Positions 1 through 64,000 of a DNA stretch of 64,000 nt are shown one piece after another. A program made the translations under genes and the position numbers. Source of the stretch: Maridesulfovibrio hydrothermalis AM13 = DSM 14728 (GTDB lineage Bacteria; Desulfobacterota; Desulfovibrionia; Desulfovibrionales; Desulfovibrionaceae); assembly GCF_000331025.1 (NCBI RefSeq), contig NC_020055.1, positions 3,567,370 through 3,631,369 on the forward strand. Direction: 5' to 3'. Below the pieces are notes generated by a model. It made no database searches. It was given only the letters and a program-made list of their open reading frames with translations, and had not been told where the DNA came from. Positions within the stretch are counted from its first letter, which is position 1; each line of letters starts with the position of its first letter.

Positions 1-1197
1 CATTCAAATATTTTGCAGGGCTTCAAGATTGACGACACAGGCAAGATAGGTACCACCTCGCAAAACATTATCCTGCCCATGAAGGAAGAAACGAACGCGG
101 CAGGCCAGACTGTTATGGTCGTAAAATCTGATCCTAAAGCTACGACTGAAGTCTCCATGCGGACCAACCTTGACTCCGGATCTATCGATAACAGCGAGTC
201 TGAAGATTCACCTTTCTTTGCCTTGCTTAAAAAGTGGGACGGAACGAGCGAAACACCCCTTGCAGCAGATGACTATGCATACAACTCATCTATCCAAATC
301 TACGACAAGAATGGCAACACTCATGACATGGTAGTCTACTTTGACAAGGTGGCAAAAGATGGAGACTCATCTGATAAAATGTACTGGGAATACATTGTCA
401 CAGTTCCTCCGGGAAGTGACGGTCGCGGCGGGACAGCAGCTACTTCGGCAGCAGGCTTACTCATGACCGGAACCCTCACCTTCTCTGGTGATGGAACTCT
501 TCTGAACCAGACAGCGTACACCCTGTCAAGTAACGCTACCGGCGATTCCAAAGATCTTAACAACTGGACTCTCTCCAGTATGGATAAGGACGGAGTTCCC
601 ACATTTGACACCACATTTATCGGCCCCGACGGAGCATCGAGCAGCCAGAGTGTATCACTTAATCTGGGTATTCAATCCGATTCCGCCTCATGGAACCAGC
701 AGGGCGGAACTGCAGCAGACATAGGAAGTAACGCCTCTTCACTCCCTGGAATGAAGGATGGAAGGATAAATGCGCTCAGCACTACGGACTATTACGGTTC
801 ATCTTCCACCATCAGCCAATCCCAGAACGGCTTTGGCGAAGGATATTTGCAAAATGTTGAATTCAACTCTGATGGAGTCCTGATAGGCAGATTCTCAAAC
901 GGGCTGAGCGAAGACCTGTACAAGGTCAACCTCTATAATTTTAAAAATGAATACGGGCTTAGACGCGAAGGCTCAAACTACTTCACTGCAACACAATCTT
1001 CTGGTGCTGCGATCGAAGGAGTCGCCCGCCAGAAAGGACTCGGTTCAGTGGTAGGCAGCAGTCTGGAAACATCAAACGTTGATCTTGCGCAGGAATTTGC
1101 CTCAATGATTCTGACCCAGAGAGGCTTTCAGGCAAACTCCAAGACGATCACAACAAGTGACCAGCTTCTCAACACGACTCTCGGCATCAAGAAATAG
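1..1197 (+). CDS. flgE: Flagellar hook protein FlgE, C-terminal part (5' end outside window)
   Basis: FlgE polymerises outside the cell into the curved hook joining the flagellar rod to the filament. The reading frame is open from base 1 (codons for HSNI precede the TTG at 13), so the gene starts upstream and only about 398 residues are seen. The middle is the variable, Ser/Thr/Gly/Asn-rich surface-exposed region. The end carries the conserved flagellar axial C-terminus: GFGEGYLQNVEF, then SNVDLAQEFASMILTQRGFQ, then a final segment containing TTSDQLLNTTLGI, which forms the helical D0 core. No other flagellar gene follows, and a terminator hairpin lies 28 bases after the stop, so this is probably the end of a flagellar transcript. 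Identification is firm; the N-terminal D0 part cannot be checked. Confidence 0.95.
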   Translation, partial: HSNILQGFKIDDTGKIGTTSQNIILPMKEETNAAGQTVMVVKSDPKATTEVSMRTNLDSGSIDNSESEDSPFFALLKKWDGTSETPLAADDYAYNSSIQIYDKNGNTHDMVVYFDKVAKDGDSSDKMYWEYIVTVPPGSDGRGGTAATSAAGLLMTGTLTFSGDGTLLNQTAYTLSSNATGDSKDLNNWTLSSMDKDGVPTFDTTFIGPDGASSSQSVSLNLGIQSDSASWNQQGGTAADIGSNASSLPGMKDGRINALSTTDYYGSSSTISQSQNGFGEGYLQNVEFNSDGVLIGRFSNGLSEDLYKVNLYNFKNEYGLRREGSNYFTATQSSGAAIEGVARQKGLGSVVGSSLETSNVDLAQEFASMILTQRGFQANSKTITTSDQLLNTTLGIKK

Positions 1198-1224
1198 AAA
1201 ATAAACATAATAGTTAAAACGAAA

Positions 1225-1254
1225 AGACCCCCTCCAGAAATCTGAAGGGGGTCT
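1225..1254 (+). terminator. Terminator after flgE
   Basis: A GC-rich hairpin (left arm GACCCCCTCCAGA, right arm TCTGAAGGGGGTC, one mismatch) follows the flgE stop. A stretch of A before it and a short T-run after it would allow use from both sides, serving flgE and the convergent ferritin-like gene. Confidence 0.8.
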
Positions 1255-1292
1255 CAATTTGGCTGCTTTAGGATCAAGTTTACTGCAATTAA

Positions 1293-1769
1293 CTAATCTC
1301 TAAGCTTCTGTGCCAGCAAGCGCAGGTGGCCACGCTCCTCGTCAATACATTCTTCCACAAACTTCTGCTCAGTTTCTGGAACCATCCTTTTAAGTTCCGT
1401 GAAAAGCAGAATTGTGTCCTTTTCAAAACGCATAGCAGCGCGTACAGCATCCTCAAAAGTAAAATCTTCTTCTTTAAAAGCTGCTGTGTAATCAAAGTTG
1501 AAAACATCATGCGAATCAACAAGTGCCATTACATACTGAGTGTACTCTTCGTAATCGCTTCCCGGAGGAATTTCGATATTACCGAGACGGTCGCGCATTC
1601 CTCTGAAAAAAAGTTCATGCTTGGACTCTTCCTCGGCGAAAAAATCGAAAAACTCCTTAGCTGCGGGATCTTTTGCTTCATCAGCTGCAAGCAGATAGAA
1701 AGCCTGTCCCTTCTGCTCAATACGCATTGCTAGTTCAACAACTTCATTAGCACTGAAAAAAGTTACCAT
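1293..1769 (-). CDS. Ferritin-like/rubrerythrin-type di-iron protein
   Basis: A 158-residue all-helical protein of the ferritin-like superfamily. Two di-iron ExxH ligand motifs are visible, ESKH near residue 48 and ERGH near residue 146, with further Glu residues at EQKGQAFY and FEKDT that would complete a carboxylate-bridged site. It lacks the C-terminal rubredoxin CxxC domain of classical rubrerythrin, so it is the short erythrin or ferritin-family form. Such proteins in anaerobes usually handle peroxide or iron; the exact role here is inferred. The start is fixed by GAGGAG about 6 bases before the ATG. It is monocistronic and convergent with flgE. Confidence 0.8.
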   Translation of the reverse strand: MVTFFSANEVVELAMRIEQKGQAFYLLAADEAKDPAAKEFFDFFAEEESKHELFFRGMRDRLGNIEIPPGSDYEEYTQYVMALVDSHDVFNFDYTAAFKEEDFTFEDAVRAAMRFEKDTILLFTELKRMVPETEQKFVEECIDEERGHLRLLAQKLRD

Positions 1770-2117
1770 TTCAACTCCTCGTGGATTAAAATCTATTTTT
1801 AGGGATCACATTTTGTCTATTTTTTTTGGAAAAAAACAGCCGAATCTCTGCAAACAGATGGTCATTGGCGGTAATATTAAACACCGCGGACAAAAGTGCA
1901 ACCTGAAACCGTTATATATTTGCAAAAGTTGTCTTTTACATTTTTTCAATTCAGGATATAAAAAGATAATGGATTTATTTCTAAAAAAAATGCAAAAGAC
2001 TACCAGCACTGCATAAAATATGGACTGCTTTTATAATTATCTGAAATATAAGCATAAAACTTGCAACAATAATTAAAGAATATATAATCTTTTCCAGAAA
2101 TAAAAAGGGGAATCGTT
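1770..2117. other. Divergent intergenic region, AT-rich
   Basis: A 348-base spacer between the ferritin-like gene and the fusion gene at 2118. Short open frames occur on both strands around 1806-2016 but have no ribosome site and read as AT-rich noise. The only element I can support is the promoter at 2061-2088. Confidence 0.6.
2061..2088 (+). promoter_or_regulatory. Sigma-70-type promoter for the Hpt/aminotransferase fusion gene
   Basis: TTGCAA at 2061-2066 and a perfect TATAAT at 2083-2088, separated by 16 bases, end 29 bases before the start codon. A GGGG ribosome site at 2107-2110 follows. Confidence 0.65.
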
Positions 2118-3698
2118 ATGACTGAAGAATTACTTGAACTTGAAGATGTAGCCCTGCAAGGTTTTGTCGAACAATCACTGGACAAACTTGATCAGATTGA
2201 AAACGAACTCATGAAGCTTGAACAAAGCAAAGTGACTTCTCCGGCTGCTGTCGCTCAGGTTTACGGCATACTTGTTTCTCTAAAGGAAAGTGCCGCCCTG
2301 ATTGAGCTGCGCAACATCAGCGCTGTCGCCGGAGCTATCGGCAACATATTCGACAGAGTTTTCAAAAATGAAATTAAACTGAGTTCAGACCTTCTTAATA
2401 TAATTATTGATTCTTTTGACAAACTTAATGAGATGGTCAGTAACGCCACCCTGAGTGATGATTACGACATCCGCATTGTCACCCTCCCTTTAGAAGAAAT
2501 TGCTAAAAACGGTGTTGTACAGCCAGTTGAAGAGGATGAAGAATCAACCGGTCAATCCGCTCCCGCCCCGGTTGAAGAAATTGCCGAAGAAATTCCTCAC
2601 GCAGCCGAAGAATCCGTTGAAGCTGAAATTGCTGCCCCCCAAAAGACAGTGAAGCAAAGTATTCCCGCAACCCGCTTTCGCCAGAAGTACGGTATCAAAA
2701 AAGAAATAGACATGGCCAGCAATGCCAACCCTCTCGGCGTTTCCAAAGCAGTTTCAAATACCATAATTAATATGGCCAACAACTGCTGCGCCTTTGAAGG
2801 AGACGCTGTTTCCAGTCTAAAATTCGGGTTGGCGCAACGTCACGACATTCCGGAAGATTCTATCATTATAGCAAACACTGCTGTAGAACTGCTTGATCTG
2901 GCTTTACGCCTTTCAGCCATTCCGGGCGTGGATCATATTTTAAGCTATGAATACGGTCTGCCGGAATACAGCAGCGTTGCCGCCCTTTGCGGAGTTGAAC
3001 TTCTGAGACTGCCCAGATCACGTAACTTTTCTCCCCCGCTTGACCAACTGGTAACCACTGCCAATGAAAACACAGCGGCAGTTATTATCACAAACCCCGA
3101 CATCCCCTCCGGTTACGGTCTTCCAGCTGAAGAACTGGCCACGATGGCCAACCTGCTGCCGGAAAGAACCCTGCTCATCCTTGATGAAAAATATGTTGAA
3201 TTTGCATGGCCGGAAGATGACTACTCCATGATCAATTTCCTAAACAAAGCCCCCAACCTTGTTATCCTGCGCAGTTTTTCATGGTCCTTCGGATTGCGCG
3301 GAGTAAGCTTAGGCTACGCTCTTACCAGCCCTGAGCGGGTCAATTTTTTTGAGGAATCGAGAATTTCCAATCAGGTCAGCCCCCTCAACCTCGGAGCGGG
3401 ACTTGCGGCTCTCAACCATAACGAATTTTACTATTCAACAATAGCTTTGATCATCAGAGGTAGAGAAAGAGTTCAAAAAGGACTTAGCGAACTTGGCTGC
3501 ACGGTTTACCCCAGTCAGGGAAATTTTATCATGTTCAGTGCTCCGATTCCGGCAATGGAGCTGCACGCAAAGTTATATGAATTCGGTTTCAAAGTCAGTT
3601 CCCTAGAGGAGTTCGGACTTAAAGATATGCTGAAAGTTTCTATCAGCAACAATTCTAACAACCGTATGTTTTTAGCGGCAATGCGAAATATTCTTTAA
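2118..3698 (+). CDS. Degenerate Hpt-like domain fused to a HisC-type aminotransferase fold lacking the PLP lysine
   Basis: 526 residues in three parts. Residues 1-110 are helical and resemble the Hpt domain of CheA, but where CheA has the phosphorylated His of AHTLKG this protein has ILVSLKE, with Val53 at the His position. Residues 130-190 form an acidic, Pro/Ala/Glu-rich linker. Residues 190-526 follow class I/II aminotransferases of the HisC/CobD type: ASNANPLG, TNPDIPSGYGLP, LLILDEKYVEF, and SFSWSFGLRGVSLGY. In that last motif active enzymes carry SKAFGLAGLRLGY, so the Schiff-base Lys is Trp389 (codon TGG at 3282-3284) and the phosphate-binding Arg is Ser397. The C-terminal carboxylate-binding Arg is Lys506. 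Asp356 and Tyr359 remain. I infer a non-enzymatic role such as scaffold or ligand sensor, possibly tied to chemotaxis or two-component signalling. It is not a frameshift artefact, because the frame is intact throughout. Confidence 0.75.
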   Translation: MTEELLELEDVALQGFVEQSLDKLDQIENELMKLEQSKVTSPAAVAQVYGILVSLKESAALIELRNISAVAGAIGNIFDRVFKNEIKLSSDLLNIIIDSFDKLNEMVSNATLSDDYDIRIVTLPLEEIAKNGVVQPVEEDEESTGQSAPAPVEEIAEEIPHAAEESVEAEIAAPQKTVKQSIPATRFRQKYGIKKEIDMASNANPLGVSKAVSNTIINMANNCCAFEGDAVSSLKFGLAQRHDIPEDSIIIANTAVELLDLALRLSAIPGVDHILSYEYGLPEYSSVAALCGVELLRLPRSRNFSPPLDQLVTTANENTAAVIITNPDIPSGYGLPAEELATMANLLPERTLLILDEKYVEFAWPEDDYSMINFLNKAPNLVILRSFSWSFGLRGVSLGYALTSPERVNFFEESRISNQVSPLNLGAGLAALNHNEFYYSTIALIIRGRERVQKGLSELGCTVYPSQGNFIMFSAPIPAMELHAKLYEFGFKVSSLEEFGLKDMLKVSISNNSNNRMFLAAMRNIL

Positions 3699-3714
3699 CC
3701 CTTGAGGCGACAAT

Positions 3715-4029
3715 ATGACTAAAACAATTTTTCTCATGATGCTTTTAGCCATGCTTGGAGGCTGCTCAGGTCATCCCACATCCATGCAGGATGTAACTTC
3801 CTACTGCCGGTCCCTGTCTACGGAGCCGGATTGCGATTCTCAAAGTTCAATTTGCGCGCAGTATTCTGAGATAACATTGCACCCATATAAATCAGCCGAA
3901 GAATGCCGGCAGGCTTGCGAAGAAGTGCGCCAGAATTCACTCCGCGCCACTGGCATGCTATCCTGCCAGCCTGTCTACCAGTCGGTTGAGGGTAAGTGTA
4001 ATGAATTTTGCAATTCAAATTACGAATAG
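3715..4029 (+). CDS. Small cysteine-rich lipoprotein of unknown function
   Basis: 104 residues. A hydrophobic signal peptide ends in a lipobox (LGGC, Cys17), so the mature protein should be lipid-anchored in the envelope. The mature part has eight further Cys residues, mostly spaced as likely disulfide pairs (YCRS, DCDS, ICAQ, ECRQAC, SCQP, KCNEFC). I do not recognise the family. It starts 16 bases after the upstream fusion gene, with CTTGAGG as a plausible ribosome site, so the two may be co-transcribed. Confidence 0.7.
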   Translation: MTKTIFLMMLLAMLGGCSGHPTSMQDVTSYCRSLSTEPDCDSQSSICAQYSEITLHPYKSAEECRQACEEVRQNSLRATGMLSCQPVYQSVEGKCNEFCNSNYE

Positions 4030-4095
4030 CAAGTATTCCGCGGTGCGGCTTGCAAGACTTGAAGCTCTGTCGTAATAGCAACTAAAAATATACTG

Positions 4096-4128
4096 GTAGT
4101 GCCCCACTTTTAATAGTGTGGGCACTAC
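4096..4128 (+). terminator. Stem-loop between lipoprotein and chemoreceptor genes
   Basis: GTAGTGCCCCAC pairs with GTGTGGGCACTAC across an 8-base loop, with one bulged base. The T-run after it is poor (TGCTGTTT), so it may be a weak terminator or a leader structure of the next gene. Confidence 0.5.
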
Positions 4129-4174
4129 TGCTGTTTAAGACCTGCTAACAAATTACAAAAAGGGATTTTCAACC

Positions 4175-6241
4175 ATGTTGAAACGGCTGACTGTTGGGCA
4201 AAAAATTTTCTGTAGTTTTCTGGTTGTTTTTCTCCTCTTCGTAATTGTAGGTACGGAGTCGCTCGTTGCCTTGAAAAAGTCATCTTCAGGCTTCACCGAC
4301 TATCGTAATCTTGCAAAAGATTCCAATTTACTTGGTGAAATTCAAGCTGAAATCCTGCAAGGGCGAACTTATGTAAAAGATTATATTATCACCGGAGATA
4401 ACAAATACCGGCAAAAGTATGTCGATAGCATGAACACCCTTCAGCCGCAGCTGAAACTGGCAGAAGAGACCATGATCTCTGACAACAGAAAAGCTTTGGT
4501 GATTGAAACCACAAAAATGCTGGCTGAATTCAACACCAGCTTTACCGCGGTAGCTAAAGCGCAAAAGAAAAGAGAGGTCCTCGCCAACGACTCCATGATT
4601 CCTGAAGGAAACCTTATGGAGCAGACTTTTGAACAGATTATAGATAATCTCGGCAAAACGGGCAAAAACGCCCCCGCCCTGTACTGGTGCGCCAAGGGTG
4701 TGCGTAATCTGGTTTTAGGCCGCCTTTACGCAGCTAAGTATCTTGAAATAAGCGACGACCTGCACGCCTTGAGGTCTCTTGCTGAAATGGAAAAACTCCA
4801 AAGTGCGATTAACCAGCTTTCAAATATTTTAAGTAAATCAGACCTTCAAAAGCTGGAACGAATCAGGCAGGCAAGTGAAGAATATGTAAAAGCCATGACC
4901 GACCTCGTGACTACCACCGAGTATCGTGACAGGCTCATTAATTCAGAGCTTGATGTCATGGGGCCTAAGATGGCCGACCTGATTGAAAAAGCCAAATCAT
5001 CCGTCATATCTGATCAAGAGAAACTCGGCCCGAACTTGCAGTCACGCAATGATAGAGCCATTTCAAATGTTTACATTATCAGTTTTTTTGCTTTTGCCAT
5101 CGGCATAGGTGCTGCGTTTGCTATCGGCCGAGATATAACCCGCCCCCTGCGTAAAGTGGTGGATGCTGCATACCGCATAGCTGAAGGCGACATGACCAAG
5201 ACCATTGACGGTTCAGACCGGAAGGATGAACTGGGGTCGCTGGCTATGGCATTTAATAAAATGACCAGCTCACTAAATGAAATGGCTAAAGCAATGGAAA
5301 GAGTAGCTGACTCAGACCTGACCGTCACCGTTGAGCCGAGATCTGAAAATGACACTATCGGCAAAGCACTGGCTGTCATGGTTGAAAATCTTAAAGGGGA
5401 TAACCTCAAGATTAACGAGGCAGTAAGAGCCTTGTCCTCATCGCTCAGCCAGATCTCGGCAGCCTCGGCTGAACTGACTGCCAGCGCAGCTGAAACAGCA
5501 AGCGCAGTGGCCGAGACAAATGCAACTGTTGAAGAAGTCAAACAGACCGCCCACCTGTCTAATGAAAAATCCAGACAAGTGGCTGATGTTGCCCGCAAAG
5601 CTGTTTCCACCTCCCAACAGGGAAAGAAAGCCGCAGAGGACGCAGCATCAGGCATGAAAAATATCCGCACCCAGATGGATACCATTGCCCAGTCCATAGT
5701 TAAACTTTCGGAGCAGTCGCAGCATATCGGCGACATTATATATGTAGTGAACGACATTGCCGATCAATCAAATATTCTGGCTGTCAACGCTTCTATCGAA
5801 GCATCCAAGGCAGGGGAGGAAGGCCGCGGTTTCACCGTTGTCGCACGCGAAATCAGAAACCTTTCGGACCAGTCCAAACATTCTGTATCACAGATACAGT
5901 CAATCCTTGCAGATATTCAGAAAGCCACAAGCTCGGCGGTCATGATCACAGAAGAAGGAGGTAAAGCCGTTGAAACAGGCGGAAACCTGTCCTCACAAAC
6001 CGGTGAAGCAATTCTTAATCTCAGCACCGTGGTCAATCAGTCAGCACAGTCCTCCGCGCAGATAGCTGCTTCCAGTCAGGAACAGCTTGCCGGACTTGAT
6101 CAGGTTGCGGTTGCACTCGGAAGCATCAAACAGGCTGGAGAACAGAACCTCGAAAGCTCCAGACAGCTTGAAGAAGCTGTCAGAGACCTTGACCTGCAAG
6201 CCCGTTCACTTAAAAATATGATGGACCGCTTCAAACTGTAA
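4175..6241 (+). CDS. Methyl-accepting chemotaxis protein with long helical periplasmic domain
   Basis: 688 residues. TM1 lies near 8-30, followed by a periplasmic helical domain of about 260 residues (to ~290) that resembles helical bimodular (HBM) ligand-binding domains, then TM2 near 293-317. HAMP follows at ~318-370 with a second HAMP-like stretch (DSDLTVTVEPRSENDTIG). The cytoplasmic coiled coil contains the hairpin tip around IADQSNILAVNASIEASKAG and GRGFTVVAREIRNLSDQS. The tip is a divergent form of the usual [20 protein letters not shown]. No C-terminal CheR-tethering pentapeptide is present. The protein would signal to CheA/CheW; its ligand is unknown. The start follows AAAAAGGGA. It is transcribed alone and closed by a strong terminator. 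Confidence 0.9.
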   Translation: MLKRLTVGQKIFCSFLVVFLLFVIVGTESLVALKKSSSGFTDYRNLAKDSNLLGEIQAEILQGRTYVKDYIITGDNKYRQKYVDSMNTLQPQLKLAEETMISDNRKALVIETTKMLAEFNTSFTAVAKAQKKREVLANDSMIPEGNLMEQTFEQIIDNLGKTGKNAPALYWCAKGVRNLVLGRLYAAKYLEISDDLHALRSLAEMEKLQSAINQLSNILSKSDLQKLERIRQASEEYVKAMTDLVTTTEYRDRLINSELDVMGPKMADLIEKAKSSVISDQEKLGPNLQSRNDRAISNVYIISFFAFAIGIGAAFAIGRDITRPLRKVVDAAYRIAEGDMTKTIDGSDRKDELGSLAMAFNKMTSSLNEMAKAMERVADSDLTVTVEPRSENDTIGKALAVMVENLKGDNLKINEAVRALSSSLSQISAASAELTASAAETASAVAETNATVEEVKQTAHLSNEKSRQVADVARKAVSTSQQGKKAAEDAASGMKNIRTQMDTIAQSIVKLSEQSQHIGDIIYVVNDIADQSNILAVNASIEASKAGEEGRGFTVVAREIRNLSDQSKHSVSQIQSILADIQKATSSAVMITEEGGKAVETGGNLSSQTGEAILNLSTVVNQSAQSSAQIAASSQEQLAGLDQVAVALGSIKQAGEQNLESSRQLEEAVRDLDLQARSLKNMMDRFKL

Positions 6242-6278
6242 AAACTTCATCCTGCTTTACGGCTTAAACAAAAACGCA

Positions 6279-6312
6279 AAGCCCCCGGCAATTCCCATAT
6301 AGCCGGGGGCTT
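6279..6312 (+). terminator. Terminator after the first chemoreceptor gene
   Basis: A perfect 11-bp stem, AAGCCCCCGGC with GCCGGGGGCTT, around a 12-base loop, 37 bases after the stop codon. Confidence 0.85.
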
Positions 6313-6870
6313 ACTTTCAGGCGCACCCCCTTACATTGAACGCCCATTCAGACCCACTTTCTTTCAAATATATAAAACACTAAACATTTCAACCAACTAC
6401 CCATCCTATAGCTCTTTCTCCTCTTCAAAAATATTGACATTTCACGGCCAAAAGCCCTTACACACCTTGACCTTACGCCAAAAATAAGTTTTCGCGCATT
6501 CTAAACCTTGAAATTTCCTGAACGCGAAAAAATCAAGCATATTTTACACTTTTTACAATTTTATACTGATCAACAGTCCAAGTCTCTTTTTCCAGACACA
6601 TCACCACTTCTCTAATACGACCATACGTACCCCTAACATACTGTTTTTATAACTCTTTAATCAGAACAGAACACAACCGCAGTTATTTCCAATACAATCG
6701 CCCGCATTTCGAATAAAACTAAATAAACACATAAGACACTAAAATCACAGAACATTCTATTTAAAATGACTTTTTTTGCAAAAATGTCTTTTGAAATTTG
6801 CCCTTTTACGATAATTTTCATCATTCAATGACGAATTCGGTATTTCTTACGAACATCTCAGGAGGAAAGA
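6313..6870. other. Long AT-rich leader region upstream of livK
   Basis: A gap of 558 bases without a credible gene. It has TTGACA at 6434-6439 with only a weak -10 (TTACAC) after it, and GATAAT at 6810-6815 without a well-spaced -35. The length suggests a regulated promoter or long 5' leader for the liv operon, but I see no named riboswitch or clear operator. Confidence 0.5.
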
Positions 6871-8052
6871 ATGAAGAAAGCAATTATCAGACCCCTCATG
6901 GTCCTCATGGTCATGGGCCTAGCACTTGTCGCGATGACTGGTTGCTCCAAAGAAGAAGAAAAAATCAAAATCGGTTTTAACATCCCCCTTACCGGTGATA
7001 TCCCTAAAGTAGGTGAAGCTTCCAAAAATGCTGCTCAGATGCTGCTTGCTGATATCAATGCTCAGGGTGGTCTTGAAGTCGGTGGAAAAAAGATTCCTCT
7101 TGAGTTCATCTATGAAGATAACGAATCCAAAGCTGAATCCGCCGTTAACGCCGCTCTCAAACTGATTGAGCAGGACGGCGTTGTAGCTCTTATCGGCCCC
7201 AACTCCTCCAAGCAGGCTGTTCCTGCCGGCGGAACCTGTAACGACAACCGTACGCCTATGGTATCTCCCTGGTCCACAAACCCTGATACCACCAAAAACC
7301 GCCCCTGGGTTTTCCGTGCAGCTTTCCTCGATCCTTTCCAAGGCCCTGTTGCTGTGAACTTTGCTACCAAACAGTTCAAAGCGACCACAGCTGCTGTTCT
7401 TTTTGATGTTTCCAATGACTACTCAAAAGGTCTTGCTGAAATCTTCAAAGAAGTATTTGAAAAGAAAAACGGTGCTGATTCTGTTGTAGCCTTTGTTTCT
7501 CACGGTACAAAAGATCAGGACTTCTCTGCACAGCTCACAAAAATCATCAACTCCAAGCCTGATTTCATCTTTGTTCCTGACAACTACAATCAGGTTGCCC
7601 TTATTGTCAGACAGGCTCGTGACCTTGGCTGGAAAGGCCCCTTCATGGGTTCTGACGCATGGGGTTCCGCTGAGCTGATGAAGCTTTGCGGTGATGACTG
7701 CAAGGGTCAGTTTTTCTCTACTCACTACGCCGCTGCCGGTGCTAAGGGTGCTACCAAAGAATTCATCGACCGTTACGAAGCAAAGTACGGCGAAACACCT
7801 GATGATGTTGCTGCTCTCACATGGGATGCAACACGCCTCGTTTTGCAGGCAATTCAGGATTCCGGCTCTTACAACTCTGATGTAAAAAAAGAGCGTAAAG
7901 CTATCCGCGATGCCCTGAGTTCCATTAAAGAATTTGCCGGAATCACCGGTTCCATGAAATTCGACAGTCAGGGTGATCCTATCAAATGCGCAGTTGTTGT
8001 ACGCATTGACGAAACAGGCAACTTTGTTTTCGCAGAGTCCATTTGCCCATAA
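6871..8052 (+). CDS. livK: Branched-chain amino acid ABC transporter, substrate-binding lipoprotein LivK-type
   Basis: 393 residues. A signal peptide with lipobox MTGC (Cys25) anchors the protein in the periplasm. The mature part is a Leu/Ile/Val-type binding protein: IKIGFNIPLTGDIP at the start, GPNSSKQAVPAG in the ligand cleft region, and a type I periplasmic fold through to the C-terminus. It delivers branched-chain or related amino acids to LivHM. The start has an excellent ribosome site (AGGAGG, 7 bases upstream). Codon choice looks optimised compared with neighbours, consistent with high expression. It heads the livKHMGF cluster and is separated from livH by a hairpin. True substrate specificity cannot be read from sequence. 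Confidence 0.92.
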   Translation: MKKAIIRPLMVLMVMGLALVAMTGCSKEEEKIKIGFNIPLTGDIPKVGEASKNAAQMLLADINAQGGLEVGGKKIPLEFIYEDNESKAESAVNAALKLIEQDGVVALIGPNSSKQAVPAGGTCNDNRTPMVSPWSTNPDTTKNRPWVFRAAFLDPFQGPVAVNFATKQFKATTAAVLFDVSNDYSKGLAEIFKEVFEKKNGADSVVAFVSHGTKDQDFSAQLTKIINSKPDFIFVPDNYNQVALIVRQARDLGWKGPFMGSDAWGSAELMKLCGDDCKGQFFSTHYAAAGAKGATKEFIDRYEAKYGETPDDVAALTWDATRLVLQAIQDSGSYNSDVKKERKAIRDALSSIKEFAGITGSMKFDSQGDPIKCAVVVRIDETGNFVFAESICP

Positions 8053-8070
8053 TTTATAAATAATATTTCA

Positions 8071-8099
8071 AACGGCGAAGCCTTTCCGGTTTCGCCGTT
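8071..8099 (+). terminator. Intercistronic hairpin between livK and livH
   Basis: AACGGCGAAGCC and GGTTTCGCCGTT form a 12-bp stem (one G-T pair) 19 bases after the livK stop, followed by a broken T-rich run. It probably acts as a leaky terminator giving more binding protein than membrane subunits. Confidence 0.7.
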
Positions 8100-8248
8100 T
8101 GATTGTTTTTCACTTTGCAGGATGGCCTACAGCCGGCTGCAAGGTTATTCTTAACAATTAATGCAGCCGTTCGGAATGGTTCTGAAAGGCTTCCAGTTTT
8201 CAATCAAACCCTGCGCCGGGTTTTAAATAAGTAGAGGAAAGACCTACA

Positions 8249-9157
8249 GTGGATATCCTCATCCAGAACCTGCTTAACGCGTTGCAATGGGGTAGCTTTT
8301 ACGCTCTTATTGCACTCGGTTACACACTTGTTTACGGAGTTCTGCTCCTGATCAACTTCGCCCATGGCGATATTTTTATGGTCGGGGCCTATATCGCCTT
8401 TTTTGTTGCGACATTTTTCCTTGGACTTTTTGACTTTGCACCGTGGATGGTGCTTGCTCTGACCGTCCCGCTGACTATGCTTCTTACAGCGGGGGTGGGT
8501 GTAACACTTGAACGGATTGCCTACCGCCCCTTGAGACGAAAAGGGGCTCACAGACTTTACGTTGTTATCACCGCCTTGATGTGCGGCCTGATCCTTGAAA
8601 ACGGAAACCTTGCCCTTCTCGGCGCAAGTCGTAAAAAATTCCCGGAACTGCTGGATAAGGTAGTATACACGTGGGGTAACGTATCAGTAACCAACCTGAA
8701 ATTAATCGTTATCCTTGCTGCTATTACCGTATTCCTGATCCTTCAGTTCATCGTTACCCGCACCAGAATCGGAATGGCAATGCGCGGAATTTCATATGAC
8801 AAATTCGCCATTCCTCTCATGGGTATTCCCATCGACAGTGTTATTGTGTTCACCTTTGTTTTAGGTTCCGGCATGGCGGGGCTGGCAGGCCTTCTTTTTG
8901 CCATGTCTTACCCCATCCTTGAACCTTACATGGGCGCACTTATCGGCTGGAAGGCATTCATTGCTGCGGTCGTCGGTGGTATCGGTGATATTCGCGGAGC
9001 GTTTCTGGGCGGCTTTCTGCTCGGCTTTATTGAAGTCGGAGTTGTTGCCATGTTCCCATCCACTTACAGAGACCTTTTCGCATTCTCAATCCTGCTGATG
9101 ATTCTTTGGATAAAACCAACTGGGATTTTCGGTGTTGCCAAGACAACCAAGATTTAA
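8249..9157 (+). CDS. livH: Branched-chain amino acid ABC transporter permease LivH
   Basis: 302 residues, nearly all hydrophobic, with about eight membrane segments. It has LivH family features: ALIALGYTLVYGVLLLINFA near the N-terminus and the cytoplasmic loop GWKAFIAAVVGGIGDIRGA that contacts the ATPases. It forms the inner-membrane channel with LivM. The start is GTG at 8249, chosen because GAGGAAAG sits 8 bases upstream and the next Met falls inside the family's conserved region. It lies 196 bases after livK and 18 bases before livM. Confidence 0.93.
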   Translation: MDILIQNLLNALQWGSFYALIALGYTLVYGVLLLINFAHGDIFMVGAYIAFFVATFFLGLFDFAPWMVLALTVPLTMLLTAGVGVTLERIAYRPLRRKGAHRLYVVITALMCGLILENGNLALLGASRKKFPELLDKVVYTWGNVSVTNLKLIVILAAITVFLILQFIVTRTRIGMAMRGISYDKFAIPLMGIPIDSVIVFTFVLGSGMAGLAGLLFAMSYPILEPYMGALIGWKAFIAAVVGGIGDIRGAFLGGFLLGFIEVGVVAMFPSTYRDLFAFSILLMILWIKPTGIFGVAKTTKI

Positions 9158-9175
9158 GGTATCGGAATCGACATA

Positions 9176-10252
9176 ATGCAAAAGTACAGTTTCAATATAG
9201 GATTATGGGCCTTGGCTGCCGTTGTTGTAGCCTTGTCCCAGTTCGGTGCTCTGGATCTATATATCCAGTCGGTGATCATGTTCATCGGCATCAATATCAT
9301 ATTGTCCTCCAGCCTGAACGTAGTTAACGGCTACATGGGTGAATTCTCCTGCGGACATGCAGGGTTCATGTGTGTCGGAGCATACGTATCATCTGTCCTG
9401 AGCGTTCTATTTTTTGCTCAGGATAAAATATTCGGTGCTCCGCTTCTGCCTCCGGAACTGGCTCCGCTGGGATTTCCCATCATTGTCCTTTTCTCCGGAC
9501 TTGTTGCAGCTGTTACCGGACTGATAGTTGCTATCCCCTCCTTTAAAACAAGGGGTGACTATCTGGCTATCATCACCATCGCTGCCAACTACATGGTTAT
9601 CTCTGCCATTGAGAACATGGCTTCAGTCGGCGGCCCTCGCGGATTCATGGGCATGAAACGGGTGGTTAACGCCATGACCGATGTTGTTGATATCCCCTGG
9701 ATGATGATCTGGGTAATCCTCGGCACTTTCATGAGTGTCTGGATGATCCGCCGCTTTGTATCCTCCACCTACGGCAAAGGCATCATGTCTATTTGTCAGG
9801 ATGAGGTAGCAGCTGAGATCATGAGCGTTAACACTAACAAGATGAAGATGGCGGCTTTCATGCTTTCCTCAGGTCTTGCCGGTATCGCCGGTGCTCTTTT
9901 TGCCCACGTTCTAGGCTACGTTAACCCGCAGTCATTCAATATCATGAAATCTACCGAGTGCCTTGTTATGGTTTATCTCGGCGGAATGGCTTCTCTTGGC
10001 GGTTCTGTTATCTCGGCGATATTCTTCACCGTGATGCTTGAACTGCTTAGATTCATCATTCCGGCAATTGATACTGCGCTGCACTTCGTGAACATCCTCC
10101 CGGACAGCTACCACCTGAGTCAGGTATGGAAGTGGGTACTGATCCCGCTGACCCTGATCCTGCTCATGCAGTTCAGACCGGAAGGAATTATGGGCAACAA
10201 AGAATTGTCCGACCTGTTCCCGCGGCTGAAAAAATTCTACAAATTCAAGTAG
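9176..10252 (+). CDS. livM: Branched-chain amino acid ABC transporter permease LivM
   Basis: 358 residues, polytopic membrane protein of the LivM family. Recognisable parts are SSSLNVVNGYMGEFSCGHAG, the GDYLAIITIAANY segment and YLGGMASLGGSV near the C-terminus, the LivM counterpart of the ATPase-contacting loop. It pairs with LivH. The short cytosolic tail ends in basic residues. It sits 18 bases after livH and 29 bases before livG, in one transcript. Confidence 0.93.
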   Translation: MQKYSFNIGLWALAAVVVALSQFGALDLYIQSVIMFIGINIILSSSLNVVNGYMGEFSCGHAGFMCVGAYVSSVLSVLFFAQDKIFGAPLLPPELAPLGFPIIVLFSGLVAAVTGLIVAIPSFKTRGDYLAIITIAANYMVISAIENMASVGGPRGFMGMKRVVNAMTDVVDIPWMMIWVILGTFMSVWMIRRFVSSTYGKGIMSICQDEVAAEIMSVNTNKMKMAAFMLSSGLAGIAGALFAHVLGYVNPQSFNIMKSTECLVMVYLGGMASLGGSVISAIFFTVMLELLRFIIPAIDTALHFVNILPDSYHLSQVWKWVLIPLTLILLMQFRPEGIMGNKELSDLFPRLKKFYKFK

Positions 10253-10281
10253 ATTAGTTAACCGCGAGAAAAGGAGAATAC

Positions 10282-11049
10282 ATGTCACTCTTAAGTATAG
10301 ATGGACTCACACAAAGGTTCGGAGGGCTGCAAGCCGTCTCCGATTTCAATATTGAGCTTGAAGAAGGTTCCTTAACAGGACTTATCGGCCCCAACGGAGC
10401 CGGTAAAACGACTATCTTCAACCTGATTTCAGGTTTTTATCAACCCACAGAAGGAATTATAAAACTGGACGGTACACCAACCAGAGGACTCAAACCGCAT
10501 CAGGTCACAGCCCTCGGAGTTGCCCGCACATTCCAGAATATCCGCCTCTGGCACGATATGACAGTTATGGACAACATCCGCATTGCCCAGCATTACCGTT
10601 TGGGTTACGATTTCTTTGACGCTATCATGCGGTCAAAGAACTACTATCGCAGGGAAAAAGAAATCGAACGCATCTCCACCGAGCTGCTGGAATTCATGGA
10701 CCTGCGCCAGTATGCGGAAGAATTGCCCACCAACCTTCCCTACGGACTGCAACGCAGGGTTGAAATTGCCCGCGCCATGTCCATTCAGCCCAAGCTGCTG
10801 CTGCTTGATGAACCGGCAGCAGGTCTGAACTCATCAGATGTTGAAGGGCTGATCAAACTTATCAGGTGGATTCACAACGAATTCGACATCACCATCCTGA
10901 TGATTGAACATCAGATGAAGGTTGTCATGAGCCTTTGTTCGTGGATTAAATGTATTGATTTCGGTGCCACCATTGCCGAAGGAACACCAGAAGATATTCA
11001 GTCCAGCGAGACTGTTATCAAAGCCTATCTGGGAGATGATTCGATTTGA
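10282..11049 (+). CDS. livG: Branched-chain amino acid ABC transporter ATPase LivG
   Basis: 255-residue ABC ATPase. Walker A is GPNGAGKT at 36-43, the Q-loop region is RTFQNIRL, the signature has the LivG-specific form LPYGLQRRVEIARAM, Walker B is KLLLLDEPAAGLN, and the switch His lies in MIEHQMK. It hydrolyses ATP with LivF to drive uptake. The ribosome site AAGGAG precedes the ATG. Its TGA stop overlaps the livF start. Confidence 0.95.
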   Translation: MSLLSIDGLTQRFGGLQAVSDFNIELEEGSLTGLIGPNGAGKTTIFNLISGFYQPTEGIIKLDGTPTRGLKPHQVTALGVARTFQNIRLWHDMTVMDNIRIAQHYRLGYDFFDAIMRSKNYYRREKEIERISTELLEFMDLRQYAEELPTNLPYGLQRRVEIARAMSIQPKLLLLDEPAAGLNSSDVEGLIKLIRWIHNEFDITILMIEHQMKVVMSLCSWIKCIDFGATIAEGTPEDIQSSETVIKAYLGDDSI

Positions 11050-11780
11050 ACACCTTACTTGAAGTCAAAGATCTCCGTGTTAAATATGGTAATATCGAGG
11101 CGCTGCACGGTGTCTCGTTCAATGTTAACGAAGGTGAAATTGTCACCCTCATCGGTGCAAACGGTGCAGGAAAGACCACTACGTTACTATCAATAAGCCG
11201 TCTTCCACCGCCGGAAGCACCGAAAGTCATCGAAGGTGATATTACGTGGAAAGGTAATTCCATCCTCGATATGCCTCCTCACAAGGTCATTTCCGACCTT
11301 CATCTGGCACTTGTGCCTGAGGGGCGACATATTTTCGGTAACCTGACAGTGGAAGAAAACCTCAAAATAGCAACTTATGCCCGCAAGGATTCCATCAAGG
11401 ATATCCACGGCGACTATGACAGGGTCTTCACCCTGTTTCCGCGTCTGGCCGAGCGTAAAAAACAGCGTAGTGAATCACTGTCCGGCGGGGAGCAGCAGAT
11501 GCTCGCAGTTGGACGCGCGATTATGTCCAAGTGTAATTTCATCATGCTGGATGAACCCTCAATGGGACTTGCGCCCCTGCTTATGTACGATATGTTCCGT
11601 ACTCTCAAGCAGCTAAACAAGGAAGGCTTGTCAATTCTGCTTATAGAACAGAACGCCCATCTTGCGCTTAAATTCGCCCACCGCGGCTACGTGCTTGATA
11701 CCGGCGAGATTGTCGCTTCAGGTTCATCAGCAGATCTGATGGATAACCCCGAGGTTAAGAAAGCTTATCTTGGCGGGTAG
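11046..11780 (+). CDS. livF: Branched-chain amino acid ABC transporter ATPase LivF
   Basis: 244-residue ABC ATPase. Walker A is GANGAGKT, signature LSGGEQQMLAVGRA, Walker B NFIMLDEPSMGLAP, and switch His in LIEQNAHLAL follows the LivF pattern. The start is a TTG overlapping the livG stop (TTGA), with GGGAGA about 10 bases upstream, which suggests translational coupling and 1:1 synthesis with LivG. It is the last gene of the operon, followed by a strong terminator. Confidence 0.95.
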   Translation: MNTLLEVKDLRVKYGNIEALHGVSFNVNEGEIVTLIGANGAGKTTTLLSISRLPPPEAPKVIEGDITWKGNSILDMPPHKVISDLHLALVPEGRHIFGNLTVEENLKIATYARKDSIKDIHGDYDRVFTLFPRLAERKKQRSESLSGGEQQMLAVGRAIMSKCNFIMLDEPSMGLAPLLMYDMFRTLKQLNKEGLSILLIEQNAHLALKFAHRGYVLDTGEIVASGSSADLMDNPEVKKAYLGG

Positions 11781-12088
11781 TATAACTACTTACAGGCGGC
11801 CCTCCGCCTCCCGCAGAGGACTGCTCCTTTGGAAAAGAGGCAGGCAGGACTCCCGATAACTTCAAGCAGAGTTAAGAATTTGTTTCAGCTTTGCTGGATA
11901 TGTTTATAAAAAAAGCAGGTAATTTGATTATATTTGTCAAATTACCTGCTTTTTATTTTTATATCAGAATTTCCAGCACTCAAGCCAATAGAGCAATTCC
12001 TAAACTTCACTTTAGACGCGCAGAATGCTCAGTTTTGATGCTATCAATTCTGCAAAAGTAATCCATTTTGCTAAAGTCCGGACGGCTG
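11781..12088. other. Convergent spacer between livF and the TRIC-type gene
   Basis: 308 bases holding the strong terminator at 11910-11954. The rest shows no gene or repeat that I can support. Confidence 0.5.
11910..11954. terminator. Strong bidirectional terminator after livF
   Basis: A perfect 18-bp stem, AAAAAGCAGGTAATTTGA with its complement, around a 9-base loop, flanked by A and T runs. It can close the liv operon and the convergent gene at 12089. Confidence 0.9.
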
Positions 12089-12742
12089 CTATTTGCGTCC
12101 TCCGATATGGATAAATTCTCCGGGAGGTCCAAGCCGGATATCATAGATAATGGCTGCACCACGCAGCAGGAGCGTCCCTAAAAAACCTGCCGCCATAGCA
12201 ATCTCAGGCATGATACTCATATTCATCAGTCCGATATTGATGAAGGCTCCAACCAGCGCAGCCACAGCATACAGCTCTCCGCAGAGAATCATAGGCCTCG
12301 TATCGGTAAGAACGTCACGAATAACACCGCCACCGGTTGCGGTCATAACGCCCATAAACACAGCAATAGGCCAAGGCACAAGCGACTGCATGGCAATGGT
12401 GCTTCCGGTAATTGCAAATGCACTAAGTCCCAGCGCGTCAAACCATGCTGTGGCCTTATATCGGTCTGATATTTTAAATATCCAGAGATATGTTAAAAGT
12501 GCCGCTCCCATACAAAGATATAGCTCTAAAGGAGCTCTGGTCCACCAGACGGGCCTGTCAAGAAGAATATCACGCAGAGTCCCACCGCCCAGTCCGGTGA
12601 TGGTCCCAATCAATATGTAGCCGACTATGTCCATTTTACGTTTGCCTGCTGCAAGCGCGCCACTGACTGCAAATACTATATCTCCAAAATACATGAATCC
12701 GTGAATCACAGATTGAACCATTTCACCGTTGAAAATGGACAT
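12089..12742 (-). CDS. TRIC/YicG-type small-molecule channel or transporter (UPF0126)
   Basis: 217 residues with about seven membrane segments in two homologous halves. Each half has the family motif of a Gly-rich bend and Arg-Asp pair: GLGGGTLRDILLDRPVWW in the first and ATGGGVIRDVLTDTRP in the second. Bacterial relatives include YicG/YadS of E. coli and trimeric TRIC-like cation channels; the transported species is uncertain. It stands alone, converging on the liv operon. Confidence 0.85.
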   Translation of the reverse strand: MSIFNGEMVQSVIHGFMYFGDIVFAVSGALAAGKRKMDIVGYILIGTITGLGGGTLRDILLDRPVWWTRAPLELYLCMGAALLTYLWIFKISDRYKATAWFDALGLSAFAITGSTIAMQSLVPWPIAVFMGVMTATGGGVIRDVLTDTRPMILCGELYAVAALVGAFINIGLMNMSIMPEIAMAAGFLGTLLLRGAAIIYDIRLGPPGEFIHIGGRK

Positions 12743-12992
12743 GAGCCTTCCCCGTAAAAAAATACTGTTAATTTTGCTCCAAATTTCTCACTGCACAAAA
12801 AAAAGCTCGTTTAAATACCCAAAAGAGAATTGTAAAGTTCAAAAATTAGTAAATACGAAAATATCATCCATTTTATTCATTATCAATCAATATTCATCTC
12901 ATCAGGAATAATGCCGCAGCTTGCGTGTCAAACACTGAACTGCTAAGTAACACTCTTTTTCGAAACAAAATCTATATATACCGAGCAACATT

Positions 12993-13862
12993 ATGACATC
13001 ATCTAGAGAATCTACAGCGTACCTTACTGTCTCCTGTAAAGACAGACCCGGAATTGTCGCGGCAGTTTCCGGCTTCCTGTTTTCTAAAGACGCAAATATT
13101 ATTCACTCTGACCAGCATTCAAGCGATCCGGTGGGTGGCCGTTTTTTCCTCAGAATGAAATTCCATCTGAGTGGAATCGAAAGTAATCTTGACAAATTCA
13201 AACAAGAATTTTCCGAAAAAGTTGCTGATAAATTTGACATGGACTGGTCTTTAAATCCGGCCTGGATCAGAAAAAAAACCGCAATTCTGGTTTCAAAATT
13301 CGACCACGCCCTTATGGATCTTCTCTGGAGAGCCAAGCGTGATGAGCTTTTTACCGAAATCACAATGGTTATCAGCAATCACCCCGACCTGCGCGAAGCA
13401 GTTGAATCTTTTGGAGTGACTTTTCACCATGTGCCAGTCGAGAAGGACAAGAAGGAAGAATCTGAGAAAAAAATTATCGAACTGCTGAAAGGTAATGCCG
13501 ATCTGGTTATCCTTGCCCGCTACATGCAGATACTCACTCCTAAGCTGATTGATGCCTACCCCGGTAAGATAATTAATATTCACCACTCATTTTTGCCTGC
13601 ATTCGTAGGCGCAGACCCCTACCGCAGAGCAGGCGAGCGTGGAGTGAAACTTATCGGAGCTACAGCTCATTACGTCACAGAAGAGCTTGATCAGGGGCCG
13701 ATCATTGAACAGGATGTTATCCGTGTTTCACACAGGCATGATATAGAAGAACTTAAAATTCTTGGACGCGACATCGAACGTCAGGTTCTCAGCCGCGCAG
13801 TAAAGTGGCATCTAAGCGAACGTGTTCTTATTGATGGAAACAAGACGGTTGTATTTATTTAA
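12993..13862 (+). CDS. purU: Formyltetrahydrofolate deformylase PurU
   Basis: 289 residues. PurU hydrolyses 10-formyl-THF to formate and THF, balancing the one-carbon pool and feeding formate to purine synthesis. Residues ~8-88 are an ACT domain (VSCKDRPGIVAAVSGFLF), and ~93-289 a formyltransferase domain. The catalytic triad of this fold is present: Asn195 and His197 (INIHHSF) and Asp233 (ELDQGPI). Length matches the family. The ribosome site is weak. It is monocistronic and ends at a terminator. Confidence 0.95.
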   Translation: MTSSRESTAYLTVSCKDRPGIVAAVSGFLFSKDANIIHSDQHSSDPVGGRFFLRMKFHLSGIESNLDKFKQEFSEKVADKFDMDWSLNPAWIRKKTAILVSKFDHALMDLLWRAKRDELFTEITMVISNHPDLREAVESFGVTFHHVPVEKDKKEESEKKIIELLKGNADLVILARYMQILTPKLIDAYPGKIINIHHSFLPAFVGADPYRRAGERGVKLIGATAHYVTEELDQGPIIEQDVIRVSHRHDIEELKILGRDIERQVLSRAVKWHLSERVLIDGNKTVVFI

Positions 13863-13895
13863 AAAGAATCAACGTGGTTTTTTGACATAAAAAAG

Positions 13896-13925
13896 ACTCT
13901 CCCTGCATTAATTTACGGGGAGAGT
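13896..13925. terminator. Terminator after purU
   Basis: ACTCTCCC and GGGAGAGT form an 8-bp stem extended by A-T pairs, followed by TTTTTATATTTTT on the plus strand and preceded by an A-run, so it may also serve the convergent gene at 13987. Confidence 0.8.
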
Positions 13926-13986
13926 TTTTATATTTTTAATCGCAAATTTATTCTTTAAACTTCAAATGCAATACTACAAATCAGCC

Positions 13987-15567
13987 TTATTTTGCCGGAT
14001 TTTTGAGTTTTTTGGCAATCTGTTCATCCGACTGCTCACCAATTCCGAAACGCATAAGCAGTTCATTAAGCTTTCCACGGACATCTTTTGTAGCCTTGGC
14101 AATAGCCTGCAAGCTTATAAAAACTAAAAACTCAACTTTAAAATCACCCTTCTCAAACAACTTAACAATAGCAGTGGCAAGCTCTTTTTCAAGTGCAAGC
14201 AGTTGCAGTTCTTTGACAAGTTCCTGCGCGGTATTATGTTTAAAAATAAGCCAGTTTTCATTAGTGGAATCTTTCATCCACAGCCGGGCCATTCTGATAC
14301 GGGTCATACCGATCTTGTTAAGATCCTTAACCTTTTCAAGCGGAACTCTTCTGCGTTTTACTACCCGCAGAAGCAACTTGCTTTCTTCGCCACGCATTTT
14401 AGATTTAAGTAAATTGGAAAATTTAGATTCAGTCAGATAAAAAAAGAGCTTATCCAGAGACTCCACGTCAAACCTGCGCAGATAAAGGGACAGAATTTTT
14501 TCATCACGGGTATTGTAATTTTTAAGCCCCAGCAGAAAGTCCCTGACCACTATATCCAGTGTCAAGCTGGCCCCTATAGCACATGCTCCTATCTGGTCCT
14601 GTGCAAATTGAAGCTGCCTTGCTATCTCCTCTTCTTTTTCATCACTATTTGCGTCATAGGCTGTAGCACGCATTTCATCCATAGCTTTGTCATAATCTTC
14701 GCGAAATTTAGTTGTTGCGGGATCAAGGCAGACTATGCGGGCAATGCGCTCAATATTTTCATTAGTCATCCCCTCGCTGCGGATAAATACAGATCCTTCC
14801 TGCAGAGTCTTATAGGTCATCTTTAAAGTTTCAATTGACTCTTCATCAACTCCGACATTCTCAAATGAAGACTGAATTCTTGTCTTATCTATAGCAGGGG
14901 CTTCAACGGCAAATCTTCCAGTCACGGCATCGAAAGGAAATCTCAGAATAAGGTAGCTTTTATCTCTGGTAAGGCTGTAACTTTCATCAGCAACAATATC
15001 TTGCAAAGAGGAACTGACTTCACTGATAATGAACTTCTCAATCAGAGACTGCCAAAATTCACGGTCCAGTTCAAACTCTTCAAGTAGAGCATTATATTTT
15101 TTTAGCGCGGATTCACCAAAATGGCGCAGCGTAACTTCTTCAAAGTTATCTGAAATGAGACAGGAAGCGTAGACAACACCCTGAACAGTTTTGATCAGTA
15201 GCGTCTCTGCATTGATTATTCTGGACCTGATACTGTCAAGTGTATCTTTGTCTTTACCATCTTTCAGCTTGCCGAAACGACCAAGCATGAGGATAAATTC
15301 GCTAAGTATCTTTTTGATAAACTCATGAGCCGGCAGATCAGTTGCCCGATGACAAAGCAGCCCGATAATGCTGCTCTGCTGCTTTTCAAGAAGGGGAAAT
15401 TCGTTAATACGGTTATTATTATACTTGATAAACTCAAGAAAAACTTCACGCTCAAGAACTTCTCGCAACATATTGCGTTCTTTAAGCCCGCCGAGAATAC
15501 TCAGGTAAAAATCTATGCGTATTTTTTTCTCAGGAACCTGTGAACTTCCCTGCATCGCGTCGCTCAT
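13987..15567 (-). CDS. Large helical cytosolic protein of unknown function
   Basis: 526 residues that I cannot place in a known family. There is no signal peptide or membrane segment. Composition is rich in Leu, Lys and Glu, and most of the length reads as alpha-helix; a strongly basic patch (LLLRVVKRRRVPLEKVKD) lies near residue 410. A shorter beta-like stretch, SYLILRFPFDAVTGRFAV, sits near residue 210. The start has GGAGAG 4 bases before the ATG. It is monocistronic with its own upstream spacer. The length and intact frame argue for a genuine gene, probably lineage-restricted. Confidence 0.7.
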   Translation of the reverse strand: MSDAMQGSSQVPEKKIRIDFYLSILGGLKERNMLREVLEREVFLEFIKYNNNRINEFPLLEKQQSSIIGLLCHRATDLPAHEFIKKILSEFILMLGRFGKLKDGKDKDTLDSIRSRIINAETLLIKTVQGVVYASCLISDNFEEVTLRHFGESALKKYNALLEEFELDREFWQSLIEKFIISEVSSSLQDIVADESYSLTRDKSYLILRFPFDAVTGRFAVEAPAIDKTRIQSSFENVGVDEESIETLKMTYKTLQEGSVFIRSEGMTNENIERIARIVCLDPATTKFREDYDKAMDEMRATAYDANSDEKEEEIARQLQFAQDQIGACAIGASLTLDIVVRDFLLGLKNYNTRDEKILSLYLRRFDVESLDKLFFYLTESKFSNLLKSKMRGEESKLLLRVVKRRRVPLEKVKDLNKIGMTRIRMARLWMKDSTNENWLIFKHNTAQELVKELQLLALEKELATAIVKLFEKGDFKVEFLVFISLQAIAKATKDVRGKLNELLMRFGIGEQSDEQIAKKLKNPAK

Positions 15568-15931
15568 GAACTCTCCATCCGTAATTTCGAATTATTTGCA
15601 TGAAAATGTCTCAATTTAACCATATTAGTCAAGAAGTTTACTGTTTCAGGCCAACTCCACCGGTACTTTGCATTCTTTTAGGAAAAAAAATTTAAATGAA
15701 ATATCAACAATTCCCCAAAAAAGAACTCTCTAACTATTTATAATTGTATATAAAACAATAAACTATAAAAAAGTTAAATAGAATCCGGCACGATATTTTT
15801 ACCTTGGATCAAAAAAAATATGGTATTCTTTTTGCTAAAGTACAAATATAACAACATTTTATTGACTCCGGATTAAAAACAGGATTCTAAACATCCAGCA
15901 AACATTAATTAAAAATACGGGCTACATAAAA
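15568..15931. other. Divergent AT-rich spacer
   Basis: 364 bases between two divergent genes. TTGACT at 15862-15867 with TTCTAA 17 bases on is a weak candidate promoter for the zinc-ribbon gene. Nothing else is supported. Confidence 0.45.
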
Positions 15932-16234
15932 ATGATTACCTGCAACAAATGCGGAAAGAAAAATAATAATGCAGCAAAATACTGCTCCGGTTGCGGCCAT
16001 AAACTTCAGTCAGGACGGCATAGAGCCGATGACAGGTCAGGCCCCGGCGGCAGTGCGGATATGTTTAAAATAACTCTTGAAAAGCCTGATATATATTCCA
16101 AACATGGTGAAGCTTGGGTTTACGCGCTTTTCCTGCTCGGTGCTGTTATTTTTTTCACCTACCACCGACTATACTGGCCTCTCTATGCAATTACTCCGGT
16201 GATTGCTCTTCTGGCTTGGTTTCGGAAGATTTAG
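15932..16234 (+). CDS. Zinc-ribbon membrane protein
   Basis: 100 residues. The N-terminus is a zinc ribbon (ITCNKCGKKN ... YCSGCGHKL; two CxxC pairs 12 residues apart). A short hydrophilic linker leads to two hydrophobic segments that together form a membrane hairpin near residues 55-97. Proteins of this layout are common small membrane proteins with unknown roles. The last 44 bases overlap the convergent gene at 16191. Confidence 0.7.
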   Translation: MITCNKCGKKNNNAAKYCSGCGHKLQSGRHRADDRSGPGGSADMFKITLEKPDIYSKHGEAWVYALFLLGAVIFFTYHRLYWPLYAITPVIALLAWFRKI

Positions 16235-16724
16235 AAGTTCTATTCTGCTGCTCACTAATAGCCCGAACCTGATCCTCTTTCAAGAGATCCGGAATAGAAC
16301 GCTGCCAGAACTCGGCCTCTCTATCTGCCTTTTTTTCCTTTCTAGACTTCGGAAAACAGCAGCGAATCACACTACGCTCAGTGCACGATGCCGGGAAATA
16401 CTGAATTATACCACACTCATTTTCATCAATATAATACTTAACACTGCGCCTGAAGAGCTTCTTTTTGGAAAGAACAAGAATCTCGCCCGGATCAACTTTG
16501 CAGTAGAAATCAGTATACTTGGCTCCATAAAAGCCATTAAAAATAAAAATATTATCACGCTGCTTCCCTACATAACTAAAGTCGTAAGGTTTCTTACACT
16601 GGGCACGGGCAAGTGCACTTCTTGCCAGACACATAGCCCGCTCCTCCTCCATACTCCTAGCCTCGGCAAGAGTGGATATACTGCAAAACATAATCGTTAA
16701 GACAACAGCTAAAATTTTTTGCAT
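16191..16724 (-). CDS. Secreted cysteine-containing protein of unknown function
   Basis: 177 residues from the ATG at 16724, chosen because CGGGG lies just upstream and a clean signal peptide then begins (MQKILAVVLTIMFCSISTLA, cleavage after AEA). An in-frame upstream ATG at 16742 lacks a ribosome site. The mature protein has several Cys (CLARSALARAQC, YCKV, ECGI, SCTE, RCCF), suggesting disulfides, and a charged C-terminal tail. It resembles small conjugation-type periplasmic proteins (TraN/TrbN-like cysteine patterns) only vaguely; no function is assigned. Its 3' end overlaps the zinc-ribbon gene by 44 bases. Confidence 0.6.
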   Translation of the reverse strand: MQKILAVVLTIMFCSISTLAEARSMEEERAMCLARSALARAQCKKPYDFSYVGKQRDNIFIFNGFYGAKYTDFYCKVDPGEILVLSKKKLFRRSVKYYIDENECGIIQYFPASCTERSVIRCCFPKSRKEKKADREAEFWQRSIPDLLKEDQVRAISEQQNRTSKSSETKPEEQSPE

Positions 16725-17265
16725 ACAACCCCGCAGAATCAAAATTAACTTTATAAGTAGGACATGGGATCAATATAATTCAATACGATACTCCAGCCAA
16801 GCCCGTCAGGCAAGTGGTAGAATTACGACTTCATTTCTGAAAATACATTGGAAAAAATCCCTTTAATGCTCCCGGCAGATATGTTAAAGAAAATGATCCT
16901 TTTCGACAAAACAGCGTACGTCATTCCTTTTATAATTCTCTTGTCAAAAACTCACTCCAAATTTCAAAAGCAAATTTTTTTTCTAAACTTTATTTAGAAA
17001 AAATCCAGTTTTTCCGACATCTTTATAAGTTATGAACCTGTGGAAAACTTTTTGATATTATTGCTAATCACCTCTCACAACTATTATCTGTTAATTACGG
17101 CAATGCAACAACATATTTTCATTTACCCCCCTGTACAAAACTTTAAGGCTGAGTTAGTGTTCTTTTCGAAGCCAGCTAAGACCTTATCTTGCCTTGGCTG
17201 ACCTGTTTTTTAAGGGCATCAGCCCTCTTAACTGACCAAAACGAATATCTTCAAGTATAATAATT
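16725..17265. other. Upstream region of nrdG
   Basis: 541 bases without a gene between divergent genes. It holds the AT-rich inverted repeat at 16977-17003 and a further imperfect hairpin near 17212-17232 (TTAAGGGC with GCCCTCTTAA). I did not find a clear NrdR box or FNR palindrome. Confidence 0.5.
16977..17003. repeat. Perfect AT-rich inverted repeat upstream of nrdG
   Basis: TTTTTTCTAAA, a 5-base spacer, then TTTAGAAAAAA: 11 perfect pairs. It lies about 260 bases before nrdG and is not downstream of any gene, so a terminator role is unlikely; an operator is possible. Confidence 0.5.
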
Positions 17266-17946
17266 ATGAACGAAAACACCTCTGGATGGAATCATCTTCG
17301 CGGTATTGAACCACTGAGCCTCTGCGACTGGCCGGGCAGAACAAGTTGCGTTTTTTTTCTGGGGGGCTGCAATCTGAACTGCCCCACATGTCACAATTTT
17401 GATATGGCGTGGAACATGGAGAAATTACCGATTTTATCCAGAGATGATATGAAATCTTTCCTGAGAAATAGAGCACAATGGCTTGACGGGGTCACAATTA
17501 CTGGTGGCGAGCCTACAACGGTGCCTGGTCTGGGAGAAATCCTTTATGAAATAAGGCGCATATCCGATCTGCCCATCAAGATGGACAGCAACGGAATGCT
17601 ACCCGAAATTCTGGAGGACATCCTCCGGCAGGGATTGGCGGAGAAATTCGCCGTGGATGTTAAAGGACCGTATGACAAGTATCCCGCTCTTACCGGGCGG
17701 GCTGTGACTGCTGATGCTGCACGCAAAAATATGGAAAAAGTTTTTGTACTGGCAGAGGCCAACCCCCAAGCCTTTTATTTTCGTTTAACTGCAGTTCCCA
17801 CGCTGACAGACGAAGATATCGAAACTGCTAAAGGATACCTTCCGGATGGATTTGAGCTAACCATTCAGAATTATATTCCTCCAAGGAGAGAGCATGCCCA
17901 CGCAGATAATGAAGCGAGACGGCCGGTTGGAAACATGGTCGACTGA
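17266..17946 (+). CDS. nrdG: Anaerobic ribonucleotide reductase activase NrdG (radical SAM)
   Basis: 226 residues. It generates the glycyl radical on NrdD using SAM and a 4Fe-4S cluster. The cluster motif CNLNCPTC (Cys35, Cys39, Cys42; CX3CX2C) and the SAM-binding TITGGEPT are visible. This form is of the longer, pyruvate formate-lyase-activase-like type found in anaerobes. The C-terminus overlaps the start of nrdD by 53 bases in another frame, so synthesis is probably coupled. Confidence 0.9.
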   Translation: MNENTSGWNHLRGIEPLSLCDWPGRTSCVFFLGGCNLNCPTCHNFDMAWNMEKLPILSRDDMKSFLRNRAQWLDGVTITGGEPTTVPGLGEILYEIRRISDLPIKMDSNGMLPEILEDILRQGLAEKFAVDVKGPYDKYPALTGRAVTADAARKNMEKVFVLAEANPQAFYFRLTAVPTLTDEDIETAKGYLPDGFELTIQNYIPPRREHAHADNEARRPVGNMVD

Positions 17947-19945
17947 TCGAATCGCACAAGCTATTTTCAAAGCACTTAATGCCAGTAACATTAAGGACCC
18001 TCTTATGGCCAAGCGCATGGCCAGACAGGTTGAGAAAAAACTCGATGGAGTTTCCATTCCTGAACAGGAACATGTTCAGAATATGGTTGAAGAAGTGCTT
18101 ATGGAATCGCGCCTTCACAGCGTAGCCAAAAAATTTATCCTCTATCGCGAAACACGCCGCAGATCGAGAAGCCAGAAAGACGCATATCTCGATATCAAGG
18201 GAACCATTGATGAATACCTTGATCAAAGCGACTGGCGTGTTGCTGAAAATGCAAACATGACCCACTCCTTTCAGGGACTCATGCTTCATTTATCGGGCAC
18301 AATTCAGGCTCGCTATGCTCTGGAAAAATATCCTGAAGAAATCAGACAGGCTCATGAGCATGGCTACTTCCATATCCATGATCTTTCCTATGGTCTTGCA
18401 GGCTACTGCGCCGGATGGAGCTTAAAGGATCTTCTGCTTGAAGGCTTCAACCTCGAAGGTCGTTCATGCGCTGGTCCTGCCAAACATTTTGATGCAGCAC
18501 TCGGACAGATGGTCAATTTTCTTGGAACCCTGCAAAACGAATGGGCCGGAGCGCAGGCATTCAACAACGTTGATACCTACCTAGCCCCCTTTATTCGTCA
18601 TGACGGTTTGACTTATGATGAAGTTCGTCAGGCTATGCAGAAATTTGTATTCAACCTGAATACAACCTCCAGATGGGGAGGCCAAAGCCCGTTTACCAAT
18701 CTTTCTTTTGACCTTGTTCCGCCTAAACATATTGCCGATGAAGCCATTATCATCGGCGGCAGTCTTCAAGACTCCACCTACGGCGACTATGCCGTGGAAA
18801 TGGAGATGATCAACCGTTCATTCATTGATGTAATGCTGCACGGTGACTATCATAATAGGATTTTTTCATTTCCAATTCCAACTTACAACGTAACCGAGGA
18901 TTTCCCCTGGGATTCCCAGATCGGGAAGTCTCTGCTTGAGCTTACTGCCAAGTACGGTGTTCCCTATTTCCAGAACTTCATCAGCTCGGACCTGAATCCG
19001 GAAGATGTCCGTTCCATGTGCTGCCGCCTGCAAATGGACCTGCGCGAACTGCGCAACAAAGTAGGCGGACTCTTCGGCGCAGGCGACCTGACCGGTTCAA
19101 TCGGCGTTGTCACCCTCAACCTGCCTAAACTGGCTTACCTTGCTCAAGGGGAAGAGGATTTTCTTGATCTAATCGAGGAATACGCTGTGCAGGCGAAAAA
19201 TTCTCTGGAGTTCAAGCGAAAACTTATCCAGACCAACCTTGATAACGGCATGTTCCCGTGGTCGAGACGCTACCTGAGAAATGGCTACAAAGGCCACTTT
19301 TCAACTATCGGTCTTCTCGGTGGCCACGAGGCTTGCCTGAACTTACTGGGTAAAGGCATTGAAACTCCATCCGGAATAAGACTCATGACCAGAGCTTTGA
19401 ATCACCTCCGTGATTTAACTTCCAGCTTTCAGGAAGAAACCGGAAACCTCTATAATCTTGAAGCAACACCAGCTGAAGGAACCAGTTATCGTCTGGCCAA
19501 AATTGACAAAGCCCTATATGCCGACATTAAAACATCAGGAAACGGCACTCCTTATTACACGAACTCAACAACACTTCCTGTAGGGACTTCTGATGATGTA
19601 ATACTGGCTCTTTCCCATCAGAACAAACTCCAGCCTTTATATACCGGCGGCAGTGTATTCCACACCTTTCTTGGCGAATCCATAGTAGATCTGGACGCTC
19701 TGAAAAGCTTTATAATTAAAGCTTTCCGCAACACCAAGATTCCATACCTATCCATCACCCCGACGTTTTCTATCTGCAAGGAACATGGTTACATCCACGG
19801 TGAACATCATGAATGCCCCGACTGCGGCGCAGAGTCCGAGGTCTATACCCGTATCGTAGGATACTACCGACCTGTAAAGCAATGGAATGACGGGAAAAAA
19901 GCTGAATATAAAGACAGAATTGAATACAACACCTTCTGCCGCTAG
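17894..19945 (+). CDS. nrdD: Anaerobic (class III) ribonucleoside triphosphate reductase NrdD
   Basis: 683 residues. It reduces ribonucleoside triphosphates to deoxyribonucleotides under anoxia. An N-terminal ATP-cone (IMKRDGRLETWSTDRIAQAI) provides allosteric control. The catalytic barrel follows. The C-terminus has the Cys-rich zinc site (SICKEHG ... ECPDCG) and the glycyl radical loop RIVGYYRPVKQWNDGK, with Gly656 as the radical site. The ATG at 17894 has AGGAGAG 6 bases upstream, inside nrdG. The pair supplies DNA precursors to a strict anaerobe. Confidence 0.95.
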   Translation: MPTQIMKRDGRLETWSTDRIAQAIFKALNASNIKDPLMAKRMARQVEKKLDGVSIPEQEHVQNMVEEVLMESRLHSVAKKFILYRETRRRSRSQKDAYLDIKGTIDEYLDQSDWRVAENANMTHSFQGLMLHLSGTIQARYALEKYPEEIRQAHEHGYFHIHDLSYGLAGYCAGWSLKDLLLEGFNLEGRSCAGPAKHFDAALGQMVNFLGTLQNEWAGAQAFNNVDTYLAPFIRHDGLTYDEVRQAMQKFVFNLNTTSRWGGQSPFTNLSFDLVPPKHIADEAIIIGGSLQDSTYGDYAVEMEMINRSFIDVMLHGDYHNRIFSFPIPTYNVTEDFPWDSQIGKSLLELTAKYGVPYFQNFISSDLNPEDVRSMCCRLQMDLRELRNKVGGLFGAGDLTGSIGVVTLNLPKLAYLAQGEEDFLDLIEEYAVQAKNSLEFKRKLIQTNLDNGMFPWSRRYLRNGYKGHFSTIGLLGGHEACLNLLGKGIETPSGIRLMTRALNHLRDLTSSFQEETGNLYNLEATPAEGTSYRLAKIDKALYADIKTSGNGTPYYTNSTTLPVGTSDDVILALSHQNKLQPLYTGGSVFHTFLGESIVDLDALKSFIIKAFRNTKIPYLSITPTFSICKEHGYIHGEHHECPDCGAESEVYTRIVGYYRPVKQWNDGKKAEYKDRIEYNTFCR

Positions 19946-19963
19946 AAAATATTAATTTAACTG

Positions 19964-19994
19964 AAACGGGAATCCTCAGCAGGGTTCCTGTTTT
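19964..19994 (+). terminator. Terminator after nrdD
   Basis: AAACGGGAATCCT pairs with AGGGTTCCTGTTT (two G-T pairs) around CAGC, followed by TTTTATTTTT. Confidence 0.85.
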
Positions 19995-20203
19995 ATTTTT
20001 CAACAATCTGACAATATGCAAGATTACAAAACAAAACTGCGTACTCTCCAATATTACAATCATTTTCGTTGCCAAGAATTTTACAATCCATTATGCTTCC
20101 ATATGATTACAACGAAATTTAAAATAGTCGTATCGAAATAACCTGCTGTGATACTTGAATGTTAGATTATGCTAGGTTTGAGCTGAGATAAAATGGAGAA
20201 CAT

Positions 20204-20581
20204 ATGCGTATTTTGGTTGTAGACGACGAACAGATGGTCAGAGAAAACCTTGTTGACTACCTTGAAGACGAAGGCCTGGATGTGATTTCAGTAGGAAGTG
20301 CCGAAGAAGCACTTAAGCTGATGAAAACAGAAAAAGCAGACATCGCCATCGTAGACATGCGCCTGCCGGTAATGCACGGTAATGACCTCATCATTCATCT
20401 GAAGGCACAGCACCCTGATATGGACTTTATTATTCACACGGGATCTGTGGACTATGCCGTACCGCCGGACGTAAAAGCATATGGCATTTCGTCTGACAAT
20501 GTTCTTTTAAAACCCGTTGCGGATATGGACCTTTTCATTCAAAAGATCAGAACTCTTTTCGGCAATAAATACGATATTTAA
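20204..20581 (+). CDS. Stand-alone CheY-like response regulator receiver
   Basis: 125 residues, a single receiver domain with no output domain. Acidic pocket Asp7-Asp8, phosphoacceptor Asp51 (IVDMRLP), switch Thr79 (IIHTGS) and Lys103 (LLKPV) are all present, so it should be phosphorylatable. No histidine kinase is adjacent. The facing neighbours are a CheR methyltransferase and an EAL-HDOD protein, so a motility or c-di-GMP context is plausible. The gene is monocistronic with ATGGAG ahead of the ATG. Confidence 0.9.
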   Translation: MRILVVDDEQMVRENLVDYLEDEGLDVISVGSAEEALKLMKTEKADIAIVDMRLPVMHGNDLIIHLKAQHPDMDFIIHTGSVDYAVPPDVKAYGISSDNVLLKPVADMDLFIQKIRTLFGNKYDI

Positions 20582-20607
20582 AGCACATATTTCCACTTTC
20601 GAATCTT

Positions 20608-20651
20608 AAAAAGCCATTTTATGCAAACTATCTTGCAGAAAACGGCTTTTT
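20608..20651. terminator. Shared terminator of the receiver and cheR genes, overlapping cheR codons
   Basis: AAAAAGCCATTTTATGCAA pairs with TTGCAGAAAACGGCTTTTT with two mismatches. The cheR stop (20628) lies in the loop, so the right arm encodes the last residues of CheR. Confidence 0.8.
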
Positions 20652-21548
20652 AAATTTTATTGCTGCCCTTTCCGTTCCAGCCCTCTTTCTCCCGATCATG
20701 CTTTTCGTTTTTCCGGCCCCGTTTTTCTTCCTATAAAGTATCACCGGACCTATATGCTCTGCTTCAAATCGATCGGTATGTCCCGACAGTGTCTCCGTTG
20801 CGCCCAGCATCAGGTAGGCATTGTCAGGCAATAAAGCATGAATGCGATGAACAATATCAACCTTTGTGGCATCATCAAAGTAAATAAGCACATTCCGGCA
20901 TAACACAAAGTCAAACTTACCAAGCGGATTAAACGAATTGAGAAGGTTAAACTTTTTAAAAGAAACCAGAGAGCGAACATCCTCATTCAATCGCCAGCTC
21001 CGCCCTTCCTGCTTAAAATACTTAGTAAAACCATCAGGCAATCCTCTGTCCACATCCAGTTTTGAGAAAAGAGCATTACTTGCCTTACTGAGCACTTTTT
21101 CCGAAATATCCGTAGCTAAAATGGAAAAATCTTTGGGAGATATATTTTTTTGCGCTGGAGAATTACAAAACTCATGAATAAGCATTGCCAATGAATATGG
21201 CTCCTGACCGGTGGAAGATGCCGCGCACCAGATACGAATACCGCGGCGACTTTTCCGACCGTTAACAAGCTGAGGAAGAACTTTCTGCTTTATGGATGTG
21301 AATGGATAATTGTCACGAAAAAAACTTGTCTCATGGGTGCTGATGGCTGAGATGATTTCATCCTTGAAACCTACATCGCTTGACTGGAGGAGCTTATAAA
21401 ACTCCATCCAGGTTTTGCAGCCCCGGTCTTGAAAAATGGGCGCAAATCTGTGCTCAATCAGATATTCCTTACCGTCAGGTATACTCAATCCGCACAGCCT
21501 GTAAATCTGCTGCCGTAAGAGGTCAAATTCCTTCTTGCCTATCTTCAT
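20628..21548 (-). CDS. cheR: CheR-type MCP methyltransferase
   Basis: 306 residues from the ATG at 21548, chosen because GGAGG lies 5 bases upstream and the family N-terminus (MKIGKKEFDLLRQQIY) starts there; a TTG at 21602 would add 18 unlikely residues. It methylates chemoreceptor glutamates with SAM for adaptation. Motifs are the N-terminal helical domain, ISTHETSFFRDNYPF, the SAM-binding IRIWCAASSTGQEPYSLAM, and FDFVLCRNVLIYFD. A basic 25-residue tail extends past the usual end. It lies 80 bases downstream of the EAL-HDOD gene. Confidence 0.92.
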   Translation of the reverse strand: MKIGKKEFDLLRQQIYRLCGLSIPDGKEYLIEHRFAPIFQDRGCKTWMEFYKLLQSSDVGFKDEIISAISTHETSFFRDNYPFTSIKQKVLPQLVNGRKSRRGIRIWCAASSTGQEPYSLAMLIHEFCNSPAQKNISPKDFSILATDISEKVLSKASNALFSKLDVDRGLPDGFTKYFKQEGRSWRLNEDVRSLVSFKKFNLLNSFNPLGKFDFVLCRNVLIYFDDATKVDIVHRIHALLPDNAYLMLGATETLSGHTDRFEAEHIGPVILYRKKNGAGKTKSMIGRKRAGTERAAIKFKKPFSAR

Positions 21549-21628
21549 CCACCCTCCGCACCAGCTAAACAGGATTGCACGCACAGAAACCTTAGGAAGC
21601 AACGATCACAACGAGGATAACAAAAAAA

Positions 21629-22885
21629 TCACTCCTGCTTATTAAGAAGGGCAACTTCATTCGCCCATTGCATGGCAGCCAGATGATTACGGGCGATCGA
21701 CAGAGCGGAAAGGTTATTCTCAGCGATAAGAGTGCCAAGCCCGGTCCAGTCAGCTTTCTCGAACGCTCTCACCAGATCAAGCCACAGTGATGCACAACCA
21801 TCCTCACCGGTCAAAGCCTTCACCAGCTCATCCTCAATAGGCAGCTCAGCAAGAAGCTCCTCCATAGGACGCCCCATAAGCACATCAAGCAAAGAAAAAA
21901 GACCAAGCAGAAACATAGACTCAGCCGACAAAAAACCGCAGTTGTTATCGGCAGCCATAAGTTCCAGAAATTTTGCTCTTTTTATGGATAAAAAGGCCAG
22001 TTCATTCCCGGCCGGACCTGAACACATATCAGAAAGCAGGATAACCCGAAGCCATCCGGCAAGCTTCTTATATCCCAGCAAAACAATTGCCTGCTGAATA
22101 GAATTAATAGTATTCGGCAGTCCAAATGTTGGAGAATTCATAAACCTAAGTAATCTGTAACTGATTGAAACATCGGAATTAATGGTTCTGGTCAAATCGT
22201 CAACATCAAAGTTATCACCGCTTACAGACTTTAAGAGCTGCATGCGGTTCATATTATTCGTTGACATTTTCTTGCCCGGAATTATTTCAGGACGGCTGAA
22301 AAAGAATCCTTGAAAAAGTTCAAAACCAAGTCCTTTACAAAAGTTGAACATATCACTGTCTTCAACCTTTTCAGCCAGAAGTGTAACGTCATACTTTGAA
22401 AGTTTATTTGTAATTTGCGTAAGTTTATCACGCCCCATGCCAAGGCACTCAACTTTGATTATATCTGCAAGCTCAATAAACGGTTCAAAACCCTTCTGCC
22501 CGACATAATCATCAAGGGCCAGCGTATAGCCACTTTTTTTAAGCTGCTTAAGTGCTTCCAGAACATCAGGTTCCGGTTGAACATGCTCAAGTATTTCAAC
22601 CACGCACACTTCAGGGGGAAGCATGCCTGCTGCCGCTTCCTCCAAAAGCATATTACGGGGAAAATTAACCAGAAGTCTTTGTCCCTCAATAATATCTTCC
22701 TGTATAAGACCGAAACCGTCAGCTATAACCTGCGAAGTAGCTGCATCTTCATCGCCGATATCAGCAAAACGACTGTCCTCTGAATTGCGAAAAAGGAGTT
22801 CATATCCCCAGATAGCCCAGTCTGTATGAAATACCGGCTGACGGGCGACGAAAAAGGAATCCAAAAAGATTTCGGAATCATTCAC
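21629..22885 (-). CDS. EAL-HDOD signalling protein (YuxH/CdgJ type)
   Basis: 418 residues: an EAL phosphodiesterase-like domain (~10-200) followed by an HDOD domain (~205-400). The signature is YELLFRN rather than EAL/EVL. Several EAL ligand positions look retained: Asn in LVNFPRN, Glu in VVEILEH, the Asp pair in LALDDYVG, Lys in IIKVE, Glu in LLAEKVED and Gln in ELFQGF, so c-di-GMP binding or residual activity cannot be excluded. Members of this class in other bacteria regulate motility, often without enzymatic activity. A good promoter lies upstream, and cheR follows. Confidence 0.85.
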   Translation of the reverse strand: MNDSEIFLDSFFVARQPVFHTDWAIWGYELLFRNSEDSRFADIGDEDAATSQVIADGFGLIQEDIIEGQRLLVNFPRNMLLEEAAAGMLPPEVCVVEILEHVQPEPDVLEALKQLKKSGYTLALDDYVGQKGFEPFIELADIIKVECLGMGRDKLTQITNKLSKYDVTLLAEKVEDSDMFNFCKGLGFELFQGFFFSRPEIIPGKKMSTNNMNRMQLLKSVSGDNFDVDDLTRTINSDVSISYRLLRFMNSPTFGLPNTINSIQQAIVLLGYKKLAGWLRVILLSDMCSGPAGNELAFLSIKRAKFLELMAADNNCGFLSAESMFLLGLFSLLDVLMGRPMEELLAELPIEDELVKALTGEDGCASLWLDLVRAFEKADWTGLGTLIAENNLSALSIARNHLAAMQWANEVALLNKQE

Positions 22886-22941
22886 TATATAATCCTATTA
22901 GTAAATTTCACTTAAATTGATTTTGTAGTCCATCAAATATA

Positions 22942-22970
22942 AGTATACCTCAGGAAGAACACGGTTTCAA
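22942..22970 (-). promoter_or_regulatory. Sigma-70-type promoter for the EAL-HDOD/cheR genes
   Basis: On the minus strand, TTGAAA (22970-22965) and TATACT (22947-22942) are spaced 17 bases apart, 57 bases before the start codon at 22885. Confidence 0.7.
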
Positions 22971-23004
22971 TAAACAATACGTACTATCTTAATAAAAATA
23001 AGTC

Positions 23005-24057
23005 TTAAGGCATCATGGGTGCAAGAGCCAGCCCTTCTCTCTCATTAAAGCCCAGCATAAGATTTGCGTTGGCCACAGCCTGACCGGAAGCACCGCGACA
23101 GACGTTATCAATTGCTGTAACAATTATGAGCCGTCCGGTCCGGGGATCAGGAACAACCCCTACGTCACAAAACATGGTTCCTCTGACCCAGCGGGTTTCA
23201 GGAAGCTGCCCTTCAGGAAGAACACGGATCAACTTTTCATTGTCATAGGCTTTTGCATAAGCTGCGCGGATTTCCTGAGCAGTAACGCCGTCTTTGACTT
23301 TAGTATAGATGGTAGAAAGAATCCCACGATCAATGGGCAGCAGATGAGTATTGAATGATACGGTGATGCTTTCTTCAGCGACAACTGAAAGCTCCTGCTC
23401 GATCTCAGGAGTATGCCGGTGACTCGTCAGGCCGTAAGCCCTGAATGAATCGGCAACCTCACAAAAAAGTGTTCCGACATTAGCACCGCGCCCGGCACCG
23501 CTGGCACCGGACTTGGCATCAATAACAATATCGGTGGTCTCAACAAGATTTTCTGCTAATGCAGGGGTAAGGCCGATGATCACAGAAGTCGGATAGCAAC
23601 CGGGGTTAGCAACAAGCGAAGCCCCCTTCACCTGATCACGATAAAATTCGGGCAGCCCATAGACAGCCTTCGGCAACAGGTCTTCACGGGTATGATCAAC
23701 CTTGTACCACTCTTCGTATGTCTTACGATCACGAATTCTAAAATCAGCACTCAGATCAACAACCTTTATGCCCCGATCAAAAAGCTGGCCACCGATATTC
23801 ATAGCAGTTTTATGCGGAACAGCGAGAAATACAAGTTCACAGGATTTCTCAAGGTCATCCACCTCAGGCATCGTAATTTCGAGTGCGCCCAGCTCCATAC
23901 CATTTAGAAAAGGATATATATCAGCCAGCTTCTTCCCGGCTTCAGCTCTGGAAGTAACACGGACAAGCTTCATTTTGTTATGGTTGCTCAAAATCCGGGC
24001 AAGTTCCATTCCGGTATATCCGGTCACACCGACAAGTCCTACTGGTATCGCGCTCAT
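23005..24057 (-). CDS. argC: N-acetyl-gamma-glutamyl-phosphate reductase ArgC
   Basis: 350 residues from the ATG at 24057 (MSAIPVGLVGVTGYTG), which gives the usual ArgC length; an open frame extends 20 codons upstream without family similarity. The enzyme reduces N-acetylglutamyl phosphate to the semialdehyde in arginine synthesis. The NADP-binding GVTGYTGMEL and the catalytic Cys154 in ANPGCYPTS are present, with SGASGAGR downstream. No other arginine gene is adjacent, so the pathway is scattered in this genome. Confidence 0.95.
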   Translation of the reverse strand: MSAIPVGLVGVTGYTGMELARILSNHNKMKLVRVTSRAEAGKKLADIYPFLNGMELGALEITMPEVDDLEKSCELVFLAVPHKTAMNIGGQLFDRGIKVVDLSADFRIRDRKTYEEWYKVDHTREDLLPKAVYGLPEFYRDQVKGASLVANPGCYPTSVIIGLTPALAENLVETTDIVIDAKSGASGAGRGANVGTLFCEVADSFRAYGLTSHRHTPEIEQELSVVAEESITVSFNTHLLPIDRGILSTIYTKVKDGVTAQEIRAAYAKAYDNEKLIRVLPEGQLPETRWVRGTMFCDVGVVPDPRTGRLIIVTAIDNVCRGASGQAVANANLMLGFNEREGLALAPMMP

Positions 24058-24191
24058 ATCTATCCCGTCTAAATTATTCATCAAACTATGTAGCCCAAAA
24101 AAGGCACAAGAGATCATCAGTTACTGAAATGTATCGTAAACCTTCCGTTCATCAAAACGGACTGCAAAAAAGAAAAATCAAACCGGACTGA

Positions 24192-24494
24192 TCAGCTTTT
24201 AGTCTTCTGCACATATTTCATGCGCAGATTATAAAGCATCTCACAAAGAAGACGTTCTTCATCCTCAGTCATGCCATTTTTAATTTTATCCTCCAGAACA
24301 GCCAGAACATCAATGGACTGCTTGGCCAAAACAGGCGAATATTCAATTTTGCCGGTAGACGGATCAGCAGCTTCACCGAGATGAACCATAGCCGAAGAGC
24401 TAAGTGACATCACAAAGGTAGAGAAATTAACTTCAGGAATGGGCATATCTTTAGTGTATTCACTGCCGCATCCACATTTTTTATCATCAGACAT
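24192..24494 (-). CDS. DUF1844 family protein
   Basis: 100 residues starting at MSDDKKCGCGSE, with AAGGAG 9 bases before the ATG at 24494 (an in-frame start at 24554 has no such site). The domain has the family segments VNFSTFVMSLSSSAMVHLGE and IDVLAVLEDK. DUF1844 proteins are short, widespread in deltaproteobacteria and related groups, and of unknown function. An N-terminal CGCG cluster might bind metal. It lies 134 bases upstream of argC on the same strand. Confidence 0.8.
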   Translation of the reverse strand: MSDDKKCGCGSEYTKDMPIPEVNFSTFVMSLSSSAMVHLGEAADPSTGKIEYSPVLAKQSIDVLAVLEDKIKNGMTEDEERLLCEMLYNLRMKYVQKTKS

Positions 24495-24652
24495 AATATT
24501 GCTCCTTATGCTTATAATCTGGCGGATTCTAAAAACATTACAAGTAATATTCAAGAACTTTGTAAAGAAGTGTCCCAGACCATCCTGCGGTCCAGAAGAG
24601 CCTTTTACTTATTTTAATAATTTTTTACGCTAAAAGTTGTCATCAATATAAA

Positions 24653-24702
24653 AAAAAGGGCTGCGTATTTTGATTTTTTTATCAAAATACGCAGCCCTTT
24701 TT
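24653..24702. terminator. Terminator after polA
   Basis: A perfect 22-bp stem (AAAAAGGGCTGCGTATTTTG and onward) with a six-T loop. On the minus strand it ends in a T-run, closing the polA transcript. Confidence 0.9.
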
Positions 24703-24819
24703 AAAGTCACGGTTTTCCACGTTTCTATCTACTGGAGACAGTTTTATATTCAGGGGATTCTTAAACCATTTTCAAAAGGGATTTAAGTCCCCGAAAGCCC
24801 GCTTGAGGAAAAATGTGAT

Positions 24820-27489
24820 TTAATGCGCCTGCGCCCAGTTACGGCCAAGGCCGAGATCTACTTTAAGCGGTACGACAAGAGATGTTACGCTTTGCATATC
24901 CTCCTGCAACAGCTTTCCGATTTCCTCAATAGATTCCTCAGGGCCTTCAACGAGCAGTTCATCATGAATTTGCAGAATCAGCCTGCCGCCCAGATGTTTT
25001 ATCTCCTGATTATCAGCAACTTTGATCATTGCCATCTTGATAATATCCGCGGCGCTGCCCTGAATTACGGTATTGATAGCCTGCCTTCTGGCCTGAGAAA
25101 TAATCTGCGGACTTTTGGAATGAAGCTCGGGAAGCAGTCTTCTGCGCCCGGAGAGAGTTGTGACGTAGCCCTTATCACGCCCCTGCTCTACTACGGAATC
25201 ATAAAATTCTTTCAGCACGCCGAGTTTTTCAAAATATTTAGCTATAAATTCCTTGGCCTCGTTAAGCTTGATGCCCAGTTCCTGAGAAAGTTTCTGAGGC
25301 CCCATGCCGTATATCAGGCCGAAATTGATAGTCTTGGCATTACCGCGTTCATCTCTGGTGATGTCCGCAGGATCTCTATCAAAAAGAAGCGCAGCAGTGC
25401 GTGAATGGATATCTTCATCCTGTTCAAAAGCTGAAACAAGGGTCGGATCACCGGAAAAATGAGCCAGCACGCGCAGCTCTACCTGTGAATAGTCCGCAGC
25501 AGCGAGGCGCATTCCCTCTCCGGCAGTAAAACAGGCACGCATACGCTTGCCCTGTTCTCCCCGGATGGGAATGTTCTGTAAATTAGGTCCGGAACTGGAA
25601 AGACGTCCGGTTGCTGTTGCAAGCTGGTTGAAATTTGTATGAATACGACCATCAGGTCCAACCAGCTTAGGAAGCGGTTCGAGATAAGTGGAGCGTAATT
25701 TCTCCATCTTTCTGAACTCAAGAATATCGGTGATAATCTCATGCTGTCCGGATAATTTTTCTAGCACGGAGTTGGCAGTGGAAAGCGCACCTTTGGGAGT
25801 TTTTCCACCGGGTTTAAGGCCCAGTTTTTCAAAAAGGATAGTGCTCATCTGCTGGCTTGAACGAATATTGAAAGGCTCTTCGGCGCGTTCATGAATTGCT
25901 TTAGTCAGCTCGGCGACACGTTCGCTGACTTCTTTTAAGAACTGTGCAAATGATTCAAGATCAATGGTGATCCCTGCTTCCTCCATATCTGCAAGGACGG
26001 GAATCAGCGGAATTTCGAGGCTGTCGATCAAATCCTCCAGCCCGGCGGAACGCACTCTCGGACCAAGCACATGCATAAGAGCGAGAGCGGCCATGCCCTG
26101 CGCATCAGGATGAACTTCATCCACAGCGTCAGGCAGTTCATCTCCTGCATAAAGCATGGAACGCAACCTGTCCCACGCATAGTTACGCTCTTCCGGATTA
26201 AGCAGATAAGCTGTAAGGCTCAAGTCAAACCAGCGGTCAAGGGCAATACCCTGCCATGCACGATCAAAACGGATAAAAGATTTCACATCAGCGACAGCAA
26301 CGGTTTTAGCGGATTTAAGCTTTGCAACCAGCTCGGCTACGTCCGCTTTGTACATCCATTCATCGCCATCTATACCGATAAAATATGTTTTTCCTTCACG
26401 TACAAGTCCGACTTCCTTGGCCGTAAAGTCAGGTAAATCGGCAGCAGATTCTGCTTTTTTTACCTCAAGCCTGCTTTCGGGGTCTGAGCACACAGGAATG
26501 GATTCGCCGAAAAGAGACAATTGCCCCGAGTCAGCTTTTTTTGACTTGGAAGCGGAAGATGCGCCTCTTTTACCAGATTTGACAGGCTCGCTCCCATCAG
26601 GGAAGGGAAATACTGTTTTAGCATCTCTAACCAATGAGCGAAATTCGTAAGTGGTCAGATAGTCAGCCACAGCTTGATTGTCGACAGGTGCAAGCTTCAT
26701 GTCCTCCATGTTCAGCGACTTGCAACTGTCAAGCTTAAGTCTGGTCAGTTCACGGTACATGAACATATTTTCCAGCTCATCCTTCATCTTTTTCTTAATA
26801 TTGGGTTGCAGCTTCTCATAGTTGTCACGAATATCTTCAAGCGTGGGATACTTAGCCATAAGCTTTGTCGCCGTAACTTTACCAACCCCGGGCACTCCGG
26901 GAATGTTATCAGCGGAGTCGCCTATGAGGGCCTGAAAATCAGCCCACTGACCAGGATCAAAACCGGTAGCTTCTTTAAAGTCGGCAAGGGAGGTAACCTT
27001 TTCGCTACGTCCGGCCGGATCCCACATATAGACATTGTCATCAAGGCATTGCTTGAGATCTTTATCAGCCCCGAGAATAATTACCGGCCGCTCTGATTTA
27101 TACCGTGCTGCAAGTGATGCGATGCAGTCATCCGCCTCTTCACCTTGCGAAACAACAAGCGGAATGCCTAGAATCTCCATAGCTTCCTTGAGCGGTTCTA
27201 CCTGACAGCGCAAATCATCGGGCATAGGCGGACGCTGAGCTTTATATTGATCAAAAAGCTCATGACGAAAATTCATACCCTTTCCATCCAGCATGAACAC
27301 CAGATATTTAGGTTTCTCTTCTTTTAAGACTTTGAGCAGAACCCGCAGGACATAAAACAAAGCATTGGTCGGAACCCCGTCCGAACGTTTAAGGTCCGGA
27401 TAGGCATGAAAACCGCGATAGAAAAATGCAGACCCGTCTATGAGATACAGCGGATCACCTTCAAAATTCAATTTATCTCTGAGTGACAT
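24820..27489 (-). CDS. polA: DNA polymerase I PolA without recognisable proofreading residues
   Basis: 889 residues. The N-terminal 5'-3' flap nuclease (LYLIDGSAFFYRGFHAY; GDSADNIPGVPGVG) occupies ~1-290. A Ser/Lys-rich linker leads to a 3'-5' exonuclease-like region (~330-500) in which the DTE metal ligands of E. coli PolA cannot be found; the equivalent stretch reads KEVGLVREGKTYFIGIDGDE. The polymerase domain is intact: motif A DYSQVELRVLAHFSGD, motif B RGNAKTINFGLIYGM, motif C LQIHDELLVEGP. It therefore should fill gaps and remove primers but probably cannot proofread, as in Bacillus and Thermus PolA. It lies 46 bases after the DHH gene and ends at a strong terminator. Confidence 0.95.
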   Translation of the reverse strand: MSLRDKLNFEGDPLYLIDGSAFFYRGFHAYPDLKRSDGVPTNALFYVLRVLLKVLKEEKPKYLVFMLDGKGMNFRHELFDQYKAQRPPMPDDLRCQVEPLKEAMEILGIPLVVSQGEEADDCIASLAARYKSERPVIILGADKDLKQCLDDNVYMWDPAGRSEKVTSLADFKEATGFDPGQWADFQALIGDSADNIPGVPGVGKVTATKLMAKYPTLEDIRDNYEKLQPNIKKKMKDELENMFMYRELTRLKLDSCKSLNMEDMKLAPVDNQAVADYLTTYEFRSLVRDAKTVFPFPDGSEPVKSGKRGASSASKSKKADSGQLSLFGESIPVCSDPESRLEVKKAESAADLPDFTAKEVGLVREGKTYFIGIDGDEWMYKADVAELVAKLKSAKTVAVADVKSFIRFDRAWQGIALDRWFDLSLTAYLLNPEERNYAWDRLRSMLYAGDELPDAVDEVHPDAQGMAALALMHVLGPRVRSAGLEDLIDSLEIPLIPVLADMEEAGITIDLESFAQFLKEVSERVAELTKAIHERAEEPFNIRSSQQMSTILFEKLGLKPGGKTPKGALSTANSVLEKLSGQHEIITDILEFRKMEKLRSTYLEPLPKLVGPDGRIHTNFNQLATATGRLSSSGPNLQNIPIRGEQGKRMRACFTAGEGMRLAAADYSQVELRVLAHFSGDPTLVSAFEQDEDIHSRTAALLFDRDPADITRDERGNAKTINFGLIYGMGPQKLSQELGIKLNEAKEFIAKYFEKLGVLKEFYDSVVEQGRDKGYVTTLSGRRRLLPELHSKSPQIISQARRQAINTVIQGSAADIIKMAMIKVADNQEIKHLGGRLILQIHDELLVEGPEESIEEIGKLLQEDMQSVTSLVVPLKVDLGLGRNWAQAH

Positions 27490-27535
27490 TTAGTGCCTTG
27501 GGGCCAAGCCCTGCGAATTTATAATGAAATGACAA

Positions 27536-28531
27536 TTAGATACGTTTTATGGCTTTTCTTTTGCCTTTGGTCAGCTTCTTAACCACAAAAGATTCCGGAT
27601 CAGCACCTTCTAAGACTTCAAGCTTGATTTCAGCGCGTGCTGCGGCCTTGTGTCCACCGGCCGAGCCAATATCACTGAACAATTTGGCAGCCATAAGTCC
27701 CATATCTTTGCGCATACCGTCGCCCCTGAAAATAACCACAAGGGTATCCTGATAAATTCCGGAAACAACATCCCATGACACGCCGTGAACCCGCATGAAA
27801 AAATCCGCAAGAATAACCAGTGTATCCGGATTTTCAACCTTACCAAGATGGGAATACAAACCGGGACCGATACGGCGCAGATTATAAAAAGCCCGCGAAA
27901 AATATCTAAGCCAGTCAGGATGGATTTCACTACGTGTTATGCGTTTGATCAGATCCATATCAGCATACTTGGTCAGATATCTGAAGGCTTTGACATCGTC
28001 ATCAATAAAAGGACGTTCAAAACTCTGGGTGTCGGTCTTAATACCGTAAAGAAGTGCTGTGGCAAGAAATTTGGCCGGACGAATTTTCAGGTTGTAAAGG
28101 TACTCGGTCAGCATCGTGCTGTTGGAACCGTATTCGGGCCTGATATCTGTGAACTCTGCATGCGGATATGGTTCCGGCGGCAGAGGATGGTGGTCAATGA
28201 CCACAGAAAATTTTACATCTTCAAAGTCCGGATGATGGTGAGGCTGGGAGTCAATGATGGCAAATTTATCGTACTGGGCCACCAGTGTCGGAATCATTCT
28301 CTGGGCCGGAATCCGCAAATAGTGGATCATGGCAAGGTTATCGAGGCGTTTAACCTCGTTAATGTGGGCAATGCCCACCGCGTCAACCCTGCGTCCGATA
28401 ATACGCTTAAAAGCCATGGCGCAAGCCAGGGAATCCGGGTCGGCATTTACTACAACAAGCCACCGCTCATCCTTTTTACAAAGGGAGAGCAATTCCTGAA
28501 GGCGATCTTCAAGCTGTTTAAAATAAGCCAT
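27536..28531 (-). CDS. DHH/DHHA1 family phosphoesterase (NrnA/exopolyphosphatase-like)
   Basis: 331 residues. The metal-binding motifs of the DHH family are visible: NADPDSLACA near 29, AIIDSQP near 94, and VIDHHPLP at 111-118. The C-terminal DHHA1 domain carries GSAGGHKAAARAEI. Relatives degrade short RNA oligonucleotides, pAp or cyclic dinucleotides; the substrate here is not determined, though c-di-nucleotide-rich neighbours make nanoRNA or pGpG turnover an attractive guess. It starts 2 bases after the cobU stop and is followed by polA. Confidence 0.85.
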   Translation of the reverse strand: MAYFKQLEDRLQELLSLCKKDERWLVVVNADPDSLACAMAFKRIIGRRVDAVGIAHINEVKRLDNLAMIHYLRIPAQRMIPTLVAQYDKFAIIDSQPHHHPDFEDVKFSVVIDHHPLPPEPYPHAEFTDIRPEYGSNSTMLTEYLYNLKIRPAKFLATALLYGIKTDTQSFERPFIDDDVKAFRYLTKYADMDLIKRITRSEIHPDWLRYFSRAFYNLRRIGPGLYSHLGKVENPDTLVILADFFMRVHGVSWDVVSGIYQDTLVVIFRGDGMRKDMGLMAAKLFSDIGSAGGHKAAARAEIKLEVLEGADPESFVVKKLTKGKRKAIKRI

Positions 28532-28533
28532 AA

Positions 28534-29040
28534 TTACTTCTTCAGGGTCAGGGGCAACCCTGCGGCCACAAGATACGCTTCATCAGCGATTGCGGCTATT
28601 GAACGGTTGAGTGATCCGAGACTTCTGACAAAGCCGCGTACCTCACGTGACATGGCAAGAGGACCTAGTCCCACTTCACACGACACCAAAACAACATCCG
28701 GCCCTTTCCATTCAGATAAAAGCCGGACAACCTCCCCGATAATCTGTTCTCCGTCTGCATGTTGCGAGCAGGAAAACAGCCAGAAATCAAGACTGTCCAC
28801 CAATATGTGGTCGTAGTCTTTTTCAGCCCTGATCAAGACCCCATGCAAGTCTTCTCCGGCTTCAAGCACCGGAATAGAAGGGTCTCTTTCTTTGCGGTGA
28901 TCCATAATCTGCCTGCGAAAAGCCATGTCACGGGCTTTCCCGGTAGCGATAAAGCACTTTGTGCCCGGATATTTTGCAAAAACTTCAAGAGCATAGTCAG
29001 ATTTTCCCGACTTATTGCCCCCAAGTATAAATGTAATCAA
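28534..29040 (-). CDS. cobU: CobU-type adenosylcobinamide kinase/guanylyltransferase
   Basis: 168 residues. It phosphorylates adenosylcobinamide and transfers GMP, preparing the nucleotide loop of cobamides. The P-loop is GGNKSGKS at 7-14, His48 in MDHRKERD corresponds to the guanylylated His, and HILVDSLDFWL plus LVSCEVGLGPL match the CobU core. It overlaps nothing but sits 2 bases before the DHH gene and 108 bases after the CbiR-like gene, so salvage or remodelling of cobamides is a likely shared function. Confidence 0.9.
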   Translation of the reverse strand: MITFILGGNKSGKSDYALEVFAKYPGTKCFIATGKARDMAFRRQIMDHRKERDPSIPVLEAGEDLHGVLIRAEKDYDHILVDSLDFWLFSCSQHADGEQIIGEVVRLLSEWKGPDVVLVSCEVGLGPLAMSREVRGFVRSLGSLNRSIAAIADEAYLVAAGLPLTLKK

Positions 29041-29148
29041 GATATCTCCTAATACAAAAATACAAAATCGAGAAAAACTTCCCTCTTCCTACTCTATTTT
29101 CACCAAACACTGCAACCACAAGAAAAATTTCACAAAGTAACGGGCCGA

Positions 29149-29901
29149 TTATTCGCCCGAACAACATTCCTTTAAGAATTGCAATGAGTTGAAAAAACCT
29201 TTTTCCTCGAAAACTTCAATAGTAACTGTCCCGCCGTCAGATAAAATATCAAGTAAAGTCTTCATCATTTTTTTTCCGCTCCCGTCCAGCAGCTCAAGAC
29301 TTTCGTGCCGGCCTTTAGCACCGGGAGCATTGAGATGCACCATGGAAACCATGCCTGCAAGATCTTTATGCTTAAGCAGGTCTTGCTGTGCGTAGGATAG
29401 TATGTGTCCAAGATCAAGACATATTTTAAAACCACAATTTCTAATGGTGGTCACCTGCTCCAGAAGACTGTTTTCCTTAATATTTTCGAACAGTATTTTC
29501 CCAGACTTTATGCTACCTCCTTTAAGTCCCGCCGCGAATTCACAGATCAGCACATCCGCATCAGGCCCGGCTTGCGGAGGATGGATAACGTGACAGGTTG
29601 GATTCAAATGAGCAGCCAGATCATTAAGCGCAAGCACAATTTCTGCAACTTTCAACCCGCCTTCATGCCACGGCAGGTCAAGCGGGTGGTGAATATGAAA
29701 AGAAAGTCCGGTATCAATAAGCTCCGCGGGAAGATCCACTTCAGTATAGGCAAGACAGGATCGTGCTTCAAAAAAAAGCAGTGCGACCTCATCTACTTTT
29801 CCGGCAAGGTAATAGCAATTGTCAGCAACGGTTCCGGGGACAACCCATGAAGGCGCAGCCAACTCTAATTGAGAATTAAACTCATTCAAAAAACTGGACA
29901 T
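29149..29901 (-). CDS. TIM-barrel protein resembling cobamide-remodelling hydrolase CbiR
   Basis: 250 residues from the ATG at 29901 (GGCGG upstream; a GTG at 29952 is the alternative). It is of the AP endonuclease 2/xylose isomerase TIM-barrel type, with metal-ligand-like residues in FHIHHPLDLPWHEGG, CLDLGHILSY, SMVHLNAPG and TIEVFEE. CbiR enzymes have this fold and cut the nucleotide loop of cobamides to yield cobinamide phosphate, which CobU-dependent steps then reuse; the adjacent cobU supports the call. Other sugar-phosphate isomerase-like functions remain possible. Confidence 0.65.
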   Translation of the reverse strand: MSSFLNEFNSQLELAAPSWVVPGTVADNCYYLAGKVDEVALLFFEARSCLAYTEVDLPAELIDTGLSFHIHHPLDLPWHEGGLKVAEIVLALNDLAAHLNPTCHVIHPPQAGPDADVLICEFAAGLKGGSIKSGKILFENIKENSLLEQVTTIRNCGFKICLDLGHILSYAQQDLLKHKDLAGMVSMVHLNAPGAKGRHESLELLDGSGKKMMKTLLDILSDGGTVTIEVFEEKGFFNSLQFLKECCSGE

Positions 29902-30042
29902 TTTTGCCGCCTGCAATAAATATTTATTAATCGTGAAAGCAGTAACTCTCACAACAAACCGCTCTGAAACAATTTTAAATTTCAGGCATAATTTTTGCTT
30001 TATTATTTAGTAATCAATTCAATTATGTCGGAGAACGTGAAA

Positions 30043-30189
30043 ATGAAAAGGGTCAGAAATTTTTTTCAACACCATTTAAACCCGCTGCACATCTTTTGCA
30101 GACTCAGGGGCGCAGGATTAAGTTCTATCGCAGCCAGAAAGATGTGTATGGTTTATGAAAAAGTGCTTTACAAGGTGTTCCTCCTGTAG
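30043..30189 (+). CDS. Small basic protein, 48 residues
   Basis: Starts at MKRVRNFFQHHLNPLHIFCR, with GGAG 9 bases before the ATG. The frame also opens further upstream (29995) without a ribosome site. The sequence is basic and amphipathic, with evenly distributed residues (HLNPLHIFCRLRGAGLSSIA), not the low-complexity look of a chance frame. It has no membrane segment and no family I can name. It is divergent from the CbiR-like gene. Confidence 0.55.
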   Translation: MKRVRNFFQHHLNPLHIFCRLRGAGLSSIAARKMCMVYEKVLYKVFLL

Positions 30190-30247
30190 CAACGCATCGC
30201 AAAGCTGTTTTCATGCCCAACCGCCCAAAGAGAAAAATCAGGCAGGC

Positions 30248-33200
30248 CTATACATCAAGCAAACTGATCGCCTTCTCTTTCTGGACTTTTCGCGCGACCA
30301 TCGTAGACTTATTCACTTCTTCCGGTAAATTTTTCAAAAACCTTGATATCGGGAGACGAAGCGTGCGTCCGTAAAGCGGTCTTTGCCCTGCATGAGACAG
30401 ATACAGATTCTTCTTGGCTCTGGTCATACCTACGTAAAGCAGTCTGCGTTCTTCTTCTATGTCCTCACCCTTCGCACTGCCGCCGGCTATTTTACCGGTC
30501 AGCACTTCTGTTCCTGCATAGGGAACAATGCCGTCATCGAGTCCTGCAAGAAAAACCGCTTCAAACTCCAGCCCCTTTGCCGCATGCATGGACATGATAC
30601 GAACTTTTTCTGCTTTTCTGCGCACCTGCTCCAGATCATTTTGCATATGAATCCAGTTCAGCAGACCGGACCAGCCGCCATGCTCCTTGTAGCCTTTAAC
30701 CATTTCCCGAAAAGGTTTGCTTTCCCAGAAAAGTTTGTCAAAGGGAGGCATCTCCGTCAAATAAGCAGACAACCTGATCGGCCCCTGCGCAATGATTTTC
30801 TCAGGCACTTCAGGAACTTCTTCATCACTTACTTCGGCAAATCCCAGCATTCTGCGGGCCGCGGCAAGCAGCACTTCAACACGCGGATCATTCCAGAAAG
30901 TTTCCACTTCCGGAACGCTGCATGGGATGCCCTGCCGTCTCAACATACTCTCAATAGGACCGATCACCCCTTTGAAACGTACAAGCACCGCTATATCCCC
31001 GGGAGTAAGCGTGCCGTGCCCCGTTGAATCCCCAAGGCTGTGACTGGTAGCACCTATAAGCTGTTTGATGCGTTCCCCGATCCATGAGGCTTCGCGCGCA
31101 CTGTCCGGAGCAGAGAAAAGGTGCACTTCGGATTTGTATTTTTTAATCGCCCGAAGCTGCGGCGGTTTTTTCAGCACCGAACCAGAGACATCAAGCACAG
31201 CCTGCGCTGAACGGTAATTATCCTCAAGGGTTATTTCTATCAGATCATTCCAGAAAGATTTAAAACGTTGCACCACATCACCGGCAGCTCCCCTGAATCC
31301 GTAGATAGATTGATCCGGATCACCTATGGCGAACAAACCTTCACCATCCTCGCCGCCCAGCTTATGTACTATGGCAAGCTGCAAAGGCGAAAGATCCTGC
31401 ACTTCATCAACCAGAACATTTGTAAAAGAGCGTACATACATATCTGATTTAAGTTCAGCGAGCCAGAATTCGAGCAGGTCAGTATAATCCACCAGATTAT
31501 AATGGTCTTTCTGCCTTGAATAGTTAGCCAGAATCTCCGCCGGACCTTCAGACAGAGGCTCCATAGTTTCACGGGCAAGACAGATACTTTGCCACGCTGC
31601 TTTAAGCCTTGATCCAGTAATATCAGGATTGGCTCTGGCAAATACCCGGCGGGAGGTCTCATCATTTAAAATAATCGGCTCCTGCTCAAAAGAGGAAGTC
31701 CAATACTCAAAAGCAAGAGCGTGCAAAGTGTCGGCGCGGGGCAGAACTTCTTCTTCTCCAAGCATATTTTTCATACGCTCATTCATTTCCTCTGCGGCCT
31801 TACGGGTAAAGGTCAAAGAAAGAATGCGTCTGGCCCGCGTTCCCCGTTCAAGAAGATATTTAATCCGGCCCATCAAAGTCTGAGTTTTGCCTGTGCCCGG
31901 TCCGGCTATGACCAGCACCGGAGCAGGTCCGGCTTCTATGGCGGACCTCTGGGCGGCGTTAAATCTTACGGTTTCCGATTCTTCTTCAACTTCATCAACC
32001 TTGCGAACCTCAGTTTCTACGGCAGAGTTATCAAGATCTCCTTTTTTCTTACGGACCACGATCAGCTTCACACCATTACGAATCTCATCTTTCTCCTGCG
32101 CTGAATACACAGAGATAGTCCCGTACTGCCCGTCAAATCCGGGATTACGGATCACCTGCCCTTCCCGCATTCTGCGGATTCCTTCGGCCAGATGGACGTT
32201 ATGCTTTTTAAGATCCTCAACCGGAACCTTCTGCAAAATAGTAAATTCTGAACCGAAATCTTTGATCAACGGAGAATAAACGTTGAGCACTTTCTTGGTA
32301 TTCGGACCGGTTCCCACCACCTCGGAAATAATCTCTTTAAGCGGCACAAGCGATGAAAAACCCGGCTGACCTTTGGGCTGCACAGGTTCCTCGCGGTCGG
32401 CAAGTTCCAGAACTCTTGAATAAACCCCTCTGGTCAGCGGTTTACCGCAAACAGGACAAATTCCGCCGCGCATTTTTGATTCATGCGGATCAAGCATCAC
32501 TGCGCATTTGCGATGCCCGTCCATGTGATATTTACCTTCTTCGGGAAAGAATTCCACAGTCCCCATAAATTTATGTCCCAGACCTTCACCGCGCAAAGCA
32601 CGATAGATACCTTCATAAGACATATCACCGCTGAAAATATTAGCTTCACGGCCTAGCTTTTCACCGGAATGCGCATCTGAATTGGAGATCATGCGATATT
32701 TGTCAAGGGAGGAGATCAGCCAGTTCATTTCCGGATCAGATGACAGTCCGGTTTCCATGGCGAAAATTTCTGAAGCAAGGTCTCCGTAGCATTCTTCGAC
32801 AGTATCAAAACCTGATTTGGAACCGAAAAGAGAGAACCACGGGGTCCATATATGAGCAGGGACAAGAAAGGCTTTGTCGCTGGTTTCAAGAACTATTTCC
32901 AGCAGGTCTTTACTGTCCAGCCCTAAAATGGGCCGTCCGTCTGAATTCAGGTTGCCTATTGTGTCGAGTTTGGCATTAAATTTTTTAACTGAATCAAGAT
33001 CGGGCATGTAGATAAGGTTATGAACCTTGCGGGTTTTGCCGAATTTTTTATAGATGGAGCTGATTTCGGTCTGAAGCATGAAACGGGTCTGTCCGGCAAA
33101 AGGTCCGTCGACCCAGTCTATCTCATCTTCCAAGCCTTGCGGATCGCGCAGTGACAAAAGCCCCGAGCCGTCCTCAACAAGCTGTTCTTCAATCTCAGCC

Positions 33201-33349
33201 ACCCATTCAGGATGAGTGAAGTCACCGGTCCCGATAACGTCAATTCCTTTAACCCTTGCCCACGCAGCTAAAAGTCGCGGATTAAGAGCTTTGCTGGTGG
33301 CACGTGAAAATCTGGAATGGATATGAAGGTCAGCTATAAATCTTTCCAT
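30248..33349 (-). CDS. EndoQ-like PHP nuclease fused to a UvrD/Rep-type helicase
   Basis: 1033 residues. Residues 1-~400 match the PHP-type endonuclease Q family (TIGR00375-like): ADLHIHSRFSRATSK with His9 and His11, GTGDFTHPEW with Asp43 and His46, MLQTEISS with Glu95, PAHIWTPW with His166, SNSDAHSG with Asp225 and His227, and a zinc site with Cys282, Cys298 and Cys301 (ICPVCGKPL). Residues ~460-1033 are a superfamily 1 helicase: Walker A GPGTGKT (483-489), TFTRKAAEEM, DEVQD (648-652), GDPDQSIYGFRGA, MSMHAAKGLEFEAVF and YVGMTRAKKNLYLSHA. EndoQ nicks 5' of deaminated bases in archaea and some bacteria; here the nick and the unwinding would be in one polypeptide. It is monocistronic. The nuclease assignment is by motif only. 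Confidence 0.85.
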   Translation of the reverse strand: MERFIADLHIHSRFSRATSKALNPRLLAAWARVKGIDVIGTGDFTHPEWVAEIEEQLVEDGSGLLSLRDPQGLEDEIDWVDGPFAGQTRFMLQTEISSIYKKFGKTRKVHNLIYMPDLDSVKKFNAKLDTIGNLNSDGRPILGLDSKDLLEIVLETSDKAFLVPAHIWTPWFSLFGSKSGFDTVEECYGDLASEIFAMETGLSSDPEMNWLISSLDKYRMISNSDAHSGEKLGREANIFSGDMSYEGIYRALRGEGLGHKFMGTVEFFPEEGKYHMDGHRKCAVMLDPHESKMRGGICPVCGKPLTRGVYSRVLELADREEPVQPKGQPGFSSLVPLKEIISEVVGTGPNTKKVLNVYSPLIKDFGSEFTILQKVPVEDLKKHNVHLAEGIRRMREGQVIRNPGFDGQYGTISVYSAQEKDEIRNGVKLIVVRKKKGDLDNSAVETEVRKVDEVEEESETVRFNAAQRSAIEAGPAPVLVIAGPGTGKTQTLMGRIKYLLERGTRARRILSLTFTRKAAEEMNERMKNMLGEEEVLPRADTLHALAFEYWTSSFEQEPIILNDETSRRVFARANPDITGSRLKAAWQSICLARETMEPLSEGPAEILANYSRQKDHYNLVDYTDLLEFWLAELKSDMYVRSFTNVLVDEVQDLSPLQLAIVHKLGGEDGEGLFAIGDPDQSIYGFRGAAGDVVQRFKSFWNDLIEITLEDNYRSAQAVLDVSGSVLKKPPQLRAIKKYKSEVHLFSAPDSAREASWIGERIKQLIGATSHSLGDSTGHGTLTPGDIAVLVRFKGVIGPIESMLRRQGIPCSVPEVETFWNDPRVEVLLAAARRMLGFAEVSDEEVPEVPEKIIAQGPIRLSAYLTEMPPFDKLFWESKPFREMVKGYKEHGGWSGLLNWIHMQNDLEQVRRKAEKVRIMSMHAAKGLEFEAVFLAGLDDGIVPYAGTEVLTGKIAGGSAKGEDIEEERRLLYVGMTRAKKNLYLSHAGQRPLYGRTLRLPISRFLKNLPEEVNKSTMVARKVQKEKAISLLDV

Positions 33350-33697
33350 GGTCTACCGTAATTATCCCATCTGATTTTGTATTGAGGCGCTACGCGCCAT
33401 TGACAGGTGATTTCGCTTCCGGCGGCTAAGAGGTAATTTCCTTTTATAAATCCCTGACAGGACCAAAAGGTAAGCTTTGACACCCCAGTCCCTCTTTAAA
33501 AGCAATAAACGAAACCCATCACCAAAATTTCACCCAACGCACTGAATTAATTTCTATTTTAATTCATTCTTTGTACGTTTCATGAAACATCCAGTTCTGT
33601 TGACAGTACCCCCTGAAAGGTTGGATTGCAAGAAGAGCAGCCCTTTGGTAGACACTTTTTGCAATAAAGTTTTCAATATTAAAATGGAGTAACAAAC
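33350..33697. other. Divergent spacer upstream of the 601-residue gene
   Basis: 348 bases between divergent genes. A short GGCGCTACGCGCC palindrome lies near 33388 and TTGACA at 33600-33605 without a convincing -10. No gene or repeat is supported. Confidence 0.4.
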
Positions 33698-35503
33698 GTG
33701 AAACATGCCACAATATACGATATCTGTGATGTACCAGTACTTAAGAAGACAAACATCAGTGAACCGGGGAAGAATTTACGTAAACTGTATAAGAAACTTT
33801 TCGGCAATCCGTTGCTGAAACACTTCATCCTGCGCTGGTGCTCACACCCTTCAATTCCTATGGGAAAAATCGAACCTTACCGCGACATGATGAATGCAGC
33901 CATGACCGCCACTTACGACAACTGGCAGGACACAGTCTGGATAAAAAAAACTTTCGCCCCGCTTGAAGCACTGCTTAACAGAGTGAAAAATCCACAATGG
34001 CGTATCCGGCATACAGCAGACACCCGTCCTCCGCGCGTCAGCGAAGCAGAGGTAAACGAAGTGCTGGATGCGGTATTAAAAGATGTCATCAGGGTATGGG
34101 ACAAAAACCCCAAGGACCCGTATTTCCCTGTTTCAGCGCAGATAATTATGCCAGGAGACCCTGTTTGCGACGGTGAAAATTTCATGAATATCATGAGCGG
34201 ACTGGGGTCATACGAATTCCAGAACATCAATCTTCTTTTCGGTTTGATGCGCTGCTTCCTGCACGCCAACCCGCTCGCGCTTAAGATATTCCGCCGCCCG
34301 TGGAAAGGTATCGCCGAGCCGCTCTCCATGCGGGTTTCATGGATCACCCATCGCACCGCCTTCTACGACGATATCTTCTGGGAGCAGATTTACAATCTGT
34401 ATATACTGGAAGAGCTGCCGCAAAAAGAACAGGTCCGGCTGAAAGAGATGCTCGAATCCATCCTTTATTTCCTGATAGTCACCAGTATGGAATGGCTGGT
34501 TGCACCGAGTTCAGGCATCAGGCATCCTGCCATCACCTGCCTGCCCAAGGATGAAAACGGTAAGCCGCTCTGCAACCTCAAGCCCCGTGACTGGAAAGCT
34601 AAAAAAGAACTGGGCTTCGATGACTATGTGCCGGACGTAGATACCACATTTTTAGCTCTGGCAATGAGTCGCAAATGGCTTGATCTGGTTGCTGAAAAAA
34701 AACTCGACTGCGATTCAGCCTTATTGCAAAGCTGTGAATATTTTCTAGATTTCCCCTGGGTTGAAATTATCAACGAATATCAAATCGGCGGCGGTAATAA
34801 GACCAATCTGCCCACCATCACAATGACCCGTCCGCTTGATTACTTCGGGGCGGTTCCGCTATGGTTCGATAAGCCTTTCACTAAAGCTGACGGACATGTT
34901 GTCCGCGAAACTCTGGGGAATGAAATCTGCCCCGGTCATAATATGGATATCCTCGAATCCATCCTCGTCAACCGCACCCAGTGGAAAGCTCTTGAAGGGG
35001 AGAATCTTGAAACAGTAAAACGTTTCCTGACCTTTCATCATAACGCTTTCGTAAGCGGCAATTTCAAGCATGACAATGCAGTCAGATTCTACCTTCCTGA
35101 AATATATGTCAGCTATGCAGGGAGACTCTATGACACATGGCTGACCTTATCCGATGAAGAGCAGGAACTCATAGATCCCACAGGCAAAGTTGAGCAAATC
35201 AGAGAGGCGGCCATAAATTACTGCAAATTCGATATGCTCGGCTCAACGCTTAACCCTTTTGATGCCTCGCTGGCTGTAGCGACACTAAGCCTGCTGCGCT
35301 ACCGGCAACGCGGAGACGGCATAGTCGAACGGGGTATCAGGATATTACACGATCATCTGGGTGAAGGATCTTTCAAGCATCCGTACAAGGCATATGAATG
35401 GACCATGGTCCGCCATCCCACGCGCATAATAGTAGGAAGCGAAGTAACAACGTCGCTGTTCGCATTGAATGCCATCGCCTGCTACAAACATTATATGAAA
35501 TAG
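33698..35503 (+). CDS. 601-residue protein of unknown function, possible alpha/alpha-barrel
   Basis: The start is GTG at 33698 with GGAG 8 bases upstream. There is no signal peptide or membrane segment. The protein is rich in Trp, Tyr, Phe and Pro, with many helices. VPDVDTTFLALAMSRKWLDL (near 310) and NPFDASLAVATLSLLRYR (near 525) resemble the repeated helices of alpha/alpha-toroid proteins such as terpene cyclases and prenyltransferases, and DVDTT recalls the DxD(D/T) acid of class II cyclases; this likeness is weak and only suggestive. It is monocistronic. I do not recognise a named family. Confidence 0.6.
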   Translation: MKHATIYDICDVPVLKKTNISEPGKNLRKLYKKLFGNPLLKHFILRWCSHPSIPMGKIEPYRDMMNAAMTATYDNWQDTVWIKKTFAPLEALLNRVKNPQWRIRHTADTRPPRVSEAEVNEVLDAVLKDVIRVWDKNPKDPYFPVSAQIIMPGDPVCDGENFMNIMSGLGSYEFQNINLLFGLMRCFLHANPLALKIFRRPWKGIAEPLSMRVSWITHRTAFYDDIFWEQIYNLYILEELPQKEQVRLKEMLESILYFLIVTSMEWLVAPSSGIRHPAITCLPKDENGKPLCNLKPRDWKAKKELGFDDYVPDVDTTFLALAMSRKWLDLVAEKKLDCDSALLQSCEYFLDFPWVEIINEYQIGGGNKTNLPTITMTRPLDYFGAVPLWFDKPFTKADGHVVRETLGNEICPGHNMDILESILVNRTQWKALEGENLETVKRFLTFHHNAFVSGNFKHDNAVRFYLPEIYVSYAGRLYDTWLTLSDEEQELIDPTGKVEQIREAAINYCKFDMLGSTLNPFDASLAVATLSLLRYRQRGDGIVERGIRILHDHLGEGSFKHPYKAYEWTMVRHPTRIIVGSEVTTSLFALNAIACYKHYMK

Positions 35504-35512
35504 GCAGTACTC

Positions 35513-35552
35513 CTGCCCTCTGCCGGAAATCTCTTTTTTCTGGAGAGGGCAG
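35513..35552. terminator. Stem-loop after the 601-residue gene
   Basis: CTGCCCTC pairs with GAGGGCAG, 8 bp, around a long partly paired loop with six T. No T-run follows on the plus strand, so it is a weak terminator candidate between convergent genes. Confidence 0.5.
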
Positions 35553-35560
35553 GAAGTATA

Positions 35561-36121
35561 CTACTTCATTTTTTTACCGTCATGCCATGCTCTACCTACA
35601 CACACGCCTATGTCCCAGTAACGGTTATCCGGCATGGTCAGTGTGAATGGATTCACTTTTTTTATATCCGGAACCTCATCGGTAAGCACATCTTCATCGC
35701 ACCATGTAGCTACTACTTCGCCGACAAAAAGGGTATCGTTAGGCAGCTCCATGGAGTCGAAAAGCTTGCATTCTATGCTTACAGGGCATTTGCTGATTAC
35801 GGGAGCATTTTCAAGCTCCCCCTTTTCCACTTCGAATAATTCGGACTTATCAAGTTTGCCGCCGGAAACCATCCCTACGAAATCGGTCACTTCTATCATA
35901 TCTACTGAAGGGATATTTACGCTGAATTCACCTGATGCTTTGATAGCAGCATTGGAAAAATGCCTTTTGCCCACAGAGATCATCATGAGTGAAGGATTGT
36001 AATTGACTCTTGAAACCCATGCCAGAGCCATATAATTATTGCGCCCATCCATACGACTGCCCAAAATAGCCTGCGGCATAGGCATAGTGAACCCTTGAAC
36101 GCCTATATTTTTCTTACCCAT
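35561..36121 (-). CDS. Flavin reductase-like FMN-binding protein
   Basis: 186 residues with the split-barrel flavin reductase-like fold: MPMPQAILGSRMDGRNNYMA near the N-terminus, NPSLMMISVGKRHFSNAAIK, and EFSVNIPSVDM, the usual FMN-contact region. Relatives in anaerobes bind FMN and serve as reductases or as electron carriers (flavoredoxin). The start ATG follows AGGAGTTG. It stands alone. Confidence 0.85.
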   Translation of the reverse strand: MGKKNIGVQGFTMPMPQAILGSRMDGRNNYMALAWVSRVNYNPSLMMISVGKRHFSNAAIKASGEFSVNIPSVDMIEVTDFVGMVSGGKLDKSELFEVEKGELENAPVISKCPVSIECKLFDSMELPNDTLFVGEVVATWCDEDVLTDEVPDIKKVNPFTLTMPDNRYWDIGVCVGRAWHDGKKMK

Positions 36122-36233
36122 ACCAACTCCTGTTTTACCGTATGTATAATGTATTGGCTACATTCGTAACAGCAAGGCGTAATTTACTAAAGATAATACT
36201 GCCTGATTTACTGTAAATTGTGCCAGATTAATT

Positions 36234-37106
36234 TTAAAGAAAAAGCAGCAGAGAAACTGCCATTACGGCCATTCCGGCCACCAGTCCGTAAATGGAAAGG
36301 TGATGTTCCCCGTACTCTTCCGCTGCGGGCAGAAGCTCATCGAGTGAGATAAAAACCATAATTCCGGCAACGCCGGCAAAAATAACCCCGAAGACTGTTT
36401 CCGACATAAACGGCATAAGCAAAAGATAGCCGACCAAAGCTCCTACCGGCTCGGCAAGACCGGAAAGAAAAGAATAGAAAAAAGCTTTTTTCTTGTCCCC
36501 TGTAGCATAGTATATGGGCACAGAAACAGCGATCCCTTCTGGAATATTATGAATAGCAATAGCAACGGCAATAGCAATACCAAGGCTCGGGTCGCTTAAA
36601 GCCGCGGTAAACGTTGCCAGTCCTTCAGGAAAATTATGGATACCGATTGCCAGAGCCGCCATAGTTCCCATTCTGAAAAGCTTCTTCTTGCCCTCTTCAG
36701 ATTCAAGGCCGTTACCGTCTGCGGACCCGGATGGATCTGCCACTGAACCGCCACTGTCTGAGCCGTCCACATTCATATCTTCAATCCTGCGCATTTCATG
36801 TGGATTTTCATAAGACGGAACCAGCTTATCGATCATGGCAATCACAGCTATACCGCCGAAAAAGGCCAGTACTGCCGTCCATGTTCCGGTAACCATACCC
36901 AGATCAGCCTGCAGAGCGGTTTTTGCTTTAACCATAATTTCCATAAAAGAAACATAGATCATAACCCCTGCTGAAAAGCCTAGGGCCAGTGAAAGAAACC
37001 CCGGATTGGTTCTTTTGGCAAAAAAAGCGAGCGCAGAACCTATCCCGGTGCAAAGACCGGCAAAAAGGGTAAGTCCCAATGCAAATAAAGCATTTTCTGC
37101 AAACAT
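36234..37106 (-). CDS. zupT: ZIP family divalent metal transporter (ZupT-like)
   Basis: 290 residues with about eight membrane segments. The metal-site motifs [10 protein letters not shown] and [12 protein letters not shown] in TM4 and TM5 are intact, followed by [15 protein letters not shown] proteins import zinc and related metals. The cytosolic loop between TM3 and TM4 is long, with a Gly/Ser/Asp-rich stretch near residues 112-135 that may be species-specific. It begins 9 bases after the NlpC/P60-like gene, in the same transcript. Confidence 0.9.
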
Positions 37107-37115
37107 ATCAGTCCC

Positions 37116-37931
37116 TTATTCAGTCGTGCTCTTGGCAGGGCGAAGCCCCCCGCAAAGAGGAGTTTCAATGATCAAAATACTTCGCGGACCTAAATCAGTT
37201 TCCGGATTAGCTTCAATTACGCGGTTGAGCTTTTCAGGGTGAGCAATGTCAACCTTATTTACTCCGCCCTTGGTTGTAGCATGACAAAGCCAGATATGTC
37301 CTCTACCATCCGGCACAATCACCCCCACATGGTAGTGCAGCAGTTTATAATTCTTAAATTTAACGGGTTTGTTCATGGAAAAAAGATACAGATTTCCCGG
37401 ACGCATACTGGAGATAACATCTGCCCATGCCGCACGGTCATGCAGATTAAATCCGCGCAGACTCATGCCGTCATTATCTTTGATAGAGGCGGTTTTGCCA
37501 TAAGGCAGCATGACTTTGCGTTCCATCCCCTGAGTCACATTCAAAATCAGGTCATAACCGAAATCCCAGTCCTGCCCGTCAGCCGCACCGACCCCGCTGT
37601 CAGCCAGACGGTCTATAGTCATATCAGCCAAGGCAAAATTGCGTTTCAGAAAATAGCGGGACGCCGCAACAGTAAATCCGCTGCAATTAAGTCCGGGTTT
37701 TTCAAAGCGGGTATCAGGCTGCGCAAAGAGAGTGAAATCACCGAATCTGTTAATTGCGCCGTCCCCCCGATAGGGGATGCCTTCAAAAAAGGATAATATC
37801 GATTCAGGAGCAGCACACGGACTGGGGGCGTCAGCCATGTTGTCAGGAGACGGGATATTAATCCTTGCACACCCGGCAACAAGAATCAGCATCAAAAATA
37901 AAATACCGCCCCGAAATTTTCTATTCAGCAT
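37116..37931 (-). CDS. NlpC/P60-like cysteine hydrolase lipoprotein
   Basis: 271 residues from the ATG at 37931, preferred over GTG at 37940 because AGGTGA lies 5 bases upstream. Lipobox VAGC near residue 21 marks a lipoprotein. A Cys in GLNCSGFTVAASRYF and a His in HYHVGVIVPD resemble the catalytic Cys and His of NlpC/P60 cell-wall peptidases, with a later HIWLCHATTKGGV segment. Substrate is inferred to be peptidoglycan stem peptide. It lies between the KefB-type and ZIP transporter genes with gaps of about 20 and 9 bases. Confidence 0.65.
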   Translation of the reverse strand: MLNRKFRGGILFLMLILVAGCARINIPSPDNMADAPSPCAAPESILSFFEGIPYRGDGAINRFGDFTLFAQPDTRFEKPGLNCSGFTVAASRYFLKRNFALADMTIDRLADSGVGAADGQDWDFGYDLILNVTQGMERKVMLPYGKTASIKDNDGMSLRGFNLHDRAAWADVISSMRPGNLYLFSMNKPVKFKNYKLLHYHVGVIVPDGRGHIWLCHATTKGGVNKVDIAHPEKLNRVIEANPETDLGPRSILIIETPLCGGLRPAKSTTE

Positions 37932-37951
37932 ACCACTCACCTTTTCAATAA

Positions 37952-39937
37952 TTAATTACTCATTTGCTCACTTTCACCGTTAAAAGAAATGCACCTGAAA
38001 CGTTCAATATTCTCCCGTGCTCCAAGCACACCGACAATATCGCCCGCTTCAAACTTGTATCCGCCGTCAGGATTAAGGATAAAATTTTCACCGCGCAGCA
38101 CCCCTGCAACAGATACTCCGGTAACAGTGCGAATCTTGCTTCCGGCAAGAGATCTGCCCACTATCTCGGCTCCCTCATCCACTGTTATCCAGTTAAGTCC
38201 GATGGATTCGGAGGCTTTACTCAGTCTTGCCAGCTTGGCATATTTGGGATGCTGACGTTCAATTTCTGTTGTATATCGCTCTCTGCGCATGGAATCCATT
38301 ACATTCTGAATCTCCACAGCAGGCATGCAAAAGTGGAAAAGAGTCTGACGGACCATCTCCAGTCCAGTCTCAAATTCAGGCATGATAATGTGATGCACAC
38401 CTTGGTTATTTAAGACTTCCACATGCTCGGAATTGCGGGATAAAGCCACAACAGGCACGCCCGGAGCAAGCCGTTGCACCTTCTCCACAATATTGGCAGA
38501 ACCAGCAATGGACGGAATAGTCATAAGCACCATACGGGCATGTGAAACTCTTGCAGCCTCAAGTACTATTTCCTGTGCGGCATCACCGTAAATGACAGAT
38601 TCCCCCCTTTCCGCAGCCTGCTCGACCTTATTTGCATCAAGTTCGACTGTCACATGCGGAATACCGATCTGCTCAAGTGATTTTGCCACATAGGAACCAA
38701 AACGCCCGAACCCCAGAACAACCACATGTTCATTAAGTTCATGTTCCGGCAGATTCACAGTCTGCAATGGATCACTTTTTCTACGCTTCAAAAAGAAAGA
38801 ATATATCGGACCGGTGCACGAAGCCATAAGCGGGGAAAGCAGCATAGTTACAATACCGGCCCCCATAAACAGCGGGAAATACTGCGCAGGCAGAGAACCG
38901 GAATCCGTCCCCTGACGCAAGAGCAGAAAAGACAATTCGCCAACCTGAAACATCCCTAACCCGAGAGCCAGCGGAATTACATTCCTGTAACGGAAAAGAA
39001 AAGCTATTGCTCCAAAAATGAGGCCCTTACCTATCAGAATTGAAAATGCAAGAAATAGAATTGTATCCAGATTCAACCAGACGAAATACGGGTCAATAAG
39101 CATTCCAACTGAAGCAAAAAAAATGAGACTGAAGATATCACGCAAAGGAAGAATATCACTCAAAGCCTGATATGCGTATTTAGATTCACTGAGTACCATC
39201 CCGGCTACAAATGCTCCGAAAGCAAAGGAAAGTCCCAGCATATGAGTAGCATAACCGATGCCTAGACCTATAGCACTGCAAGTAAGCATGAATGTTTCGC
39301 GGGAATTCCATCCTGCAACAATCTTCATCAGCTTCGGAATGATTCGCGTACCCAGAACAAACATGGACAACAGAAAAAGCACGGTTTTTAATCCTGCAAA
39401 ACCCAGCTCCTCCAAACCGAAAGATTCCGATCCAAGCTGCGGCATGATAATCAGCAAAGGAACAATTGCCAGATCCTGCACCACCAGCATTCCAAGCATG
39501 ACCCGGCTGGACAATGTTCCCACCAGACCGCGGCTTTCAAGAGTTTTCAGGACCACCATAGTACTGGAAAGGGAAATAAAAGCTCCAAACCATAAAGAAA
39601 GATGCGAATTCCAGCCCATAACCGAGCCTACTCCCCACCCGAACGCCATAGTCAGTAAAATCTGTAAAGGCGTACCGATGAGAGCCACGTAGCGGACTGG
39701 CTTCAATTCTTTAATAGAAAACTCTATGCCCAAAGTGAAAAGCAGCAGGGCAACGCCTATTTCAGCGAGCATTTCAACATCGTGAACATCAGCAACAGTA
39801 ATACCGCCGGTGTACGGTCCGACGAGAACTCCGGCAATAATATATCCCAATAGAAGAGGCTGCCGCAGCATGCGGGCAAAAAAGCCACCCAGCAATCCGG
39901 CAACTATAAGTATGACAAGATCAGATGCTATTCCCAA
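37952..39937 (-). CDS. KefB-type cation:proton antiporter with TrkA-N and TrkA-C domains
   Basis: 661 residues. The N-terminal ~385 residues are a CPA2 antiporter membrane domain with about 12 segments ([27 protein letters not shown]). A TrkA-N nucleotide-binding domain follows ([19 protein letters not shown], then VELDANK), and a TrkA-C domain ends the protein. It probably exports K+ or Na+ in exchange for H+ under nucleotide control. The start is TTG at 39937 with GAGAG upstream. It heads or continues the transcript that includes the lipoprotein and zupT. Confidence 0.9.
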
Positions 39938-39964
39938 AACAAACTCTCAAATGATTAAACTTTT

Positions 39965-40300
39965 TTATTCAGCACACTCAATACAAAACCTGCTTTCCGG
40001 CAGAGCCAGTAAACGGGCAAACGAAATAGTCTCCCCGCACTCCTCGCATTCGCCGAAAAACGGATCTTTGTCCAACCGTTTCAAAGTATCCCCAAGCTTT
40101 AAGATCCTTTCTCTGGACTGGGAGATGGAACTTTTATTGATCCCCTGATTAAGCATGGTATCAAGCCGTGAAAGCCTGCCGATTGCAGCATCCGGTGCTA
40201 CAGGAGCTACAGTCTCCTTCAAATCGTCAACCAGCATAGTCAGATGTTCAATCTCAATTTTTATTTTCTTTTTCAGCTCTTCTTTTTGTTTATCATCCAT
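39965..40300 (-). CDS. TraR/DksA family zinc-finger protein
   Basis: 111 residues: an N-terminal helical coiled coil (KEELKKKIKIEIEHLTMLV) and a C-terminal zinc finger (CEECGETISFARLLAL ... RFCIECAE, four Cys). It belongs to the shorter DksA-like group, which may bind RNA polymerase through the secondary channel. The DxxDA-type acidic tip of classical DksA is not obvious, so ppGpp-type function is uncertain. GGAG lies 8 bases before the ATG. It precedes the antiporter gene by 27 bases. Confidence 0.85.
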   Translation of the reverse strand: MDDKQKEELKKKIKIEIEHLTMLVDDLKETVAPVAPDAAIGRLSRLDTMLNQGINKSSISQSRERILKLGDTLKRLDKDPFFGECEECGETISFARLLALPESRFCIECAE

Positions 40301-40394
40301 ATTTATATCTCCGTTAATCTGAAATTATTATACCCGGCCAGCTCAGCTTGCAAGTTGTAATAAGAATTTATCCCCCTCACAGTTCAATAAAAAA

Positions 40395-40421
40395 CTCCCC
40401 CCGCCTCAGCGGCAGGAGGAG
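40395..40421 (-). terminator. Terminator after the second chemoreceptor gene
   Basis: CTCCTCCTGCC pairs with GGCGGGGGGAG on the minus strand with two mismatches, followed by a T-run (TTTTTTATT). Confidence 0.75.
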
Positions 40422-40452
40422 CTTTACAACAAGCTTGTCCAGTACAATACAT

Positions 40453-42783
40453 TTAATCAGGCTGAATGTCCTCAATAACAGAATTGAGCTTTGAAGCCAT
40501 AGTGGCAACTTCCTGAATTGCTCCTGCGGCTTCGCCCATTACCTGCGAGGTTTCCAGAGAGATTCTGCTGATATCTTCAGTTGCTCTGTTGATTTCCTCA
40601 CTGGTGGCGGATTGCTGCTCTGCGGCTGTTGCGATAGCCCTGACCTGATCGGCTGCATTTTCCACAAGCTGGACAATCTCAGTCAAAGTCTGACCGGATT
40701 CATTGGCAAGCTCGCTACTGCGGTGAGCAGACTGGGCCGCGCCCTCTGTTGCTGCAATATTCTGCTTGGTCATATTCTGAATCTTAACAATAGCCCCGCC
40801 AACTTCGCTGGTAGCGGACATGGTGCTTTCAGCCAGTTTGCGGACTTCATCAGCAACAACGGCAAACCCGCGTCCGGCTTCTCCGGCTCTGGCAGCTTCG
40901 ATGGCTGCGTTAAGGGCGAGCAGATTGGTCTGGTCGGCAATATCAGTAATGACCCGTAGAATGTTGCCGATTTCCGAAGCTTCAACCCCGAGCTGCTCCA
41001 TAGATTGTTTAAGATCATCAGCCTGCGAACGAACACCCTCTACGGCCGCTATCACCTGCTGTACAATCTTTTCGCCATTTTGAGCTTTAGAACAGGCATT
41101 ATCGGCGTCTTCGGCTGCGGTTCCGGCATTACTTGCCACCTCAAGGACAGTTGCGTTCATCTCCTCCATAGCAGTGGAAGTCTCAGCAACCCTGTCGCGC
41201 TGTTCTTCAGCACCGCGATTGGATTGCTCAATCTGCGCGGCAAGCTCTTCGGCTGCACTGGATAGATTTTGTGAGATCTCTTCAGCGTCAGAAGCAGCAT
41301 GAGTAATGCGATTATTCTGGTCTTCAATTTTCAAAGCCTGCATTCTGATATCTGTCATATCAATCCACATAGAGACAGAACCGAGCATATTCCCATCCAT
41401 ATCAAAGAATGGGGTTGTAGAAACAGTAATATACTTAATGTTTCCATTAAAATCAGTGTACTCTATTTCAGCTTGCTTGCTTGCACGCTCTTTAATTGCC
41501 TTTTCCGATAAAGTCTCCCGGCTAGCATCACCAAATAGGAATTCACCAGCTGCAAGACCTTGAGCCGCCTCAGGCGAAATATCAGTGCTTAAAAGAGTGC
41601 ACAACTGCTGATTAACCCAGATCATTTTACCATCGGGGCCGACAATGCCGCACGGCACGGCCAGACCATTAAGAACACCTTCTGAAAAGCCGAGCTTGTT
41701 TTTAAGCTCCTCAACCATTGCTTTGATTTGTTCAGAAAGGGCTTTAAATTCATACCGATACTCGCCTTGTAACTCAGCCTTAAGATCACCTGATGCGATA
41801 TCAGTTGAAAATGCGAGAATATTTGAAACAGGACTGACCACAAGCCTTCTGATCAGAGAAATCATGACCACGCTGAAAAGCAGAACAGCTATACCGCCTG
41901 CAATCAACAAAACATTGCGCTGATGAATCGCCGCAGCCGCAAGGTCATCCTCATAGGCACTTACGCCAATAACCCACCCTGTAAGCGGTAATGTCCTGAA
42001 CTCCATATACTTACTGCGGCCCTTCCAGTCGTAATCGGTTCCGCCGTTCTTTACTGACAGGATAGTCTTCGTGAAATCATATTTTGAGAGATCCGCAAGG
42101 TATAATTTTTTATTCACAGCATGGGCAATAATGGTCCCCCTGCTGTCAAACATGAAACAATATCCATCTTTCCCAATCCGGAACGGATCGATAAATTTGG
42201 AGGTATAACTTTCCCACTTCGGGAAAATACCGACCCCGCCGATAATTTTACCACTCGCATCGCGAACAGCATGCGCCACTGCGAAAATAAGTATTCCGCC
42301 ACCGCTTTTGGATTTCAAAATTTTGTCAGAAATATAAAAATCTGTTCCGGAAAGAATCTTTTTAACATACCCGCGGGAAGCACGGTCTGCTCCCGTCATG
42401 TCTTTCCCTTTAGCATTGTACCCGGCAACAACTTTACCGTCTGCATCAAAAAGAAATGCAGCCCAATAGTCCTGGGAAGCACTAAGGAGCGACTTAAAAA
42501 GGCTGTCGGCAGCAGCAATATCACCATGAGCAAGAGCATTACGCGAGGCATCATCTTTTGCCAGCAGCTTTGCCATATCGCCAGTCTGGACCATATAAAG
42601 GTCAAGGGCACTTACAGATTGCTCCACCATGTTTTCCATGGACTTCTTTTGTTCCTTAAAAACAGTATGATAAGTACTATCAGCCACCCACCAGACGGCG
42701 ATGGATATTGTCAGTGTAATTAGAACAAAAACAATAATTGTCATCACGGTATTGATGCTCTTAATCCGCATAACCCACACCAT
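40453..42783 (-). CDS. Methyl-accepting chemotaxis protein with dCache and PAS domains
   Basis: 776 residues. TM1 near 13-37, a dCache-type periplasmic sensor (~45-290; [35 protein letters not shown]), TM2 near 295-317, HAMP, then a PAS domain (~375-485; [20 protein letters not shown]) and the canonical signalling tip [20 protein letters not shown] with [16 protein letters not shown]. No CheR pentapeptide. The ORF starts at 42783; an in-frame ATG at 42771 (MRIKSINTV) may be the true start. The ligand is unknown; dCache domains often bind amino acids or organic acids. Confidence 0.92.
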
Positions 42784-43136
42784 TTCCCATTAAGAAAGTT
42801 AATACACTCCCCACAACTACCGCTATTTCAACTACAAACGTCAGCTTAATAACATAAATGCCAAACTTAACTCAATAGATTCGTTTTATAAAATTAATAT
42901 CAATATGATAATCGGTATTTTTACATCAAATATTAGGCACAAATTATAATATTTTTTTATTTTTTGCTTATTTATCTTATTCTAAACTCATATTCACAGG
43001 CCAAAAGAATTCAGGCAGGCAACAATATAGCCTTATTTCTTTGCCGAGCCGATCAGAAAATCCTCATTGCCTGCCGGCAAATTTTCTGCCAAAACGAGGT
43101 TCAAACAAAAACGTATATTATAAATGAGGTAATAAA
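42784..43136. other. Divergent spacer between chemoreceptor and ettA
   Basis: 353 AT-rich bases. A short inverted repeat TTGCC-TGCC-GGCAA lies near 43067-43081, and TATATT near 43113 could be part of an ettA -10, but no proper -35 precedes it. Confidence 0.4.
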
Positions 43137-44819
43137 ATGAGTAATGAACCTGATAAGATCATTTATTCTATGGTCAGGGTCAGTAAATTTTATGATAAGA
43201 AGCCTATTCTTAAAGATATTTCTCTTTCATATTTTTACGGAGCCAAAATCGGCGTACTTGGACTTAACGGGTCCGGTAAAAGTTCGCTGCTGAAAATCCT
43301 TGCCGGAGTTGATGAAAGCTTCGAGGGTGAAACACATGTTTCTCCCGGCTACACAATCGGCTACCTTGAGCAGGAGCCTCTTGTTGATGAGAACCGTACT
43401 GTACGCGAAGTAGTTGAAGAAGGAGCCGCTGATGTTGTTGCTCTGGTAAATGAGTTCAACGAAATCAACGCCCAGTTTGCTGAGCCTATGGAGCCGGAAG
43501 AAATGGATGCTCTGCTTGAGCGTCAGGCTTCGGTTCAGGAAAAAATGGACCATTGCGGTGCATGGGATCTTGATTCGCGCCTCGAAATGGCAATGGATGC
43601 CCTGCGCTGCCCCCCCGGAGATACACCGGTTTCCGTTATTTCCGGCGGTGAAAAACGCCGCGTAGCTCTTTGCCGTCTGCTGCTTCAAGAACCGGATATC
43701 CTGCTGCTTGACGAACCTACCAACCACCTTGACGCCGAGTCAGTGGCATGGCTTGAAAGACACCTGCAAAACTACGCAGGTACTATTATTGCCGTAACTC
43801 ATGACCGCTATTTCCTTGACAACGTCGCCGGATGGATTCTCGAACTGGACAGAGGCAAAGGGATTCCCTGGAAGGGCAATTACTCCTCATGGCTGGAGCA
43901 GAAAGAAAAACGCCTTGCCAACGAAGCCAGATCTGATGAAAAACGCCGCAAAACTCTTGCCCGCGAGCTTGAGTGGATCCGCATGTCTCCGAAAGGAAGA
44001 AGATCCAAGAGCAAGGCCCGTATTACGGCATATGAATCGCTGGCAAACCAGCAGTCTGATGAATATTCAAAAGAGCTTGAACTGTACATCCCGCCGGGAC
44101 CACGTCTCGGTAAGCAGGTTATCGAGCTTAAAGGTGTCACCAAGCAGGCCGGTGATAAACTGCTGCTTGAAAACACCAGCTTCATCATACCTGCCGGAGC
44201 TATTGTCGGCATTATCGGCCCCAACGGTGCAGGTAAGACTACTCTTTTCAAAATGATTACCGGTCAGGAACAGCCCGACGGCGGTACGGTTGAAGTAGGT
44301 GAAACAGTTATGATCACTCATGTCGACCAGCACCGTGACGCCCTTGATCCTGACAAAAGCGTCTACGATGTTATTTCCGGTGGAAATGAGTTTGTTAAGC
44401 TCGGCGACCGTGAAATTAACGCCCGGGCTTACGTAGGCAAGTTCAATCTGACCGGCTCCGAGCAGCAGAAAAAATGCTCCGTCCTGTCCGGTGGTGAACG
44501 CAACCGTGTTCATCTCGCGCTCATGTTGCAGGAAGGCGGAAATGTGCTGCTTCTCGATGAACCGACCAACGACCTTGACGTCAACACCATGCGTGCACTC
44601 GAAGAAGGACTCAACAACTTCGGCGGCTGCGTACTGGTTATCAGTCATGACCGCTGGTTCCTTGACCGCATTGCCACGCACATTCTGGCCTTCGAAGGCG
44701 ACTCTTCCGCTTACTGGTACGAAGGGTCATACTCCGAATACGAAGAAGATCGCAAAAAACGTCTGGGCAAAGATGCTGACCAGCCGCATCGTATTAAATA
44801 CCGCAAGATGACCAGATAG
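43137..44819 (+). CDS. ettA: ABC-F translation factor EttA
   Basis: 560 residues with two ABC ATPase domains and no membrane part. EttA binds the ribosomal E site and gates early elongation by ATP state. Walker A motifs are GLNGSGKSS and GPNGAGKTT; signatures are ISGGEKRRVAL and LSGGERNRVHL; Walker B motifs are LLLDEPTNHLDAES and LLLDEPTNDLDVNT. The EttA arm (about 95-135, FNEINAQFAEPMEPEEM) and the PtIM linker with Arg/Lys-rich WIRMSPKGRRSKSKARI are present. AGGT precedes the ATG. Codon choice suggests good expression. Confidence 0.95.
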   Translation: MSNEPDKIIYSMVRVSKFYDKKPILKDISLSYFYGAKIGVLGLNGSGKSSLLKILAGVDESFEGETHVSPGYTIGYLEQEPLVDENRTVREVVEEGAADVVALVNEFNEINAQFAEPMEPEEMDALLERQASVQEKMDHCGAWDLDSRLEMAMDALRCPPGDTPVSVISGGEKRRVALCRLLLQEPDILLLDEPTNHLDAESVAWLERHLQNYAGTIIAVTHDRYFLDNVAGWILELDRGKGIPWKGNYSSWLEQKEKRLANEARSDEKRRKTLARELEWIRMSPKGRRSKSKARITAYESLANQQSDEYSKELELYIPPGPRLGKQVIELKGVTKQAGDKLLLENTSFIIPAGAIVGIIGPNGAGKTTLFKMITGQEQPDGGTVEVGETVMITHVDQHRDALDPDKSVYDVISGGNEFVKLGDREINARAYVGKFNLTGSEQQKKCSVLSGGERNRVHLALMLQEGGNVLLLDEPTNDLDVNTMRALEEGLNNFGGCVLVISHDRWFLDRIATHILAFEGDSSAYWYEGSYSEYEEDRKKRLGKDADQPHRIKYRKMTR

Positions 44820-44847
44820 AAAGACTAATAGATTATACTAAAAAGAA

Positions 44848-44885
44848 AAATGAGCAGAAAGAGTTACAACTCTTTCTGCTCATTT
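44848..44885. terminator. Terminator after ettA, overlapping the 3' end of the convergent gene
   Basis: A perfect 18-bp stem (AAATGAGCAGAAAGAGTT with its complement) and a 2-base loop. The stop of the diguanylate cyclase gene (44864) lies inside, so the right arm encodes its last residues (EQKEL). Confidence 0.9.
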
Positions 44886-46042
44886 CTTTGTTCGGGGATG
44901 AAACTTATTTTTAAACGCCTGCTTCCGATGAGCCGTAAAGCTGGAGGGCTGACCTGATTGCGTCCGCATTTCTTCGCTCTATAAAGCTGGACATCCGCAT
45001 CCTGCAGCAGCTTTGAAAAGTCATCATGGGAACGCATTTCAGCTGCTCCGATACTTATTGAGACAGGCAGCTTGCTCCCACCTATAGAAATGCCGGATTC
45101 ACATACTTTATTTCGCAGCCTTTCAGCAACACGAATACCCTGATGCAAATTAGACTGAGGAAGAATGATTACAAATTCTTCACCGCCGAGACGGCCGAAA
45201 TGATCAACCTCACGTAAAACACTCCTGCACCGTCTGGATGTTTCTCTGAGAACCTCATCTCCAGCATGATGCCCGTAATCATCATTAACCTTTTTGAAAT
45301 TATCAATGTCCATCATAAGAACTGTAAGGCTGTTGTTGAAACGGCGTGAGGACTTAAATATATTATTTCCAGCTTCAAGGACTCTGCGGCGGCTGTAAGC
45401 CCCGGTAAGTTCGTCATATTTAATAAGTTTTTCCAAATCACTGCGCGCTGCATATTCCCGCCGGAGGGACACCCCGAATGTCGCCAGAAAGAATATCCCG
45501 AAAGCATTTGCAAAAAAGAAATATAAGGCAGAATTAGCAAAAGTCCCAGTGGTAACAGGAACCAGCGTGGCCAATGTAAACAAATATAATGAGGAACCGC
45601 ATAGGCCGGCAAACAAAGAATAAACCACACGCGGTGGCAGCAGAATATAATAAGCCAAAACCATAAACACTGTAGCCGGTACACTAAGAGAACCAACTAC
45701 CGAAAATTTAACCCACAGTTCCAATGATTCAACTAAAATAAATAGGAACATACTGAGGAACATTAATACATATTGAGTATTATGCTTTAGCCTGTTTGCC
45801 AGCAGCAAAAGAAAAGCAAAAAAACCAAACATGCAAACAGTCGTTCTGGCTGAAAACAACATCTTGAAGCCGTCCCCAGCTCCCAGATCAAAAAAATCGC
45901 TATATGCACCGCCAATATATGACGCTATCGTTATGAAATATAAAAACAGCAGCCGCCCCCGAACCGAAGGCCATTTTTCACACTGAAATGCCTTCTCCAC
46001 TTTCGGATCTTCAAATTCTCCTAACCAATTCAGTTTTCCCAC
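44864..46042 (-). CDS. Membrane-bound diguanylate cyclase (GGDEF)
   Basis: 392 residues. About six hydrophobic segments between 30 and 205 form a membrane sensor; a GGDEF domain occupies ~210-370. The active-site GRLGGEEF is intact, the N-terminal DELTGAYSRR and MDIDNFKKVNDDYGHHAGD motifs are present, and the RxxD inhibitory site (REVD) lies 5 residues before GGEEF, so product inhibition by c-di-GMP is expected. It makes c-di-GMP from two GTP. The N-terminal stimulus is unknown. Confidence 0.92.
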   Translation of the reverse strand: MGKLNWLGEFEDPKVEKAFQCEKWPSVRGRLLFLYFITIASYIGGAYSDFFDLGAGDGFKMLFSARTTVCMFGFFAFLLLLANRLKHNTQYVLMFLSMFLFILVESLELWVKFSVVGSLSVPATVFMVLAYYILLPPRVVYSLFAGLCGSSLYLFTLATLVPVTTGTFANSALYFFFANAFGIFFLATFGVSLRREYAARSDLEKLIKYDELTGAYSRRRVLEAGNNIFKSSRRFNNSLTVLMMDIDNFKKVNDDYGHHAGDEVLRETSRRCRSVLREVDHFGRLGGEEFVIILPQSNLHQGIRVAERLRNKVCESGISIGGSKLPVSISIGAAEMRSHDDFSKLLQDADVQLYRAKKCGRNQVSPPALRLIGSRRLKISFIPEQRNEQKEL

Positions 46043-46203
46043 GACCCACCCCTTATTTAAAACGAGGGGCAGATTTAACTGCTGAAACAGGCTACGTCAA
46101 GGCTTGAGTAAAACTATCAAAGGGGCAACACAAGTATAAACAAGCACTAAAAAATAACAGAACAAATTATTAATGTACTTTTAAAGCAAGTTAAATCTTA
46201 ACA

Positions 46204-46830
46204 TTATATATCAACTGTTTTTACAATACCATTTTCTAGAACTATAGATATGTTTCGCTCTTCACCTTGTTTATCAATTACAACAGCAGACCATTTTTCA
46301 TAAACATCATTATTTTCAAAGTGATGATCATCCATATTCCATTGATAACGTGAAACAGATTTCATCTTACTAAAATACTTCACAAGAGACGAGTCGCAAA
46401 TTTTAGAAAGTCCGATGCAGGATCGCCATAAATAGAGGCTTCCAACAATAATTTTCATATCCAAATCATCTGGAAATAAATGTCTCAAATCAGCGGAAGC
46501 AAAACGGACAAGCGGCTTTCCTGCTTCGGAAAAAATAAATTTCTCCAAACATTCACCAGAGTTGTTCAGCTCAAAATAATATAATTTAAAAGGAGATATA
46601 TGACCGAAATAAGATATTTCCCCCCTCCCCTCTTTTGCCTCAAAACCGATAAGCAGCAACGGAATCTTTCCACGCTCCTGTTTTACGTCTACAGCTTTAA
46701 ATTCTAAATCTCCAAGTTCTGAGGGGACAGAGAGCGAAACAACAGGATTAAAATCTTCAGCAAGTATCAAAGCCAGAAAATGCAAAGCCGGTTTTTCAAA
46801 ATTCATAGAAGACATTACATCGGGAAACAT
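46204..46830 (-). CDS. Protein of unknown function
   Basis: 208 residues without signal peptide or membrane segment, mixed alpha/beta by appearance. I do not recognise the family. GAAGG lies 8 bases before the ATG. It lies between two diguanylate cyclase genes but is separated by spacers on both sides, so shared function is not implied. Composition is ordinary, with a Trp/His-rich stretch near residue 165 (YQWNMDDHHFENND). Confidence 0.6.
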   Translation of the reverse strand: MFPDVMSSMNFEKPALHFLALILAEDFNPVVSLSVPSELGDLEFKAVDVKQERGKIPLLLIGFEAKEGRGEISYFGHISPFKLYYFELNNSGECLEKFIFSEAGKPLVRFASADLRHLFPDDLDMKIIVGSLYLWRSCIGLSKICDSSLVKYFSKMKSVSRYQWNMDDHHFENNDVYEKWSAVVIDKQGEERNISIVLENGIVKTVDI

Positions 46831-47070
46831 GACTTGTACCTTCGTTTAGTAATTTTAAATAAAGCTGTAAATCAATTACTCTCCTAGAAATAAAACTGCA
46901 AGTGTCACTTCCGAGAAAGTGTATCTCTTTGTACTGCATATTGTCCTAAACGATTATCTTTCTCTATATAATACTCAGCCATACTTTCTCTTGTAAATAA
47001 CCGTACATATTGATAATAGATTACCCCTACAGGGTTTCTTACCCTAACTATCTAAAATACGGTGACAAAC

Positions 47071-47317
47071 ATGAAAATCAGCTCTCTACAACGCGGTATA
47101 GTAATAGGATTTGCAGCAATTTTAACTGCGATATTTGCAACTTGCCTAATTGTCTCCCTATCCGTGACTGATGCTTCTCTGGCTGTATGGGGAGCAGGTT
47201 TTCTATCCATCGCCGTAACCACCATCAAGTGTAATGCGTGAATCAGCCCAAGCGGTAAGTGATCTGGCAAGACTCGCCGGCGACCTTCGAGAAGTTATCA
47301 AAAATATGCGTCAGTAA
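47071..47317 (+). pseudogene. Relic of an internally deleted, frameshifted chemoreceptor gene
   Basis: An ATG at 47071 opens a 56-codon frame whose product has one or two membrane segments (IVIGFAAILTAIFATCLIVS; SLAVWGAGFLSIAVTT), like an MCP N-terminus, and stops at 47241. A second frame, shifted by one base, runs across 47228-47317 and reads MRESAQAVSDLARLAGDLRE then VIKNMRQ, the typical last residues of an MCP coiled coil. The HAMP and signalling core are missing. I infer an MCP gene that lost its middle and then the frame. Confidence 0.65.
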
Positions 47318-47330
47318 AGAAGCGTCCCTG

Positions 47331-48461
47331 CTATTCACTCTTGCAAAAAAATTCCACCCGGTCCCTCCCGTTACGCTTAGCCTTGTATAAAGCTCTATCG
47401 GCCTGTTGCAGTAAGCCATGAACATCCGCAACCTCTTCAGCCGAAGCAACTCCAAAAGAAGCCGTAATTTTCAAGATATTATTACCTGCATGAATTCTGG
47501 TATTCCTGCACGCATCACACATCCTTTTCGCAGCAGTCGCAACGTCGGCTATGGCTGTTGCCGGAAGAAGAACTGCAAACTCCTCTCCCCCGATCCGACC
47601 TATAATATCCATATCCCGGAACTGCTTGCGACAGATATCGGCAAAAGCCTTAAGCACAGCATCGCCGACATCATGCCCGTAGTTATCGTTAACCATCTTA
47701 AAATGATCAATATCAACCATGATCACAGACAAGGGACTGTTATATCTGTTAAAACGTTCAAACTCCACTCTGGCCGCAGTCATAAAACTACGTCTGTTTT
47801 TGAGCTGAGTAAGTTCGTCTGTTTCCGCAAGCTTTCTCAAATCATCTTCCAGCTTTTTACGCTCTGAAATATCATCAATTATCCAGACAATTCCCTTATC
47901 GAGATCTGGCGGTACTGATTTATCAACAGCTTTACCGGCCAGCATACACCACACAGGAGTTCCATCTTTTTTCATCAGCTGATATTCAATATGAAGACGT
48001 GGCCCGGAGGACAGTACTTTATAATATTTTTCTCCAAATTCCCTGTAATGCTTCTCGCTTTTGTGAACAAGACTTAGACTAAGCCCCTTCATCTCCTCAG
48101 GAGATTTATACCCGAGAATCTCAGCAAGATGCTGGTTGCCTTTGACGAAGTGCCGGCCTCCCTTGAAAAAAGCGATACCCACCTGACTGTTTTCATAAAT
48201 GGATTCCCACTCATCATGAACAACCTGAAGGGCGACATTGCAGCGTCTAACATTAACCACCAGCCATAGAATGAACAGGGTTTCTGCCATCAACGCAGAA
48301 AGAATAAAGCCGATCATCCACAAATCATCTCTATACATGCCCTCAAAAACATAACAATATGAGACCGCTGCGGCCACGCACAAAATCAACATCATCACGA
48401 TAAGGCATGCAGTGAACAGGTATTTATAACCTTCAACTGCCACCAATTTAAATAAACTCAT
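47331..48461 (-). CDS. PAS-GGDEF diguanylate cyclase with two membrane segments
   Basis: 376 residues. TM segments near 14-38 and 48-70, a PAS domain (~80-200; NSQVGIAFFKGGRHFVKGNQ) and a GGDEF domain (~210-370). GRIGGEEFAVLLP is intact and the RxxD site (RDMD) lies 5 residues before it. DELTQLKNRRSF and MVDIDHFKMVNDNYGHDVGD complete the active site. Expected to make c-di-GMP in response to a PAS-sensed or membrane signal. GGGGGGAAG precedes the ATG. It is the neighbour of the MCP relic. Confidence 0.92.
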   Translation of the reverse strand: MSLFKLVAVEGYKYLFTACLIVMMLILCVAAAVSYCYVFEGMYRDDLWMIGFILSALMAETLFILWLVVNVRRCNVALQVVHDEWESIYENSQVGIAFFKGGRHFVKGNQHLAEILGYKSPEEMKGLSLSLVHKSEKHYREFGEKYYKVLSSGPRLHIEYQLMKKDGTPVWCMLAGKAVDKSVPPDLDKGIVWIIDDISERKKLEDDLRKLAETDELTQLKNRRSFMTAARVEFERFNRYNSPLSVIMVDIDHFKMVNDNYGHDVGDAVLKAFADICRKQFRDMDIIGRIGGEEFAVLLPATAIADVATAAKRMCDACRNTRIHAGNNILKITASFGVASAEEVADVHGLLQQADRALYKAKRNGRDRVEFFCKSE

Positions 48462-48769
48462 CTTCCCCCCTCTGCAAAGTCAACTACCCCTCAACTGTTA
48501 ACTGTCAAAAAAAAGTTTCAGAGCCTATTATAAATTTAAAATCATCACTGTATATATGTTTCATCAGTAAAAACAATATTATACTAGCAACACCAAGAAA
48601 ATTATACATTCATAACACTTGCCTTTAACTATTTAGCAAAAATAAAGATTGATTAAAAAAGGAGACCTTCTGTGATATAAAATTCATGCAAAACGGCATT
48701 GGCTTTCCGCATATAAATCTGTATTCAACCATGCAACGGCCACGTGAAATATCAACAGGAACAGCAGGT

Positions 48770-49189
48770 ATGAATAAAATCCTTACTTTAAAACAATTTC
48801 AGGACTTAGCTCTGGAAATAATAGCCTTACAGCCATATACCGAAGCAACAAACGAAACCTTCCAGATGGGTGATGAAGAGGCCGGAATACCAAAAATTGC
48901 TTCTGTCTGGGGCTTTTCCAGACACAGCAAGCCCGGGTATGAAATAAGTTTTGACTGGGTCGCCAAAGGCAATCTTGATGGTTTTTTAATTGATATGTTC
49001 GATTTTACTATCGAGACATACAACAAAGGCGAGTATTCTCCTGTATTTAAAGGAGCAGTGGTTCTTGATGACTTTAAAGAACCGTTTGCAGGACATGAAG
49101 TTTCACAGAAAATAATGGAACTTATTAAACATGAAGACTGGACCAAATGGATTTATGAACATTTGCCAGAGCCGAGAATGCTTTTATAA
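48770..49189 (+). CDS. Protein of unknown function
   Basis: 139 residues from the ATG at 48770 (AGGA 9 bases upstream); a longer frame from 48686 adds 28 residues that look unlike coding sequence. The product is soluble, acidic and mixed alpha/beta, with a Trp/Tyr-rich tail (EDWTKWIYEHLPEPRM). No recognised family. It is followed 70 bases later by the exported hydrolase gene, so the three genes 48770-51427 may form one unit. Confidence 0.55.
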   Translation: MNKILTLKQFQDLALEIIALQPYTEATNETFQMGDEEAGIPKIASVWGFSRHSKPGYEISFDWVAKGNLDGFLIDMFDFTIETYNKGEYSPVFKGAVVLDDFKEPFAGHEVSQKIMELIKHEDWTKWIYEHLPEPRMLL

Positions 49190-49259
49190 CCTTCTACTTA
49201 ACACAGCAAATACCTGTTGTTCATTTACAAAATATATAACAGCTGTTAATTGCATAGCC

Positions 49260-50555
49260 ATGGGAAACAATACAAAATCAAGTCACATTTTTTCATACAC
49301 TTTTATTTACGCATTACTGTTCTTTTTCAGTTTTTCTATTCCTCCATCTTATGCTGATGAATTTCGATTTCCCATAACTGATCCATACAAAGCAACCATC
49401 TTCGGAACTCCTCCGGAAATGATTTATAATTTTAAAAATCCAGTAGAAACAGAAGAATGCGAAATCGTAATAGAGAACCGCAGGATACCGGATATTTTCT
49501 GGTACAATGAAAAATTCTTCTACACCACAGCCATGCAGGAGAAGGAAGCTCCTCTTGTTTTCATCATAGCCGGTACAGGCTCCGAGCATGACTCAACAAA
49601 AATGAAGTTCCTGACCCAGCTTTTTTATGAGGCAGGATTTCATGTTGTAGCCCTTTCGTCCCCCACTCATATGAATTTTCTGGTCGGCATTTCCGAATAT
49701 GCTGCGCCCGGCTATATTCCAAATGACGTGGAAGATCTTTACCGGGTCATGAAATGGATCAAAATAAATCTGGAAGAAGACCATCAGATCAGAAGCTACA
49801 ATGTAACCGGCTACAGCCTTGGAGCCATGCATTCTGCCTTTCTTTCCAAGCTGGATGAAAAACGCAAGGACTTCCGCTTTCGTAAAGTACTGCTCATGAA
49901 TCCTCCGGTCAGCCTGTATACATCGGCTCTGCGCTTTGACTCATGGTTAGGCCCTGAAAATCTCGGAAACAAAACCCCCAGACAGGTCATCGATGAACTT
50001 ATCAAAGCTTTCTCTGAAATTTACGTACATTCAAATGTAATCGACCTTGATGATGACTTTCTGTACGCCCTTTCAAAGCATACAAATTTTTCAAATATGG
50101 ACCTAAAAGCCATCATTGCCGCCTCCTTCCGGCTTACTTCTTCGAATATGATTTTCTGTTCTGATGTATGTATCAATGCCGGTTACGTTGTGCCGGTTGA
50201 TAAAGTCCTTTCAACGGCTGACAACCTTATGCCGTACATAAAAGTTGCCGCCGCCATCACTTTTGAAGAATACATCGATCAATATCTGCTCCCCTACCTG
50301 CAATTTATCACACCCGACGTAACAAAGGACGATGTGATCAAACAATGCAGCCTTGAGCTGATCAAGGATTACCTTTCCACCTCTGATAAAATATACGTAC
50401 TGGGCAATGCCGATGACATTATTCTGGCTGAAAATGATGTGGAATTTCTGCGCAAGACTTTCGCTGACCGTGCAGTCCTTTTTGAACACGGGGGCCATTG
50501 CGGCAACCTGATGTTTAAACCTTATGCGTTGAAAGCTCAGGAGCTGTTGAAATGA
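49260..50555 (+). CDS. Exported alpha/beta hydrolase
   Basis: 431 residues from the ATG at 49260, which places a signal peptide first (IYALLFFFSFSIPPSYA, cleavage before DEF); the longer open frame from 49131 overlaps the preceding gene. The nucleophile elbow is GYSLGAMHSAF (Ser in GxSxG), preceded by the oxyanion strand VFIIAGTGSEHDS; the acid is probably in GNADDIIL and the His in EHGGHCGNL. The catalytic triad looks complete. It acts in the periplasm; substrate unknown. Its stop overlaps the mlaA start (ATGA), so a lipid-related substrate is plausible but inferred. Confidence 0.8.
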   Translation: MGNNTKSSHIFSYTFIYALLFFFSFSIPPSYADEFRFPITDPYKATIFGTPPEMIYNFKNPVETEECEIVIENRRIPDIFWYNEKFFYTTAMQEKEAPLVFIIAGTGSEHDSTKMKFLTQLFYEAGFHVVALSSPTHMNFLVGISEYAAPGYIPNDVEDLYRVMKWIKINLEEDHQIRSYNVTGYSLGAMHSAFLSKLDEKRKDFRFRKVLLMNPPVSLYTSALRFDSWLGPENLGNKTPRQVIDELIKAFSEIYVHSNVIDLDDDFLYALSKHTNFSNMDLKAIIAASFRLTSSNMIFCSDVCINAGYVVPVDKVLSTADNLMPYIKVAAAITFEEYIDQYLLPYLQFITPDVTKDDVIKQCSLELIKDYLSTSDKIYVLGNADDIILAENDVEFLRKTFADRAVLFEHGGHCGNLMFKPYALKAQELLK

Positions 50556-51427
50556 TTAATAAATTAGGACAACATCTCATTCTGCTCAGCCTGATTATGC
50601 TTGTTTCAGGTTGCGTTACCATTAGCAAAGTCGACCCGGATCTGGCTCTTGCTCCCAAAGGATTCATAGCTCCGGTATCCAGAGCGCCCGACACCGCGAA
50701 AAATCGCAGCAAAGAAGCCGACCTTGGCTTTCTTGATGTGTATGACCCGTGGTCCCCCATGAACCGTTACATATACTCCTTTAACGCGCAGTTTGACCGG
50801 GCCGTATATCTTCCGGCAGTAGATGTTTACACCACAGTACTTCCAGTTCCGGTACGCAAAGGGGTGACCAACGCAGTCAATAATCTTAACGAAGTAAAAT
50901 CTTTCACTAACGGAATTCTGCAAATCAGCGGCGAGAAAATTTATACTGCATTTTCACGTTTTCTCATCAACTCCTCCATCGGCCTGCTAGGCATAATGGA
51001 TATCGCTTCAGACTGGGGAATAGACGAACAGGAAACTGGATTTGCAGATACTCTGGGAGTCTGGGGAACACCTGCCGGACCATATTTCGTTATACCGCTG
51101 CTCGGCCCCTCCAGTGTACGTGACGCAACAGGTGAACTGGGTGACTTCGCCCTGCTCTGGTATGAAATGAACTGGGTCTACGACCTAGCCGGAGTCAAGG
51201 AAGGAAGAACCGCCATAGGTATCGGGGAAACTACTATTCGCGGACTTAACCTGCGCGCCAATGTGCCGTTTCGCTACTACCAGACCGGCTCACCGTTTGA
51301 GTATGATTTAGTACGCTTTCTGTATTGCAAAAAACGTGAACTGGATATGGAAAAAGAAAAATCAGGCACTGCTCCTGAAGGTCAGCCGTACATGAAAAAA
51401 GACTTCAATACTCCCAAGATCCGTTAA
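50552..51427 (+). CDS. mlaA: MlaA/VacJ outer-membrane lipoprotein
   Basis: 291 residues. The lipobox VSGC (Cys21) marks an outer-membrane lipoprotein. The body has the MlaA hallmarks DVYDPWSPMNRYIYSFNAQF, FLINSSIGLLGIMDIASDWG and GVWGTPAGPYFVIPLLGPSS. MlaA removes misplaced phospholipids from the outer leaflet for retrograde transport by the MlaC-MlaFEDB system, none of which lies in this window. Translational coupling to the hydrolase is via ATGA overlap. Confidence 0.95.
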   Translation: MINKLGQHLILLSLIMLVSGCVTISKVDPDLALAPKGFIAPVSRAPDTAKNRSKEADLGFLDVYDPWSPMNRYIYSFNAQFDRAVYLPAVDVYTTVLPVPVRKGVTNAVNNLNEVKSFTNGILQISGEKIYTAFSRFLINSSIGLLGIMDIASDWGIDEQETGFADTLGVWGTPAGPYFVIPLLGPSSVRDATGELGDFALLWYEMNWVYDLAGVKEGRTAIGIGETTIRGLNLRANVPFRYYQTGSPFEYDLVRFLYCKKRELDMEKEKSGTAPEGQPYMKKDFNTPKIR

Positions 51428-51491
51428 CAGCCTGCCTGCCGTAAAAAAACATTTCGAAGCGGGCTGCACCGGTACGCAGATATAATAATAT

Positions 51492-52481
51492 CTAATCAAA
51501 CCGTCTGAACTTATTCCGGTATTCAACTGGAGTCAGTCCTGTTTTCCTTTTAAATAATCTGCGAAATGATGACGCATTCTCATAGCCCGCAAGTCCTGTT
51601 ATCTCCTCAATATTTTTCGCACTTACTTCCAGCAGATGACGTGCTGCCTCAATACGTAATTGCTGCAAATAGTTATACGGGGTCAGGCCGGTAGCACGCT
51701 TGAAGCGACGCAAAAAGGTACGCACTCCACTTCCATATCGACCGGCAAGTTGCTCCAGCTGTATCGATTGGCTATAATTTTCCTGCATCCATTTCTGGAC
51801 AGCGGCAATCTTTTGATCAGCAAAACCTGCTTCGCCTTCTGCATGCTGGTCAAACATAAAATACGGTGTCTGCACATGACGAGTGGAATCCATCACCAGC
51901 ATCTTTGCACACTTTGAAGCAGTCTCTTTATTCATAAAACGGGCAACTATATGCAACGCCAGATCCTGCCAGGCCATAGCACCGCCGGCACAAATATAAT
52001 TTCCCCCATCAATCAGCATCTGCCGCGCCTGTAGATCAATATCCGGAAAACGCTCAGCAAACTCTGCAACCAGGTTCCAATGGGTTGTCGCAGTTTTACC
52101 GCTCAAAGCACCGGTTTGTGCAAGCAAAAATGATCCTGCGCAGGTTGTAGCGATAATAGTTCCCTGCGAAACAAGCCGCGAAAGCTGTGCTATTAAAATC
52201 TCATCGTCCAGCAGTGATTCCAAGTCCCCGAATACAGGCGGAATGATAAGTATATCCGGTTCCACGCAAGAAAGATCCTGACTTACGGCTACAGCAATTC
52301 CCGCAAATCCAACCGCATCACCACCGCCGATAGCGACTATGTTCAATCCCGCAAACAGTTTTTTTGAATGCCGCCCTTCATCCTGAGCGAAAAGATTGTT
52401 GGCAATACTGAATATCTCCAGAGGTCCGGCAACTCCTGTGACCATACAGTTGTCAAACGCTAAAACATTTATGGTTGTCAT
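51492..52481 (-). CDS. GlxA-family transcriptional regulator (DJ-1/PfpI plus AraC HTH)
   Basis: 329 residues. An N-terminal DJ-1/PfpI-like domain (~1-195; TTCAGSFLLAQTGALSGKTA, with the Cys in the nucleophile-elbow position) is joined to an AraC-type double helix-turn-helix (~225-325; ETASKCAKMLV, GLTPYNYLQQLRIEAARHLL, SSFRRLFKRKTGLTPVEYR). It is divergent from the cysteine hydrolase gene across 112 bases and is a likely regulator of it. Confidence 0.92.
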   Translation of the reverse strand: MTTINVLAFDNCMVTGVAGPLEIFSIANNLFAQDEGRHSKKLFAGLNIVAIGGGDAVGFAGIAVAVSQDLSCVEPDILIIPPVFGDLESLLDDEILIAQLSRLVSQGTIIATTCAGSFLLAQTGALSGKTATTHWNLVAEFAERFPDIDLQARQMLIDGGNYICAGGAMAWQDLALHIVARFMNKETASKCAKMLVMDSTRHVQTPYFMFDQHAEGEAGFADQKIAAVQKWMQENYSQSIQLEQLAGRYGSGVRTFLRRFKRATGLTPYNYLQQLRIEAARHLLEVSAKNIEEITGLAGYENASSFRRLFKRKTGLTPVEYRNKFRRFD

Positions 52482-52510
52482 AAATTTATTGTCGCTTTCA
52501 GCGTGCTTAT

Positions 52511-52524
52511 TGTCAATACTGACA
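52511..52524. promoter_or_regulatory. Candidate operator between the GlxA regulator and cysteine hydrolase
   Basis: TGTCA-ATAC-TGACA, perfect 5-bp arms, in the divergent spacer, 30 bases before the regulator start and 70 before the hydrolase. Short, so modest confidence. Confidence 0.4.
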
Positions 52525-52593
52525 CTTTTTTGTTCTTAAGAATCAGTCATCATAAAATCAACAGTCAGACATAAACCCCATTGGAGATTAAAA

Positions 52594-53142
52594 ATGAAAA
52601 AGCAAGCTTTACTGATCATCGATATTCAGAATGACTATTTCACAGGTGGCAACATGGCTCTGGATAACAGCAAAAAAGCCGGTGACAACGCAACGAAAAT
52701 TCTGGATCATTTCAGAGAAAAGGGACAATCGGTGATCCATATTCAGCATGAATCAACAACCCCGGGGGCAGCTTTCTTTCTTCCGGATACAGAAGGCGTT
52801 AAAATTCACAACTGCGTCGCTCCGCATGCAGATGAAACCGTCCTCACAAAAAACTTCCCCAACAGTTTCCGTAAAACAGGTCTTAAAGACTGCCTAGACA
52901 AACTGGGCGTAACCGATCTGGTTATCACCGGCATGATGAGCAATATGTGTGTTGACGCAACTGTACGGGCTGGATTCGATTCGGGCTATAACTGCACAGT
53001 CATCCACGATGGATGCTGCGCGGCAAAACTGGAATTTAGAGAAACGACTGTAGATTCTGACAAAGTACACGCAGCCTTCATGGCTGCACTGGGTGCGGTG
53101 TATGCTGAACTGGTTTCAGCAGAGGAATTCATCCGGAATTAA
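52594..53142 (+). CDS. Isochorismatase-like cysteine hydrolase
   Basis: 182 residues. Catalytic Asp10 (ALLIIDIQNDYF), Lys86 (LTKNFPNSF) and Cys119 (GMMSNMCVDAT) of the cysteine hydrolase superfamily are all present. Such enzymes hydrolyse amides or related substrates, for example nicotinamide or isochorismate; the exact substrate is not evident. GGAG lies 8 bases before the ATG. Divergent from the GlxA-type regulator and followed by a perfect terminator. Confidence 0.9.
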   Translation: MKKQALLIIDIQNDYFTGGNMALDNSKKAGDNATKILDHFREKGQSVIHIQHESTTPGAAFFLPDTEGVKIHNCVAPHADETVLTKNFPNSFRKTGLKDCLDKLGVTDLVITGMMSNMCVDATVRAGFDSGYNCTVIHDGCCAAKLEFRETTVDSDKVHAAFMAALGAVYAELVSAEEFIRN

Positions 53143-53146
53143 AAAA

Positions 53147-53168
53147 GCGGGGAGTCAGTACTCCCCGC
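53147..53168 (+). terminator. Terminator after the cysteine hydrolase gene
   Basis: GCGGGGAGT and ACTCCCCGC form a perfect 9-bp stem with a 4-base loop, 5 bases after the stop. Confidence 0.8.
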
Positions 53169-53217
53169 ACTTGTAAATTAAAACCGCTATTTAATAAGAA
53201 GCTTCCAACTGCAAACT

Positions 53218-54054
53218 TTAATGACTATTAATTTTGGGATTTTTCCGTTCATTTGGAAGCTCAAAAACAAGAGTTGTTGTTTTCTTTTCCAACAGAAAAT
53301 CCTTACTTCCTTCAGCCGGAGGTGTTTTTGTATAAAATCTTACAAACCACCTTCCGGTCACATCCAGCGGCAGCTTTATCTGCCCGTTGCTGCTTTCCTG
53401 TCGGGGAATGTACATATCCTCGGCCTGAGTGGAGAATCCATTGTAGGTGGCATCCCAATAGCCGTGCCCTCTATAAGGCTTACCATCCATGTAAACCTGA
53501 AAGGTCAGCACCTCGCCCTTTTTCAGCATATTCACATCTTTTGATGGAACAAGCTCCATAGGCAGACCTACAACCGCCGGAAATATCGCTGAGGGATTTT
53601 CGCAGACCACATAAGTCTTGGTCCACTGACTGCTACGCAGGCTGGATACTATTTTTGATGCCCGATTTACTACACTGCTCATAGGTTTTATTGAATGACG
53701 CTTACGCCCTTTTTTATCAAGCCATGTTGTAAAATACCCGGGATTCGTTGTCGCAGTTAAGACATAAGTCCCCGGCAAGTCGTAATTTACTATGTAGGAA
53801 TGTAGGGATTTACCTTCGCGTAAGGCAATTTTCTCCACCTTCGAATCCGGCCTGATCACTTTAACCGAATTCAACTTTTTGCTGCGTACAGCATCATCAA
53901 CAGGAATATGATGACCGTAACAGAAAAAGAGCGGCGAACCTTTACCCTCCGCAACATGATAACGTCCCGCCTGAATATACAAGGAATGCGCTGATGCCGT
54001 TGCAGGCAGAAACAACGTAATAACCATCAAGGCGGCAAGTAGTCTTTTAGACAT
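53218..54054 (-). CDS. Periplasmic DUF4198 family protein
   Basis: 278 residues with a clear signal peptide; cleavage after ASA would leave His as the mature N-terminus (HSLYIQAGRYH), a feature seen in metal-handling periplasmic proteins. The body is of the DUF4198 beta-sandwich type (LFFCYGHHIPVDD; GTYVLTATTNPGYFTTW; GKPYRGHGYWDATYNG). Members are often linked to nickel or cobalt uptake. No transporter is adjacent here, so the metal link is from family knowledge only. Confidence 0.8.
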   Translation of the reverse strand: MSKRLLAALMVITLFLPATASAHSLYIQAGRYHVAEGKGSPLFFCYGHHIPVDDAVRSKKLNSVKVIRPDSKVEKIALREGKSLHSYIVNYDLPGTYVLTATTNPGYFTTWLDKKGRKRHSIKPMSSVVNRASKIVSSLRSSQWTKTYVVCENPSAIFPAVVGLPMELVPSKDVNMLKKGEVLTFQVYMDGKPYRGHGYWDATYNGFSTQAEDMYIPRQESSNGQIKLPLDVTGRWFVRFYTKTPPAEGSKDFLLEKKTTTLVFELPNERKNPKINSH

Positions 54055-54483
54055 GAATGTGTGTCCTTATAAATTTTAGTTTATAATTATCCAAACCAAC
54101 TCACTGGTATCGAAAATTGATCTCAATTTCAATACTTATATAGCGGTCAGACTGCTTCTTTTAATTACAGCTAAACATTACCATAAGTTACAATAATCAT
54201 TTAAAATTACGGGCATGAATTTACAACATAGCCCGAATATATTCATACTTGTACCTGCCCGCCGAAATAAACAGGAGAATGCGCTCTCACAAAAAAAAGT
54301 ACACTGCTTAACGGAGCGGTTACTCTCATAAACAAGTGTACAGTCAACTGCGGCAGGACGGATTTAATAGCGGGATATCTGGCTCGAACGAACCGGATAT
54401 CCCGCATTTTAATTTTCTGAACTACATTTAATGGAGTTACTTCGCAGTATCCCCGTTAAAAGATTATGGAATTCCTACGCAAC
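54055..54483. other. Spacer with hairpins downstream of the M20 operon
   Basis: 429 bases between two minus-strand genes. It holds the hairpin at 54370-54405 and a weaker one near 54299-54346 (GTACACT with AGTGTAC). It must include the promoter of the DUF4198 gene, but I see no clear box. Confidence 0.5.
54370..54405. terminator. Terminator-like hairpin after the M20 amidohydrolase gene
   Basis: GCGGGATATCTGG pairs with CCGGATATCCCGC (one G-T pair) around a 10-base loop. On the minus strand it lies downstream of the amidohydrolase stop. The flank on that strand (TATTAAAT) is only moderately T-rich. Confidence 0.65.
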
Positions 54484-55629
54484 CTACAAAAGCTCATCAA
54501 TCACAGCGATAAAAAAACTTGCCGCGATGGGCATGATATCATCGTTGAAATCAAACTTGCTGTTATGCAACGGCGCAGAATCCAGACCATTTCCGATCCA
54601 GACATAGCAGCCTCTGGTGTGCTTCATAAAGAAAGCATAATCCTCAGCAGCCATAGATGATTCCATATCGGTGACTACGTTTTCAAGACCTACAACCTTT
54701 TGGGCTGCTTTGATCGCAACTTCAGGAGTAGAATTCACCAGCACTGGATGCTTACGTATGTAATCAAGTTCAGCCTCGACACCATAAATAGTGGCCGCTC
54801 CCTTGACTACCTGCGCGACGGATTCTTCAATTAAATCCTGCACATCTTCGTTACAGGTTCTTACATTACCCTGAAGCATAACGTTATCTGGGATACCGTT
54901 ACGCAGGCTTCCGCCATGCACCTGAGTGATAGAAAGCACTCCGCGTTCATGAGAAGGAATCTTGCGGGCAACGATGGTCTGCAAACCTTTGATAATATCG
55001 GCTACCGCGGCAAAAGGCTCATTGCAAACATGCGGCATGGAGGCATGACCGCTTTTGCCTGTGACATGCACTTCAAAACGGTCTTCAGAAGCCATACACG
55101 CACCGTTGTGAACAGCGATCTTGCCGGACGCAAGACCGGGCCAGCCGTGAAAACCAAACAGGTAATCCACTTTGTACTTGTCAAAAAAACCATCTTCGAT
55201 AACACGCAGCGCCCCTTCATAGCCTTCTTCACCGGACTGAAAAAGAAGCAGCACTGTACCATTGAAATCACGGTTTTTGGCAAGGTATGCAGCAAGCGCA
55301 ATAAGCGACGTACAATGTCCGTCGTGACCGCAGGCATGCATACGCCCTTCGAACTGAGATTTGTATGCGAAATCATTTTCCTCGCTCATCTCTAGCGCGT
55401 CCATATCGACACGAAAAGCCACGGTGGTATCCCCTGCATTGCCTTTAATTTCGGCAACAAGAGAATTTACACCGATATCTTTATAAGGAATGGAGTACTC
55501 ATCAAGCTTGGATTTGACCAGCTTAACGGTATTTACAGTCTCCAGACCGATCTCAGGGTTCTGATGAATCTGATGGCGGATAGCCTTGAATTCATCAAGA
55601 AGTGCAACCACTTCAGAATTCAATCCCAT
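54484..55629 (-). CDS. M20 family amidohydrolase (hippurate/N-acyl amino acid hydrolase type)
   Basis: 381 residues. Metal-binding and catalytic motifs of the M20D group are present: HACGHDGH at 98-105, LFQSGEEGYEGA with the catalytic Glu pair, and LFGFHGWPGLASG. It would hydrolyse an amide bond in an N-acyl amino acid or similar compound. It abuts the transporter gene at 55630 with GGGAG overlapping that gene's last codons, so it is part of the same operon with the two membrane genes and the regulator. Confidence 0.9.
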   Translation of the reverse strand: MGLNSEVVALLDEFKAIRHQIHQNPEIGLETVNTVKLVKSKLDEYSIPYKDIGVNSLVAEIKGNAGDTTVAFRVDMDALEMSEENDFAYKSQFEGRMHACGHDGHCTSLIALAAYLAKNRDFNGTVLLLFQSGEEGYEGALRVIEDGFFDKYKVDYLFGFHGWPGLASGKIAVHNGACMASEDRFEVHVTGKSGHASMPHVCNEPFAAVADIIKGLQTIVARKIPSHERGVLSITQVHGGSLRNGIPDNVMLQGNVRTCNEDVQDLIEESVAQVVKGAATIYGVEAELDYIRKHPVLVNSTPEVAIKAAQKVVGLENVVTDMESSMAAEDYAFFMKHTRGCYVWIGNGLDSAPLHNSKFDFNDDIMPIAASFFIAVIDELL

Positions 55630-56088
55630 CTAGATGTCTCCCATAAATTTAAGTACACCTTGCGCAATTGCCGCAGATGCGATGTAGGTAGAGACCATTA
55701 CAAAAAGACTGACGAGAACGATACGCCATCCGCTCTTCTTGAAGGTATCCAGATCCTTACCGATAGCAACACCGGCATAAGCCAAAATAGGTGTTGTGAG
55801 AGCAAGAAAATGAACCTTGGCAACGTATGCGTTCACTGTTTCAGCCAACGGAAACGCAGGAACGGTCACAATCACACCATAGGTGATAACAAAAAGAACA
55901 GAAGGAATCTTTTTGAATACGAACATATTGGTGGCAACCCCTGCTACACAGAGCAGAAGCAGAATTCCCATTCCGGGCAGAGCTTCAACCATATTGTTAT
56001 TGAAGCCAGCCTGATTTCCGATAAGAACCATAATGCTCACTATCACGAGCACTACAAATGATTCAATAAGTGTTTGCTGCTTAGTCAT
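55630..56088 (-). CDS. Small membrane subunit of a DUF3100-associated transporter
   Basis: 152 residues, five hydrophobic segments, no soluble domain. It follows the DUF3100 gene with a one-base TAATG overlap and precedes the amidohydrolase with zero spacing. The pattern resembles a two-part secondary transporter; segments such as HFLALTTPILAYAGVAIGKD are conserved in appearance. I cannot name a family with confidence. Likely inner-membrane and co-translated with its neighbour. Confidence 0.7.
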   Translation of the reverse strand: MTKQQTLIESFVVLVIVSIMVLIGNQAGFNNNMVEALPGMGILLLLCVAGVATNMFVFKKIPSVLFVITYGVIVTVPAFPLAETVNAYVAKVHFLALTTPILAYAGVAIGKDLDTFKKSGWRIVLVSLFVMVSTYIASAAIAQGVLKFMGDI

Positions 56089-56888
56089 TATAAGGCCTCC
56101 GGACTTGTCTTGAATTTTAACTTGTAAAGGTATGCATAAAGTTTGTTGGATATGGGCAGAGCAATGATCAGGGACATGTAAACGCCGTCAATACCGGACA
56201 AAGTGTTACTTGCCACACCGAATGCCTGAATCTGTTCAGCCATTGCAGGATATGCAGCACTGAGACTACCAACAGCCGCGGTCATCATACTAGCACTGCC
56301 TACACCGGAAGCCATTGCCAGCGCATAGGGATGGAAGACTTCAAAAGCTGCCAGAAAAGAAGCCATAAGTCCGAAAAAGATAGTACCGAAAACGGTTCCG
56401 CAAATGTAAACGCCCATTACACCGCGCCCTTCGGCAGAATCAAGACCGTAGATATCGCCGATCAGAGCAACGTTTGGCTCACGGGCAATTGAGTGGGCAG
56501 CTCCTACAGCTTCACGCTTGAGGCCAAGATACATTGCGATGGGAATACCTACAAATAATGTCGCGATATTACCAAATTCTTGAAGAATCAGAGCAGGTCC
56601 GGCTTTGAGAATGTCATAGAATTTAGGACCGACCAAGGTTCCGTATCTCGCCATAAGCAGCAGTAAAGTCAGACCGACAAGAGTACTGGCCTGAACCATT
56701 TCCTTCTCTTTAATGACCTTAAGGAACTTAGGCCCCAGAAAAATACCCATGAACATAGCATAAAGCATAGGCAGCAGCACCAGCTTGCCCGGCCCCACAT
56801 TAAAAGTTACGATTCCGATAAGCTCAGAGACAACAACCAGCCCCAAAACGACCAGATGAAGTTTCACGTTCTTCACAGCATCATTCAT
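56088..56888 (-). CDS. DUF3100-type membrane transporter subunit
   Basis: 266 residues with about seven membrane segments (GKLVLLPMLYAMFMGIFLGP; GVGSASMMTAAVGSLSAAYP). The layout matches the DUF3100 family of uncharacterised inner-membrane proteins. In this operon it most likely imports the substrate of the M20 amidohydrolase. CGGAG lies 7 bases before the ATG. The operator-like repeat at 57026-57048 is 138 bases upstream. Confidence 0.75.
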   Translation of the reverse strand: MNDAVKNVKLHLVVLGLVVVSELIGIVTFNVGPGKLVLLPMLYAMFMGIFLGPKFLKVIKEKEMVQASTLVGLTLLLLMARYGTLVGPKFYDILKAGPALILQEFGNIATLFVGIPIAMYLGLKREAVGAAHSIAREPNVALIGDIYGLDSAEGRGVMGVYICGTVFGTIFFGLMASFLAAFEVFHPYALAMASGVGSASMMTAAVGSLSAAYPAMAEQIQAFGVASNTLSGIDGVYMSLIIALPISNKLYAYLYKLKFKTSPEAL

Positions 56889-57025
56889 TTTTCACTCCGA
56901 TTTTTGACCGCCCTTAAACAACGGCCGGCCACATTAAAAGTTACACAGTCCACACGAGGACAATTCCACACCATTCCCCTGTCGCCTGCCCTTACACAGT
57001 GCAAAAAGGATCATAAACACAATTA

Positions 57026-57048
57026 CGGACACGACATAAATATGTCCG
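57026..57048. promoter_or_regulatory. Nested inverted repeat upstream of the DUF3100/M20 operon
   Basis: CGGACA and TGTCCG flank the inner palindrome GACATA-AA-TATGTC. It sits in the 187-base spacer between the regulator and the transporter genes and may be an operator or a weak hairpin. Confidence 0.45.
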
Positions 57049-57075
57049 AAAATACCCCAAAAAAAGTTGCGACTC

Positions 57076-58359
57076 TTAAATCAATATGCGCACCATCTTC
57101 TTAGGCCTGCCCACTTGATGGGCAACCTCCTTTCCATTAACTTCAGCATGGCCGCTATCAAGAAATTTTTTAAGCACCCGTCTTGCACTGCGTTCCCCTA
57201 TTCCAAGACAAGCCGCAAGGTCGGAGGTATCAAAAGTATCTTTTTGAGTTTTGTTCATAAGCGATTTTATTTTATCTAAATAACTTGGGCTGATACCAAT
57301 CTTCTTGGATACTTCAAGCAAATGAGCATCAACAACATGAGTCTTATATTCCAGCTCACAATCTTCACCGATAGGGCCGCGAATCTGTTGACCATCCACG
57401 ACAAAAAGACCGCCTTTAGGCAGCCTTGAAGCATTATCCAAAGCTTTACGAGCTGACTTTTCAGCCTCAAAAGCGGTAGAACCTATCCCTATGCCGGATG
57501 AAAAAATGATATTACGTTCCCGGCCCCAGATAAGCAGCTGCATAAAATGCTCGCGGTGCAATTCACTTTCAATCAGCCCACGGGTGGAGAAAATGACATG
57601 CTCTTCGGTGCCGAAATTAAACAGACTGCCTTGAATAGCCCGTACATATTCAAGAAGTTCAAGGTAGAAAACCCCGCCATTCTTCATATCATCATATTGA
57701 TTGATGGAACTGCGGGTGATGGATTTTAAACGGATAAGCTGGATAGCTATTCCGGCAGAACGGAGACTGCGGGTATTAACACGCCCGACCAAACGGCTGA
57801 GCGAATCCCGAATCTGCAAAGTACTGGCGTAAAGTCTGAAAACAGGAAGCCCCAGTTTTTTAAGCTCCTGATAAACAAACCCGAAGCCGGTGGCGATGGC
57901 CTCAACTTTTCCGGCTCCGTAAAGCTCCACATGACGATCGAAATAATCTTGTTCACCATGATGCAGTGCAAAAGGCATGGAATGAATCTTCTCAAACTCC
58001 ACACCGAATTCTTTAACCACTTCCACCAGAATATCTTCACTGACCACGTCAATGCTGACCTTGCCGGACATAATCCCTTCACGGTACATTTCAGACAAAA
58101 CCCTAAGCAGGCTGTAACCGCCACGCGGTATATGCTCATAAGGTTTGGTTACCGAACCACGAGCCTTAGCCCCTTCCTGCACCGCAATTCCGGTAAAAAG
58201 AGTCCCTTGAGTTTCCCGCTGGCATTGATCAAGTACCTGCCACGAATCTTCGGCCCGTTCACGTACATAGGTAATCAGCTTAACATCAGGGCAGCAGCGA
58301 CCGACAACGTCTTCTACGAGCTTGATAGAGTCGGAAGGGCCGATGCAACCAATTTTCAT
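57076..58359 (-). CDS. Transcriptional regulator with PrpR-like sensor, cyclase-like and HTH regions
   Basis: 427 residues, soluble. The N-terminal ~190 residues resemble a sensor of the PrpR_N/periplasmic-binding type (IGCIGPSDSIKLVEDVVG). A central segment, FSSGIGIGSTAFEAEKSARK, looks like the degenerate nucleotide-cyclase fold seen in several HTH regulators. The C-terminus is a winged or simple HTH (FDTSDLAACLGIGERSARRV; DSGHAEVNGKEVAHQVGRPK). It is the first gene of the DUF3100/M20 group and probably controls it. The family name is uncertain. Confidence 0.75.
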   Translation of the reverse strand: MKIGCIGPSDSIKLVEDVVGRCCPDVKLITYVRERAEDSWQVLDQCQRETQGTLFTGIAVQEGAKARGSVTKPYEHIPRGGYSLLRVLSEMYREGIMSGKVSIDVVSEDILVEVVKEFGVEFEKIHSMPFALHHGEQDYFDRHVELYGAGKVEAIATGFGFVYQELKKLGLPVFRLYASTLQIRDSLSRLVGRVNTRSLRSAGIAIQLIRLKSITRSSINQYDDMKNGGVFYLELLEYVRAIQGSLFNFGTEEHVIFSTRGLIESELHREHFMQLLIWGRERNIIFSSGIGIGSTAFEAEKSARKALDNASRLPKGGLFVVDGQQIRGPIGEDCELEYKTHVVDAHLLEVSKKIGISPSYLDKIKSLMNKTQKDTFDTSDLAACLGIGERSARRVLKKFLDSGHAEVNGKEVAHQVGRPKKMVRILI

Positions 58360-58417
58360 AAAAACCGCCCGGGAAATTAGTAATTAATGAATTAAGCAAT
58401 TACGTTTTGCGCAACAA

Positions 58418-58427
58418 TTTTAGCAAA
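58418..58427 (-). repeat. TTTGCTAAA motif copy 1
   Basis: TTTTAGCAAA, the complement of TTTGCTAAAA. One of three copies in the 346-base regulator leader. Confidence 0.55.
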
Positions 58428-58442
58428 TCACATTTCGGCAAT

Positions 58443-58456
58443 GTCACTAATGTGAC
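58443..58456. promoter_or_regulatory. GTCAC-TAAT-GTGAC palindrome
   Basis: Perfect 5-base arms around TAAT, 84 bases before the regulator start. It could bind a dimeric factor such as a Crp/Fnr-type protein. Confidence 0.45.
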
Positions 58457-58584
58457 CGGAATTAAGATAATTTTGCACCGATAAAAACAGTATGTCAAGG
58501 GGGAGCAAAAAAAGGCAAGACCGGGAAGGCAGTTATTTCGGGCAATACGATCAATTGCAAACCAAAGAGCAACAATAAATGCTG

Positions 58585-58594
58585 TTTGCTAAAA
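58585..58594 (+). repeat. TTTGCTAAA motif copy 2
   Basis: TTTGCTAAAA, 30 bases before copy 3 in the same orientation. Confidence 0.55.
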
Positions 58595-58614
58595 ATAAAT
58601 TCTCACAAATTGCG

Positions 58615-58624
58615 TTTTGCTAAA
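58615..58624 (+). repeat. TTTGCTAAA motif copy 3
   Basis: TTTTGCTAAA, exactly 30 or so bases (about three helical turns) from copy 2, suggesting binding on one DNA face. Confidence 0.55.
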
Positions 58625-58705
58625 TTTATCACTTAATTCAATCAGACCTGCTCCAAATCAAATAAGTGTGAGTACTCCGTGCTCCAACAAAATTTAAAAA
58701 GGATG

Positions 58706-59530
58706 TTATCCATCTACGCGTTTAATAACATCCATAAGTTTTTTGATATCATTTGCAGTAGGAATATAGCCCCTTCTGAAAGCAGGAGCATAGGCTCTGC
58801 CCCGAAGATGATCCTGCGCCCACCGGCGAATCACAGGCTGAAAGAAAGCGGGATTATTAAGTACAATACAGGCTTTGGCCGGACCGTCATCTTTAACAGC
58901 CTGATGAGAAAAATTGCTGTCATGGATTTCATAAGTATACAATACCTTAGCAATGCGACTGGCTTTTGCTCCGGCCATGATACATTGAATCCAGAAATCC
59001 CAGTCTTCATATGTGGTATTGTCTTTGTAGCGAACACCAGCATCCCATATTTCCCGACGAAAAACCGCAGCCGGAGGAATCGGATTCTGGGTCCGCAGAT
59101 AGAGAGGCTTAAAATCAGGAAGGATAAACTCTGTTACAGTATCCGGTTTTCTTTCCAGATAGTCAGTATAAACAAGTGAAATTTCAGGATTAAGCTCAAG
59201 GAAGTCAATACAGGTTGAGAGATAAGCCGGATGCAAAGAATCATCAGGATCAAAACAAACCAGATATTGCCCCTTAGCCCGCTCAAGGCCATGATTCCGG
59301 ACCAAACCGGGCTTACCGCTTCTGGGCGGAGTCAGAATTTCAAAACAGGCACAATTGATTTTTCCGGCCCACTTTTGCGCCTGTTCAATCGAATTGTCAC
59401 TGCTGCCATCATCTACGAAGAGAATCTCCACATCATCCAACCGCAAAGTCTGAGCTGCAATAGATCCGAAAAAACGGTCCGCAAAATGTCCGTAGTTATA
59501 ATTAGGAATTATTATGGAAAGTAAGGTCAT
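58706..59530 (-). CDS. Family 2 glycosyltransferase
   Basis: 274 residues, GT-A fold: IIIPNYNYGHFADRFFGSIA, VEILFVDDGSSDNS, GLVRNHGLERAKGQYLVCFD with the metal-binding DPDD (DxD) motif, and a Trp-rich acceptor region (TTYEDWDFWIQCI). It transfers a sugar from a nucleotide donor, probably for surface polysaccharide or protein glycosylation. No other polysaccharide gene is adjacent. Confidence 0.9.
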   Translation of the reverse strand: MTLLSIIIPNYNYGHFADRFFGSIAAQTLRLDDVEILFVDDGSSDNSIEQAQKWAGKINCACFEILTPPRSGKPGLVRNHGLERAKGQYLVCFDPDDSLHPAYLSTCIDFLELNPEISLVYTDYLERKPDTVTEFILPDFKPLYLRTQNPIPPAAVFRREIWDAGVRYKDNTTYEDWDFWIQCIMAGAKASRIAKVLYTYEIHDSNFSHQAVKDDGPAKACIVLNNPAFFQPVIRRWAQDHLRGRAYAPAFRRGYIPTANDIKKLMDVIKRVDG

Positions 59531-59581
59531 ACTTTATTCGCAACGAATAACCCTTAAATTCATTGTTACTAAGATAAACAC

Positions 59582-60130
59582 CTAATTAGTGTTTTCAGAG
59601 TCAGCTTCTACTTCCTCTCTGGCTTCAGAAACGAGATCCTTCTTACCTTGCGCCCCATATACAAAGACTCCGACAAGAGAAGCTAAAGCACCGCCTGTCA
59701 AAAGAGTTCCGGCAATGGAATACCCTTTTAGGATACACCACACACCGCCTACAATAATCGCCAGAGAAACAATCAAGCCAAAAACCAAGCCAACCAACTG
59801 AAGATTGTTTTCTGAACGTATAGCATACTTTTCCATTTCTTGACGATGCTTAGACTGTCGTTCCGTCATAGACAAAATTCTATCCGCAGCTCCGGGCAAC
59901 GCCTGTTCATAAGCCTTAAAAGTCTCGGGATCAGGAATAGGGCCTTGAAAATGAATCTGCTTTGATGCAACACTGCGCAATTCCATTCTAAGTTCAGGAG
60001 TAACATTTTTAAGCAACTCGCGAACATCTAGCGGAGGCGAAGTCTGATCAGCAGAAAGCGCGCTAGACTCAGCCAAGTCTTCACCTTCTTCGCCCTCTAC
60101 AGGAAGATCAAATTTAGATTCACTAACCAT
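59582..60130 (-). CDS. DUF2335 membrane protein
   Basis: 182 residues from the ATG at 60130 (GGGAAAG 4 bases upstream). An acidic N-terminal region leads to the DUF2335 core: HFQGPIPDPETFKAYEQALP, GAADRILSMTERQSKHR, then two membrane segments (GLVFGLIVSLAIIVGGVW; SIAGTLLTGGALASLVGVFV) and a charged tail. The family is membrane-bound and uncharacterised. The start overlaps the end of the gene upstream by 8 bases. Confidence 0.85.
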   Translation of the reverse strand: MVSESKFDLPVEGEEGEDLAESSALSADQTSPPLDVRELLKNVTPELRMELRSVASKQIHFQGPIPDPETFKAYEQALPGAADRILSMTERQSKHRQEMEKYAIRSENNLQLVGLVFGLIVSLAIIVGGVWCILKGYSIAGTLLTGGALASLVGVFVYGAQGKKDLVSEAREEVEADSENTN

Positions 60131-60359
60131 TATCTTTCCCAAACTTACTCATAGCTTTAGTCAAATCATTTCCAACAACAGCCCAGTCACTGGATATCGA
60201 TTCTGTATCTATCGTTGCTGATTTCTCAGTCAAATATACACGTCTACTCTTAAAGCTGTACAACCCTGAAAGATCAAACATTGTTCCAGCTCCACGAAGT
60301 AAAAAACGAATACGACTTTTGTTTTTTGAAAAACACTCACGATGACGCAGTGATTCCAT
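60123..60359 (-). CDS. Small protein upstream of and coupled to the DUF2335 gene
   Basis: 78 residues from the ATG at 60359 (GGGG 9 bases upstream; a further in-frame ATG at 60374 lacks a site). Basic N-terminal half, acidic C-terminal half, no membrane segment, no known family. Its last 8 bases overlap the DUF2335 start, giving translational coupling and suggesting a partner or regulator. Conservation would confirm that it is real. Confidence 0.55.
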   Translation of the reverse strand: MESLRHRECFSKNKSRIRFLLRGAGTMFDLSGLYSFKSRRVYLTEKSATIDTESISSDWAVVGNDLTKAMSKFGKDNG

Positions 60360-60548
60360 TTTTTGTATCCCCATGCTTTATTAAAAAACAACTGACCACA
60401 CTCCCAAACCAGAGAGCATAAATATCCTGTATTAGATAACATCTTCAATACGGTAGATGCTAATTTTAGTAAATACTAAACCCATCAATCTCCGAAATCG
60501 TTTACAGCTTATGTTCTATAAAGGCATTCTAAATCACTCTTTTCCAAC

Positions 60549-61667
60549 CTACCCACCAAATAATTCAATATACTTGCCATACCCCTTTTCTTCCAGTTCT
60601 TCCTTGGGGATGAACCGCAGGGATGCGGAATTTATACAATAACGGAGTCCGGCAGGTTGCGGCCCATCGTCAAAAACATGCCCGAGGTGTGAGTCGGCAT
60701 TCTTTGAGCGGACCTCGACTCTGCGCATAAAAAAAGAGCTGTCTTCCTTTTCGATCACGTTATCCCTGTCAATAGGGACGGTAAAGCTGGGCCATCCCGT
60801 TCCGGAGTCAAACTTATCTTTTGAACTGAAAAGCGGCTCACCTGAAACAACATCTACGTATATCCCTGCCCGATGATTATCCCATAATTCGTTATTGAAA
60901 GCCGGTTCAGTACCACCCTCTCTGACTACCTTGAACTGAAGAGGTGTCAAAATCTTACGCAACTCGGCATCATCGGGGCGAACATACCTTTTTCCTTCTG
61001 ATACAGGCTCGGAAAGAGAAACTTCAGGCTTCACAGCATCACCCCAGTGATCCTCTATAAAAGCATCTCGACCGGACATATAGCGATACCAATTATATCT
61101 AACAGGGTTCTTTCTGTAGTAGTCCTGATGATAATCCTCAGCCTTGAAAAACTCCTTGAACGGAATAATCTTCGTCGCTATCGGCTTAACAAAAACACCA
61201 GACGCGCTTAACTCAGCCAGTGCCTTTTCTGCCTGCTCCTTTTGCTTATCATCATGATAGAAAATGGCAGAAGTATATTGTATACCACGATCATTAAACG
61301 ACCCTGCCGGATCAGTCGGATCATGATGCTTCAGAAAAACATCAAGCACCTGCGCATAACTGATCAACTGAGGATCATAATGAACCTGCACAACTTCGAG
61401 GTGTCCTGTAGTTCCGGTACTAACCTGCTCGTATGTGGGATTATCAACATCCCCTCCGGCATATCCGGATACAACTTCAATAATTCCGTCAACCTTTTCC
61501 AGATCTGACTCAACGCACCAGAAACAGCCTCCGGCCAGCGTTGCTATGGATATCTTTTTTTTCTTATTCATTTCGTTTTCTCCGCCTGTTCCCGACTCAG
61601 CAAAAACAAAACCAACCCCAAGCACCAACAGACTTATAAAGATAACCCAGCCTATTCTGCCTTGCAT
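60549..61667 (-). CDS. msrAB: Exported fused methionine sulfoxide reductase MsrA-MsrB
   Basis: 372 residues from the ATG at 61667, preferred because GGGGAGGGGAG lies just upstream (a GTG at 61682 is 5 codons earlier). An N-terminal hydrophobic segment ([17 protein letters not shown]) directs export. MsrA follows with the catalytic GCFWC (Cys48 by this start) and the C-terminal [12 protein letters not shown]. MsrB ends the protein with [18 protein letters not shown] and the catalytic [13 protein letters not shown]. It repairs S- and R-sulfoxides of periplasmic proteins, defending an anaerobe against oxygen exposure. Its promoter and a palindrome lie immediately upstream. Confidence 0.93.
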
Positions 61668-61686
61668 TACTCCCCTCCCCACTTAC

Positions 61687-61701
61687 TAGTAACAGTTACT
61701 A
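61687..61701. promoter_or_regulatory. Palindrome TAGTAAC-A-GTTACTA at the msrAB promoter
   Basis: A perfect 7-bp inverted repeat around one base, between the msrAB -10 and its start codon. The position suits a repressor operator. Confidence 0.6.
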
Positions 61702-61703
61702 TA

Positions 61704-61731
61704 AAGATAGAAGCTAACCAAATTATGTCAA
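61704..61731 (-). promoter_or_regulatory. Promoter of msrAB
   Basis: On the minus strand TTGACA (61731-61726) and TATCTT (61709-61704) are spaced by 16 bases, 37 bases before the chosen start codon. Confidence 0.65.
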
Positions 61732-61738
61732 CAAAAAA

Positions 61739-61768
61739 AGGTATGCCTTCTGGTGAAAAGGCATACCT
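61739..61768 (-). terminator. Terminator after the VanX-type dipeptidase gene
   Basis: AGGTATGCCTT pairs with AAGGCATACCT, perfect 11-bp stem; on the minus strand it is followed by a T-run and then directly by the msrAB -35. Confidence 0.85.
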
Positions 61769-61811
61769 GCAAACAAGTCAGATATGGAAATAATACCGTC
61801 CGGCAGTAAAT

Positions 61812-62513
61812 TTATTGCACTGGAAAATCGAAATAAGTTTCCGGATAAGGTTCATTACGCAAAGTGAAGTGCCACCATTCCTCTTTTAATCCTTTAAATC
61901 CGTTAGCAATCATGATTTGGCGCAGCAAAGCCCTGTTTGCCCTCACTTGTGCCGGAAGTTTTGTATTATGCGGCCACGACCGAGGCCCGAAAAAATCAAA
62001 AGGTGTTCCCATATCAAGTTCTTTTCCCGTATGCAGACTGATAATAGTCAGGTCGATAGTTGAACCGCGTGAATGGCCTGACTTGGCCGCAATATAACCA
62101 TCCCGAAAAAGATTCTTCTTTTCAACATCAGGGTAAAATACGCTTTTCATCCGGATATCAGATAAATTTTCAGCCCAGCGAACAAAATGATGCACCGCCC
62201 GCTGCGGTCTATAGCCGTCAAAAAACTTCAATCCCAGCCCAAATGGCGCAAGCTCCTTCTGTACCTCTGCCAGAGCCTTGGCTGCGACTACTGTCAAAAC
62301 TACCTTCGGCGCATTGTAACCGTTAATCCTTTCGCCAACAAAATTGTTTTCGCTGTAATAACGGGCATCGAAAGCAGCATCAGGCACAACCTCATCCAGA
62401 TAACAAAAATTATCATGCAGACTTTTAGATTCAGCAACCGGCGCAGTTAAACTCAAAATAAGCAATGCTACAATCATGATACACAAGCGAATATAATTTG
62501 CTTTAATAATCAT
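61812..62513 (-). CDS. D-alanyl-D-alanine dipeptidase (VanX/DdpX type), exported
   Basis: 233 residues from the ATG at 62513, chosen because AAGGAG lies 6 bases upstream; two in-frame Met upstream (62519, 62576) do not fit. A signal peptide or TM (LCIMIVALLILSLTAPVAES) is followed by the peptidase: DGYRPQRAVHHF, the zinc-binding SGHSRGSTIDLT (His and Asp), and EEWWHFTLRNEPY with the catalytic Glu and third zinc ligand His. It cleaves D-Ala-D-Ala in the periplasm, so it probably recycles cell wall rather than giving glycopeptide resistance. Confidence 0.9.
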   Translation of the reverse strand: MIIKANYIRLCIMIVALLILSLTAPVAESKSLHDNFCYLDEVVPDAAFDARYYSENNFVGERINGYNAPKVVLTVVAAKALAEVQKELAPFGLGLKFFDGYRPQRAVHHFVRWAENLSDIRMKSVFYPDVEKKNLFRDGYIAAKSGHSRGSTIDLTIISLHTGKELDMGTPFDFFGPRSWPHNTKLPAQVRANRALLRQIMIANGFKGLKEEWWHFTLRNEPYPETYFDFPVQ

Positions 62514-62723
62514 CTGCATCTCCTTAATGTGATTTATAAAAGATACTTCTAAATTAAAAACATTAAATCCTTTCAAAATATATCAGTATTTCTTTCCTGC
62601 TAAATAGTGAACGATAAAAATCATTGCCCCGTACCAAGAAGACGTATATATCTAGGGCAAAATACATCTCCGACAATGATATAAATCAATATACCCTGCA
62701 AAGCTGGTCTACATAATAAAAAT

Positions 62724-63746
62724 ATGACCATAAAACGAACAATTACCACTAATAAGCACATAAATATTCTGTTCAAAGGGTCAGTATACATACTAGTCTG
62801 CATAATTATAATATTGACAACAGCTCAAAGTTCTTATTCTAAATCAACTATAGTTGTAATTCCAAAAGCTACATTACCACATTACTGGAAAATAGTATGT
62901 ACCGGTGCACATACAGCAATACAAAATACCAGCTCAGAATTAATTTGGAGAGGACCGCGTACTGAAAATAAAATAGGTGCTCAAGTCCACCTTATGGATT
63001 TTTACATAAAGAAAAAAGTTGATGCGATTGTTATTGCCCCTTCCCACAAGTTTAAAATCAACGAAAGCATTGATAAAGCTGTTCATGCCGGCATCAAAGT
63101 AGTTGTTATTGATTCACAGACCTCCACCAAAACCATACACAGTTTTATAGGCACAGATAATTTCAAAGCCGGCGCTCTGGGGGCAAAAATAATTGTCGGT
63201 AAAATAAAAAAGAAAGGACCTGTTCTTTTAATGGGGCACGTCCCCGGCAGTGCTTCTATAGAAAACAGAGTAGACGGATTCATTGAAGAGATACATAAAA
63301 TAGCCCCGGGGCTATCCATAATACGAGCGGACCTGATAGAAGGGGCTGCCGGCGAAGCACGCCTTGTGGCAGAAACAATTATTAAAAACACTCCGAGCAT
63401 TGCAGGAATTTTTGCAGTAAACGAAACGACCGCCGAAGGAGTGCTGCACGCTCTTGATAAGATAGATATAACTATCCCTTTTGTCGGTTTTGACTACAGC
63501 CAAAAACTTTTAAAAGGTATTAAGGACGGAAGAATTGATGCCTTAATAACCCAGACTCCTTATGCCATTGGATACATGGGGGTGAAAACTGCGCTTAACC
63601 TCATTAAAGGGAAAAAAGTCCCTGCAATAATGGAAAGTCCGGTTAAAGTCCTGACATTGGAAAATATTGATTCAGCTCAAAGTTTAAGATGTCTGCAAAA
63701 ACTGTCCGAAGAATTAAAAGATAAATGCCCCATGTGTTTTAACTAA
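62724..63746 (+). CDS. Lone periplasmic sugar-type binding protein (Peripla_BP_4, RbsB-like)
   Basis: 340 residues. A hydrophobic N-terminus (VYILVCIIIILTTAQSSYS) is followed by a LacI/ribose-binding-type domain: TIVVIPKATLPHYWKIVCTG, VDAIVIAPSHKFKINESIDK, AGIKVVVIDSQTSTKTIHSF, GTDNFKAGALGAKI, and GFDYSQKLLKGIKDGRIDAL. No ABC permease or ATPase lies in the window; it may feed a transporter elsewhere or act as a periplasmic sensor. A C-terminal Cys pair (RCLQ ... KCPMC) is unusual for the family. Confidence 0.85.
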   Translation: MTIKRTITTNKHINILFKGSVYILVCIIIILTTAQSSYSKSTIVVIPKATLPHYWKIVCTGAHTAIQNTSSELIWRGPRTENKIGAQVHLMDFYIKKKVDAIVIAPSHKFKINESIDKAVHAGIKVVVIDSQTSTKTIHSFIGTDNFKAGALGAKIIVGKIKKKGPVLLMGHVPGSASIENRVDGFIEEIHKIAPGLSIIRADLIEGAAGEARLVAETIIKNTPSIAGIFAVNETTAEGVLHALDKIDITIPFVGFDYSQKLLKGIKDGRIDALITQTPYAIGYMGVKTALNLIKGKKVPAIMESPVKVLTLENIDSAQSLRCLQKLSEELKDKCPMCFN

Positions 63747-63776
63747 TTTTGCGTAATCACAAGATAGTTACCGCCG

Positions 63777-64000
63777 TTAATCATTGTCGCGGTTTCTAAC
63801 ATCATCACGCCAAGTCATCAGCGGAGCGCAGCATCCCTGTCCTTCGAACAGCTGACGCTTTGCATCATCCCCTTCGGTTACATCTCCCATGAGACGGCAC
63901 AAATACCGTCCCTGCACATCATCCCAATTAAGATCGGGGCAACGCCGGGTATAACCGTACTTACGATGCGACACCTCACAAGGATCTGAGATACAACACC
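63777..64000 (-). CDS. C-terminal part of a cysteine-cluster protein (start outside window)
   Basis: The minus-strand frame is open to base 64000, so the gene starts beyond the window; about 74 residues are visible. Cys residues are clustered: CCISDPCEV, RRCPDLNW, GRYLCRLMG, GQGCCAPLM. The pattern (CPDL ... RYLCRL) resembles YkgJ-type zinc/iron-chelating cysteine-cluster proteins, but the family cannot be fixed from the fragment. It is convergent with the binding-protein gene. Confidence 0.6.
   Translation of the reverse strand, partial: CCISDPCEVSHRKYGYTRRCPDLNWDDVQGRYLCRLMGDVTEGDDAKRQLFEGQGCCAPLMTWRDDVRNRDND

Follow-up and report, generated by a model that had tools for sequence, protein, structure and literature searches.

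The window analyzed here is a stretch of 64,000 nucleotides from the genome of Maridesulfovibrio hydrothermalis AM13 = DSM 14728, and close to its start lies a gene in which an Hpt-like domain is joined to a HisC-like domain (Table 1). The frame opens with ATG and runs through 526 codons with zero internal stops, as had been claimed in an earlier interpretation of the bare letters, here called the sequence-only reading. That reading also credited the gene with a good ribosome site and a good promoter. The ribosome site is indeed there, as a purine-rich site 5' of the ATG in 17/17 fusion genes, taken with start codons that we picked. The promoter, TTGCAA/TATAAT with a 10/12 match to consensus, finds no alignment in the other 16 upstream regions, and was dropped as evidence.

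Table 1. Features of the fusion gene and its neighbors, in window positions
Feature	Coordinates	Strand	Basis
Rubrerythrin-like gene, between flgE and the fusion	1293-1769	-	Pfam Rubrerythrin 3e-9; kept in 14/14 loci examined
Ribosome binding site AGGGGA of the fusion gene	2106..2111	+	Purine-rich site 5' of ATG, 17/17
Hpt-like/HisC-like fusion gene, 526 aa	2118..3698	+	Open frame; homologs in 17/17 listed genus genomes
Pseudo-Hpt domain, CheA P1 type, residues 1-130	2118..2507	+	Pfam Hpt and CheA_Halo matches, profile, alignment, model helices
Val53 codon GTT, phosphorylated-His position	2274..2276	+	Codon reading and alignment
Linker, residues 131-184, acidic, variable	2508..2669	+	23% mean identity, median dN/dS 0.75, low pLDDT
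Pseudo-HisC domain, residues 185-526	2670..3695	+	Pfam, TIGR01141, predicted structure, Foldseek
Trp389 codon TGG, PLP-lysine position	3282..3284	+	Trp in 17/17 genus sequences
Ser397 codon AGC, PLP-phosphate Arg position	3306..3308	+	Arg in 15/17 genus sequences
Lys506 codon AAA, carboxylate Arg position	3633..3635	+	Thr in 15/17 genus sequences
Small Cys-rich lipoprotein-like gene, 104 aa, next 3' of the fusion	3715..4029	+	Adjacent in 16/16 genus genomes
Methyl-accepting chemotaxis protein, 688 aa, 4HB_MCP_1/HAMP/MCPsignal	4175..6241	+	Adjacent in 16/16 genus genomes

Directly downstream of the fusion, the best matches to the lipoprotein and to the receptor sensor are found together in 16/16 genus genomes, and the adjacent chemoreceptor suggests a link of the fusion to chemotaxis. 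The lipoprotein-like gene has zero Pfam or NCBIfam matches; by our own reading its product has eight cysteines beyond the lipobox cysteine. Two other genera (g9 and g25) have weak relatives of it, with a maximum of four copies in a genome. Outside the genus, 36 genomes have sensor domains of this receptor type at 21-33% identity, and no fusion was found there, which weighs against the adaptor reading set out below.

Upstream of the fusion, a flgE-like gene lies beyond the rubrerythrin-like gene in 13/14 loci examined. The outer flank is changed in just two of the 14: L085 has lost both flgE and the usual right flank to other sequence, and L081 has a different right flank, and in each the rubrerythrin, fusion, lipoprotein and receptor genes are still together. 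Gene-order conservation within the genus is largely shared descent. Because the rubrerythrin-like gene is kept in every locus examined, L085 included, the chemoreceptor is not the sole fixed neighbor of the fusion, and a redox or oxygen response instead of chemotaxis, with the rubrerythrin-like neighbor marking the role, has to be weighed. We consider that very unlikely, as the rubrerythrin-like gene is on the opposite strand, hence not on one transcript with the fusion, and the Hpt half points to histidine-kinase signaling.

Distribution and constraint

The genus is one of relatives of Desulfovibrio, and the fusion is encoded in 17/17 of its listed genomes, the seventeenth of which (G327) has DNA identical to that of L009 over the 3,390 bases compared. 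When the protein is searched against 199 genomes from the bacterial family, matches extend along both halves in 16/16 genus members and in G023, a genome of another genus. For G140 the search match begins at residue 129, yet the frame covers the full fusion; the other family matches listed are HisC-like and start at residue 142 at least. When a profile of the Hpt half is searched against 348 genomes of the order, the 17 genus genomes and G023 come out on top at E = 8.7e-43 or better, and the next match is a CheA at 3.6e-27. Among matches of E = 1e-45 or better in a 395-genome sample of the phylum there is no further fusion, the other matches listed starting at residue 177 at least, in a search that a very divergent Hpt part could escape. 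Relatives of HisC occur in plasmid records, but coverage of the fusion reaches 80% in 0/230.

Averaged across 45 pairs from one set of 10 genomes, identity is 75% for the pseudo-HisC part, 77% for the real HisC, 63% for the Hpt part and 23% for the linker. The respective median dN/dS values are 0.05, 0.06, 0.10 and 0.75, with dS saturated in 36, 28, 34 and 23 of the 45 pairs, for which reason the identities are the safer measure. Both domains of the fusion are under strong sequence constraint. The sequence-only reading would have been refuted by orthologs with the normal His and Lys, and there are none among the 17 genus sequences or G023. We reject a single decayed copy or an assembly error, to which we allow next to no chance: we found no support for it beyond the loss of Arg397 and Arg494 in the window and in L015, which could look like decay, and against it stand full-length open frames with Trp389 in 17/17, together with a median dN/dS of about 0.05-0.10 in both domains, read from pairs most of which have saturated dS.

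The Hpt-like half

Searching each half separately had been proposed as a check. The Hpt half is weak alone, Pfam Hpt scoring E = 0.0056 and 17.3 bits, under the gathering cut-off of 24.6, with CheA_Halo matching at 2.2e-8, and it becomes clear as a 13-row profile, which contains the G023 sequence. The top match of that profile is 6ff6, named BRIC1, and the profile also matches the CheA P1 chains 2ld6 (1.2e-9), 1tqg (2.9e-9) and 1i5n (2e-8). It finds CheA proteins of the same order at 82-96 bits (the 4/4 checked carry Hpt, H-kinase_dim and HATPase_c) and stand-alone Hpt and Hpt-STAS-like proteins at 67-81 bits.

A structural model from the genus sequences only has a mean pLDDT of 54 and was set aside. 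Adding relatives of HisC and Hpt to a total of 85 rows gives a mean pLDDT of 89.9, for a fold that leans on rows of our choosing, HisC rows included. Helices are predicted at residues 3-36, 42-61, 65-82, 90-108 and 119-131, followed by a linker (pLDDT below 50 at residues 135-163 and 168-170) and then an aminotransferase fold. The match to the P1 profile and the long helices, with pLDDT 92-97 over residues 11-130, make this half a P1-type helical bundle.

Residues were compared in an alignment of the 17 genus fusions, G023, 50 HisC rows (of 56 fetched) and 17 Hpt rows. The position of the phosphorylated histidine is His in 17/17 Hpt rows aligned, or 21/22 with five left-out stretches counted. 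It is His in 0/17 genus fusions (V 7, L 7, T 1, I 1, F 1) and Asp in G023, so the sequence-only reading was right to see Val53 in the window as a loss of the phosphorylation site. The loss extends to the second histidine (position 72), present in 17/17 Hpt rows and 0/17 genus fusions, and to the equivalent of Glu75, which is Glu in 17/17 Hpt rows and in none of the genus fusions (Gly 16, Ala 1). Lys56 is kept in 17/17 genus fusions. Glu57, found in 17/17 genus fusions and G023, is Gly in 16/17 Hpt rows. G023 combines Asp53, Leu72 and Ala56 with a retained Glu75.

The half is accordingly like CheA P1/Hpt (PF01627) in its helical bundle, its profile matches to P1 structures and its Lys56, and differs in that the genus fusion lacks the phosphorylatable His, the second His and the Glu, and has no kinase core. 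With the Hpt fold kept, the His lost and the sequence under constraint, it has what defines a pseudo-HPt. Hpt-STAS-like proteins from other genera of the bacterial family (L070-L073, L076 and L077, frames of 373-533 residues) also join a related Hpt domain to a non-kinase C-terminal part, but they retain the Hpt His, and STAS_2 is above cut-off in 3/6 and below it in 3/6. The window's genome has its own CheA (L143:568-3501; C2 about 2153567-2156500) with Hpt, H-kinase_dim, HATPase_c and CheW domains; a third Hpt-like stretch in it, residues 388-468, has Val for His, which makes it the one exception among the 22 stretches counted above and, from its sequence, a second pseudo-Hpt in this genome. 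A protein designated DVU1420 is tabulated as 'Hpt domain protein' in the excerpted text of PMC11784015, and is named here by that label alone.

To our knowledge, no enzyme-like fusion is known among the pseudo-HPts of plants. Those proteins (AHP6, OsPHPs) resemble the fusion in having an Hpt fold without the His and a role in signaling, and differ in being plant proteins; lacking the His, they interfere negatively with their pathway, according to the excerpted text of PMC5975490. By that precedent the fusion might be purely a phosphorelay decoy, with the pseudo-Hpt competing with a real Hpt or P1 and the pseudo-HisC being a dimeric carrier that has no ligand. The phosphorylation residues are gone from a domain that is otherwise kept, as a decoy would have it, but the pseudo-HisC is the better conserved half, and a passive carrier would need no such conservation. 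We regard this explanation as unlikely.

The HisC-like half and its origin

Aminotran_1_2 of Pfam matches this half at 2.5e-31, and TIGR01141 hisC matches residues 185-526 at 5.4e-53 with 180.1 bits, below its curated cut-off of 276.55. The best 50 Foldseek matches of the model, which was built with HisC rows, are all HisC or related PLP-fold enzymes, the best being 3ffh at 1e-24 and TMt 0.86, so that the aminotransferase fold proposed earlier from the letters stands. The half is 31-40% identical to HisC proteins from its bacterial family. These matches place the half in aminotransferase fold type I, HisC subgroup. It differs from HisC in lacking the PLP lysine, in having most of its cofactor and substrate residues changed, in falling below the TIGR01141 cut-off, and in being joined to an Hpt-like domain.

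Residue 389, Lys in 50/50 HisC rows, is Trp in 17/17 genus fusions and Arg in G023, which upholds the loss of the PLP lysine. Also changed in 17/17 are Asn329, Asp256, Phe281, Tyr226 and Arg506 of HisC, the last to Thr in 15 and to Lys in the window and L015; Ser255 is changed in 15/17 and Tyr359 in 14/17. Asp356 is retained in 17/17, Ser388 in 16/17 and Arg397 in 15/17, the exceptions at 397 being Ser in the window and Gly in L015. The window fusion retains Tyr359 and has lost Arg397. Residue 494 is basic in 15/17 (Arg 9, Lys 6). Ser397 and Lys506 had been put forward as defining losses, and as family hallmarks they are rejected by the 17 genus sequences. Positions 397, 494 and 506 are changed jointly only in the window and its sister L015 (Ser/Gly, Ser, Lys), which suggests, as far as an alignment can, a pair in which the pocket went on changing and was reshaped.

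There are 78 HisC columns with at least 90% conservation among the HisC rows, of which we took 12 to be PLP or substrate columns after HisC/AAT structures. With that list, loss in the genus consensus is concentrated in the active site, 8/12 versus 19/66 other columns (Fisher p = 0.019), and in the window fusion 9/12 versus 21/66 (p = 0.0081); in the G023 fusion, 7/12 versus 21/66 is not significant (p = 0.1). The sequence-only reading held that both domains had lost their defining chemistry with the folds kept. That is borne out, and the loss is wider than it saw, taking in His72, Glu75 and the eight HisC residues.

We take Asp356, Ser388, Arg397 and the others to be PLP phosphate-cup, ring-stacking and O3' contacts, roles assigned after HisC/AAT structures. 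As a set these contacts are not preserved: the three named are mostly kept, and the rest are mostly lost. Since the losses go beyond the lysine to the phosphate cup, the ring-stacking residues and the O3' contact, PLP appears an unlikely ligand of the pseudo-HisC. Some anion binding may remain, given that 15/17 still have Arg397 and 15/17 a basic residue at 494. A changed enzyme or sensor, still active or PLP-binding and using the fold without a Schiff-base lysine, would draw on the residues that remain at 356, 388 and 397, but with Asp256, Phe281 and Asn329 lost in 17/17, Tyr359 in 14/17, the lysine gone, and Arg397 missing in the window too, we give it a small chance.

The HisC part branches from within the HisC proteins of its bacterial family, and its stem is long, at 1.43 changes per column. 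In the HisC-part tree the genus clade has 100/100 support with G023 as sister at 94/65, and in the Hpt-part tree G023 and the genus clade are grouped at 80/84; in each tree long branches meet, and the AU test does not reject a tree in which G023 groups with its own HisC (p = 0.318). We infer that one origin of the fusion in the genus and G023 is favored, because the architecture and Glu57 are common to both.

Derivation from a HisC duplicate raises the idea that the fusion is a regulatory partner of real HisC, forming heterodimers as lysine-less SPT1/LCB1 does with SPT2 and linking signaling to histidine synthesis. The window's genome does keep a HisC with the lysine, 35% identical to the fusion. 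The equivalent of the inter-subunit Tyr of HisC is Tyr in 0/17 genus fusions. SPT1, without the PLP lysine, is needed for serine palmitoyltransferase activity, as given in the excerpted text of PMC6148460. SPT1/LCB1 is thus like the fusion as a PLP-fold relative that lost the lysine and is still kept, and differs in that it serves within a working enzyme as one of the subunits and is no signaling fusion. The long stem and the missing Tyr argue against a HisC partner, as does the position of the fusion gene, a long way from hisC and with a chemoreceptor gene as a fixed neighbor, and we think it improbable, about on a par with a retained PLP function.

A candidate signaling adaptor

Homology of both halves, loss of both active sites in 17 genus sequences, the constraint on both domains and a fixed place next to a chemoreceptor gene in the genus support a conserved double pseudoenzyme that is probably tied to signaling. 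The reading that we prefer, at a probability of roughly 0.47, is a non-catalytic adaptor in which the pseudo-Hpt would dock on histidine-kinase or chemotaxis machinery and the pseudo-HisC would dimerize or sense a ligand. A CheA-P1-type Hpt domain would have been fused to a duplicated HisC, and after fusion both parts would have been stripped of their chemistry. The pseudo-Hpt could then replace a real P1 or Hpt on a histidine kinase, CheA or a receiver domain, carrying no phosphate, whether to dock there or to act as a decoy. The HisC fold would supply a stable dimer and a remodeled pocket that may bind a small non-PLP ligand, and ligand binding may tune the array served by the neighboring chemoreceptor.

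The fusion gene of G023 is followed on its strand by one for a GAF-PAS-HisKA-HATPase-REC hybrid kinase, and neither a receptor nor a lipoprotein match was found in G023 at the thresholds used. With a hybrid kinase there and a chemoreceptor in the genus, a plausible partner of an Hpt-like domain is therefore next door in both lineages. The G023 sequence itself tells against the adaptor reading, having Ala for Lys56, keeping Glu75, and showing no significant concentration of loss in the active site.

A more specific form would be a cytoplasmic metabolite sensor, the stripped HisC and Hpt plugging into a chemoreceptor array by way of the phosphate-free Hpt, as part of a three-gene module with the Cys-rich lipoprotein and its own receptor. 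We hold this to be doubtful, somewhat better placed than a pure decoy. Retention of the rubrerythrin-like gene in L085 lowered the adaptor reading from 0.50 to 0.47, took a little from the metabolite-sensor case, and added the redox alternative.

In a search of open-licence papers no publication on an Hpt-HisC fusion was found, and the sequence-only reading likewise knew of no described system joining these folds. Hpt domains without the His and PLP-fold proteins without the lysine are each known separately, as in the sources cited above. What the fusion shows is the loss of two unrelated active sites in a single protein, which is conserved nearly as strictly as the working HisC. The fixed gene neighbors of the fusion are the first candidate partners. 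Should the fusion regulate chemotaxis, the array would have a cytoplasmic input that is not a kinase and carries no phosphate, and the protein would be a clear example of how an enzyme of biosynthesis can be turned into a sensor.
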